DNA of 37,316 nucleotides, from positions 107,612 to 144,927 of the forward strand of contig NZ_KB235938.1 in the NCBI RefSeq assembly GCF_000332315.1, written 5' to 3'. A model generated the notes under the pieces. It was given only the letters and a program-made list of their open reading frames with translations, had not been told where the DNA came from and searched no databases. The number at the start of each line of letters is the position of its first letter. Position 1 is the stretch's first letter. Source of the DNA: Prochlorothrix hollandica PCC 9006 = CALU 1027. GTDB taxonomy: Bacteria; Cyanobacteriota; Cyanobacteriia; Prochlorotrichales; Prochlorotrichaceae. Position numbers and translations under genes: made by a program. Of the stretch, positions 1-37,316 are shown one piece after another.

Positions 1-156
1 AGAGATGGTAATGCCGCCAAAAATGTCGAAAAGTCTGGGTTGGGGCTAACCCAAGACTCTAAATGGACAAAGAACGGGCGTAAGACCAGGATGTCTGGCA
101 ATCCGACTGCTTTGTCTAGCCAGCCGTACAGCGAACAGCTTGGACTATTCGCCTAG
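1..156 (+). CDS. tnpB: TnpB C-terminal end, IS200/IS605 family (5' part outside window)
   Basis: Frame 1 is open from the first base to a TAG at 154-156 and encodes 51 residues. It opens with RDGNAAKNV, the third RuvC-like acidic motif (D-x-N-A-A-x-N) found near the C-terminus of TnpB/OrfB proteins. The following tail is basic and Ser/Gly-rich, as usual for the family. TnpB is the RNA-guided nuclease accessory protein of IS200/IS605 elements. The fragment is directly followed by the element's right-end hairpin, which supports the assignment. The rest of the gene lies upstream of the window, so intactness cannot be judged. Only the C-terminal motif is seen directly; the function comes from the family. 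Confidence 0.85.
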   Translation, partial: RDGNAAKNVEKSGLGLTQDSKWTKNGRKTRMSGNPTALSSQPYSEQLGLFA

Positions 157-198
157 CCGGAGAATCCCCGCACCTTTAGGTCGGGGAGCATGTCAATG
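157..198 (+). mobile_element. Right end of IS200/IS605-type element with subterminal hairpin (probable omega-RNA 3' region)
   Basis: Ten bases after the tnpB stop lies a hairpin at 166-186: CCCCG, one bulged C, ACCT, TT, AGGT, CGGGG. A GTCAA-containing tail follows around 192-196. This is the layout of IS200/IS605 right ends, where a foot hairpin is recognised by the TnpA transposase. In this family the same stretch usually also forms the 3' part of the TnpB guide RNA, whose guide is the DNA just beyond the element end. The exact cleavage position is inferred. Confidence 0.7.
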
Positions 199-265
199 CC
201 TAGGTTCCTGTTTATGAAATCGCAGCTATGAAATCGCGGCTTTTAACTAATATGTGAGAATAAAA

Positions 266-1093
266 ATGCAGTACTCCCTGTTTTCTTCCCCTTCCTCTTC
301 CCCTTCCTCTTCCCCTTTGGTTGCCCAAACCCAAACTGCCAGTACTGGGTCTGCTGATGTTGGCTGGAATGATCTTCAACTGTGGCAAGGGGGGGCAGGA
401 CTGCTGATCCTGGCTCTAGTGGGAACAACGGTTTTCCACCAGTTACAGTTGCGTAAAGTCCGCAAGGACTTGCGGTTCCAGACCTTCAAAAGCACTGAAA
501 TGGAGAAGAAACTGCGGTTAGCTTTGCGCACCATTGCCAAGATGGAGACGAATCCAGATTTAGTCCATTCCCGGGATTTTAATTTGGATTATCTCAGGAT
601 GCGCATGGAGGAGAAAAACTTTAATTTTGCCATTCTCAATCAAATTAAGGCCAAAATCAATATCCAAGTCCGATCGGCCTTGCGCCCAACCCAGGCAGAT
701 ACGGGAACGGTGGGTGTGGCCAGTACTACGGCCCGAGCGCTCCAGGAGACGATCGAGGTGGAATACGACAGTGAGGGTCGTTCCACGAGCAAACGGGTGT
801 TATTCCGCATTCAAATTCGGCTGGTGCGTTTCCCTGCCCAGAAAACATCGGAAACCATCCAGCAATTAGTGGAGTGTATGGAAGCCTATCTGAGTCCCGA
901 TGCGGAGGAAGAATTTTGGTACCCCACCATTCAAGGGCACTTGGCTACGTTGCAATGGGATCAAAAGGCGAAGCCGACACCGTTACTGGTGTTGGAACAG
1001 TCGGCAGAGGGTTCTAATGTCACGATCCGATCGCAGCGGGGCATTAACAAAGGTCGAGGAGCCTCTCAATCTGCCAGTGTTAAGGCGACCTAA
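266..1093 (+). CDS. Membrane-anchored protein of unknown function
   Basis: About 275 residues. I prefer ATG at 266; an in-frame GTG at 254 is the alternative and adds four residues. The N-terminus is Ser/Pro-rich and partly low in complexity (TTC CCC TTC CTC TTC repeats in the DNA). One hydrophobic segment follows at about residues 40-57 (GGAGLLILALVGTTVF). Next comes a charged helical stretch rich in Lys/Arg (KVRKDLRFQTF, TEMEKKLRLALRTIAKME) that may form a coiled coil. The remainder looks like a soluble alpha/beta domain, and the tail is basic. It probably has one transmembrane helix with the C-terminal domain cytoplasmic. I recognise no catalytic motif and give no function. It stands alone between the IS end and a convergent gene. 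Confidence 0.75.
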   Translation: MQYSLFSSPSSSPSSSPLVAQTQTASTGSADVGWNDLQLWQGGAGLLILALVGTTVFHQLQLRKVRKDLRFQTFKSTEMEKKLRLALRTIAKMETNPDLVHSRDFNLDYLRMRMEEKNFNFAILNQIKAKINIQVRSALRPTQADTGTVGVASTTARALQETIEVEYDSEGRSTSKRVLFRIQIRLVRFPAQKTSETIQQLVECMEAYLSPDAEEEFWYPTIQGHLATLQWDQKAKPTPLLVLEQSAEGSNVTIRSQRGINKGRGASQSASVKAT

Positions 1094-1167
1094 AGCGAGG
1101 TAGACCATCCCTGGGTTCCGTCGGTTTCAAAGTCCCCAGGCCGATCGACGCTGATCGACCCCGGGAG

Positions 1168-1653
1168 TTAAGCCACATTAGGGGGAAAGGGTGGGGTGGG
1201 GTGCTGTTGTTTGTAGCGTTGGAGATGGCTTTTGACCAGGTCTTGAAGTTCGGAGCGTTTGACTTCTAGGGCATGGCCGCGATCGTCGGGGCGTTCAAAG
1301 AAAAGCAGGCTATCCACCGAGGGCAGGGCAATGAACTGGAACAGGAGGTGGATGACGGCTAAGGGGGCTGGGGTGATGTGCCTGCGATCGCCCTGGGCAA
1401 TGCTGCGTTGGGCATCCTGGAGGGTGGGATAGGCATAAATCACAGTTTTTTCCTGATCAGGTCGGCCACGATTGCTTAGAATAGTGGTCAGCCACTGTTG
1501 TTCTCTACTTTGGAGAATAAAGTACTGGGGGTGGCGAAGTTGTTGGGCAAGTTGGATTAAACCTGGGCCAATAGCTTGGATTAAATCAGGGGTTTGGCCA
1601 TCTGGGGGAGCATGGTCAATAAGCGACTGGATTTGTTCCTCAACGTTCATCAT
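1168..1653 (-). CDS. Hypothetical protein divergent from hetZ
   Basis: 161 residues; two adjacent Met codons (1653 and 1650) make the exact start ambiguous. The protein is soluble, with no membrane segment or signal peptide. It starts with an acidic helix (MNVEEQIQSLIDHAP) and has a conserved-looking core (ILQSREQQWLTTILSNR, KTVIYAYPTLQDAQR). It ends in a Lys/Gln-rich helix and a Pro-rich tail. I do not recognise the family. The gene is divergent from hetZ across a 128-bp gap (1654-1781), so both promoters must lie there. Base composition and HIP1-type sites match the neighbourhood, so there is no sign of recent transfer. Confidence 0.7.
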   Translation of the reverse strand: MMNVEEQIQSLIDHAPPDGQTPDLIQAIGPGLIQLAQQLRHPQYFILQSREQQWLTTILSNRGRPDQEKTVIYAYPTLQDAQRSIAQGDRRHITPAPLAVIHLLFQFIALPSVDSLLFFERPDDRGHALEVKRSELQDLVKSHLQRYKQQHPTPPFPPNVA

Positions 1654-1781
1654 TATAGGTGTGACAATTATAGGTTTGACAGCTTCCTTAGGATCCTTGT
1701 CTACAGTACTAGGGAAAGTCCCGTTCCGTGGTTCGTTTGCATCTACTCATGATTTGCCCATCACCGCCATAATCATCAGGG

Positions 1782-2939
1782 ATGCCGATCGTGGAAATTA
1801 CCTTTAACCTCATCTATCAAGAACTACGGCGCTTAACGAAGGCTTCAGAGTCCCATTGTCGGGCGGTGGCCGATCGCTTGGCTGTGGAGGTGGATCGAAT
1901 TTGTACGGAAAGCCAGCGCATCCAAGCCTCTGGGGAAATCGAAACCTGGGCCATCAGCCTTGCCCGCCATCGTTTGAACCAATGTTTTAAGTACTATCGT
2001 TTGGGTTCCCGACAGGGGCGCATCGAACTCCACAGTACCCTCAGCGCTGTGGTATACCGCTACATTAGCCGTGCCAATGTGCCCGCGAGCTACCAGGCCC
2101 GCCTGACCCTGATTGAAGATTTTTTGCAGGGTTTTTATATCGAGACTCTCAATGCCCTCCGCCGGGAAGCTGTTCTCCCGGCCACCTATCAGCCCCGGAC
2201 GCTCTTGGAACTGGCAGAGTACATGGCGTTTAGTGAACGGTATGCTAAGCGACGCATTGTGCTACCCCGTCGTCGGAGCCAACAGCTTATTATTCTCCGG
2301 GCGCAGACCTTCTCCCAGCAGCAACCCCAAGAAACCCTGGTGGATATTGAACAGGCTGCCGAGGGGGTGATGATCGAGGATAATGTGCGCACGGGTATGC
2401 CCCTGCATCAGGTGCGGGAGAAAATGGTGACCCAGGATCGGAGTAATACCGGGGAAACCCTACGAAGGAAGGTGATTCAGGAGTTGCTGGACTACCTGAC
2501 GGAACGACAACAACAGGACTGTGCTGACTATTTTAGCCTGCGGCTCCAGGACTTACCAACCCAGGAAATTGAGCGTATTTTGGGCTTATCCTCTCGTCAA
2601 CGGGATTATTTACAGCAACGTTTTAAGTATCACTTGATTCGTTTTGCCCTTTCCCATCGCTGGCAGTTGGTGCATGAGTGGTTGGAGGCGGATTTAGACA
2701 ATAATCTAGGTCTTTTGCCCCAAGAGTGGGCCGTTTTTCGGGAGCGGTTAACGGTGCAACAAATTGCTCTGTTGCAACTTAAGCAACATAGTTCTACGGA
2801 TGGGGAAATTGCCCAAGCCTTGGGTTGTACGGTATCCCAGGTACAGCGGCAGTGGTCCAAGCTGTTACAGCAGGCTTGGGAAGTGCGCAATGGTGCTGTC
2901 ACACCCCTCAAGATCAGCAGCGCCCCTCGGAAGCCCTAG
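1782..2939 (+). CDS. hetZ: HetZ, heterocyst differentiation regulator
   Basis: 385 residues, close to the roughly 400 expected for HetZ. The N-terminal half carries the family's conserved stretches: LARHRLNQCFKYYRLGSRQG (about 66-85), ELHSTLSAVVYRYI, YQARLTLIEDFLQGFYIE, TLLELAEYMAFSERYAKRR and LIILRAQTFSQQQPQET. A variable linker follows. The C-terminal half (CADYFSLRLQDLPTQEIE, LGLSSRQRDYLQQRFKYHL, then DGEIAQALGCTVSQVQRQW) looks like tandem sigma-region-4-type helix-turn-helix units and suggests DNA binding. In Anabaena, HetZ acts with HetR early in heterocyst commitment, and orthologues also occur in non-heterocystous filamentous species. The start ATG has only a weak purine stretch (AGGG) just upstream. 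patU follows, after an inserted MITE. Confidence 0.85.
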   Translation: MPIVEITFNLIYQELRRLTKASESHCRAVADRLAVEVDRICTESQRIQASGEIETWAISLARHRLNQCFKYYRLGSRQGRIELHSTLSAVVYRYISRANVPASYQARLTLIEDFLQGFYIETLNALRREAVLPATYQPRTLLELAEYMAFSERYAKRRIVLPRRRSQQLIILRAQTFSQQQPQETLVDIEQAAEGVMIEDNVRTGMPLHQVREKMVTQDRSNTGETLRRKVIQELLDYLTERQQQDCADYFSLRLQDLPTQEIERILGLSSRQRDYLQQRFKYHLIRFALSHRWQLVHEWLEADLDNNLGLLPQEWAVFRERLTVQQIALLQLKQHSSTDGEIAQALGCTVSQVQRQWSKLLQQAWEVRNGAVTPLKISSAPRKP

Positions 2940-2952
2940 AGGAAACAGCGAG

Positions 2953-3195
2953 GTAATTATTCAGGGTGCCACGGGAGAATGAGGGTTTCAGGCTCTAGAC
3001 AACAGACCTTAGGCGATGTGAGAGGATCCATCTCACTGGGGTGGGTTCACCGATTTTGGTAGGGGCAATCCCCCCGTGGTTGCCCCGGTTGTGGGTCCCC
3101 AAGAGGGTCGGCACGGGGGCGCGACCCCTACCCGAGGTCGAGGGTTCCCCAGTAAGCTGAAACCCTACTAACTTCGTCCCCCCCTGAATAGTTAC
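2953..3195 (-). mobile_element. MITE family A, copy 1, with 9-bp target-site duplication, between hetZ and patU
   Basis: A 243-bp element with terminal inverted repeats: GTAATTATTCAGGG at the left and CCCCTGAATAGTTAC at the right. It is bounded by a perfect 9-bp direct repeat, AACAGCGAG, at 2944-2952 and 3196-3204. It is nearly collinear with the inverse orientation of 14467-14749 but lacks about 40 bp near one end. It has no transposase gene. It lies four bases beyond the hetZ stop codon, so it separates hetZ from patU. Confidence 0.85.
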
Positions 3196-3459
3196 AACAG
3201 CGAGTGCCTTTGGTGTCTTCTGGTCTGTTGCTGTTGGCATAACCTGATGCCGATCGGCTATAACCTAGATACACTCAACGTCTGGGTTCCTGCTTAAAGC
3301 GGGACAGGATTAAGTTGACTCCCAACGTTCAAGCCTCAGGAAAACGAGCACAGAGCGAAGGCTAAGATTGTCTGGTGAGCCATGGGTGGAAGGATCCCAC
3401 GTTCAAGCACCCCCAGGGGCGGCGAGGAGATCAATATTCCGGACTTATGAGAAATTGCC

Positions 3460-4593
3460 ATGAATAGGAAGTCAGAAAGCTGGGATATGAAATTTCTGCA
3501 CTGGCTGTTTCAAACTTCCTGCGGGGACGTTGAAACGGGAGCCTGGACAGACCGTGATCCCAGCGCTTTAGGTCAAGAATCAGAGCTTAGCTCCATGGAT
3601 GACTACAATCCGCTGGATACCACCTTTTTCTTGGCGCTACTTAATGGAGACAATTTGATGAACCTCCAAAATCAGGGAAGCATTCACGATCGCGCCACCG
3701 TGCATCAGGCCGATTTAACCCAGCATCTTGACAGTCAGGACCCCCTTAACTTCCTGGAGAGTGATGGATTGTTTGCTGATCTTCCCCGATCACCAGGGCT
3801 ACAATTTCTTGATTTGGGAGAAAGATCCGTGGTAGAAGATCGTTTTTACGCTTTATTGAAGCGTCGTATGCGGGCACAAGTTGAAGCTCATCCTCCGCTC
3901 TTTCCTTGGGAAAGTGAACTGTTGGAGTATGAAGATGCCACCCCGGCATGGCTACCCCAGTTGCAGCGTCTGCAATTGCCCGTAGCACTGCCTCAACCTG
4001 TGCTGGCCCAATTATTTCAGCGGTGCCAAGACTTGGTGCAAACGGTTCACCAAACCGGGGTGCAACTGGTGCGGAGTGTTCAGCCTCTGGTGCCTACTGT
4101 GACGGGTCTGCAGTCTTTGGCCCAAACGGTGGCCTTGGGGGCGGCTCGGGATGATGATGGCAGCCAAGCCTACCTGTTAGGACCTGCGATTCCTGCCACC
4201 TATGACGAGGCGACTACCCAGCAGCAAGCGGTGTTGGTTCTGTTGGCAGCTCAGCACTTGTTGCAGAAAATGACGTTAACCCTGTCCCCCCCCTTGCCTC
4301 GCCAGGGTCAACTGTGGGCTACGGCATGGGGTCCTCTGGAAATTACGGCTACCTACACGGAACCGCTGCCCGGTCAGGGTGAGTTGGATCTGTGGGCTAG
4401 TTTGCCGGCGGGAGGCCAACTGAGTTGCCAAGCGGGTGAGAACCTGTTGCGAGCCGAGCGGGAAACCTCCGGGAGTGTGAATTTGGTGGTGCCGGGGGTG
4501 CAACTGGACCAAGCCTATGCCGTTGATGTGTGGCTCAAGGGAGGGGATGTGCCCCTGAAGTTAGTGATCCATCTGGCAACGGCTGGAGACTGA
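3460..4593 (+). CDS. patU: PatU-like heterocyst patterning protein
   Basis: 377 residues. The first 110 or so are poorly conserved, acidic and Asp/Asn/Leu-rich. The remainder matches my recollection of the PatU family: RRMRAQVEAHPPLFPWESEL, then LPQLQRLQLPVALPQPVLAQ with a Gln/Val helix, then YDEATTQQQAVLVLLAAQHL and a beta-rich C-terminal domain (GELDLWASLPAGGQLSCQAG). There is no signal peptide or membrane helix. PatU is encoded next to hetZ in many filamentous cyanobacteria and interacts genetically with hetZ in Anabaena pattern formation, so the position supports the call. ATG 3487 (MKFLHWLF) is an alternative start. The 255 bp between the MITE and the start may hold its own promoter. The similarity claim is from memory and needs a search. 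Confidence 0.7.
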   Translation: MNRKSESWDMKFLHWLFQTSCGDVETGAWTDRDPSALGQESELSSMDDYNPLDTTFFLALLNGDNLMNLQNQGSIHDRATVHQADLTQHLDSQDPLNFLESDGLFADLPRSPGLQFLDLGERSVVEDRFYALLKRRMRAQVEAHPPLFPWESELLEYEDATPAWLPQLQRLQLPVALPQPVLAQLFQRCQDLVQTVHQTGVQLVRSVQPLVPTVTGLQSLAQTVALGAARDDDGSQAYLLGPAIPATYDEATTQQQAVLVLLAAQHLLQKMTLTLSPPLPRQGQLWATAWGPLEITATYTEPLPGQGELDLWASLPAGGQLSCQAGENLLRAERETSGSVNLVVPGVQLDQAYAVDVWLKGGDVPLKLVIHLATAGD

Positions 4594-4721
4594 TAGGGGG
4601 TTGCCTTGGCTCGGTGTTGTGGCTCAGGCAGTGGGAGGTTAGAGATAACCGCTATCTGGGCCAGAGGTCTTGCCGCTCCCGTTGTTCTAGGATCAAGCTT
4701 TTCTAGTACCAAACTCCAAGA

Positions 4722-4820
4722 GGGCACCTCGAAAAATCCAAATTTTCGCCTAGCGACCCACGTAAGAATAAGGGTTGTGGCGGGCGGATTCGCCGCCCGC
4801 CACAATTAATCGAGGTGTCC
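4722..4820 (+). mobile_element. MITE family B, copy 1, with 4-bp target duplication AAGA
   Basis: A 99-bp element with inverted ends: GGGCACCTCG at 4722 and CGAGGTGTCC ending at 4820. The left subterminal sequence is AAAAATCCAAATTTTCGC, and a strong internal hairpin lies at about 4777-4801 (GTGGCGGGCGG...CCGCCCGCCAC). It is flanked by AAGA at 4718-4721 and AAGA at 4821-4824. It belongs to the same family as 12096-12191 and 35114-35209. Confidence 0.7.
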
Positions 4821-4856
4821 AAGACAAAATTGTAGTACCCAAAATTGTAGTACCCA

Positions 4857-4887
4857 ACACGATCGACCCTTCGATCGTGTTTTTTTA
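4857..4887 (+). terminator. Intrinsic terminator downstream of patU
   Basis: A perfect 10-bp stem, ACACGATCGA / TCGATCGTGT, with loop CCCT, followed by a run of T at 4880-4886. It is oriented to stop rightward transcription from patU before the convergent aminotransferase gene. Confidence 0.8.
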
Positions 4888-4946
4888 TGCTTGACGGCGG
4901 GCTTACCGCTGAAAGCGGGACAAGATGAACGGGACAGGATCCCCGG

Positions 4947-5882
4947 TTAGGTGGGGGGGGTGAGGGGGATGGGGGTGAGCCAGTGGCGATAGGCCGATCG
5001 CTGACCCGTGACCACGTCTTGGAAGGCTTGGGTCAGGGTTTGGGTGATGGGTCCCGGTTCCCCTAGGCCAATGGGCTGGAGATCGACGGCGGTGATGGCG
5101 GTGACCTGGGCACCGGTGCCGCAGACGAATAGCTCGTCGGCAAAAAAGAGTTCGCTGCGATCGATGTCCCGTTCTAGGATGGGAATGCCCGCATCGGCAG
5201 CTAACTCCAAAACGGTGCTGCGGGTAATCCCCTCCAAAATATCAGCGGTGATGGGGGGGGTGATCAAAGTGCCCCGGCGCACCATGAAAATATTGGCGGC
5301 ACTGGCTTCGCTGACTTTGCCTTGGCTGTTGAGTAAAATGGCTTCGTCAAATCCCAGGCGTTTGGCTTCATCTTTGACGAGGCTGGAGTTAATATAAGCC
5401 CCGGTAATTTTGCCCCGGGCGGGGATGGCTTGGTCGGATATCCGTCGCCAGGACGACACCATGACCGATAGTCCCCCTTTGGTGTAGAAGTCCCCCAGGG
5501 TGATCATGTACAGGGCAAACTGATCTGGGATGCCGCTGAGGGTGGGGGTGAGTTCATAGCCTGCTTTGTAAACGAAGGGGCGGTAATAGACGTTGCTGCG
5601 GGCGGCGTTGCGTTGGGTCAGTTCAACCCAGAGGGCTTCGAGGGTGGGGCGATCGTAGGGGAGGGTCATGCGCAGGAGACCCATGGCCCCTAGGAGGCGA
5701 TCGAGGTGGTCTGATAGCCGGAAAATATTAATGCACTGGCCACTGACATCTAAGTAACCCCGGACTCCCCCAAAGACTCCTGTCCCATATTGCAACGCAT
5801 GGGTGGCGATGCTCACTTTAGCGGATTCTAGGGGAACGATCTCCCCTTCAAAAAAGGCATAGGGGAGCAGGGGGCTAACCAT
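4947..5882 (-). CDS. ilvE: Branched-chain amino acid aminotransferase (PLP fold type IV)
   Basis: 311 residues, the usual size for IlvE. It catalyses the last, reversible transamination in Val/Leu/Ile synthesis in the cytosol. Seen in the sequence: an N-terminal FFEGEIVPLESAKVSIATHA strand region, HALQYGTGVFGGVRGY (about 28-43), RPFVYKAGYEL, and the presumed Schiff-base lysine K158 in GKITGAYINSS. The cofactor-binding segment LNSQGKVSEASAANIF and LEGITRSTVLELA follow, then ELFVCGTGAQVTAI near the C-terminus. These are the fold-type-IV hallmarks. D-amino-acid aminotransferase and aminodeoxychorismate lyase share the fold, but the length and the GVRGY/RPFVY motifs favour IlvE. The gene is monocistronic, converges on patU, and has a 609-bp upstream gap. 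Confidence 0.9.
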   Translation of the reverse strand: MVSPLLPYAFFEGEIVPLESAKVSIATHALQYGTGVFGGVRGYLDVSGQCINIFRLSDHLDRLLGAMGLLRMTLPYDRPTLEALWVELTQRNAARSNVYYRPFVYKAGYELTPTLSGIPDQFALYMITLGDFYTKGGLSVMVSSWRRISDQAIPARGKITGAYINSSLVKDEAKRLGFDEAILLNSQGKVSEASAANIFMVRRGTLITPPITADILEGITRSTVLELAADAGIPILERDIDRSELFFADELFVCGTGAQVTAITAVDLQPIGLGEPGPITQTLTQAFQDVVTGQRSAYRHWLTPIPLTPPT

Positions 5883-6491
5883 AATCTTTTCCTGAGGCAG
5901 ATATCGCGTGAATGGACTTGTTTGAAAACCAGGGATCCGTCCCGCTGTTTGGGCCTGACTGGTTCAGGGCCGGATCAACTGGATGAGTGGTTGCAAGGGT
6001 GGGTTTTGGAAACTGGGGGAATCACTAGGGGAATCCACGACCCTCGCAACCAATTACAGTAGCAGCTTATTGGGCGAGACCCTAGTGTGCCTTGACCTGG
6101 GGCTGTCTGAAGGGGCAGCGGGTTGAGTGCGGGCGGTGGGCAGGTCTCTGGTGGGAATCTGGCTAGGGGGATAGGGTCTAGTATGATGGGGTTAAGAAAG
6201 CTTTAATAAACGTTGTCTATACAGTCTGCGTCTTGCGTCTATTGCGTCTTGCGTTTATATAGTCTGCCAAGCCCCACAGTCTGCCAAGCCCCACAGCCTG
6301 CCCAGCCATTCTCCACCCTTTTCTGTAAATACTTTGGAAACGGTCATGGAGGATTGTTCCCTGGATCCAGGCCATACAGGTCGAGGGTCTCCCCAGCTAG
6401 GGCATCAGACTAGGGCATCAGACCCTAGGATTGAGCCAAGATTTAATAGTCAATCCTTAGCAAACTTAGCAAAATCTTAGCAACCTAAATT
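5883..6491. other. Intergenic region with short tandem repeats, divergent control region
   Basis: Between the divergent ilvE and kinase genes I see no convincing gene. A 17-bp unit (AGTCTGCCAAGCCCCAC) occurs twice and then degenerately at 6261-6307. The motif TAGGGCATCAGAC is repeated at about 6399-6424. Short repeats of TTAGCAAA-type sequence precede the kinase start. AT-richer DNA at about 6180-6220 is the most likely promoter area for the kinase, but no clear -35/-10 pair stands out. Confidence 0.5.
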
Positions 6492-7508
6492 ATGTCGGGA
6501 ATTGAGCTAGCCGGTCGCTACAAAATTATTAAGCGCCTTGGGAGTGGGGGCTTTGGCCAAACCTTCTTGGCACGGGATCTGCAACAGGCCGATCGGCGGC
6601 GATGCATTATTAAACAGTTTCATCCTGATTCTGAGGATCAGTTTGTGATCCGCACAGGGCGACGGCTGTTTAAAGCGGAGGCTAAGGTCTTGGCTCGGTT
6701 GGGGGAATACGATCGCATCCCGGAACTCTATGACAACTTTGAGGACAACCGGGACAATTTTCTGGTGCTTCAATATGTGGAGGGTCACAACCTCGATCGG
6801 GAACTGGGGCGGTGGAAGCGCTGGCGGGAAAGCCAGGTGGTGGAGTTCCTCAAGGATCTTTTGACCACCTTGGCGTTTATTCACAAGGAAAACGTGATTC
6901 ACCGGGATCTGAAGCCGGAAAATCTGATTCGCCGCCGCAGCGATGGCAAAGTGGTGTTGATTGATTTTGGCTCGGTGAAACCCCTGTTGCCCCACCAGGC
7001 GACCCCCCCCTACCAGGGCAGTAAAACGGTGGTGGTGGGTACGACGGGTTATATGCCGGGGGAACAGTCTACGGGTCGTCCCCGGTTTTCCAGCGATGTT
7101 TATGCGGTGGGGATCATGGCGATCCAAGCCCTGACGGGGCGCAATCCGGCTAAGGGACAGATTCCTGAGGATCCGGCCACGGGGGAGTTGCAGTGGCGGC
7201 GCTATGTGGATGTTAGTCCGGAACTGGAACAGGTCATTGATTACATGGTGCGCTATGACTATCGCCAGCGCTTTTATTCGGCGATCGATGCCTTAGCTGC
7301 CGTACAAGCCTTGCCTCCTGCCCCCTTACTGACTCGGCGCGGTGCCTTGAAGTTGGCGGTGGGCCTGGGGGGACTGGCGTTGATGGGGGGCGGTGCAGCC
7401 TATTATGTCAATCGTCAGGGCTGGCTGGGGCAAGGGTTACCGATCGTGACCCCAGGGCCGGAGCAGAAAACCGCCGAGGCTCCTGGCCAGGGTTCCGAGG
7501 ATCTTTAG
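6492..7508 (+). CDS. Membrane-anchored Ser/Thr protein kinase (Hanks type)
   Basis: 338 residues. The kinase domain spans about 9-275: glycine loop LGSGGFGQTF (16-25), the ATP-binding lysine K41 in CIIKQF, HRDLKPEN (137-144) with D139, K141 and N144, DFG at 158-160, and GTTGYMPGEQ in the activation/P+1 segment. All catalytic residues are present, so it should be active. One hydrophobic helix lies at about 287-306, preceded by TRRGALKL, with a short Pro/Gly-rich tail beyond. The kinase should therefore face the cytosol and be anchored by its C-terminus. The TRR-x-A-L-K stretch before the helix resembles a twin-arginine motif. No sensor domain is visible and the substrate is unknown. A Uma2 gene follows 105 bp downstream, with no sign of functional linkage. 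Confidence 0.9.
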   Translation: MSGIELAGRYKIIKRLGSGGFGQTFLARDLQQADRRRCIIKQFHPDSEDQFVIRTGRRLFKAEAKVLARLGEYDRIPELYDNFEDNRDNFLVLQYVEGHNLDRELGRWKRWRESQVVEFLKDLLTTLAFIHKENVIHRDLKPENLIRRRSDGKVVLIDFGSVKPLLPHQATPPYQGSKTVVVGTTGYMPGEQSTGRPRFSSDVYAVGIMAIQALTGRNPAKGQIPEDPATGELQWRRYVDVSPELEQVIDYMVRYDYRQRFYSAIDALAAVQALPPAPLLTRRGALKLAVGLGGLALMGGGAAYYVNRQGWLGQGLPIVTPGPEQKTAEAPGQGSEDL

Positions 7509-7613
7509 GACTTTGTTGGAGAGCCGACACCCTCGGAATCTCCCCCAAACTCGTCCACACCATCCTCAACCCACACCTCGAACCCACCCCCTAGCCCACC
7601 CTATCCCCCAGCC

Positions 7614-8225
7614 ATGCCCAAAATTACCCTTGACATTCCCCAAACCACCCTCGAACAAGTCCTAGAACCGCGCATTCCCCTCCATAACATCCCTTGGGAT
7701 CACTACGAATCCCTCCTCACCCTCGTCGGCAACCGCCCCCGCCTTCGCCTCACCTACCTGGCCGGAACCCTCGAAATCATGACCATCTCCCCAGAGCATG
7801 AAATGCTCAAAACCATCATTGCGCGGCTGCTCTATACCTACGCTGATGCACGGGATATCGACCTCTTTAGTTGCGGCTCCGCCACCTTCAAAAAAGCTGC
7901 CACCGATCGGGGACTAGAGCCAGATGAAAGTTTCTGCATCGGTCAGCGCAAGGAATTTCCCGATTTAGCGATCGAAGTCGTCCTGACCAGCGGTGGCATC
8001 GATAAACTCGCCGTTTACCAAGGATTAGGTATCCCCGAAGTCTGGTTCTGGCAAGACAACCACTTTCGCCTCTACTGCCTAGACCCCACAGGCACCGCTT
8101 ACAACGCCCCCCCCCACAGCATCCTCTTCCCTGAACTCGACCTCAACCACCTCGCCCTATACATCCAGCCCGACAACGAACCCCAAGCGATTCGCCAATT
8201 CCGCCAATCTCTCCAGTCCTCCTAA
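7614..8225 (+). CDS. Uma2 family (DUF820) putative restriction-endonuclease-fold protein
   Basis: 203 residues. It shows the PD-(D/E)xK-like pattern of the Uma2 family that is greatly expanded in cyanobacteria: GTLEIMTISPEHE (51-63), EPDESFCIG with D104, FPDLAIEVV with D117 and E121, then K131 in GGIDKLAVYQGLGIPEVWFW. The pieces are in the usual order and the length is typical. The nuclease function is inferred from the fold; biological roles for these proteins are largely unproven. There is no signal peptide or membrane segment. Codon use is C-rich, with CCC and CTC favoured, compared with the preceding kinase. A 21-bp tandem repeat lies just downstream. Confidence 0.85.
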   Translation: MPKITLDIPQTTLEQVLEPRIPLHNIPWDHYESLLTLVGNRPRLRLTYLAGTLEIMTISPEHEMLKTIIARLLYTYADARDIDLFSCGSATFKKAATDRGLEPDESFCIGQRKEFPDLAIEVVLTSGGIDKLAVYQGLGIPEVWFWQDNHFRLYCLDPTGTAYNAPPHSILFPELDLNHLALYIQPDNEPQAIRQFRQSLQSS

Positions 8226-8257
8226 CCCCCCACGCCAGCACCTAGGTCATCTCGATG

Positions 8258-8334
8258 ACTCCTGCTTCGCTCTCTTCTACTCCTGCTTCGCTCTGTTCCA
8301 CTCCTGCTTCGCTCTCTTCTACTCCTGCTTCGGA
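8258..8334 (+). repeat. 21-bp tandem repeat, 3.7 units
   Basis: Unit ACTCCTGCTTCGCTCTCTTCT starts at 8258, 8279 and 8300, with a partial copy at 8321. The period is a multiple of three, so one frame reads as repeated TPASLSS. That frame then runs antisense into the aminotransferase gene, so I treat it as non-coding. Confidence 0.85.
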
Positions 8335-8381
8335 GGCATCCGGCTTCGGCTCTTCACTGCGTGGATCAAGTCAGGATTGGG

Positions 8382-9524
8382 TCAAGTCAGCGCCTGGAGA
8401 CCGGCCACGAGGCGATCGATGGCTAGGGGCGCAGTGGTGGGATCCAGAACTCCATAGGCTAGGCGCAGAAAACAGCCTTGATCCAAGCCAAAGGCCGATC
8501 CGGGCAGAACGGCGACCCCATGGTGGCGAATCAGGTCTTCGGTGATGTCCAGGGCCGATCGGGGGGTGTTGAGGCGTAAAAACAAATAAAAAGCTCCCTG
8601 GGCGGGGGCCACGGTGCAGCGATCGCCCCAGGGAGCCAAGGCCGTTAACCACTGCTGCCGCACCTGATCCAAGGCGGGTAAAAACTGACGGCAGTAGTCT
8701 ACTCCCCGCTGCAAGGCTCCCAGGGCGGCATATTGGGACACGACGGGGGGACAAATCAAAAGGGTGTCTTGGATTTTGCGGACGGCGCTGATTAACGGGG
8801 CGGGGATGACCATGTAGCCGATGCGCCAACTGGCGAAGCCGTAGGATTTGGACAGGCTAAACAGGGACAGGGTATGGTCAGCCGCTCCGGCAAAGCCACC
8901 GGGGGAACAATGGGGGCGATCGTCGTAGGTGAAGTATTCATAGGCTTCGTCGCTGATGTGGTAGATCTGGCGATCGCGGCACAGATGGTTCACGGCCTCT
9001 AGGGCGGCGGCAGGGTAGACCGCCCCGGTGGGATTATTGGGGGAGATGGTGACAATGGCGCGGGTGCGGGGGGTAATGGCGGCGGCGATCGCCGCCGGTT
9101 GCAACTGGTGATCCTGATCCGTGGCCACTAAAACCGGCTGACAGCCAGCCATGGTGATGGCCATTTCATGGTTGAAGTAGTAGGGGGTTTGCAGAATAAT
9201 CTCGTCCCCCGGTTGGGTAATGGCTAGCACGGCATTCATAAAGGCCATGTTGCTGCCTGCGGTGACCACAATGCGGCGGCGATCGTCCACGTCTAGGCCA
9301 TTGTCCCGCGCTAGCTTGTGGGCAATGGCTTCTACTAAGGCCGGAATCCCTGTGACAGCTTGGTAGCGGTGGCTGTGGGGCTGGGCCATGCCCTCGCTGA
9401 TGGCGGCGTGGATTTCCGGGGGCGGGCCGTAGTGGACAATTCCCTGGCCCAGGGACAGGGTGCCGGGGTGCTGGCGGATCAGGTCAGCCACCACCGGAAT
9501 GATGGGACTTTGGACGGCATCCAT
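8382..9524 (-). CDS. PLP-dependent class I aminotransferase
   Basis: About 380 residues from the preferred start MDAVQSPIIPV. An in-frame ATG at 9590 would add 22 residues and overlap the preceding ABC gene. Fold-type-I features, numbered from the 9590 ATG: SLGQGIVHYGPPPE (46-59), YQAVTGIPALVEAI, N186 in SPNNPTGAVY, D214 in ISDEAYEYF, and the PLP lysine K248 in SLSKSYGFASWRIGY, with an arginine seven or eight residues later. The C-terminal substrate arginine is probably the R in CFLRLAYG. The amino acid it acts on cannot be read from sequence; Asp/aromatic/Ala-type enzymes share these motifs. It is the last gene of a minus-strand run after the kinase and FHA-ABC genes, 55 bp beyond the ABC stop, so co-transcription is plausible. 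Confidence 0.87.
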   Translation of the reverse strand: MDAVQSPIIPVVADLIRQHPGTLSLGQGIVHYGPPPEIHAAISEGMAQPHSHRYQAVTGIPALVEAIAHKLARDNGLDVDDRRRIVVTAGSNMAFMNAVLAITQPGDEIILQTPYYFNHEMAITMAGCQPVLVATDQDHQLQPAAIAAAITPRTRAIVTISPNNPTGAVYPAAALEAVNHLCRDRQIYHISDEAYEYFTYDDRPHCSPGGFAGAADHTLSLFSLSKSYGFASWRIGYMVIPAPLISAVRKIQDTLLICPPVVSQYAALGALQRGVDYCRQFLPALDQVRQQWLTALAPWGDRCTVAPAQGAFYLFLRLNTPRSALDITEDLIRHHGVAVLPGSAFGLDQGCFLRLAYGVLDPTTAPLAIDRLVAGLQALT

Positions 9525-9579
9525 GCGGCTGGGGTGGTTCACAGGGTCTCCGGGGATAGGGCGATCGTGGCCTAGGGGC

Positions 9580-12033
9580 TTACACCACATCTTTTTTGGC
9601 TAAGCCCCAGACGCTAAAGCCCAAATATAGTAGGGTCTGGAGGCCCAACATGGCCCAACACAATCCCAAATTTTCCCAGGTTGGGTCATAGAGGCTGCTG
9701 GGTTCAAAGACAGCGGGCACGACACTGCCATCGGGTAAGGTGACGGGCGGGGGCACCATGGCGTTGATATTGACGATGGCAGCGTAGGCATTATTGGACC
9801 ACCGGCTCATGGTCATAAACGACAATAAATCCCCCAGCCCGTTCAACTGAAATAGAACCCCTGATAGAATAATTTGAAACAACATAATCGGGGGCAAAAT
9901 ACTATTGCCCTGATCCTCGTTTTTGACCCAACTGGAAATCATTAAGCCTAAACTGATGTTGGCCATGAGGGTTAGGAAGGTGGTGGTAGCTAGACCCAGC
10001 CACCAAGGGATTAACTCTGGCTCCGGTGGATCAAAGGTGATTAAAGCAGTGACGGTAATCAATAGGGTTTGCACTAAGGCAATGCCCCCATGAATCCCCA
10101 ATTTAGAGGCTAGGTAAGGGAGGATTCCCAAGTTCACCAGGCGCTCCCGGTTATAAATGGTGACTTCTTTAATGATGGCTTGCACAGAACTGGATAGCCC
10201 AATCCAAATGGACAGGCAGGTGAAAATAAACAGCACCCGTAAGGCGAGGGGTCCTTGGCTGGGTTCTAGGGGATCGATCACCTTAAAGGGGGTTTCATCG
10301 CCCAGGGCCAGCTTGAGAATAATTAGGGTTAAGGGGGCTGTGAGGAGGGAGAGGATGAGGCTGAAGCGATCGCGGTTCACCAAGATGCCATAGCGTTGGC
10401 TGAGGTAGAGCCATTGACGCAAGGGTGACAGACGGGTGGGGGGACGGCTGGGGGGGGTCGGATCTGGATCCTGGTTGCCGCCGCTCAAGGTTTGGCCAAT
10501 ATATTGGCGATGTTGGGGGGATGTCTTGAAGCGTTGGCACCAGTCTTGGACAATAGCCGGGACACCGCGCCGCTGGCCATTAATCACTTGTTCTTGGTCG
10601 AGCTTAATGTAGACATCGGAGAAATATTGCAAATCATTGGACGGCATTTCAAAAAAGTCCATGGCCCCCAGGGGTGGCCCGTAATAGCAGAGATAGCCGC
10701 CCCGTCCCATAAAGGCAATGCGATCGCAACTGGTAATGTTGGCTGTGGCATGGGTCACTAACACCACGGTGCGCCCTTGGTCAGCTAATTCCCGCAGCAG
10801 TATCATCATCTGTTTGTCTAGCCCCGGATCGAGACCAGAGGTGGGTTCATCTAAGAAAAAGAGTTTGGGATCGGCCAACAGTTCCACGGCGATACTCACC
10901 CGTTTCCGCTGACCCCCACTGAGGTCTTTAATAAAGGTGTTCCGCACATGGCTGAGTTGCACTTGTTTGAGGGTTTGGGTAATAACCTGGTTAAAATCTG
11001 TGTCGGGGGGTAGGCGTAACTTACAGGCACTGTGGAGAACTTCATCAACCCGCAACTGGTAGTGAACGATATCATCTTGGGGCACATAGCCAATTTGGGT
11101 GCGGTAGAGGTGGAAGTTTTGGCGTAGATCCATGCCGTTGAGGTAAACGGCCCCAGCCCTGAGGGGTTCAATGCCCAGGAGAGTTTTCATGAGGGTCGAT
11201 TTTCCGGCTCCACTGCCCCCCACCAAGGCCACTAATTGGCCCGGTTCGATCGGCAGGGATACCTGGTTGAGAATACGTTTTTTGTCCCCTTTAATGCTGA
11301 CTTCCCGCACGATCTGATGGGCATCCAAGCGGATTTGGTTACCTCGATCGCGCAATTCTAACTGATGGTAGCGATAGACCAGTTGAAAAGGACCAATGGT
11401 AATGACGGCGTTATCTTCTAAGACCACGGCTCCACTGATGGGCTGACCATTCACAAAGGTGCCGTTGGCGCTGCTGTTGTCTCTGATCTGGTACCGATCG
11501 GCTCCGACCCGTTCCACCCTGGCATGGATGCGGGAGACCGTAGGGGCGGGCAGTTCTAGGCTGTTGTACTCTGAACCTGGCGATCGTCCCAGCAGTACGG
11601 GCCACTCTTTTACATTCTTCAGGCTTAAACCCCGCTGAGAAGGTGTAACCCCCGCTGTTGAGTCGCTGGGGTTGCAATACGTCAGGCGAATTAAATTCTT
11701 GGGATTTTGGCCAATGGTTAGGGTCATGCCATGGCGGAGGATTTGGCCTTGGCTGCCATCAATGCGATGGTGGTTCATGAATAAGCCATTGCGACTAGGC
11801 TCCTGTCCGTTGCCATCCAGAATTTGGTAATCTTTGCCCATCTGAACTAAGCGGGCATGTTCGCGGGATAATACCTGCCAATCATCTTCTGGGGTTTGTA
11901 GATCGGCCCAAGGGCAATTGCGGCCCAACTGATGTTTAGGACCAATAAGGGGAAAATGAATGGTCGCTTTACCGTTGTTTAATTCAAGGTAGGGTACAGC
12001 GCCGACGATGGTTTTTGTGTCTTGGTTTAACAT
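9580..12033 (-). CDS. Double-FHA ABC transporter (ABCG-like half transporter)
   Basis: 817 residues. Two forkhead-associated domains come first. FHA1 (about 35-110) has LGRNCPWADL, LSREHARL and the degenerate NGLFMNHHRID. FHA2 (about 145-220) has LLGRSPGSEYNSLEL, VSRIHARVE and SSANGTFVNGQPI, the canonical phosphothreonine-binding loops. The ATPase follows: Walker A GGSGAGKST (272-280), signature LSGGQRKRVS (371-380), Walker B LFFLDEPTSGLDPG (391-404) and H428 in VTHAT. The C-terminal 260 residues hold about six membrane helices of the ABC-2 type. The FHA-NBD-TMD order and LSGGQRKRVS are typical of bacterial ABCG-like exporters; half-transporters of this kind would dimerise in a membrane. The substrate is unknown. 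The FHA domains suggest control by threonine phosphorylation, with the kinase gene upstream as the obvious candidate. Confidence 0.92.
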   Translation of the reverse strand: MLNQDTKTIVGAVPYLELNNGKATIHFPLIGPKHQLGRNCPWADLQTPEDDWQVLSREHARLVQMGKDYQILDGNGQEPSRNGLFMNHHRIDGSQGQILRHGMTLTIGQNPKNLIRLTYCNPSDSTAGVTPSQRGLSLKNVKEWPVLLGRSPGSEYNSLELPAPTVSRIHARVERVGADRYQIRDNSSANGTFVNGQPISGAVVLEDNAVITIGPFQLVYRYHQLELRDRGNQIRLDAHQIVREVSIKGDKKRILNQVSLPIEPGQLVALVGGSGAGKSTLMKTLLGIEPLRAGAVYLNGMDLRQNFHLYRTQIGYVPQDDIVHYQLRVDEVLHSACKLRLPPDTDFNQVITQTLKQVQLSHVRNTFIKDLSGGQRKRVSIAVELLADPKLFFLDEPTSGLDPGLDKQMMILLRELADQGRTVVLVTHATANITSCDRIAFMGRGGYLCYYGPPLGAMDFFEMPSNDLQYFSDVYIKLDQEQVINGQRRGVPAIVQDWCQRFKTSPQHRQYIGQTLSGGNQDPDPTPPSRPPTRLSPLRQWLYLSQRYGILVNRDRFSLILSLLTAPLTLIILKLALGDETPFKVIDPLEPSQGPLALRVLFIFTCLSIWIGLSSSVQAIIKEVTIYNRERLVNLGILPYLASKLGIHGGIALVQTLLITVTALITFDPPEPELIPWWLGLATTTFLTLMANISLGLMISSWVKNEDQGNSILPPIMLFQIILSGVLFQLNGLGDLLSFMTMSRWSNNAYAAIVNINAMVPPPVTLPDGSVVPAVFEPSSLYDPTWENLGLCWAMLGLQTLLYLGFSVWGLAKKDVV

Positions 12034-12095
12034 GTTTAGACTAGGTTACGCACAGAACTATTTTGAAACTAGATCTAACCCCAACTTTCCAGTAA

Positions 12096-12191
12096 GGCAC
12101 CTCGAAAAATTTAGATTTTTGCTCCGGTGCCAACACAGTAACCAGGTTTGTGCCAGGTGAATTGACTATCCGCCACAATGAATCGAGGTGC
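12096..12191 (+). mobile_element. MITE family B, copy 2 (degenerate)
   Basis: Ends GGCACCTCGAAAAAT at 12096 and AATCGAGGTGC ending at 12191 match the family ends at 4722-4820 and 35114-35209. The interior is diverged and the GC hairpin is lost. I see no target duplication. It sits between the kinase stop and the FHA-ABC start, so it may carry signals affecting co-expression. Confidence 0.6.
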
Positions 12192-12198
12192 TCGATCG

Positions 12199-13434
12199 TT
12201 ATTCAAGATTCCTGGGTGTGATGGGAGGCGGTGTGGGTCGGGGGGTAGAGGGTGGTGTGGGTCGGGGGGTGGAGGGTGGTGTGGGGTTGTCGGGAAGGTC
12301 TGGGTTCGCCGGGGTGGAGGGCATGGGGCTTGCCTGACTGTCGATTTCAGGATCGGTTGGCTGGTCTGAAGTGGTGTTAGCTTGCCAGACCCAGAATGCA
12401 CCGGAACCCATGATTAGGAGGCTCAGGGGAATGACGATCGGCCAGGGAATTGTTGAATCTGAACGGGACGGTGTTGAACTAGGGGATGCTGGACTAGGGG
12501 ATGCTGGTAAAACGGACAAGGTCGTAGCTTGAGCCGTACCCCTTGGGACTTCGCCATGCCCCTGTCCTGGGGTTGAGGGTTCCTCCCAAGTCTTTTGGGA
12601 GGTGTGGGTGGTGGCGGGTTGTTGCAGGATGGTGAGGACGGCTCGGGCGGAGGGGTAGCGATCGCTGGCTTGATGGGCCAGCATTTTGGTGAGAACAGAG
12701 GCTAGGGGTTCAGACACGGGGTTTTTTAATTCCTTCTGCCAATGGAGCAGATCCTTCGGTCGTTCGCCGTGGAGCAGTTCAATGACCGTAATGGCTAGGG
12801 CATAGAGGTCGCTGGCTTCGGAGCAGATACCCGTATAGATTTGCTCTGGGGCACTGTAGCCCGGTTTCCCCACAAAGGAGCGTTGGAGGGAGTCTTGGCT
12901 ATCGACTAAAGTTTCTGCCAGTTTTTTACCAATGCCAAAGTCAATTAAAACCGGTTGACCGGACACTTCATTGAACATAATGTTATCCGGTGCAATGTCG
13001 CGGTGGATAATATTACTGCGGTGAATGTAATTGAGAACCTGGAGAATGTTTTCCATGAATTTGAGAACTTCAGGTTCGGGTAAGGCTCCCCGATCGCTGA
13101 GAATTTCTCGGTAGTTTTTCCCCTGTACATAGTCTTGAACAAAGAATAGGCGATCGTCCTCGGAGAAGAAACCGTGGAATTTGGGGATTTGGGGATGGTC
13201 AAGCTGGTTGAGAATTCTACCTTCCCGCTCAAAGAGTTCTTTTGCCTTAACAACCCCTGTGGTTTTATGGCCAGATAGACGGGGAGAAAATTCCTTGAGG
13301 GTGTAGAAATCGCCATACTTTTGCTGATCTGATACCCGATAGGTGCGCCCGATTCCGCCCTGACCGAGGATACGATCGATGACATAACGATTATTGACGA
13401 GGGAGCCGGTGGCTAAGGGAGGGAACTCTGACAT
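12199..13434 (-). CDS. Membrane-anchored Ser/Thr protein kinase with Pro/Thr-rich external tail
   Basis: 411 residues. The kinase domain covers about 15-272: LGQGGIGRTY (23-32), K47 in TLKEFS, HRDIAPDN (144-151), DFG 165-167, APE 195-197 and ASDLYALAITVIELL. The catalytic loop has Ala where most Ser/Thr kinases have Lys (HRDLKPEN), a variant I associate with a cyanobacterial subgroup; the catalytic Asp and Asn are kept. A Ser/Pro linker (about 273-328) leads to one membrane helix (330-350, IPWPIVIPLSLLIMGSGAFW). A 60-residue Pro/Thr tail follows, with STPRPTPP repeated near the end. The tail probably lies outside the cytosol. The DNA for the tail is a GTGTGGGTCGGGGGGT-type tandem repeat on the plus strand. 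It lies 165 bp upstream of the FHA-ABC gene, on the same strand. Confidence 0.9.
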   Translation of the reverse strand: MSEFPPLATGSLVNNRYVIDRILGQGGIGRTYRVSDQQKYGDFYTLKEFSPRLSGHKTTGVVKAKELFEREGRILNQLDHPQIPKFHGFFSEDDRLFFVQDYVQGKNYREILSDRGALPEPEVLKFMENILQVLNYIHRSNIIHRDIAPDNIMFNEVSGQPVLIDFGIGKKLAETLVDSQDSLQRSFVGKPGYSAPEQIYTGICSEASDLYALAITVIELLHGERPKDLLHWQKELKNPVSEPLASVLTKMLAHQASDRYPSARAVLTILQQPATTHTSQKTWEEPSTPGQGHGEVPRGTAQATTLSVLPASPSPASPSSTPSRSDSTIPWPIVIPLSLLIMGSGAFWVWQANTTSDQPTDPEIDSQASPMPSTPANPDLPDNPTPPSTPRPTPPSTPRPTPPPITPRNLE

Positions 13435-13798
13435 AGCTAATTGATGACCACCAACTGGGTGAATTGCGGAGGGCTAAAGGGTTAACAGCCTGCCACCATC
13501 GGACGATCGGGATGGCTAGGCAGAGGTTTGGTGCGATCGTGATAGCGTCAGGCTGATGCTGTCTATCTTGCCTGGAGAGTCCCACAAAAGCAAGTCTCTA
13601 GTCCTGAGGTTTCTGGTCTTTTTTTGCTGGCTGCTTAGGCTTGCTGGCCTTGACTAGGGCAATTCTCTGGTGGGGCGATCGCTGATGGTTATATTGCCCT
13701 AATACGCTGCCCTAAGCTGCCCTAAGTTGATGCAGTTGCGTGGGTTCTGTACGGTGTGTTGAGGTCTATTGCTGTTACAGAGTGATCCAGGTTTTATA

Positions 13799-13853
13799 AC
13801 TGCGGTTAAACTGCGGTTAAACTGCGGCTTGACTACGGTTAAACTGCGGTATA
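13799..13853 (+). repeat. 11-bp tandem repeat, 5 units
   Basis: Unit ACTGCGGTTAA starts at 13799, 13810, 13821, 13832 and 13843. The fourth unit is changed to GACTACGGTTA-like sequence. Confidence 0.85.
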
Positions 13854-14001
13854 GCAACTCGATATTGCCCAGGTTCAATTTTCCGTAATCGTCCCAGAGA
13901 CTGCGATCGCGGTTGGCAGCGAACGACTAATCTTAGTGAAATGCCTGGGACGCTTACGTTCGTAATAACGACTTCAGTCGTTCCCCTCCAAAAAGCTATA
14001 G

Positions 14002-14057
14002 ACCAGAGCGACTGAAGTTGCTACTACAAACCAGAGCGACTGAAGTCGCTACTACAA
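14002..14057 (+). repeat. 28-bp direct repeat, 2 units
   Basis: Two tandem copies (14002-14029 and 14030-14057) differ at one position. Each contains AGCGACTGAAGTYGCT, an imperfect hairpin. A related ACGACTTCAGTCGT sequence sits just upstream at about 13969-13982. Confidence 0.8.
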
Positions 14058-14089
14058 ACCGTTGCATTGAATTGTTGTAACCCTCCCAG

Positions 14090-14128
14090 CGACCTGAAGC
14101 CGACTACAAGTCGGCTCTCCCAGGGGGA
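14090..14128 (-). repeat. Single inverted relic of the 54-bp array unit
   Basis: Read on the minus strand this gives CCCCCTGGGAGAGCCGACTT followed by GTAGTCGGC. That is the first half of the unit tandemly repeated at 22732-23055 and 27190-27410. The second hairpin is missing. Confidence 0.75.
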
Positions 14129-14270
14129 TATAAACAGTTACTGTAGTTCATTGTTATTTGAGTGAAACGTTCCAGTTTTTTTGTTTCTGGGTTAATGCAG
14201 TAATCAGGGGTGGTGTATTGTGGTGGGGATTGCAGTTTTTCTCTGGTTGTCTTAGATAAGGCTGAAGTTC

Positions 14271-14453
14271 ATGGTGGTTTCTAATGCGCGATCGTCCGCC
14301 GATCAGGGTTCTATGCAGGTTCAAGATGCGATGCCGTCTACGGTAGTGGTTCCTGATGCAACGGCGGACAAAGTTTTGTGTCCCCACTGTCTGCGCACTG
14401 CCACCAATGGTCTGAAGTGCAAAGGGATCTGTGTGGCGGATAGTGATTATTAG
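14271..14453 (+). CDS. Small four-cysteine protein (probable zinc-binding), cyanobacterial
   Basis: 60 residues. The first half is variable, Ser/Ala/Val-rich and probably disordered. The C-terminal half holds LCPHCLRTATNGLKCKGICV, with C37, C40, C50 and C54 spaced CxxC-x9-CxxxC. It ends in VADSDY. The pattern suggests a small metal-binding knuckle. I believe related short proteins ending in a similar CVADxDY occur in other cyanobacteria, but this is memory only. ATG 14313 is a possible shorter start. The gene stands alone, with a MITE starting 14 bp after its stop. Function unknown. Confidence 0.65.
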   Translation: MVVSNARSSADQGSMQVQDAMPSTVVVPDATADKVLCPHCLRTATNGLKCKGICVADSDY

Positions 14454-14466
14454 GGTGCATCTCACT

Positions 14467-14749
14467 GTAACTATTCAGGGGGGGACGAAGTTAGTAGGGT
14501 TTCAGCCCGACGATCGCCGGTCATGACCGTCTCAAAGGGGTTCAGTTTACTGGGGAACCCTCGACCTCGGGTAGGGTTCTTGCCCCCGTGCCGACCCTCT
14601 TGGCGACCCACAGCCGGGGCAACCACGGGGGGATTGCCCCTACCAAAATCGGGGAATCTGCCAAGGTGAAATAGACCCTCTCCCATCGCCTCAGGTCTGT
14701 TTTCTGAAGCCTGAAACCCTCATTCTCCCGTGACCCCCTGAATAATTAC
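14467..14749 (+). mobile_element. MITE family A, copy 2 (longest copy)
   Basis: A 283-bp element with ends GTAACTATTCAGGGGG and CCCCCTGAATAATTAC. It is nearly identical, in inverse orientation, to 2953-3195 over most of its length. It has an extra block of about 40 bp at roughly 14507-14545 (GACGATCGCCGGTCATGACC). No transposase is present. I found no flanking duplication, so it may be old or rearranged. Confidence 0.8.
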
Positions 14750-14937
14750 GAGGCAATGCAGCCGTCTGCTACGACCCTGATGCTCAGGGTGGCACCGGGG
14801 CAACACTGGGAATGATTCAAGGTGCCCTAGGGTAGAATCGCCCCCGATCGCATCGGGTTTTCCCCTAGCCTTGGGCACCTGATGCCAGTAGGCTAGACCC
14901 AAGACGACATTGTGATCCCATCGTGAGGGCAACATCC

Positions 14938-16524
14938 ATGGGTCAGTGGTTGTTACCAACCTTAAGCGAGCTAGTGTCCCAAGCCAATGCCGCCTCCAGC
15001 CTGGGAGAGCGGGAGCCACCGCCAGATCCCTGGGCCACAGAACGCTGGACCACAGAACGCTGGCGGGGAGCCATGGCCCGATCGCAGCGGGAATGGGGCA
15101 GTGCCATTGTGGCCCTCGGACACCTGCTCCAAGGGGCGGCCTCGCCCCAGCCCTTGGTTCACAGCACCGACGATCGTTGCCCCCCAGAGCCAGGGCAGTA
15201 CCAGGGCTTAGTGTTATGTGGACCCTGGCCCGTCTTTAACCAACCGGATCTGCTGCGGCAACTGTCCACTTGGATCTTTCTCCCCGATTTGCTATCAGGT
15301 TGGGTGAGCACCCCCCTTCAATTGCTGCCCTGCGCCAGCGATCGCCCCCCTAGTTTTTGTCCTGTGCCGCCCCAACTGTTGCCCCTATTGCCCCCCGATC
15401 CCCTCAATGGTGAGCAATTTTGCGTTGCCCTGACTCCCTACTTCAGCTTGGTGTTGGTGTTAGGGGAAACCGAGGCGGGATACCCGAAGTTTCAGTTTTC
15501 CTTCGATCCGGACTGTGTTCGCCGCTGTAGCCAAGCCCTCCAAGCCCGCGCCCAACTGATCTATCCCCGCCGTGCCCAAGCTTTGGAGCATTGGCTGAAT
15601 ACCTTCGCCCCCGTGGAGCCAAGTTACCGGTTGGTGAGTCAGTTTAGTCGTTCCCTGGTGACAGCCCTAGGGGATCTGGGGGACACGGAGGATGCCGCCA
15701 TGGGGGACAGCCCCCAGAGAACCCCCGACAGTTCCGCGCTGAACCCTGGCCCAGATGGCCCTGAATCCGATTCCGGGGCTGACAGTCAAGATATTCAACT
15801 GCTCCAAGCCCTAGCCCATGAGGTGCGCACTCCCCTGGCCACCATTCGCATTCTGACGCGGTTGTTGTTGCGGCGGCGAGACTTAGCCCCAGAGGTGGTG
15901 AAGCAGTTAGAGGTGATTGATCATGAATGTACGGAGCAAATCGATCGCTTTAACTTGATGTTCAAAGCGGCTGAACTGGTGGCCGATCGCCAGGGCCATC
16001 CCCCCCTGCGATCGCGCCACCTCGCTGCCACCGCCCTCGATCAGGTGTTTCAGGCCAGCGTGCCCCGGTGGGAAAAACAGGCCCAACGCCGCAGCCTGAC
16101 CCTGGATGTGGTGCTGCCCCCCCACATGCCCTTGGTGGTCAGTGACTCCACCATGTTGGAACAGGCGCTAACGGGTTTAATGGAGCGTTTCACCCGGCAT
16201 TTGCCATCGGGGAGCCACATTGAAGTGGAAGTGTCCCTGGCGGGGGATCAACTGAAGTTGCAATTACAAGCTAATAAATCCAATGTGCGATCGTCCCGAT
16301 CGGCCCTCACCCCCCTGCCCAATGCTGGGGATATGCCGGCCCCCCAGTTCCAGTCCCTCGGCCATTTACTGATGTTGCAACCGGAAACCGGCAGCGTCAG
16401 CCTCAACCTCAATGTCACCAAAAATCTCTTTGAAGCCCTGGGGGGTAAGCTCAAGGTGCGGGAAAAGTCCCGCCAGGGGGAAGTTCTCACCCTATTTTTG
16501 CCGTTGGAGGTGCAACAAGGGTGA
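14938..16524 (+). CDS. Histidine-kinase-like protein with degenerate ATP-binding domain
   Basis: About 528 residues from ATG 14938 (MGQWLLPTL); an upstream ATG at 14923 adds five. The N-terminal 240 residues form a soluble sensor-like region with no membrane helix and no PAS/GAF motif I recognise. An acidic linker follows. A clear dimerisation/phospho-acceptor H-box comes next, LAHEVRTPLATIRILTRLLL, with the histidine at about residue 299 of the longer form. The ATPase region is abnormal: the N-box position reads LEQALTGLMERFTRHLP, without the usual Asn. No DxGxG or GLGL box is visible, and the C-terminus reads NVTKNLFEALGGKLKVREKS. It may be a pseudokinase or a receiver of phosphate from another kinase. 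Its stop overlaps the start of the phosphatase gene by four bases, implying coupled translation. Confidence 0.8.
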   Translation: MGQWLLPTLSELVSQANAASSLGEREPPPDPWATERWTTERWRGAMARSQREWGSAIVALGHLLQGAASPQPLVHSTDDRCPPEPGQYQGLVLCGPWPVFNQPDLLRQLSTWIFLPDLLSGWVSTPLQLLPCASDRPPSFCPVPPQLLPLLPPDPLNGEQFCVALTPYFSLVLVLGETEAGYPKFQFSFDPDCVRRCSQALQARAQLIYPRRAQALEHWLNTFAPVEPSYRLVSQFSRSLVTALGDLGDTEDAAMGDSPQRTPDSSALNPGPDGPESDSGADSQDIQLLQALAHEVRTPLATIRILTRLLLRRRDLAPEVVKQLEVIDHECTEQIDRFNLMFKAAELVADRQGHPPLRSRHLAATALDQVFQASVPRWEKQAQRRSLTLDVVLPPHMPLVVSDSTMLEQALTGLMERFTRHLPSGSHIEVEVSLAGDQLKLQLQANKSNVRSSRSALTPLPNAGDMPAPQFQSLGHLLMLQPETGSVSLNLNVTKNLFEALGGKLKVREKSRQGEVLTLFLPLEVQQG

Positions 16525-17294
16525 CGAGACTGGTACTCCTGCGCCATGGGGAATCGACGGGCAATCGGGAGAAGCGCATGGGGCGAGGGGATTATGCCCT
16601 GACGGAGGACGGTTGGCACCAAGCCCATGCCCTAGGGCAGTGCCTCGCCCAGGACTCTCCCCGGCCCACCCACCTGATCATTAGTCCAGCCCGTCGATCG
16701 CGCCAAACCCTAGAAGCCGTGCTGACCGGTCTGGGCATCCAGGGGCTGCAACCCTTCGGTTCCCAGCGTTCCCAGAGTCCGGATCCAGAAACCGCCCTGG
16801 GGTTTAGGCAGCGTCTGGGGGAGATGGTGGCCCACCAGGGTATGACCTTAGGGTTGGACGATCGCCTCCAGGAAATTGACAATGGCATTTTCTGCGGCTT
16901 AACCTGGCCCGAAGCCCTGGCCCGATATCCTGAGGTGTGTCAACGGCTGCAAGATGCGCCCCAATGGATCCCGATCCCAGGGGCTGAGTCGCCCCAGCAG
17001 TGCTGGGATCGGGCGCGATCGTGGGTGGCCGAGATCACGGCCCTGGGATCCAGCAGCGTTATTTGGACCGTGACCCATGGGGGAATTTTGCCCTACCTGC
17101 TGGGGGCGCTGTGGGGGAGCGATCGCATCTGGGGATTCCAGGCAGAACCCACCGCCCGCTTTGAACTGGAGTGGGACGGCGATCGCTGGCCCGATGCCCT
17201 GGATCCCACTGCTAGCCATCAAAATGCGTTTAATGCCACCCTCTGGCGCATTCTCCGGTTTAACGATCGCTGCCACTGGCCAGGGTCAGGGTAA
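16521..17294 (+). CDS. Histidine phosphatase superfamily protein (phosphoglycerate-mutase-like)
   Basis: 257 residues, starting with GTG inside GTGA so that it overlaps the upstream stop. It has the two-histidine phosphatase core: LVLLRHGEST with R8, H9 and G10 (H9 is the phosphoenzyme residue), SPARRSRQT with the second-shell Arg, E118 in LQEIDNGIFCGLTWPEA, and H186 in VTHGGIL. Such enzymes remove phosphate from small metabolites. Members annotated as phosphoglycerate mutase, alpha-ribazole phosphatase or fructose bisphosphatase cannot be separated by motif alone. The long GIFCGLTWPEA loop and the missing mutase-specific insert favour a phosphatase. Coupling to the HK-like gene suggests a shared regulatory role. 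Confidence 0.88.
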   Translation: MTRLVLLRHGESTGNREKRMGRGDYALTEDGWHQAHALGQCLAQDSPRPTHLIISPARRSRQTLEAVLTGLGIQGLQPFGSQRSQSPDPETALGFRQRLGEMVAHQGMTLGLDDRLQEIDNGIFCGLTWPEALARYPEVCQRLQDAPQWIPIPGAESPQQCWDRARSWVAEITALGSSSVIWTVTHGGILPYLLGALWGSDRIWGFQAEPTARFELEWDGDRWPDALDPTASHQNAFNATLWRILRFNDRCHWPGSG

Positions 17295-17371
17295 CGTTCT
17301 AGCTCTAGATCTGCGATCGTTGGCTCTACTGGTGCGTCTACTGGTGCGTCTACTGGCTCTCAGCCTGACCC

Positions 17372-17701
17372 TCACACCCGCCATGCTGCCACATCTTCCC
17401 AGTCCTCCGACGATAGCCGTTGTTCTAAGGTCTGACTGAGGTTGAGGACGATCGGTTCAATGTCGGATCGATCGAACAAATCCATTAAGGCATCCAAATC
17501 CCGCCCCCGCATGGGCATTAAGGTCGCCCCCTCATAGGACTCAAATTGATCATCTACCCCACTATTATGGAGTCCATCCAGATGGGTGGAATGGTAGTGG
17601 AGAGAGGGAGCAACCTCCTCCCGCCGCACAAGCTGAAAAATCTCCGGCAGGGGTGCTGGATCCGGGGGCGAGGACGGGTGAACAGGGGCGGGGGGCGGCA
17701 T
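17372..17701 (-). CDS. Small hypothetical protein
   Basis: 109 residues. The start is Pro-rich (MPPPAPVHPSSPPDPAPLPE). A compact acidic region follows: EIFQLVRREEVAPSLHYHST, then HLDGLHNSGVDDQFESYEGA, then GRDLDALMDLFDRSDIEPIV and a Leu-rich helix (LNLSQTLEQRL). There is no membrane helix. I do not recognise the family. The well-formed, non-repetitive C-terminal two thirds suggests a real gene rather than a chance frame. It converges on the phosphatase gene with a 77-bp gap. Confidence 0.6.
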   Translation of the reverse strand: MPPPAPVHPSSPPDPAPLPEIFQLVRREEVAPSLHYHSTHLDGLHNSGVDDQFESYEGATLMPMRGRDLDALMDLFDRSDIEPIVLNLSQTLEQRLSSEDWEDVAAWRV

Positions 17702-18109
17702 GGCTAGGTCTGGGTTTCAGCCAGGGCGTGGCGACAGGCCCGAATTGCCAGGGCCATTGAGGTTAAGGTAGTGAGGTTAAGGTGGTGAGGTTAAGGTGGG
17801 GTTCTGATGACCAATGGATGGGAAGCAAGCTGCATCACACACCAGCACATTGGGGGAATCCCAAAGCCGACCAAAGGGGTCCACAATCCTAGACTCAGGA
17901 TTTAGTCCCATCTTAGCGCCTCCAGTTTAACGGTTAGATCCAGGGACGGGGGGAGTTTCTAGCCATAGATGATGGTGGATACGGGTCGTGATGCGCTGTT
18001 GTAGCTTTTGCCCCACCGATGTCGATGTCTCAAATAACTCAAGGAGTAGGCAGGAGCAGTGATGGCCTGGGTCTTGGAGACAACGATCGCCGACCCTAAG
18101 CAAATATCG
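17702..18109. other. 408-bp intergenic region with a 14-bp tandem repeat
   Basis: Between two minus-strand genes. The unit GAGGTTAAGGTAGT is repeated at 17759, 17773 and 17787 (to 17799). No other gene or clear terminator is seen. The minus-strand promoter of the 109-aa gene is expected in this stretch. Confidence 0.6.
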
Positions 18110-19642
18110 TTAACGCACCCCCACAAAGCGATCCTTGGCCAGGGAACGGAGCAGGGCCAGATCTTCCCGCCGGGAGACGGACAGGGGAATGGTGGCTTTA
18201 ATCTGTTCCAGTAATACAGCAGTATCGAGGGGTTTGCGGAGATAGAGGGAGCGATAGAGGCCAGAAATCACCGCATGTTCAATTTCTGCCCCACTGAACC
18301 CTACCGTCGCTTGAACCAGGGCTTCCAGATCTAGGGTTTGGGCCGATTGGCGGTGTAATTTCAGATGAATGTTGAGAATGCTGGCCCGTTCCGAGGCTTC
18401 CGGTAAATCCACAAAAAAGATTTCATCAAAGCGGCCTTTGCGCAACAGTTCGGGGGGAATTTGGGAAATGTCATTGGCCGTGGCTACCACAAACACTTCT
18501 TGGGACTTTTCCTGGAGCCAGGTCAGGAACGACCCAAACAGACGTTGGCTCAAGCCCCCATCTCCATCCCCTTTGTTGGGACTAAAGCCCTTTTCCAGTT
18601 CATCAATCCACAAGATGGCGGGGGCCATGGATTCCGCAAGGCGCAGGGCTTGGCGAAAATTTTTCTCCGATTCCCCCACATATTTGTCATAAATACGGCC
18701 TGCTTCCAACTTGAGGAGGGGCATTTGCCAGAAGCGGGCGATCGCCTTGGCCGCCAATGATTTACCACAGCCCTGAATCCCCACAATTAAAATACCTTTG
18801 GGAGCGGGTAAATTAAGACTTTTCGCCGCCTCACTAAACCCCACTTTGGCTTGATCCAACCATTGTTTGAGACCCCGAAATCCCCCCAGTTCCACCGTTA
18901 AACTACTGGCAGGGAAATATTGCAACAGGCTTTCGGAGCGAATCACCTGGGCTTTGCGGTTGAGAATATTTTGAATATCACTGGCATCTAAACAGCCATC
19001 TTCAAAGGCGGCAAACCCCAGCACCTGTTGGGCTTGGCGGAGGGTCATGCCGGTGAGGGTTTGCACCAAGGTTTCCTGTTCCCCTTCCTGAAGCTGGATT
19101 TGGATGCGGTGTTTCATTTTCAACACCCCCAGGGTGGTGCGGGTGATGCGTTCTAGTTCATCGCGATCGGGTAACTTCAGATCAAAATAAACTAAATCAG
19201 CGGCAATTTCTGGGGGCAGTTCCAGGTTATTTCCCGATAAAATCAGGGCCGATCGATGGTGGGAGAAAACCTGCACCACTTCCCGAAACTGGCGAATAAT
19301 CACCGGCTCATCCAAATGCTGCACCAGATCCTTGAGCCAAAAGACGGCCCGCAAGCTCATGGCCTGGATATAGCGCAACAATTCCAGGGGATCTTTGGTT
19401 TTCTCGTCTAGGGTTTGGAGGGTTCCGGGGGGCGCATAGTCGTTAGTCCAGGGGGTATGGCCGCCGGGAGATCGGGCTAGACCTTGGGGGGCGCTCCACT
19501 CAAATAAAGGCATTCCCATGTCCTGGGTGGCTTCCTGGAGCAGGGCTTGGACCCGCTCTTCTTCCACGGTTTCAATGGCAATGAGGGGATGGAAGGATTG
19601 CACGAGGGTTTGAATTTCCCGTGCCCGTTGGGAAATAGCCAT
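18110..19642 (-). CDS. ycf46: Ycf46-type AAA+ ATPase
   Basis: About 510 residues from ATG 19642 ([20 protein letters not shown]); ATG 19717 would add 25 poorly coding-like residues. The N-terminal 240 residues form the non-catalytic domain of Ycf46/Slr0374 proteins. The AAA+ module follows, numbered from the longer start: [15 protein letters not shown] (Walker A, 313-327), [25 protein letters not shown] (Walker B, D371/E372), [20 protein letters not shown] (sensor 1 and arginine finger region) and [16 protein letters not shown]. The lid contains [11 protein letters not shown]. This is the FtsH/Cdc48-like AAA class without a protease or membrane domain. Family members are linked to inorganic-carbon acclimation in cyanobacteria; the molecular role is poorly defined. 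It stands alone; the upstream gap is full of repeats. Confidence 0.87.
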
Positions 19643-19890
19643 GGTGATTGGGGGAGATAACGGTAGGCTTCCAGCAAAACTAGCTGTGATGGGTCGGTGG
19701 GGGCAAATGGGCAGCACTACGCTGATAGCCGTGCCTTGTGGCTGGGGAGGTCATCCCACTGTTGCAGAGCAGTCTCCTTTGTATTGTAGGGGCTAACTTC
19801 CTCAGCCCACCCTCTCCCTCAATTCCTTTGCCTCTCAATCTCGCTCCCTGGGGGGCTACCGTGTCCACTCCCTGCTTAACTGACAAAACT

Positions 19891-19998
19891 TATACAGCAG
19901 TCCTAAATCAGTTGTAAGGATCTCGATGGCTGAAACCCTTGGTGTGGTGTGCGCCCAGAGGGCGCACACCACACGACCCATTTAGGACTCCTGTAAAA
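19891..19998 (-). mobile_element. MITE family C, copy 1
   Basis: Inverted ends TATACAGCAGTCCTAAAT (19891) and ATTTAGGACTCCTGTAAA (to about 19998) enclose an inner palindrome, GTGGTGTGCGCCC...GGGCGCACACCAC. It is the inverse of 31719-31825. No coding capacity. Confidence 0.7.
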
Positions 19999-20018
19999 GG
20001 CTCATGTTTCCGGAGTTT

Positions 20019-20265
20019 TCGTAGGTTGGGTAGAGTTTGGAACCATTTTAGGTTCGTTGTCACAATTTCCAAGGGCGAAACCCAACAGCCAGTTTTGTAA
20101 GGTCCCTTGTTGGGTTTCGTTCCTCTACCCAACCTACGATCGTCGATCGTTCTTCGTTCGTAGGTTGGGTAGAGCCTTGCGAAACCCAACATAACCATTG
20201 TGGCCGTACCATGGTGGCCGTACCATGGTGGCCGTTGGGTTTCGTTCCTCTACCCAACCTACAGC
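20019..20265. repeat. Cluster of inverted GTTGGGTTTCG...CTACCCAACCTAC repeats
   Basis: At least four related blocks alternate in orientation: GTAGGTTGGGTAGAG at 20022 and 20160, and GTTGGGTTTCGTTCCTCTACCCAACCTAC-type sequence at about 20113 and 20235. A direct 11-bp repeat, CCGTACCATGGTGG, occurs at about 20204-20231. Repeats of this wording are common in cyanobacterial intergenic DNA. Frames running through them are not genes. Confidence 0.75.
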
Positions 20266-20308
20266 TACAGCTCATTTGCTACGATCGCCCGGTCTACCCC
20301 ACCCCGCC

Positions 20309-21268
20309 CTATTTCTCCAGGCGATAGCCCAAGTCCTCTAAGCTATGGCGGGACTGTCGCCACTTGGGTTGCACCTTCACAAACAACTCTAAATGCACCT
20401 TGCCATCAATTAACTTCTGCATTTGCAACCGTGCCGCCGAGCCGATCTGCTTCAGCATTTGTCCCCGCTTGCCAATGACAATGCCCTTCTGGGAATCCCG
20501 CTCCACATACACCGTCGCCAGCACATAGGTTCGCTGGGGAGACTCCTCCACCCGATCCATCACCACCGCCACGGAATGGGGAACCTCCTGCCGGGTCAAC
20601 AGCAAAATCTGTTCCCGAATCAACTCCCCCATAATGAAGCGCTCCGGCTGGTCCGTCACCAAGTCTGGGGGGTAATAGTAGGGACCCGTCTCTAGCCGTT
20701 GGGTTAACTGGGTTAACAGTTCCTCGGTGCCCGCCCCCGTCAGGGCCGAAAAGGACACCAGCCCCCAGCCCTGTTCCTGGGCCAAGGCTTGGTAACTGGC
20801 GGCGATCGCCCCCTGCTCCTGGGGATCCGAGGGCTGCTGATCCAGTTTGTTTAAGCCCAGGATCACCGATCGCGGGGTTTGGTCTTTCTGGGGCGATCGC
20901 AGTAAATCAGCCACAAAATCGGCAATAAACTGATCGCCCCGCCCCAGGGGGACTGACCCATCCACCACCAACAGCACCACATCCACCGACTGCACCGCTC
21001 CCCGGGCATTGCTCACCAACACCTTCCCCAGTTCGTGGTGGGGCTTATGGATCCCCGGTGTGTCCACAAAAATAAATTGGGCCGCATCCGTGGTCAAAAT
21101 ACCCCGCAGCCGGTTGCGTGTCGTTTGGGCCACGGGGGAGGTAATGGCCACCTTCTGACCCACCAAGGCATTCATCAAGGTGGACTTGCCTACATTGGGG
21201 CGACCAATGATCGCCACAAAGCCGGACCGAAAACCGTCGGGGGCAACAGGGATGGGGGAACTGTACAT
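20309..21268 (-). CDS. era: GTPase Era
   Basis: 319 residues; bacterial Era is about 300. It binds 16S rRNA near its 3' end and assists 30S maturation. Seen: G1 GRPNVGKST (about 22-30), a G2 Thr in TTRNRLRGI, G3 DTPGIHKP, G4 NKLD and G5-like SALTG. The Era-specific KH domain at the C-terminus has GKRGQMLKQIGSAARLQMQK and ends LEDLGYRL. All GTPase residues are intact. The N-terminal 16 residues (MYSSPIPVAPDGFRSG) precede the usual Era start, a common cyanobacterial extension. psbK lies upstream on the same strand, separated by a terminator-like hairpin. Confidence 0.96.
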   Translation of the reverse strand: MYSSPIPVAPDGFRSGFVAIIGRPNVGKSTLMNALVGQKVAITSPVAQTTRNRLRGILTTDAAQFIFVDTPGIHKPHHELGKVLVSNARGAVQSVDVVLLVVDGSVPLGRGDQFIADFVADLLRSPQKDQTPRSVILGLNKLDQQPSDPQEQGAIAASYQALAQEQGWGLVSFSALTGAGTEELLTQLTQRLETGPYYYPPDLVTDQPERFIMGELIREQILLLTRQEVPHSVAVVMDRVEESPQRTYVLATVYVERDSQKGIVIGKRGQMLKQIGSAARLQMQKLIDGKVHLELFVKVQPKWRQSRHSLEDLGYRLEK

Positions 21269-21339
21269 AGGGAGGGATATGGGGCGCAGGGATCTCAGGG
21301 GAATATCCGGTTCAGATCCGGACGAGTCATTTAAAGCAC

Positions 21340-21362
21340 AAAAGGCCGAGCAAAGCCCGACC
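21340..21362 (-). terminator. Probable intrinsic terminator of psbK
   Basis: Read on the minus strand, GGTCGGGC TTT GCTCGGCC forms an 8-bp stem with two G-T pairs and a TTT loop, followed by TTTTG. It lies 47 bp after the psbK stop and 72 bp before the era start. Confidence 0.6.
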
Positions 21363-21408
21363 CTAATGCTGGAACTGAAAATGCCGAAAGTTCAGAGTTA
21401 ACCGAGCT

Positions 21409-21546
21409 TTAGCGAAAACCGACAGCAGCCTGCCAGACAAAGGCTAAAAGCAAAAAGAACACGGGGATCACCGGCATCACATCCACCAGGGGATCGAAAA
21501 CCTGATAAGCCTCGGGCAGAGCGGCGAAAAGAACTGTCACATCCAT
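21409..21546 (-). CDS. psbK: Photosystem II reaction centre protein K
   Basis: 45 residues. After a short leader (MDVTVLFAA) comes the highly conserved mature sequence [20 protein letters not shown], then [16 protein letters not shown] to the stop. PsbK is a single-helix thylakoid subunit of photosystem II near CP43. The match to the known family (PEAYxxFDPLVDVxPVIP, [11 protein letters not shown]) is unmistakable. Mature PsbK begins about at the KLPEAY-equivalent, so the first eight or nine residues are probably removed. AGAGG 12 bases before the ATG acts as ribosome binding site. The gene has its own probable terminator and promoter. Confidence 0.96.
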
Positions 21547-21593
21547 GGACTGATTTACCTCTTCAGTAACAAAATTTAAGGATTATTGTTGCT

Positions 21594-21622
21594 TTGTTAA
21601 TAGCTTGGGTTGATTCTATCAA
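21594..21622 (-). promoter_or_regulatory. psbK: Candidate promoter of psbK
   Basis: On the minus strand, TTGATA (21617-21622) and TAACAA (21594-21599) are separated by 17 bp, about 48 bp before the psbK ATG. The -10 match is weak. It overlaps the earliest possible start (TTG 21610) of the divergent glycosyltransferase, an argument for a later start of that gene. Confidence 0.35.
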
Positions 21623-21678
21623 ATCACGGTTCCGAAGTCTTAATCCTGTGGGAAATTTACGGCGACCTCGGTGAGGCC

Positions 21679-22719
21679 ATGGTAGGGTCAAGGCGATGTC
21701 TCTGGAATTTGGAGCACCGATCGCCCGTGAGTCTGCCCATCATTGGTATGGTTAGCAGCTACCCCAACCTGACCCAGAGTGATTGGCTTTGGAAGCAGAC
21801 TCCCCATGGGTTTGGGGTGTGGGGACAGATGCAACTCCAAGCCCAAGCCCCCCAGCCCGACTGGCTGTTGCTCTATCAGTACGATATTCCCGCCCTGGTT
21901 CCGGCCAGTCCCCTGCCCGTTTCCCAACGATTGCGCCAGGTGCTGGGCGATCGCCGCTGGACCCGCCCGTCCCCCCCCGCCTGGGATCCCCAAACGGTGT
22001 TTCGCAACGTGCCCCCAGAGCGCCGAATTTTTCTACGGCGGGAACCGCCCTTGCCGGAAGTCCTGCCCCGTTTGTCCCAGAGTTACGATCGCGTCGCCGC
22101 CCACTGTGGCTATGTGTCGGGTCCCGACGACTATGCCCCCCACCCCGACTATATGCCCGCCATTTGGTATGTGGATCAGAGCTTCCCAGCCCTGGACAGC
22201 CTTCCCATCCCCCCCAAGGTGCGACCCTGTAGCTGGATCACCTCCGGCATTAACCGCAGCGCCAACCACCGCGATCGCCTCCAGTTTTTGCAACACCTCC
22301 AGGAACGGCTACCGGACAGCGTGGACTACTATGGCCGCAATTTGCCGGACTGGGTGCGCAGTGGCGGGGCGGTGCAAAATAAGTGGCACTGCATGGCCCC
22401 GTACTATTACAACTTGGCGATCGAAAATTACCGGGATAACTCTTGGTACGTGAGCGAGAAGTTGTGGGACGCGCTCCTGTCCTGGTGTTTGCCTCTGTAC
22501 TATGGGGGCAGTGCCGCCGATGCCCTGATTCCCCCGGAAAGTTTTATCCGCATCCCCAGCCTGAATGACCAGGGCATTGCCTATATCCAGGAGGTGATCC
22601 GATCGCCGGATCTCTGGCAGGAACGCCAGGAAGCCATCGCTGAAGCCCGCCAGATTATTTTGCATAAGTTGAACTTAATGGCGTGGCTCTCGGATTTTGT
22701 GGTGGCGCGATCGGGCTAA
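21679..22719 (+). CDS. Glycosyltransferase family 10 (fucosyltransferase-like)
   Basis: About 346 residues from ATG 21679. An in-frame TTG at 21610 and ATG at 21748 (MVSSYPNLTQSDW) are alternatives; the start is uncertain. The C-terminal half carries the GT10 signature: YNLAIENYRDNSWYVSEKLW, then DALLSWCLPLYYGGSAADAL, then IPPESFIRI. This corresponds to the alpha-1,3-fucosyltransferase motif (E-N-x-YVTEKLW...PVYYG). It includes the Glu and Lys thought to contact the GDP-sugar. A VDYYGRNLPDW motif precedes it. No signal peptide or membrane helix is visible, so it is likely cytosolic and acts on a lipid-linked or surface glycan. GDP-fucose as donor is inferred only. It is divergent from psbK, and a tandem array begins 12 bp after its stop. 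Confidence 0.85.
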   Translation: MVGSRRCLWNLEHRSPVSLPIIGMVSSYPNLTQSDWLWKQTPHGFGVWGQMQLQAQAPQPDWLLLYQYDIPALVPASPLPVSQRLRQVLGDRRWTRPSPPAWDPQTVFRNVPPERRIFLRREPPLPEVLPRLSQSYDRVAAHCGYVSGPDDYAPHPDYMPAIWYVDQSFPALDSLPIPPKVRPCSWITSGINRSANHRDRLQFLQHLQERLPDSVDYYGRNLPDWVRSGGAVQNKWHCMAPYYYNLAIENYRDNSWYVSEKLWDALLSWCLPLYYGGSAADALIPPESFIRIPSLNDQGIAYIQEVIRSPDLWQERQEAIAEARQIILHKLNLMAWLSDFVVARSG

Positions 22720-22731
22720 GGCACGGGCTTC

Positions 22732-23069
22732 CTGGGAGAGCCGCCTTGTAGTCGGCTGCGGGTCGAGTACAACTCGACAATCCTTCTGGGAGCGCCGCCT
22801 TGTAGTCGGCTGCGGGTCGAGTACAACTCGACAATCCCCCTGGGAGAGCCGACTTGTAGTCGGCTGCGGGTCGAGTACAACTCGACAATCCCCCTGGGAG
22901 AGCCGCCTTGTAGTCGGCTGCGGGTCGAGTACAACTCGACAATCCTCCTGGGAGAGCCGCCTTGTAGTCGGCTGCGGGTCGAGTACAACTCGACAATCCC
23001 CCTGGGAGAGCCGACTTGTAGTCGGCTGCGGGTCGAGTACAACTCGACAATCCTTCTGGGAGCGCCGCC
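22732..23069. repeat. 54-bp double-hairpin tandem array, 6 units plus a partial seventh
   Basis: CTGGG recurs exactly every 54 bp at 22732, 22786, 22840, 22894, 22948, 23002 and 23056. Each unit has two hairpins: GCCGMCTTGTAGTCGGC and GTCGAGTACAACTCGAC (7-bp stem, loop ACA). Units differ at a few positions, such as GAG/GCG and CCGCC/CCGAC. There are no unique spacers, so this is not a CRISPR array. Because 54 is a multiple of three, several frames stay open on both strands; these are not genes. Confidence 0.95.
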
Positions 23070-23089
23070 CCAATGGGGGAGGGGTTCGG

Positions 23090-23806
23090 CTATTGCCCCC
23101 GCAACTGCCGCAGTTCGGCTTGGAGGCGCTGCAATTCCCGCTCTGCTGCTTCGGCCCGCTGGCGATCGGCTTCAGCCTGCTGGGCGACCTGCTCTGAGGC
23201 GGTCATCTGCACTGCCATGGCTTCTGGCAATGTCAGCACCCTCTCACCGTTCTGCTCAAAGTAGCGCAACTGCCCATGCCAAATGCCTAAATAAAGCCCC
23301 AGTTCCTGGCTCCAGAGCCAACCGTCGGGGGAGGGTTCAATGGGGGCATAAACCAGGTCAGCATTGAGGTGAAATCCTGCAAACTCCAGGGTTTCCGGGG
23401 AAAACCAGAAATACTCAAGGGTCCGAAACCGGTCTTGGTACAGTTGTTTCTTCAGCCCCCGATCGACGGTGGCGGTGGAATTGGATAAGAGTTCAATGAT
23501 CAAATTGGGATAGCGCCCCTCTTCGTTCCACACAACCCAGGAGGTACGGGGTCGTTGCTCGGTGCCCTTGACCAAAAAGAAGTCTGGACCTCGGAAATCA
23601 CGATTTTTTAGCTGTTGATGACTGTAATAAATTGTCAGGTTGGCTCCAATAAAGAATTGCTGGCGATCGCGCCAGAACCACTCTAAACAAGACACCAAGA
23701 GGGCCAGTTGGGTGTAGTGGAGGGAACTTTCCATTTCTGGTTCGTCGCTGAGAAGCTCAACGGTATCGGGTAGTAGGGCATCGAATTGCTGGGCTGTCAT
23801 CTGCAT
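23090..23806 (-). CDS. Uma2 family (DUF820) protein with C-terminal coiled coil
   Basis: 238 residues. The Uma2 core runs to about residue 190: RGPDFFLVKG with D75, YPNLIIELLSNST with E105, and DRGLKKQLYQDRFRTLEYFW with K119/K120. The canonical second PD is PN here (P100-N101), so one metal-binding acid is missing from its usual place and activity is uncertain. A 45-residue helical tail (QVAQQAEADRQRAEAAEREL, then QRLQAELRQL) is a predicted coiled coil and may drive oligomerisation. A nuclease role is inferred from the fold. The gene converges on the 54-bp array. Confidence 0.83.
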   Translation of the reverse strand: MQMTAQQFDALLPDTVELLSDEPEMESSLHYTQLALLVSCLEWFWRDRQQFFIGANLTIYYSHQQLKNRDFRGPDFFLVKGTEQRPRTSWVVWNEEGRYPNLIIELLSNSTATVDRGLKKQLYQDRFRTLEYFWFSPETLEFAGFHLNADLVYAPIEPSPDGWLWSQELGLYLGIWHGQLRYFEQNGERVLTLPEAMAVQMTASEQVAQQAEADRQRAEAAERELQRLQAELRQLRGQ

Positions 23807-23934
23807 GGCGGATCTCAGTTGTCAACAACTGCTCCAGAATCACATCCTAAATTATGTCTTAAACGGGCCATCCCAGGGCGATCCCTGACCCCTGGCTTAA
23901 TTGAGGTGCCCGACAGTACATCTGTTGGCATTGT

Positions 23935-23982
23935 AAGGTCAGGGTCAAGGTCAGGGTCAAGGTCAGGGTCAAGGTCAGGGTC
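23935..23982 (+). repeat. 12-bp tandem repeat, 4 units
   Basis: AAGGTCAGGGTC repeated perfectly at 23935, 23947, 23959 and 23971. Confidence 0.9.
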
Positions 23983-24164
23983 AAGCCCATGGCCATGGAC
24001 CCCGCCCCCCACTCCGGCAATGTTTGTCACTCCCGGTGGAGGGCGATAGAGTAGGCATAAAGGATTTCCCTGGTGTGCCCTGTCGGTTGTCCCAGGGGAC
24101 GCGATCGCGGGATCCCTCCCCTGCCCCTGGGGATGGGCGCATGTCAGGGTTGGGGGGGTGCATC

Positions 24165-24238
24165 GTAGGGGCGAAGCATGGGCGGCAAAACTTGGGGCGA
24201 TCACCCAGAGAATACCTGCGCCCATGCTTCGCCCGTAC
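24165..24238. repeat. Inverted repeat element, 74 bp
   Basis: Arms GTAGGGGCGAAGCATGGGCG (24165-24184) and CGCCCATGCTTCGCCCGTAC (24219-24238) are almost fully complementary around a 34-bp centre. It is MITE-like or a transcribed hairpin, without flanking duplication. Confidence 0.8.
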
Positions 24239-24394
24239 CCAAAATGGGGGCATTGACCTCCCCTGATTTCAATCCGATCCTGCCCCCCCAATGACGAGAT
24301 GTGCCCCCTGGGGATACCCAGATCCCCATCGCCCTGATCTGGTTACGAGTCCTGGTTTACGAGTCCTGATTTTTGATCTATTGGTTTTTGATCT

Positions 24395-25429
24395 ATGGAT
24401 GGCATTTGCACCCTGGCTAATGACGCAATTTACGATCAACTGGTGGCCCTGCTTAACAGTATTGAAGTCCATGCCCCAGGGATGCCCGTGTGTGTCTATC
24501 CCTACAATGATCAGGTGGAGCGTATTACGGCGGCGATCGCCGATCGCCCCCAGGTGCAGCTTTATGACGATCGCGACTCCCTCGATCGTTGGGAAGACTT
24601 TTTTCGCCAGGTGGAGACCGCCCGCCAACAGTGGGACAGCCACACCCCCGCCGCCGACAAGGATCAGATCCGGGGTAATAGCCGCTACCATCGCTTTCGT
24701 CGCTTTGCTGCCTTTGATGGTCCCTTCGATCGCTTCCTTTACCTGGATGGGGACACCCTGCTGCTCAAGGAGGTGTCTGGGGTTTTTGCAGCCCTAGATC
24801 AGGCTGATTGGGTGGTTTATGATTTCCAGCACAAGGATCCCGGCCATGTGTACCAGGTTCAATCCCCCCGCTTGCATCAACGCTTCAGCCCCGATCGCCT
24901 TGCCACCGAAATTTTCTGCTCCGGCTTCTATGCCACCCGTCGCCACCTGTTCAGCGATCAGCAACTGGCCAGCTTAGCCCAAGCCTTGGCGGAGGGAGAC
25001 GCAGAACTCCTCCATCCCACAGCGGTGGATCAGCCGATTTTGAACTACATGGCCATGGCCTCTAACCTCAATATTTGCAACCTGGCCCTCACCTTGCCCG
25101 CAGATCAGATCACCGGCTGTTGTGTCACTTCCCCCCATTTTCGACCCCAGCCCCTCAGCGGCTCCCCCGATCCCACCGTCCCCGGACCCGTGCTATACGA
25201 TAAGAACAACCGCCTCACCTATTTGCATTACATCGGCCTCTCGTCCCGCCTCTTTGCTCGCCTCTGTCAGGGGGAAAATTTGGACTTTCCCTATCGGGAC
25301 ATTTTTTTAGATTATCGCTATCTGAAAACCCCCCACGATCGACCCATTCTCCAGGGCAAGCCCCGCCTCAGCCACCAACCCCCCAATCTCTTTAAGCGGG
25401 CCTTACGCAAGCTAAAATTAAGCCGTTAG
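24395..25429 (+). CDS. GT-A-like glycosyltransferase, paralogue 1 (Npun_R2821/R2822-type)
   Basis: 344 residues. The N-terminus ICTLANDAIYDQLVALLNSI resembles the nucleotide-sugar-binding start of GT8-like enzymes. A DxD motif follows in FLYLDGDTLLL (D118-D120), preceded by RRFAAFDGPFDRF. Next come IFCSGFYATRR, DQPILNYMA (212-220) and YLHYIG. The C-terminal 30 residues are basic and may contact membrane. Layout and motif spacing match the gene at 25628-26611, so the two arose by duplication. I recall this family being labelled Npun_R2821/Npun_R2822 in cyanobacteria. Donor and acceptor are unknown. It lies near a GT10 enzyme, suggesting surface-glycan synthesis. The ATG is poorly supported by an RBS. 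Confidence 0.8.
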   Translation: MDGICTLANDAIYDQLVALLNSIEVHAPGMPVCVYPYNDQVERITAAIADRPQVQLYDDRDSLDRWEDFFRQVETARQQWDSHTPAADKDQIRGNSRYHRFRRFAAFDGPFDRFLYLDGDTLLLKEVSGVFAALDQADWVVYDFQHKDPGHVYQVQSPRLHQRFSPDRLATEIFCSGFYATRRHLFSDQQLASLAQALAEGDAELLHPTAVDQPILNYMAMASNLNICNLALTLPADQITGCCVTSPHFRPQPLSGSPDPTVPGPVLYDKNNRLTYLHYIGLSSRLFARLCQGENLDFPYRDIFLDYRYLKTPHDRPILQGKPRLSHQPPNLFKRALRKLKLSR

Positions 25430-25458
25430 TTACGCCGCCAATTAAATTGCTAATTCAG

Positions 25459-25592
25459 GTAACCGTTCAGAGGGGATACGAAGTTAGTGGGTTTCAGCCC
25501 TTCGATCGAGGGTTAAAATGGCCCGAAGTACGACAATCCTAGATTTTCGGAGCCTGAAACCCGCATTCCCCTGTGGACCCCTGAATAGTTAC
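25459..25592 (+). mobile_element. MITE family A, copy 3 (short form)
   Basis: A 134-bp element with ends GTAACCGTTCAGAGGGGATA and GTGGACCCCTGAATAGTTAC. Inside the ends, ACGAAGTTAGTGGGTTTCAG and GCCTGAAACCCGCATTC match the subterminal parts of copies 1 and 2; the central part of the long copies is missing. No target duplication is evident. It separates the two paralogous glycosyltransferase genes. Confidence 0.75.
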
Positions 25593-25627
25593 CTACGTTA
25601 ACCCCCTACGTTAAACCCCGTACCCCA

Positions 25628-26611
25628 ATGATCACTCAACCCGATACTGTGGACGCTCCCAGCCAGGGAATGCATCGCAAGGGGATTTATATTGTCGCCA
25701 ACGATCGCGTCCAAGAGCAGGCGATCGCCCTCCTCAATAGTATTCGCCGCGTTGATGCTGAAGTGACTGTGATCCTGATTCCCTTTGATGATCACTATCA
25801 GGGGGTTTTTGACCACCTTCACCACCACCATGGGGTTCAGTTATTTCCAGATCTGGATCTGATCACCGCTTGGACTGACAAGATTGGGATGATTTTTCCC
25901 AAAGACTTTTTAAATCTGCCCAATAAGCTGCGGAAAATTGTGACCTGGCTGGGTCCCCTGGATCAGTTTCTCTATATTGATGCTGATATTATTGTCTTCG
26001 ATCGCATTGCAGCGGCCTTGGACTATTTAGACGATTATGATTTTATTTGCTGCGATTATCACCACCGGGGGCGGGGGATTCAGGATGTGTTTGCGCCCCT
26101 AGTGGTGGATCAGCATTTGTTTACGGCGGCGGATCTCCAAGATGTTTTTAACAGTGGCTTTTGGGGATCCCGCAAAGATGCCCTCAGCCCTGCTACCCTA
26201 GAGGCTATCCTCAGGGACTGCGCCGCCCATCGCGAGTATTTTGATTTTTCCCAAAAAACCACGGATCAGCCCCTGTTAAATTACCTGGTGCTGAAAACCA
26301 TGGCCCGTCGCTTCAATTTGGTGCGCTTGCCTGACTGGAGTACGGGCAGTTGGGCCGGTTCCCCCCAGTTCCAGCGGCGCGAGTGGCAGTTGTACGATGG
26401 CGATCGACCCCTGCGCTATTTGCATTGGGCCGGTACTCCCCTCCAGCCGGGGGGCGCGTACTGGGATCTGTGGTTCGCCTACCGCTATTGGAACCAGGAT
26501 CCCCCGGTGCTGCCCCCCGCTCCCCCCCCACAATCCCAGGGTCTTAAAGCTGCGATCGATCGGGCCAGATCCCTATGGCACCGCCTCAAGGCTGGCCTAG
26601 GCGGTCTTTAA
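25628..26611 (+). CDS. GT-A-like glycosyltransferase, paralogue 2 (Npun_R2821/R2822-type)
   Basis: 327 residues; ATG 25670 (MHRKGIYIVANDRV) is an alternative start that aligns better with the paralogue. Motifs: GIYIVANDRVQEQAIALLNS, DxD in FLYIDADIIVFD (D118-D120), CCDYHH, VFNSGFWGSRKDAL, TDQPLLNYLV and YLHWAGTPL. The DxD should bind the metal and sugar nucleotide. The C-terminus is Pro-rich and then basic (LKAAIDRARSLWHRLKAGLG). No signal peptide. Substrates are unknown. It shares organisation with the preceding paralogue but only moderate identity, so the duplication is not recent. A likely shared transcript is interrupted by the MITE. Confidence 0.82.
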   Translation: MITQPDTVDAPSQGMHRKGIYIVANDRVQEQAIALLNSIRRVDAEVTVILIPFDDHYQGVFDHLHHHHGVQLFPDLDLITAWTDKIGMIFPKDFLNLPNKLRKIVTWLGPLDQFLYIDADIIVFDRIAAALDYLDDYDFICCDYHHRGRGIQDVFAPLVVDQHLFTAADLQDVFNSGFWGSRKDALSPATLEAILRDCAAHREYFDFSQKTTDQPLLNYLVLKTMARRFNLVRLPDWSTGSWAGSPQFQRREWQLYDGDRPLRYLHWAGTPLQPGGAYWDLWFAYRYWNQDPPVLPPAPPPQSQGLKAAIDRARSLWHRLKAGLGGL

Positions 26612-26727
26612 GGTTAGCGGCCCTCACTGTGTATTTTGCTTCCAGGGGGAAGGACTGGGGGCACCAGATCGTGCGGCTCCCTATTTTCTGTTGGGAAAAC
26701 GCTGGGGAGACATCCCCTCTGCCCATA

Positions 26728-26832
26728 ATTTGCCCATGATTTGCCCAAAATCTACCCAAAATCTGCCCAAAATCTACCCACAACCAAAATCTACCCACAA
26801 CCAAAATCTACCCACAACTACCCACAAGTTTA
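26728..26832 (+). repeat. Degenerate tandem repeats, CCAAAATCTACCCACAA type
   Basis: Short blocks (TGCCCAAAATCTACCCAAAA) pass into a 17-bp unit, CCAAAATCTACCCACAA, that occurs twice (about 26782-26815), followed by a partial CTACCCACAA. Function unknown. Confidence 0.7.
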
Positions 26833-26877
26833 AAAGCCAAAAACCTTGCACCCATGATGGATACAAGGTCTTTGCAA

Positions 26878-26951
26878 TCGGAGCGGCGGGATTTGAACCC
26901 ACGACCCCCACTACCCCAAAGTGGTGCGCTACCAAGCTGCGCTACGCCCCG
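26878..26951 (-). tRNA. tRNA-Pro (anticodon UGG)
   Basis: On the minus strand a 74-nt cloverleaf starts CGGGGCGTAGCGCAGCTTGG and ends CCGCCGCTCCGA. The acceptor stem CGGGGCG/CGCTCCG has one G-T pair. The D arm has AGCTTGGTAGC, the anticodon loop is CTTTGGGG with anticodon TGG, and the T arm is GTGGGTTCAAATCCCGC. The discriminator is A, and CCA is not encoded. The anticodon is seen directly. Confidence 0.97.
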
Positions 26952-27189
26952 TGACAGAATCTAACCTTACCACGGGGGGGCGGTGTTTGCCAACTTTTTT
27001 TTGACCCATTGCTCACCCCCCTTTTTTTTGAACCGCTTGAACCGCTTGAACCGGGAATGTGTAGCGGCGATCGCCCCCCGGCCCAGCCCCCTGCCGCCGA
27101 TCGGAACTTTTGCCTCTTCACCCAATCCCCCCAGCAGCTTTGGTTCCATCCCCCCGATCGGCGATTAACGGAAGTCCTGACTACGCCCC

Positions 27190-27410
27190 CTGGGAGAGCC
27201 GACTTGTAGTCGGCTTGAAGAGGTCGAGTAGAACTCGACAATCCCCCTGGGAGAGCCGACTTGTAGTCGGCTTCAGATCGAGTAGAACTCGACAATCCCC
27301 CTGGGAGAGCCGACTTGTAGTCGGCTTAGGGTCGAGTAGAACTCGACAATCCCCCTGGGAGAGCCGACTTGTAGTCGGATTGAAGAGGTCGAGTAGAACT
27401 CGACAATCCC
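27190..27410. repeat. 54/57-bp double-hairpin tandem array, 4 units
   Basis: Units start at 27190 (57 bp), 27247 (54 bp), 27301 (54 bp) and 27355 (56 bp to the end). Each has GCCGACTTGTAGTCGGC and GTCGAGTAGAACTCGAC hairpins. It is the same family as 22732-23069, but the second loop is AGA instead of ACA and the linker between hairpins varies in sequence and by 3 bp. The last unit ends at AATCCC. Confidence 0.95.
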
Positions 27411-27516
27411 ATGTGCTGCGATCGTAGTGGTTTAGGGTATTAGCCTGGGCTACTGATTCATAAAATATGGGGCCGTTGGGTGAGCAGTGCCCACCCTAAC
27501 CGGGGAGAAGGTCTCG

Positions 27517-30258
27517 TTAACTGAGAAGGGTGAGACGATCGCGCAGAATCTGGGCCTGGGTTTCCGCTTCCGCCAACGCCGCCTTGGCTCCGTCAATAAT
27601 CTCCTGGGGTGCCTTACTGACAAAACCGGGGTTATTTAAGCGACCTTGCAGTGCCTTGATCTCCTTCTCGATCTTGGCTAAATCCTTGGCCAGCTTACCC
27701 AGCAACGCCTCCAGATCCACCACCCCCTCCAAGGGCAGCAAGACCTGAACCGTCCCCACCACTCCCGCCAAACTCTTGCGGGGGGCTTCCGTGGCGGACT
27801 GCACCAGGGTCAGGGTGTCCGCCTTGCCCAGGGCTTGGATATAGGCCGTTCCCCGCTGGAGGATCTGGCGTTCGCGATCGCTGTCACTTTGCACCAACGC
27901 CGTCACCTTCACCGCCGGTTTGACCCCCGCCTCCGCCCGCAAATTGCGCAACACCCGGATTGTGCCAATAACCAGTTCAAAATCCTGCTCCAACTCCGGA
28001 TCCCGCCAGCGATCGTCCCGCTGGGGATAGGACTGCAACGCCAGATAGGTTTGATCATCGCTTTGGGTCAGGGTGTGCCACACCTCCTCCGTGATGTGGG
28101 GCATGAAGGGGTGGAGCATCTGGAGAATCCCCTCCAGCCCATGGGCCAGGATCTGCTGCACCGTGCGACGGCTGTCGGATTCCGAATAAAGGCGGGCCTT
28201 TGCCAGCTCAATGTACCAATCGCAGAAGTCGCCCCAGATGAACTCATACAGCCCTTTGGCGGCTTCCCCTAAGCCATAGGCTTCAATGTGCTGGCAGGTT
28301 TGATCCAAAACATGGTGGAAGCGGGATAGAATCCAGCGATCGCACAGTTCTAAGTCTTCCGCCTGGGGATCTAGATCAAACCCCCATTGGGCCGGGGTCT
28401 GTCCCTCCAGGTTCATCATCACAAAGCGGGAAGCATTCCAGAGTTTATTGGCAAAGTTGCGGCTGGCTTCCACCGAGCCGGACTCATCGGCTTCGCGATC
28501 GTATTCCAGGCGAATATCCTGTCCTGCCCCCGCCACTTCCCGAATTAGGGTATAACGCAGGGCATCAGTGCCATATTTCTCAATCAACAGCAGGGGATCG
28601 ATACCATTGTTGGCGGACTTGGACATTTTTTTATTGTTTTCATCCCGCACCAAGCCATGGATATAGACATCCTCAAAGGGCATCGTGTCGGTGAAATAGC
28701 CCGCCATCAAGGTCATGCGGGCCACCCAGAAAAAGATAATGTCAAAGCCCGTCACCAGGGTGGTGGTGGGGTAATAGCGCTCTAGGTCGGGGGTGCGATC
28801 GGGCCAGCCCAGGGTGGAAAAGGGCCATAACCCGGAGGAAAACCAGGTATCCAGCACATCAGGGTCCCGTTCCAACTGCACCCCCTCCCCAAATTGGGCC
28901 TTGGCCTGTTCCCAGGCTTCCGCCTCGCTGCGGGCCACCACAAAGGGGGTGTGATCCCCAATTTCCCCCTCGGTTTCACTGACGGCATACCAGGCCGGGA
29001 TCTGGTGTCCCCACCACAGTTGCCGGGAAATGCACCAGTCCCGCAAATTGACCAACCAATCCCGATAGACCTTGCGCCAGCGATCGGGCACTACTTGAGG
29101 AGAATTATCCTCATCCAAAGACTGAAGCGCTTTCTCCGCCAGGGGATCGATTTTCACAAACCATTGGGTGGAAATCAGGGGTTCCACGGGCACTTTGCCC
29201 CGATCGCTGTAGGGCACCGTATGGCGATAGGCTTCGGTTTTGACCAACACTCCCAAGGTCTCTAACCGCGCCACCACCTGCTTCCGTGCCACAAACCGAT
29301 CTAGGCCAGCAAACTCGCCCCCATTGTCATTGAGGGTGCCGTCTTTGTTCAAAATATTGATGAAGGGCAATCCATGGCGGTTACCCATGGCGAAGTCGTT
29401 GGGGTCATGGGCGGGGGTAACCTTAACGCAGCCGGTGCCAAAGGCCGGATCCACCAGGTCATCGGCAATAATGGGAATGTCCCGCCCCATCAGGGGCAAG
29501 GTTAGGGTTTTGCCCACTAAATGGCGGTAGCGATCGTCTTGGGGATTGACCGCCACCGCCGTATCCCCCAGCATGGTTTCCGGTCGCGTCGTCGCCACTT
29601 CCAGATAGCCGGACCCATCGCTCAGGGGATAGCGGAAGTGCCACAGATGCCCCTCCACGTCGCGGGGTTCCACTTCCAAGTCCGACACTGCCGACTGGGA
29701 GGCCGGACACCAGTTGACTAAATACTGACCCCGGTAGATTAAGCCCTGGTCATACAACCGCACAAAGGCTTCCAACACCGCTTTGGATAACCCTGCATCC
29801 AGGGTGAACCGCTCCCGGCTCCAGTCCACGGACATCCCCAGTCGCCGCAGTTGCCCGACGATCGTCCCCCCAGACTGTTCTTTCCACTGCCACGCCCGCT
29901 CCAGGAACGCCTCCCGTCCCAAGTCGGCCTTGGTCTTGCCTTCCTGCCGCAGTTGCCGATCCAAAATGGTCTGCACGGCAATGCTGGCGTGGTCTGTCCC
30001 CGGCAAACAGAGGGTGTTTTTGCCCTGCATCCGGTGATACCGCACCAAGGTATCGATCAGGGCCGAATTAAAGGCATGGCCCATGTGGAGGCTGCCGGTG
30101 ACGTTGGGGGGGGGAATGACGATGCAATAGCTGGGGGCATCGGGATTCCGTTGGGGGTCGGCTGCAAAGGCTTTGTGGGTCTCCCACAGCGTCTGCCATC
30201 GGGCTTCGGCGGTTTTGGGATCGTACTGGGGAGGCAAACTGGGGGTGGTTGGGTTCAT
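27517..30258 (-). CDS. valS: Valyl-tRNA synthetase
   Basis: 913 residues, within the usual size for ValRS. It charges tRNA-Val in the cytosol and edits mischarged threonine. Seen: class I HIGH-type motif [15 protein letters not shown] (HMGH at 58-61), then [26 protein letters not shown], the CP1 editing domain ([29 protein letters not shown]), [25 protein letters not shown], and [13 protein letters not shown] (KMSKS at 544-548). An anticodon-binding domain follows, and a C-terminal coiled coil at about 840-910 ([19 protein letters not shown]), as in bacterial ValRS. All catalytic motifs are intact. The gene is monocistronic; a tandem hairpin array lies about 110 bp beyond its 3' end. Confidence 0.98.
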
Positions 30259-30647
30259 GGTCGATCGGGCGGTGTAGGGACACGGAGGGTGTCGGTGACA
30301 GGGTAATGGGGATGGGCGGGTTCAAGTCCCGCGATCGGGCAGATCCCCCCTGGGGAAACCGTCTCCTGATTCTGCCACACTCTGTCCATCCCGCCCTGCC
30401 CTCGTTTCTGCCGTTCTGTCCCTGGGTGGCGAAATCCCCAGGTTTTGGCGTTCTGTCCCTGGACATCGAGATCTCCGGTTTCTGTCCCAGAGTTTCAAGA
30501 TTCTGGATTGTGGTACAGAAGAAACCAGAGATCTGGAGAAACCAGAGATCTGGAGAAACCAGAGATCTGGGCTTTGGGGACTAACAACCCCACCCCTTCA
30601 TCGGTGATGCTTTTGCTGCCAATGGTGCTCATGTCGAGGCTGGTACG
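30259..30647. other. Intergenic region upstream of valS with short repeats
   Basis: No gene recognised. The phrase TTCTGTCCCTGG is repeated with variants at about 30413, 30450 and 30480, and a 17-bp tandem repeat lies at 30521-30570. The valS promoter and leader should lie within the first 150 bp. I found no clear T-box-like structure. Confidence 0.45.
30521..30570 (+). repeat. 17-bp tandem repeat, 3 units
   Basis: GAAACCAGAGATCTGGA starts at 30521, 30538 and 30555. Each unit contains the palindrome CCAGAGATCTGG. Confidence 0.88.
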
Positions 30648-30962
30648 CTAGTACTTGTAAAAGAACTTGGGGTTGATTATTGCGGCGATCGAGGGTTCCT
30701 CGCCCAACATCTTAGCCCTAACTCCGACATAACTCCGACATAACTCCGACATAACTCCGACAGAGTCCTCCTGATCCTCTGCTATGGTCCCAAGTAAGGA
30801 CATTAAAGAACCGAGGTTAACCTGTTGAGATCCTGACTCTAACGTCGCTTTTTCCTCAGGCTTGTTATCCTGGCCCGGTTCCGATCGCGCTCCCGATCGC
30901 CCATCCGGACCCCCATACACAACGATCGCTCCCCGTTTCGGAAAGGATCCCACTTTTTTCAT
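30648..30962 (-). CDS. Hypothetical protein, doubtful
   Basis: 104 residues starting MKKVGSFPKRGAIVVYGGPD. The middle is Lys/Glu/Gln-rich, then comes a Leu/Met helix (VNLGSLMSLLGTIAEDQEDS). A section whose DNA is an 11-bp tandem repeat (30720-30762) is translated as SELCRSYVGV. The upstream TATAATTATAAAAG (minus strand) is a good -10-like region. The first 22 codons lie inside the 85-bp repeat that recurs at 32553-32637. It may be a small accessory gene or the remnant of a longer one. No family recognised. Confidence 0.4.
   Translation of the reverse strand: MKKVGSFPKRGAIVVYGGPDGRSGARSEPGQDNKPEEKATLESGSQQVNLGSLMSLLGTIAEDQEDSVGVMSELCRSYVGVRAKMLGEEPSIAAIINPKFFYKY
30720..30762 (+). repeat. 11-bp tandem repeat, 4 units
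   Basis: AACTCCGACAT starts at 30720, 30731, 30742 and 30753, the last unit being incomplete. Confidence 0.88.
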
Positions 30963-30978
30963 TAACTTTTATAATTAT
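30894..30978. repeat. 85-bp perfect direct repeat, copy 1
   Basis: Identical to 32553-32637. It begins CGATCGCCCATCCGGACCCC and ends CATTAACTTTTATAATTAT. On the minus strand it includes a promoter-like TATAATTATAAAAG and the first 22 codons of the 104-aa reading frame. Confidence 0.93.
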
Positions 30979-31134
30979 GCTGAAAAATCAACGATCGCTT
31001 AAGAGAAAATATGATTTAATAAAAAGTATAAAGTTGCTTGAGTCCGATGGATTTATAGATTTCTCAGGTACGGGTTAGGCACTTGTGGCTGCGACAAGAC
31101 TAAATACTTAAGATTTTTGGCGAGGTATCTCCCT

Positions 31135-31308
31135 ATGGCAACGACTTTGGATTCAGCGATCGTTTCTGTCCTGGCTTATCTCCAGGCTTTTAGCCAGCAG
31201 GACAACTTTTGGGATCTGAAGATCCCTCAGCCCCTCTCCCAAGCGAGGAGAGGGGAGCAAGAGCATTCAGATCTCATGTCGGATCGCTATATATGTGCAA
31301 GCACCTGA
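31135..31308 (+). pseudogene. Possible N-terminal fragment of a large adhesin
   Basis: ATG 31135 follows GGCGAGGTATCTCCCT, an acceptable RBS. The first 28 residues, MATTLDSAIVSVLAYLQAFS followed by QQDNFWDL, read like a structured N-terminus similar to starts I recall in large cyanobacterial Ca-binding/cadherin-like surface proteins. After that the frame runs into a CCCCTCTCC...GGAGAGGGG hairpin repeat (31231-31255) and soon stops. It may be the 5' remnant of the adhesin whose 3' part is at 32640-34307; this link is inference. Confidence 0.35.
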
Positions 31309-31718
31309 AGCAGAGAGCTAAGATTATCGAGATGATAGAGGCGGTGGACATGGCTGATCAAAGCAGCTTTCACCCTCACTTCAAGAAATAGCTATCCTAG
31401 CCAATTTCAACTGACTTTCCCTTAAGCTTGTCCTGTCGCCCACTATTACTTGCCAATTCTCCCTCACAGGTTTAGGAACCTCAACCCATGGATAATCAAC
31501 TGCTAAAAACCCTCGATCGAAGGGTTGAAACGCACTAACTTCGTATCCCCCCTGAACGGTTACGGGCGATCGCTCTTGAATTTTTCAAGATGATCGCCCA
31601 TCCGAAGTTTCTAAATCCAAAAAAGCGATCGTTCTGACTCCTAATTTCTGAAGCAGAGCGATCGGCTTACGCTATCTTTTTGTGTAGTGCGATCAAGGTT
31701 CCCAGATACTTTTTTCTG
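31309..31718. other. Intergenic stretch with a partial MITE
   Basis: No convincing gene. A short frame to 31391 (HLKQRAKIIEMIEAVDMADQ) has no RBS and no recognised family. It contains the half MITE at 31505-31563 and several CGATCG sites, with a short inverted pair GGGCGATCGCTC / GATCGCCC at about 31564-31600. Confidence 0.4.
31505..31563 (-). mobile_element. MITE family A, copy 4 (one end only)
   Basis: CACTAACTTCGTATCCCCCC and CTGAACGGTTAC, preceded by CCTCGATCGAAGGGTTGAAA, match the inverted left end of copy 3 (25459-25515) with few changes. The other end is missing. Confidence 0.7.
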
Positions 31719-31825
31719 TATACAGCAGTCCTAAATGGGTCGTGTGGTGTGCCCCCGGAGGGGGCACACCACACCAAGGGTTTCAGCCGTCGCGATCCTT
31801 ACAACTGATTTGGGATTGCTGTATA
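31719..31825 (+). mobile_element. MITE family C, copy 2, with TA at both ends
   Basis: 107 bp with inverted ends TATACAGCAGTCCTAAAT and ATTTGGGATTGCTGTATA around an inner palindrome, GTGGTGTGCCCCC...GGGGGCACACCAC. It is the inverse counterpart of 19891-19998. TA at each outer edge is compatible with IS630/mariner-type insertion. It ends six bases before the start of the DUF2283 module. Confidence 0.75.
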
Positions 31826-31830
31826 AGCCG

Positions 31831-32088
31831 ATGAAGATGACTGATTATTTTCGGAATGTTGTGCCAGAAAAGCATCCAGGCATCAAGTTAGAATGGGTGA
31901 AATCTGTGATCAATGCTCCCATGAGTAAATCTATACAAAGTGATAACCGTATTGTACTTTGGGGGAAAATTCCTGAAGCTGAAGATCGCATACTGAGGGT
32001 TGTTCTACTAGAAGATGGTGAAACTATTCACAATGCTTTTTTCGATCGTTCTTTTCTAAAAAAACATAAACAAGGAGAGACACTTTAA
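31831..32088 (+). CDS. Small protein paired with DUF2283 (DUF4258-like, possible toxin)
   Basis: 85 residues from ATG 31831 (MKMTDYFRNVVPEKHPGIKL); ATG 31837 is also possible. The longer frame back to 31735 would consist of MITE sequence and is rejected. It is a compact alpha/beta protein with WVKSVINAP, RIVLWGKIPEAEDRILRVVL and IHNAFFDRSFL. The pattern (an H/W-x-I start, a central strand pair RILRVVLLEDGETIHNAFFD) is like DUF4258/BrnT-type small proteins often found before a DUF2283 gene. Its stop TAA overlaps the next ATG by one base (TAATG), so the two are translationally coupled. Codon usage is clearly AT-richer than in surrounding genes, suggesting acquisition by transfer. The toxin role is a hypothesis. 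Confidence 0.75.
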   Translation: MKMTDYFRNVVPEKHPGIKLEWVKSVINAPMSKSIQSDNRIVLWGKIPEAEDRILRVVLLEDGETIHNAFFDRSFLKKHKQGETL

Positions 32089-32309
32089 TGAAAATTCAAT
32101 ATTTTTCAGACACTGATACCCTTTATCTAAGTTTTACGCTTGATCCAAGTTTTGAATCTGAAGTCATCAATGAAAACCTGGTCATTCACTTCGATCAGTA
32201 TGATAATTTAGTCGGTATTACGATCGAACACTATTCAAAAGTTTCTACGTCCCAAACCATTGAAATGGTTATTAATGAAATTAAACAACCTCAGCTTTTA
32301 CGTCAGTAA
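32088..32309 (+). CDS. DUF2283 domain protein (possible antitoxin partner)
   Basis: 73 residues. MKIQYFSDTDTLYLSFTLDP, then ESEVINENLVIHFDQYDNLV and GITIEHYSKVS match the DUF2283 pattern (MKIxYDxxxDxLYI...G..VGIEIL.AS). AAGGAGAG (about 32071-32078), about ten bases before the ATG, is a strong RBS inside the upstream gene. There is no membrane segment. DUF2283 proteins commonly form two-gene units with a small upstream protein. Toxin-antitoxin behaviour has been proposed from such contexts, but I cannot verify it here. AT-rich like its partner. Confidence 0.85.
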   Translation: MKIQYFSDTDTLYLSFTLDPSFESEVINENLVIHFDQYDNLVGITIEHYSKVSTSQTIEMVINEIKQPQLLRQ

Positions 32310-32328
32310 GTTAGAGATAAAGCACGTC

Positions 32329-32441
32329 ACTTGTGGTGAAGCCAAATCAGATATATTGGCTTACGGCTGTTTGAATTTTGAAAACTTCCGCGTTAGAACT
32401 CTAGCTACCTTCTCTGATTAGAGAAACTTATCACCACAAGT
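32329..32441. repeat. 113-bp segment bounded by 11-bp perfect inverted repeats
   Basis: ACTTGTGGTGA (32329-32339) and TCACCACAAGT (32431-32441) flank 91 bp without coding sequence, just downstream of the DUF2283 gene. MITE-like. A related CACTTGTGG occurs at about 31080. Confidence 0.6.
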
Positions 32442-32552
32442 CCTGGAGAGCAGATCGTTTGTTAATGGAGAGGGAGAGATCGGGGTGATGGTGGAGAAGA
32501 GATCGTTCTTTCTCCTACTATTTTGGGGCGATCGTTTCTTCATTTTTCAAGA

Positions 32553-32637
32553 CGATCGCCCATCCGGACCCCCATACACAACGATCGCTCCCCGTTTCGG
32601 AAAGGATCCCACTTTTTTCATTAACTTTTATAATTAT
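32553..32637. repeat. 85-bp perfect direct repeat, copy 2
   Basis: Identical to 30894-30978. On the minus strand its ATG (32621) opens a frame that ends after 24 codons at 32547, so this copy is a truncated duplicate of the 5' end of the gene at 30648-30962. Its right edge lies two bases before the adhesin homology begins. Confidence 0.93.
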
Positions 32638-32639
32638 AT

Positions 32640-34307
32640 AGTTTCACCCTGGGAGTTACTGCAAGCGATGCCGCCGGTAACACCTCTACCGCTACTAATG
32701 TCACGATCGCTGTGCTTGATGCAGATGAGATTCCCCCTACTGTCGCTGCTCAGAGCTTCAGCTATGCTGAAAACCAGGCGACTAATTATGCTATTGGCAC
32801 GGTAGCAGCTACCGATGCTACGGGAGTTACGGGTTTTGCCATTGTTAGCGGCAATGCAGATGGCTTCTTTGCCATTAACAGCAGCGGGAATTTAACCCTA
32901 ACCGCAGCGGGTGCAGCGGCAGCAGCAGCTTCCAATGACTTTGAGACAACCCCCAACAGCTTCACCCTGGGAATCACCGCCAGTGATGCCGCCGGTAACA
33001 CCTCTACGGCTACAGATGTCACGATCGACGTGACTGATGTAATTGCCAGCTTCCGTGACTTCACTCAGTCTGGGACTGAGGATACAGAGGTCAGCTTTGT
33101 CGCCCGTGATTTTTTCACCGATAATGACGACAATGACCCGTTGCGATCTCTCAACGTGACTGTGATTCCCACCTTGGGTGTTCTCAGTCTTAGCGGGGCA
33201 GCACTGACAGTGGGGCAAATGTTGCAGGCGACTGACCTGGATAACCTGAAGTACACCCCCACCAATGCTGACACCAATAACAGCGGCGGAACCGACAGTT
33301 TTGAAGTCACTACCACTGATGGTTTGCAGACTTCTGTGGTGACCCTGAATATCCTCCCCGTCAATGATGCACCCAGCTTCACCTTGAGTACTACGGATTT
33401 GACAGGGGTACCTGGTGACACAGTTAGTCTAGCGGCGTTTGCTACAGATATTAGTGTTGGACCTGCCAATGAGTCTAGCCAAACGGCTACATTTACCCTC
33501 ACGACGGACAACAACAGCTTCTTCTCTACGCTCCCAAGCCTGACTGCTGACGGTATCCTGACCTATGCCCTGGCCGCAGGAGCAACCGGATCGGCGACGG
33601 TTAATGTCGTTCTCCAGGATAATGGTGGCACAGCTAATGGTGGTGTAGACACTAGTATTTCGCAATCTTTTAAGATTACTAGTGGTGGAGCAACGCTTCA
33701 GCTTGATTTTGGGATCAGTTCGGAAAGTGCCACAGGCTCAGAAATCAGCAACGGCTTGATCCTTGGCACTGCTGATGACTTTACGCCCGAACTGCCTACG
33801 AACGTATTTCAGCAAGTTGAGGCGGCCTACGATAACCTGATTGGCTTCTACGAGGTGACTGGTATTGCAGGCGGTATTGATACGGATGGTGATGGAGTTG
33901 CTGACCTCACGCCCGGTCAGTCTGGCTACGCGCGGGCAGCCCTCGTCGGTCGGCTCCAGAATGCATCTATCCGGTCCGGAGCGATTAATACCAACGGTAT
34001 TGGTGATAACGTCATTTTTGTCGGTGGTAAGTTCTACGCTCCCTTTGTGATTGCCAATGGCGGTGCGGGGGGCTTTGACGGGTTCCTCCGTGCTGAGGAC
34101 GCGGAAGGGGGAACCTTTAACAACGCCGCCACCAGCGATAACGATGCTGTCATGTATTTCAGCTATATTGGGGCCAACCCCGATGGCGTTGCGCACCTCA
34201 AAAATCTGGGTAACGGACTCTTTGGCTTTGAAGATCTGCCGGGTAACCGAGGCATTAGCGATAATGACTTCAATGATGCCATCTTTGGTTTCAGCAACGT
34301 ACGGTAA
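32640..34307 (+). pseudogene. 5'-truncated cadherin-like/DUF4114 surface adhesin
   Basis: The reading frame is open from 32631 (after an in-frame TAA) to 34307 and has no plausible ATG start; GTG 32712 is the first start-like codon. The protein begins in mid-repeat, [20 protein letters not shown], which repeats almost exactly at about 32960-33030 ([20 protein letters not shown]). A cadherin-like repeat with [20 protein letters not shown] comes first. A tandem-95/cadherin-type domain follows ([20 protein letters not shown], then [13 protein letters not shown]), then [13 protein letters not shown]. The C-terminal DUF4114 domain has [11 protein letters not shown] and [16 protein letters not shown]. 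Acidic D-x-D-x-DG sites ([11 protein letters not shown]) suggest Ca2+ binding. The secreted N-terminal part is gone, so it is probably non-functional. Homology starts right at the edge of the 85-bp repeat. Confidence 0.82.
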
Positions 34308-34348
34308 CGCCGCCCTGGAAAACGTGATGGGTTCTCTAGCTTAAATCC

Positions 34349-34369
34349 CCCTCCCCCTGTGGGGGAGGG
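34349..34369. other. GC hairpin downstream of adhesin remnant
   Basis: CCCTCCCCC TGT GGGGGAGGG forms a 9-bp stem. No T-run follows, so it is probably a repeat-type hairpin rather than a canonical terminator. No gene is seen from here to about 34540. Confidence 0.6.
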
Positions 34370-34544
34370 ACTTTGAGAACCCAGAAAATTTTCTGACTTT
34401 TGCTCTAGCCCTTGGAGGGGGTTCCCACTTCAAGCGGGACAAGATTAACGGGACAGTGGGGCGCGGAGCGTTCCACTGTTTCGGTTTAAGTTGATACCCA
34501 TTGGAGAGACGGTGTAGGGGGATGAGTTGCAGCGGATTGCTGGG

Positions 34545-34888
34545 TTAGTCTGAACCACCCCGGCGATGCCAAGTGACCCGATCGCGGCCTTGATGTTTGG
34601 ATTGGTAGAGGGCACGATCGGCGGCATCCATCAGCACGGTTACCTCCAGGTTACCGGAGGGCATTAAACAGGCTCCCCCCACACTCACCGTCACCACCTT
34701 TGCCGGTAATTGGGATTGGCGATGGTCAATGCCTAAGGCTCTAATGTGCTGACAGATGGCCTCCGCCATGGCCAATCCATCGGCTTCCCCAACGCCGGGT
34801 AAAATGACCGTAAATTCTTCCCCCCCATAGCGGGCTACGATGCTGGAGGAGTCTGCTAAGCAGGAAAGGAAGCTCCCGTTTGCATCAG
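34545..34888 (-). pseudogene. C-terminal remnant of a GGDEF diguanylate cyclase
   Basis: On the minus strand a frame without a start codon (in-frame TGA at the 34896 side) reads DANGSFLSCLADSSSIVARY, then GGEEFTVILPGVGEADGLAM, then VVTVSVGGACLMPSGNLEVT, then LMDAADRALYQSKHQGRDRV. This is the second half of a GGDEF domain, with the active-site motif GGEEF and the ADxALYxSKxxGR ending intact. The first half (metal-binding FKxxND region) and any sensor domain are missing, so it cannot be an active cyclase. The break falls next to an AATAAATAAATGGGAC duplication at about 34895-34925. Confidence 0.8.
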
Positions 34889-34892
34889 ATGA

Positions 34893-35048
34893 TCAATAAA
34901 TAAATGGGACAATAAATAAATGGGACAGAAAGGGATGACCCCCGGTTAACTGCATCAGCCGGTCAAGATCAGCAAGTTTTCGGGGCTGGGCGTGTCTTTG
35001 ACGGTGTAGTTTCCCGATTTTCTGTGAAGGTTCTCGATTTAGACTGAC
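34893..35048 (-). pseudogene. Fragment of an AAA-like ATPase domain protein
   Basis: The minus-strand residues GKLHRQRHAQPRKLADLDRL followed by MQLTGGHPFLSHLFI resemble the end of the AAA-like (AAA_35-type) domain of cyanobacterial signalling ATPases, where a helix precedes an LMxLVGGHPYL motif. No ATP-binding motifs remain, and the frame upstream passes through a MITE. The assignment is tentative, from the GGHPFL motif and preceding helix alone. Confidence 0.4.
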
Positions 35049-35113
35049 CCCACGGATAATTGCGATAGGATGGCTCTCAACGGGTTGAGGCTGGACTGTG
35101 GCATTGATGTGAC

Positions 35114-35209
35114 GGGCACCTCGAAAAATCCAAATTCTCGCCCCTGTACCAACGCAAATATAGGGGTTGTGGCGGGCGGCTTCGCCCAACCCAATTAATT
35201 GAGGTGCCC
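35114..35209 (+). mobile_element. MITE family B, copy 3, with 4-bp target duplication TGAC
   Basis: 96 bp with ends GGGCACCTCGAAAAATCCAA and CCAATTAATTGAGGTGCCC. It is flanked by TGAC at 35110-35113 and TGAC at 35210-35213. The interior GGGGTTGTGGCGGGCGGCTT matches copy 1. It lies 36 bp before the metalloprotease start and may supply or displace its promoter. Confidence 0.8.
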
Positions 35210-35245
35210 TGACATTGCTGTGTTTCCCACCTTCAGAGGTCATTT

Positions 35246-36943
35246 GTGCTGGATCTAACCTTTGCCACCGTTGTCTTTTGTGGTTGGATTTTCTCCGTCT
35301 GTGCCCATGAATTTGGCCATGCCCTCCTGGCCTACTGGGGCGGCGATGTTTCTGTTAAAGACAAGGGCTACCTCACCTTTAACCCCCTCAAGTACACCGA
35401 TGTTCAGTTGAGCTTAGTGTTGCCGTTGGTGTTTCTGTTGTTGGGGGGGATCCCCTTACCGGGGGCGGCGGTGTACATCAACCAAAGCCAACTGCGCAGC
35501 CGAGGCTGGCAAAGTGCTGTGGCGGCGGCGGGTCCTGGGGCGACGTTGGGGGTTGCCCTGGGGCTGGGCTGGTTGCTGCATCAACTGCCGGGGGGGGAAA
35601 CCTTTCTCCAGGGGGGTGTTGTCGATGCCTTGGGCCAAGGTCAGGGGGATGCCATCGGCTTTCGGGACTCTTGGTTCCTGTATGGTCTCAGCTTTCTGGT
35701 GATGTTACAGATGGCGGCGTTGGTGCTGAATTTATTGCCGATTCCGCCCCTAGATGGCTATGGCATTGTGGAGCCTTGGTTGCCGCGATCGTGGCAGAAC
35801 AGCTTGGGCCAGTTCCGTCGCTATGGCTTTTTGGTGATTCTTGGTGCTTTCTGGCTGGTTCCAGCCTTTAGTCAACTCTTTTGGAGTGTGGTGGTCACCT
35901 TAACGGCCCTCGTGCTTCAGACCAGTATTAATGCGACGTTAGGCACCTTTATCACGGCCTATGGGGTTTTTCAGGGGGGGGCTAAGGTGCTGTTGGTGGG
36001 GGTGTTGGTGGTGGCGGTGATCATCAATCAAATTCACCAGCGTCGCCAGCCCCGCCCCCCTGCCCCTGTTGCCCCTCGCCCGCCTCGCCGGTCCGCCGCC
36101 ACCCCCACTGCCCTCAAAACCCAGTTGCGACAGGTGGATCAACGTTTAGATCAGTACCTAGGGGGTCGATCCCCAGATCTAGATTCCGATCGAGACCCGG
36201 ATTTAACCCCAGACTCTAGTTCCACCCCTACCCTGGGGGACTTGTGGTACCAAAAGGGGCTGATCCTGGTGCAACAGGAACGGTGGGGGGAGGCTCAGGT
36301 TGTCTTGGCCAAAAGTTTAGAGCAGGATCCCCAGCAGCCCAAGGTTTGGTATGAACAGGGGCGGGTGTTGGTGCGCCAGGGCGATCGCCCCGCAGCTCTG
36401 GAGGCATTTCAACGGTGCTTGATCTTGGATCCCCAATTGGCCTCTGGTTGGTATGAGGTGGGACAGGTGCAGTTACAGTTGGGCCAAGCTGCCGCCGCCT
36501 TGATTAGTTTCCAGACCCTGGCTACCCTATTGCCCCAGTTTGCCCCGGCCCCCCATTACCAGGCGTTGGCCCATGGGCAGTTACTGCAATGGTCGGCGGC
36601 GTTGATGGCCTGCGATCGTGCCCTCAGTCTCAAGCCCCAATGGGCGGATCCCTGGTTATATCGGGGGGTGGCGTTGATGGAGTTGGGGGACTACGATCGC
36701 GCCCTCTCCGCCCTCGATCGGGCCTTGGATTTGGATCCCGATCGCCTCGATATCTATTACCAAAAAGCCTGTTGCCACAGTCAATTGGGGCAGATGACCC
36801 CCGCCCTGGATTTTCTCCACATTGCCCTCGCGGCGGATGCCACCACGGACGATCGCCCCCGCCAGCGCCAAGCCCTCCAGGATCCCCACCTCGCCCCCCT
36901 GGCCTCCCATCCCCGTTTTCTGGCTTTGATGTCTCCGTCTTGA
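35246..36943 (+). CDS. M50 (site-2-protease-like) membrane metalloprotease with C-terminal TPR repeats
   Basis: 565 residues from GTG 35246. The first helix carries the zinc motif CAHEFGHALLAY (H21, E22, H25). The second metal site is LNLLPIPPLDGYGI with D170 after PPL, the usual LDG motif of M50 enzymes. Six or so membrane helices occupy residues 5-260. A Pro/Arg-rich linker (about 265-330) leads to TPR-like repeats (335-560): WYQKGLILVQQERWGEAQVV, VWYEQGRVLVRQGDRPAALE and WLYRGVALMELGDYDRALSA. M50 proteins cleave within membranes, often releasing transcription factors; the TPRs would recruit partners in the cytosol. All catalytic residues are present. The substrate is unknown. A MITE immediately upstream leaves little room for a native promoter. 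Confidence 0.9.
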   Translation: MLDLTFATVVFCGWIFSVCAHEFGHALLAYWGGDVSVKDKGYLTFNPLKYTDVQLSLVLPLVFLLLGGIPLPGAAVYINQSQLRSRGWQSAVAAAGPGATLGVALGLGWLLHQLPGGETFLQGGVVDALGQGQGDAIGFRDSWFLYGLSFLVMLQMAALVLNLLPIPPLDGYGIVEPWLPRSWQNSLGQFRRYGFLVILGAFWLVPAFSQLFWSVVVTLTALVLQTSINATLGTFITAYGVFQGGAKVLLVGVLVVAVIINQIHQRRQPRPPAPVAPRPPRRSAATPTALKTQLRQVDQRLDQYLGGRSPDLDSDRDPDLTPDSSSTPTLGDLWYQKGLILVQQERWGEAQVVLAKSLEQDPQQPKVWYEQGRVLVRQGDRPAALEAFQRCLILDPQLASGWYEVGQVQLQLGQAAAALISFQTLATLLPQFAPAPHYQALAHGQLLQWSAALMACDRALSLKPQWADPWLYRGVALMELGDYDRALSALDRALDLDPDRLDIYYQKACCHSQLGQMTPALDFLHIALAADATTDDRPRQRQALQDPHLAPLASHPRFLALMSPS

Positions 36944-37049
36944 TGCTGCCTGATCTGGCTGACTGACACAGGTCCCTGAAGCAACGCAAACTCGTAACGA
37001 AATTTCCATAGCAGAAACTGGATGAAGTCAGCGCCAACGGGTTGACCAG

Positions 37050-37071
37050 ACAAGGGGCTTAAGCCCCTTGT
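37050..37071. repeat. 22-bp perfect palindrome
   Basis: ACAAGGGGCTT followed by AAGCCCCTTGT. It lies about 40 bp outside the hairpin at 37099-37126 and may belong to the left end of the IS200/IS605-type element or be a separate repeat. Confidence 0.7.
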
Positions 37072-37098
37072 TCCTATATTTACCAAAAATCTGGGTCT

Positions 37099-37126
37099 AA
37101 AGCCCCGTCCTTCTAGGACGGCTTTT
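37099..37126. mobile_element. Hairpin at the left part of an IS200/IS605-type element
   Basis: AAAGCCCCGTCCT TCT AGGACGGCTTT pairs over 11 bp with two bulged Cs, followed by T. It overlaps the stop codon of the RHH gene. Such subterminal hairpins mark IS200/IS605 ends. It could also end RHH transcription, but a T-run on the minus strand is absent. Confidence 0.55.
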
Positions 37127-37253
37127 CTTCCTGCAACCGATCTATCCAGTCTTCCACAAGCTGGGTCATCGTCTTCTCTCTCTGCTCCGCAATCCGCCTA
37201 AGCTTTGCCAACCTAGCGCCGGACACCCTTAAACTGAGCCTTTCTTTCGCCAT
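37113..37253 (-). CDS. Ribbon-helix-helix (CopG-like) protein of an IS200/IS605-type element
   Basis: 46 residues: MAKERLSLRVSGARLAKLRR followed by IAEQREKTMTQLVEDWIDRL and QEEKPS. It fits the RHH fold: a beta strand (RLSLRVS), a first helix (ARLAKLRRIAEQR), a turn with Thr (EKTMT), and a second helix (MTQLVEDWIDRLQ). RHH proteins dimerise and bind palindromic operators, often their own. The gene is divergent from tnpB across 43 bp that hold an inverted repeat. The usual role is antitoxin/repressor; here a repressor of tnpB and itself is the simplest hypothesis. A minus-strand GGTGGA stretch lies a few bases before the start. Confidence 0.75.
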   Translation of the reverse strand: MAKERLSLRVSGARLAKLRRIAEQREKTMTQLVEDWIDRLQEEKPS

Positions 37254-37279
37254 TCCACCTACCCATCGTCTACCCATCT

Positions 37280-37298
37280 ATGCTATCATAGTTAGCAT
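37280..37298. promoter_or_regulatory. Candidate RHH operator overlapping the tnpB start
   Basis: ATGCTA (37280-37285) and TAGCAT (37293-37298) form an inverted repeat with a 7-bp spacer. It covers the first two bases of the tnpB start codon, in the gap between the divergent RHH and tnpB genes. The direct duplication CTACCCATC lies just to its left (37257-37278). The operator role is inferred. Confidence 0.35.
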
Positions 37299-37316
37299 GA
37301 AAGTACGATACCAGTA
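37297..37316 (+). CDS. tnpB: TnpB N-terminus (truncated by window end)
   Basis: ATG 37297 opens MKVRYQ up to the last base. MKVRYQYR is a common TnpB/OrfB beginning, and the divergent RHH gene and hairpin fit an IS200/IS605 context. Only six codons are visible, so the call relies on context. Confidence 0.65.

What the first reader, a model, noticed from the sequence alone, without database searches (positions are those of the whole stretch)
14938..17294. Histidine-kinase-like protein without visible G boxes, coupled to a histidine phosphatase
The H-box (AHEVRTPLATIR) is perfect, but the N-box Asn and both glycine boxes are absent. The gene shares GTGA with a two-histidine phosphatase gene. 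This looks like a conserved phospho-acceptor with a lost kinase activity, possibly read or reset by the phosphatase or a partner kinase.
Basis: partly seen in the sequence, partly recalled or inferred. Interest (0 to 1): 0.5.

Follow-up and report, generated by a model that had tools for sequence, protein, structure and literature searches.

The report
Hik34, a kinase-dead histidine kinase
The gene is the local copy of Hik34, a cyanobacterial heat- and stress-response protein that looks like a histidine kinase but lacks the usual ATP-binding motifs; in early-branching cyanobacteria it sits in a row with a working kinase (Hik2) and its regulator (Rre1), which suggests that it steers that kinase.

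Summary
Window 14938-16524 encodes a 528-aa HisKA protein with an intact HExxTP box and a degenerate ATP-binding domain; it overlaps a histidine-phosphatase gene by GTGA. It is the orthologue of Hik34 (Slr1285): published primers for the 'neutral site near slr1285' land directly upstream of its orthologue in two related genomes. A 2015 paper already says that Hik34 lacks ATP-binding motifs, so the core observation is known.

Additions here: found in 279 of 290 sampled genomes of the class. The His is kept in 149 of 149 aligned rows, the G2 glycine pattern in 0. In 14 of 14 genomes of three families hik34 directly precedes a Hik2-type kinase too short to hold the usual GAF sensor; in 13 of 14 rre1 follows. 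All 34 Hik34-bearing genomes checked have a Hik2; three genomes lack all three. An Rre1-type site (GTTCGGT) precedes hik34 in 55 of 72 non-redundant orthologues (150 permuted motifs: at most 34), though not in the window.

Best reading: Hik34 is a catalytically dead partner of Hik2 that tunes Rre1 phosphorylation, as RetS does for GacS. The contact is inferred.

The parts
14938..16524 (+). Orthologue of Hik34 (Slr1285), a HisKA protein with a degenerate ATPase domain; 528 aa
   Evidence: identity through primers beside slr1285
15199..15672 (+). Putative sensor domain, residues 88-245; weakly DICT-like, not GAF-like
   Evidence: AlphaFold2 alpha/beta domain; DICT in 4 of 25 members at E up to 1, best 0.024; hhalign to DICT domains E 5e-5, probability 67%; to the N-terminal (GAF) part of Hik2, probability 0.2%
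15793..15993 (+). DHp (HisKA) domain, residues 286-352
   Evidence: Pfam HisKA 5e-8; two helices, 280-311 and 318-351
15817..15819 (+).
   Evidence: His in 149 of 149 aligned rows
16021..16509 (+). Degenerate catalytic (HATPase_c-like) domain, residues 362-524
   Evidence: Pfam below its cut-off; histidine-kinase catalytic fold in the model
16186..16188 (+). Position of the N-box Asn; Arg (R417) in the window
   Evidence: Asn 86, Arg 46, other 17 of 149 rows
16282..16404 (+). Residues 449-489, roughly where the G1 box and the ATP lid lie in active kinases (placed by recall of the fold)
   Evidence: pLDDT under 50; no GxG[LMI]G pattern in 149 rows
16521..17294 (+). Two-histidine (His_Phos_1) phosphatase gene overlapping hik34 by GTGA; linkage found in few loci
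   Evidence: next gene in 3 of 142 Hik34 loci

Best explanation
The gene encodes Hik34, a histidine kinase homologue that has lost the canonical ATP-binding motifs but kept its phospho-acceptor. It most likely works as a non-catalytic partner of the active kinase Hik2 and tunes the phosphorylation of the response regulator Rre1, which controls chaperone genes. Shown here: identity with Hik34; conserved HExxTP with a degenerate ATPase domain; a hik34 - GAF-less hik2 - rre1 gene order in three families; co-occurrence with Hik2; an Rre1-type promoter site in most non-redundant orthologues. Inferred: direct contact with Hik2 (mixed dimers or oligomers), phosphorylation of H294 in trans by Hik2 or use of the HExxT motif to remove phosphate from Rre1, and negative feedback in which Rre1 induces its own brake.
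For: The orthologue is the one HK-like gene beside the 'neutral site near slr1285' in G240 and G207. His 149/149, Glu 148/149, Thr 149/149; G2 pattern 0/149. The former G2 region is under constraint rather than decaying: mean majority fraction 0.75 over 40 columns against 0.50 in the sensor and 0.22 in linker and loop, 66 non-redundant rows. Order hik34 - GAF-less hik2 in 14 of 14 genomes of families f5, f13 and f28, with rre1 next in 13. GAF-less kinases and Hik2 form one clade, 100/98. Hik2 found in 34 of 34 Hik34-bearing genomes in which I looked. Hik34, Hik2 and a close Rre1 all missing from G057, G087, G097; their best kinases score 123-144 bits with a Hik2 profile, against 176-209 for GAF-less, 210 or more for picocyanobacterial and 363-501 for other Hik2. 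Rre1-type site upstream of hik34 in 55 of 72 non-redundant orthologues; 150 permuted motifs at most 34; coding control 12 of 72; upstream of neighbouring genes 55 of 229. Literature: Hik34 and Hik2 are both reported to act on Rre1 (passages); hik34 loss raises and hik34 overexpression lowers heat-shock transcripts (passage of a review). The closest solved fold is RetS bound to the GacS DHp domain, Z 17.1, within 1 of the next row.
Against: PMC4390874 and PMC3264485 cite in vitro autophosphorylation of recombinant Hik34. No physical Hik34-Hik2 contact was seen in anything I read, and I could not model a complex. Hik34 can be lost while Hik2 stays (six of the seven f16 genomes searched, and G060), so it is not essential to the pathway. 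The Rre1-type site is missing within 300 bp from the window (600 bp there), from L077 and L158, from 4 of 4 marine picocyanobacteria and from 4 of 5 operon-bearing loci in the set under 60% identity; at under 50% identity 12 of 23 have it. DHp profiles do not single out Hik2: E 2.7e-14 against 3.1e-13 for assorted other kinases.
Confidence: 0.55

Rival explanations
1. Unorthodox active kinase: Hik34 still binds ATP through its degenerate domain and phosphorylates its own His, then Rre1.
For: [quoted passage not shown] The fold of the domain is kept and its columns are conserved. An Asn sits at the N-box position in 86 of 149 rows.
Against: No GxG[LMI]G in 149 rows and DxGxG in only 2; the lid region has low confidence in the model. 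Autophosphorylation of Hik2 is reported to depend on its G-box glycines (passages). A co-purified host kinase would explain the published signal (my inference).
Confidence: 0.15
2. Phosphatase or phosphate sink: Hik34 acts on Rre1~P through its HExxT DHp domain alone, without touching Hik2.
For: The Thr of HExxT is kept in 149 of 149 rows; hik34 loss raises and overexpression lowers heat-shock transcripts; the Rre1-type site at hik34 fits a feedback brake.
Against: It does not explain why the GAF-less Hik2 lies directly behind hik34 in 14 of 14 genomes of three families, nor the positive role under salt stress reported for Hik34.
Confidence: 0.2
3. Hik34 and the adjacent histidine phosphatase form a dedicated pair in which the phosphatase resets phospho-Hik34.
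For: GTGA overlap in the window; the same neighbour in L077 and L158. All three lack the Rre1-type site in the 300 bp upstream, so regulation may differ in these lineages.
Against: Only 3 of 142 loci. The enzyme scores best with the alpha-ribazole phosphatase model (84 bits, under its cut-off of 163); phosphohistidine phosphatase SixA scores 22 bits.
Confidence: 0.05

Closest known systems
Hik34 (Slr1285) of Synechocystis sp. PCC 6803
   Same: Orthologue: HisKA motif, no conserved ATP-binding motifs; soluble by the published description
   Different: Window copy is followed by a phosphatase gene and lacks the Rre1-type promoter site seen in most non-redundant orthologues
Hik2 / chloroplast sensor kinase CSK, including 'class II Hik2' without GAF
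   Same: HisKA kinase reported to act on Rre1; its GAF-less form is the next gene after hik34 in 14 genomes
   Different: N, G1 and G2 residues intact in 6 of 6 aligned GAF-less forms; a separate clade from Hik34
RetS of Pseudomonas aeruginosa (partner of GacS)
   Same: Kinase-like protein reported to block autophosphorylation of another histidine kinase (abstract); closest solved fold of the DHp-CA region, tied with others
   Different: RetS is a hybrid kinase (abstract); Pfam finds no receiver domain in the window protein; I saw no report of a Hik34-Hik2 complex
DivL of Caulobacter crescentus
   Same: Histidine-kinase fold in a protein deposited as a tyrosine kinase (4q20)
   Different: DivL has Tyr in place of His (recalled); Hik34 keeps the His in 149 of 149 rows

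Membership tests
Hik34 (Slr1285) | Orthology to the gene beside the neutral site near slr1285 | tested here: met
   All four published primers match in G240 with 0-4 mismatches, the innermost next to the start of the orthologue; 2 of 4 in G207; none of three tried in L157 (G061)
Hik34 (Slr1285) | HisKA motif, no conserved ATP-binding motifs | tested here: met
   published wording
Hik34 (Slr1285) | Autophosphorylation in vitro and control of chaperone genes | not testable with these tools
   Laboratory data only; cited
Active orthodox histidine kinase | G1 and G2 boxes | tested here: not met
   GxG[LMI]G 0 of 149, DxGxG 2 of 149; GAF-less Hik2 has both in 11 of 11, the 14 Hik2 rows cut for the tree 13 and 8
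Active orthodox histidine kinase | Phospho-acceptor His with HExxTP | tested here: met
RetS-type kinase modulator | Heteromeric complex with an active histidine kinase | not testable with these tools
   No complex prediction was available; only gene order and co-occurrence speak for it
SixA phosphohistidine phosphatase (neighbouring gene) | Match to the SixA model above its cut-off | tested here: not met
   22.3 bits against 74.5

The most novel reading that the evidence does not exclude
Hik34 is the original sensor subunit of a split histidine kinase. In the ancestor of living cyanobacteria the sensing and phospho-acceptor chain (Hik34) and the catalytic chain (GAF-less Hik2) were separate products of one operon with rre1. 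Later the operon broke up, Hik2, the relative of the chloroplast sensor kinase, gained its own GAF sensor, and Hik34 stayed on as a feedback modulator.
Probability: 0.3. Interest if true: 0.75.

Novelty: new member of a known kind. Interest (0 to 1): 0.5.

Why it matters
The Hik2/Hik34-Rre1 pathway controls heat-shock genes of cyanobacteria, and Hik2 has a chloroplast relative, CSK. Two open points become testable: how a protein without ATP-binding motifs can be called a kinase, and what regulates the 'class II' Hik2 that has no sensor domain. The gene order gives one answer to both: Hik34 may be the sensor of that kinase.

Tried and rejected
A decaying pseudogene was rejected: open frames and strong column conservation across the class. 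Conserved coupling to the phosphatase was rejected (3 of 142 loci). A GAF sensor was rejected by profile comparison (probability 0.2%); DICT is only a weak candidate. Eleven of 290 class genomes had no match at 1e-15. With the profile, ten of them gave matches of 1e-11 to 4e-15 and G060 none; I read these as ordinary kinases, but inspected only two (L163, L183), which have intact boxes and were dropped before the counts of 149. The kinase tree chose 21 Hik2 rows and lost 7 to my H-box pattern, and the Hik34 clade sits on a long branch, so I draw nothing from its place. GAF absence in the short kinases was tested by Pfam for one (L153) and otherwise read from length; a separate full-length Hik2 was looked for in 6 of the 14 genomes and not seen. 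The profile of short kinases does not separate Hik2 of other lineages (156-187 bits) from other kinases (up to 166), hence the later check with a Hik2 profile. DHp similarity does not single out Hik2. The search of plasmids found nothing. The order-level search held only the window's own genome. Foldseek and VIA rank RetS high, but neighbouring rows are tied and the model is of middling confidence (mean pLDDT 69), so this is a hint only. The promoter test was done after seeing the pathway; its rows are related by descent, the shuffles keep only base composition, the count falls to 12 of 23 at the strictest filter, and the motif comes from passages of two papers.

Full report
What is there. Window 14938-16524 (+) encodes a 528-aa protein: a helical N-terminus, an alpha/beta domain at about residues 88-245, a variable linker, a two-helix DHp domain with AHEVRTPLATIR, and a C-terminal domain that Pfam sees as HATPase_c only below its cut-off. 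The gene overlaps a histidine-phosphatase gene by GTGA.

Who it is. The same protein is found in 279 of 290 genomes drawn from the window's class at E 1e-15 or better; in the phylum sample of 116 genomes all 49 matches at 1e-30 were in that class (47 of the 67 genomes without a match are not listed there). A paper prints primers for a neutral site 'near slr1285' of Synechocystis (PMC4689873, passages). One primer was sought in six genomes and matched in two. In one of them, G240, all four primers match (0, 3, 4 and 2 mismatches) in the gap directly upstream of the orthologue; in the other, G207, two match with one mismatch each and two do not; the far flank of the gap is a Crp-like gene by my reading. 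Three primers tried on L157 (G061) did not match. slr1285 is Hik34. A 2015 paper describes Hik34 as having only the H1/HisKA motif and no conserved ATP-binding motifs (PMC4390874, introduction read whole), which fits. The same paper says that no orthologues were found in other bacteria; if cyanobacteria are meant, and a passage on Halothece say otherwise. So the core of the finding is already in print for one species.

How the ATPase domain is lost. In 149 aligned rows (151 less L163 and L183, which are ordinary kinases; 146 are distinct), the His is kept in 149, the next residue Glu in 148, the Thr of HExxT in 149; GxG[LMI]G occurs in 0 and DxGxG in 2 of the tails. GAF-less Hik2 controls have both patterns in 11 of 11; of 14 Hik2 rows, cut to 260 residues, 13 have GxG[LMI]G and 8 DxGxG. 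The N-box Asn is mixed: 86 of 149, or 15 of 66 non-redundant rows. The former G2 region is as conserved as the DHp domain (0.75 and 0.73) and more so than the sensor (0.50), so it probably has a job. The AlphaFold2 model keeps the catalytic fold but gives residues 449-489 pLDDT under 50; the mean is 69.

The gene order. In families f5 (7 genomes), f13 (6) and f28 (1) the next gene on the same strand is a 208-277-aa kinase with DHp and an intact catalytic domain and no room for a GAF domain. It follows hik34 in 14 of 14 (gaps -1 to 96 nt by first start codon), and the best Rre1 match follows it in 13 of 14 (gaps 1 to 64 nt); in the fourteenth (G094) the contig ends shortly after. A tree of 67 kinase rows puts these kinases and GAF-bearing Hik2 in one clade (100/98) and Hik34 in another (100/100). 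Seen from the other kinases, the GAF-less forms branch first within the Hik2 clade, one fork of which is only 93/75. Genome lengths match, by recall, Gloeobacter (f13) and Synechococcus JA strains (f5). A paper names a 'class II Hik2' without GAF in just Gloeobacter violaceus and two JA strains, calls them early-diverging, and leaves open whether GAF was gained or lost (PMC5904244, passage); its two mentions of Hik34 are an introduction sentence and a reference. My full-text searches for Hik2 with Rre1 and Gloeobacter, and for Hik34 with Gloeobacter, listed 2 and 4 papers; of these I looked only into PMC5904244, so I cannot say that the gene order is unpublished.

Co-occurrence. Of the 45 genomes, 34 carry Hik34, and all 34 have a Hik2 once GAF-less forms and the short picocyanobacterial forms are counted. 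Of the 11 without Hik34, seven keep Hik2. G057, G087 and G097 lack all three: no Hik34 above the level of other kinases, no Hik2 at 1e-20 and best kinases at 123-144 bits with a Hik2 profile, and best Rre1 matches only 42-43% identical. The fourth, G263, is a fragmented assembly. Six genomes of 1.7-1.9 Mb hold only 4 or 5 HisKA matches each, one of them Hik34.

Promoter. Two papers give the Rre1 site as GTNCGGK (passages). It occurs in the 300 bp upstream of hik34 in 55 of 72 orthologues under 75% identity; composition shuffles give 15.1 (maximum 25), coding stretches 12 of 72, 150 permuted motifs at most 34, and upstream regions of neighbouring genes 55 of 229. Of 61 sites, 44 lie 51-150 bp upstream; 59 are forward and 2 reverse. 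Under 60% identity 35 of 50 have it, under 50% 12 of 23. It is absent from the window, L077 and L158, the three loci with the phosphatase.

Mechanism. Hik34 and Hik2 are both reported to act on Rre1 (passages). A dead kinase-like chain encoded directly before a sensor-less active kinase, with its phospho-acceptor kept, is best read as a regulatory partner of that kinase. RetS-GacS is the working precedent (abstracts); the RetS chain of that complex is the top structural match (Z 17.1, rmsd 2.3 over 188 residues), within 1 of the next row. Heat-shock transcripts rise without hik34 and fall with extra hik34, which with the promoter site suggests negative feedback; Hik34 is also called a positive regulator under salt stress, so the effect may switch. 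Direct contact and trans-phosphorylation are inference. The published autophosphorylation of Hik34 stands against a fully dead kinase.

The phosphatase. Only 3 of 142 Hik34 loci with a downstream neighbour carry it. Its best model is alpha-ribazole phosphatase, under that model's cut-off, with SixA far below its own.

Noticed in passing
L145-L149 (f2 genomes): hik34 has the same two genes upstream and the same gene downstream in 5 of 5 loci; by my own reading of L145 the order is mrp, rodA, hik34, psaD, trpE.
   Followed up: partly
29 loci, e.g. L006 7796-9214 (-): A kinase with an N-terminus like that of L006, where Pfam finds a DICT domain (1e-24), lies within three genes of hik34 in 29 of 150 loci.
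   Followed up: partly
G057, G087, G097: These genomes of the class lack Hik34, Hik2 and a close Rre1, although Rre1 is described as universal in cyanobacteria (recalled from an abstract).
   Followed up: partly
L161 (G069) against six f16 relatives: Hik34 is missing from six of seven f16 genomes searched; the seventh keeps a strongly diverged copy.
   Followed up: partly
window 22731-23069 and 27186-27410: Two arrays of a similar 54-base repeat with 6.3 and 4.1 copies.
   Followed up: no
upstream of hik34 in many loci, e.g. L064 about -120 to -80: The Rre1-type site lies inside a longer conserved stretch (aattgcgact...GTTCGGTTctac), which may be the hik34 promoter itself.
   Followed up: partly
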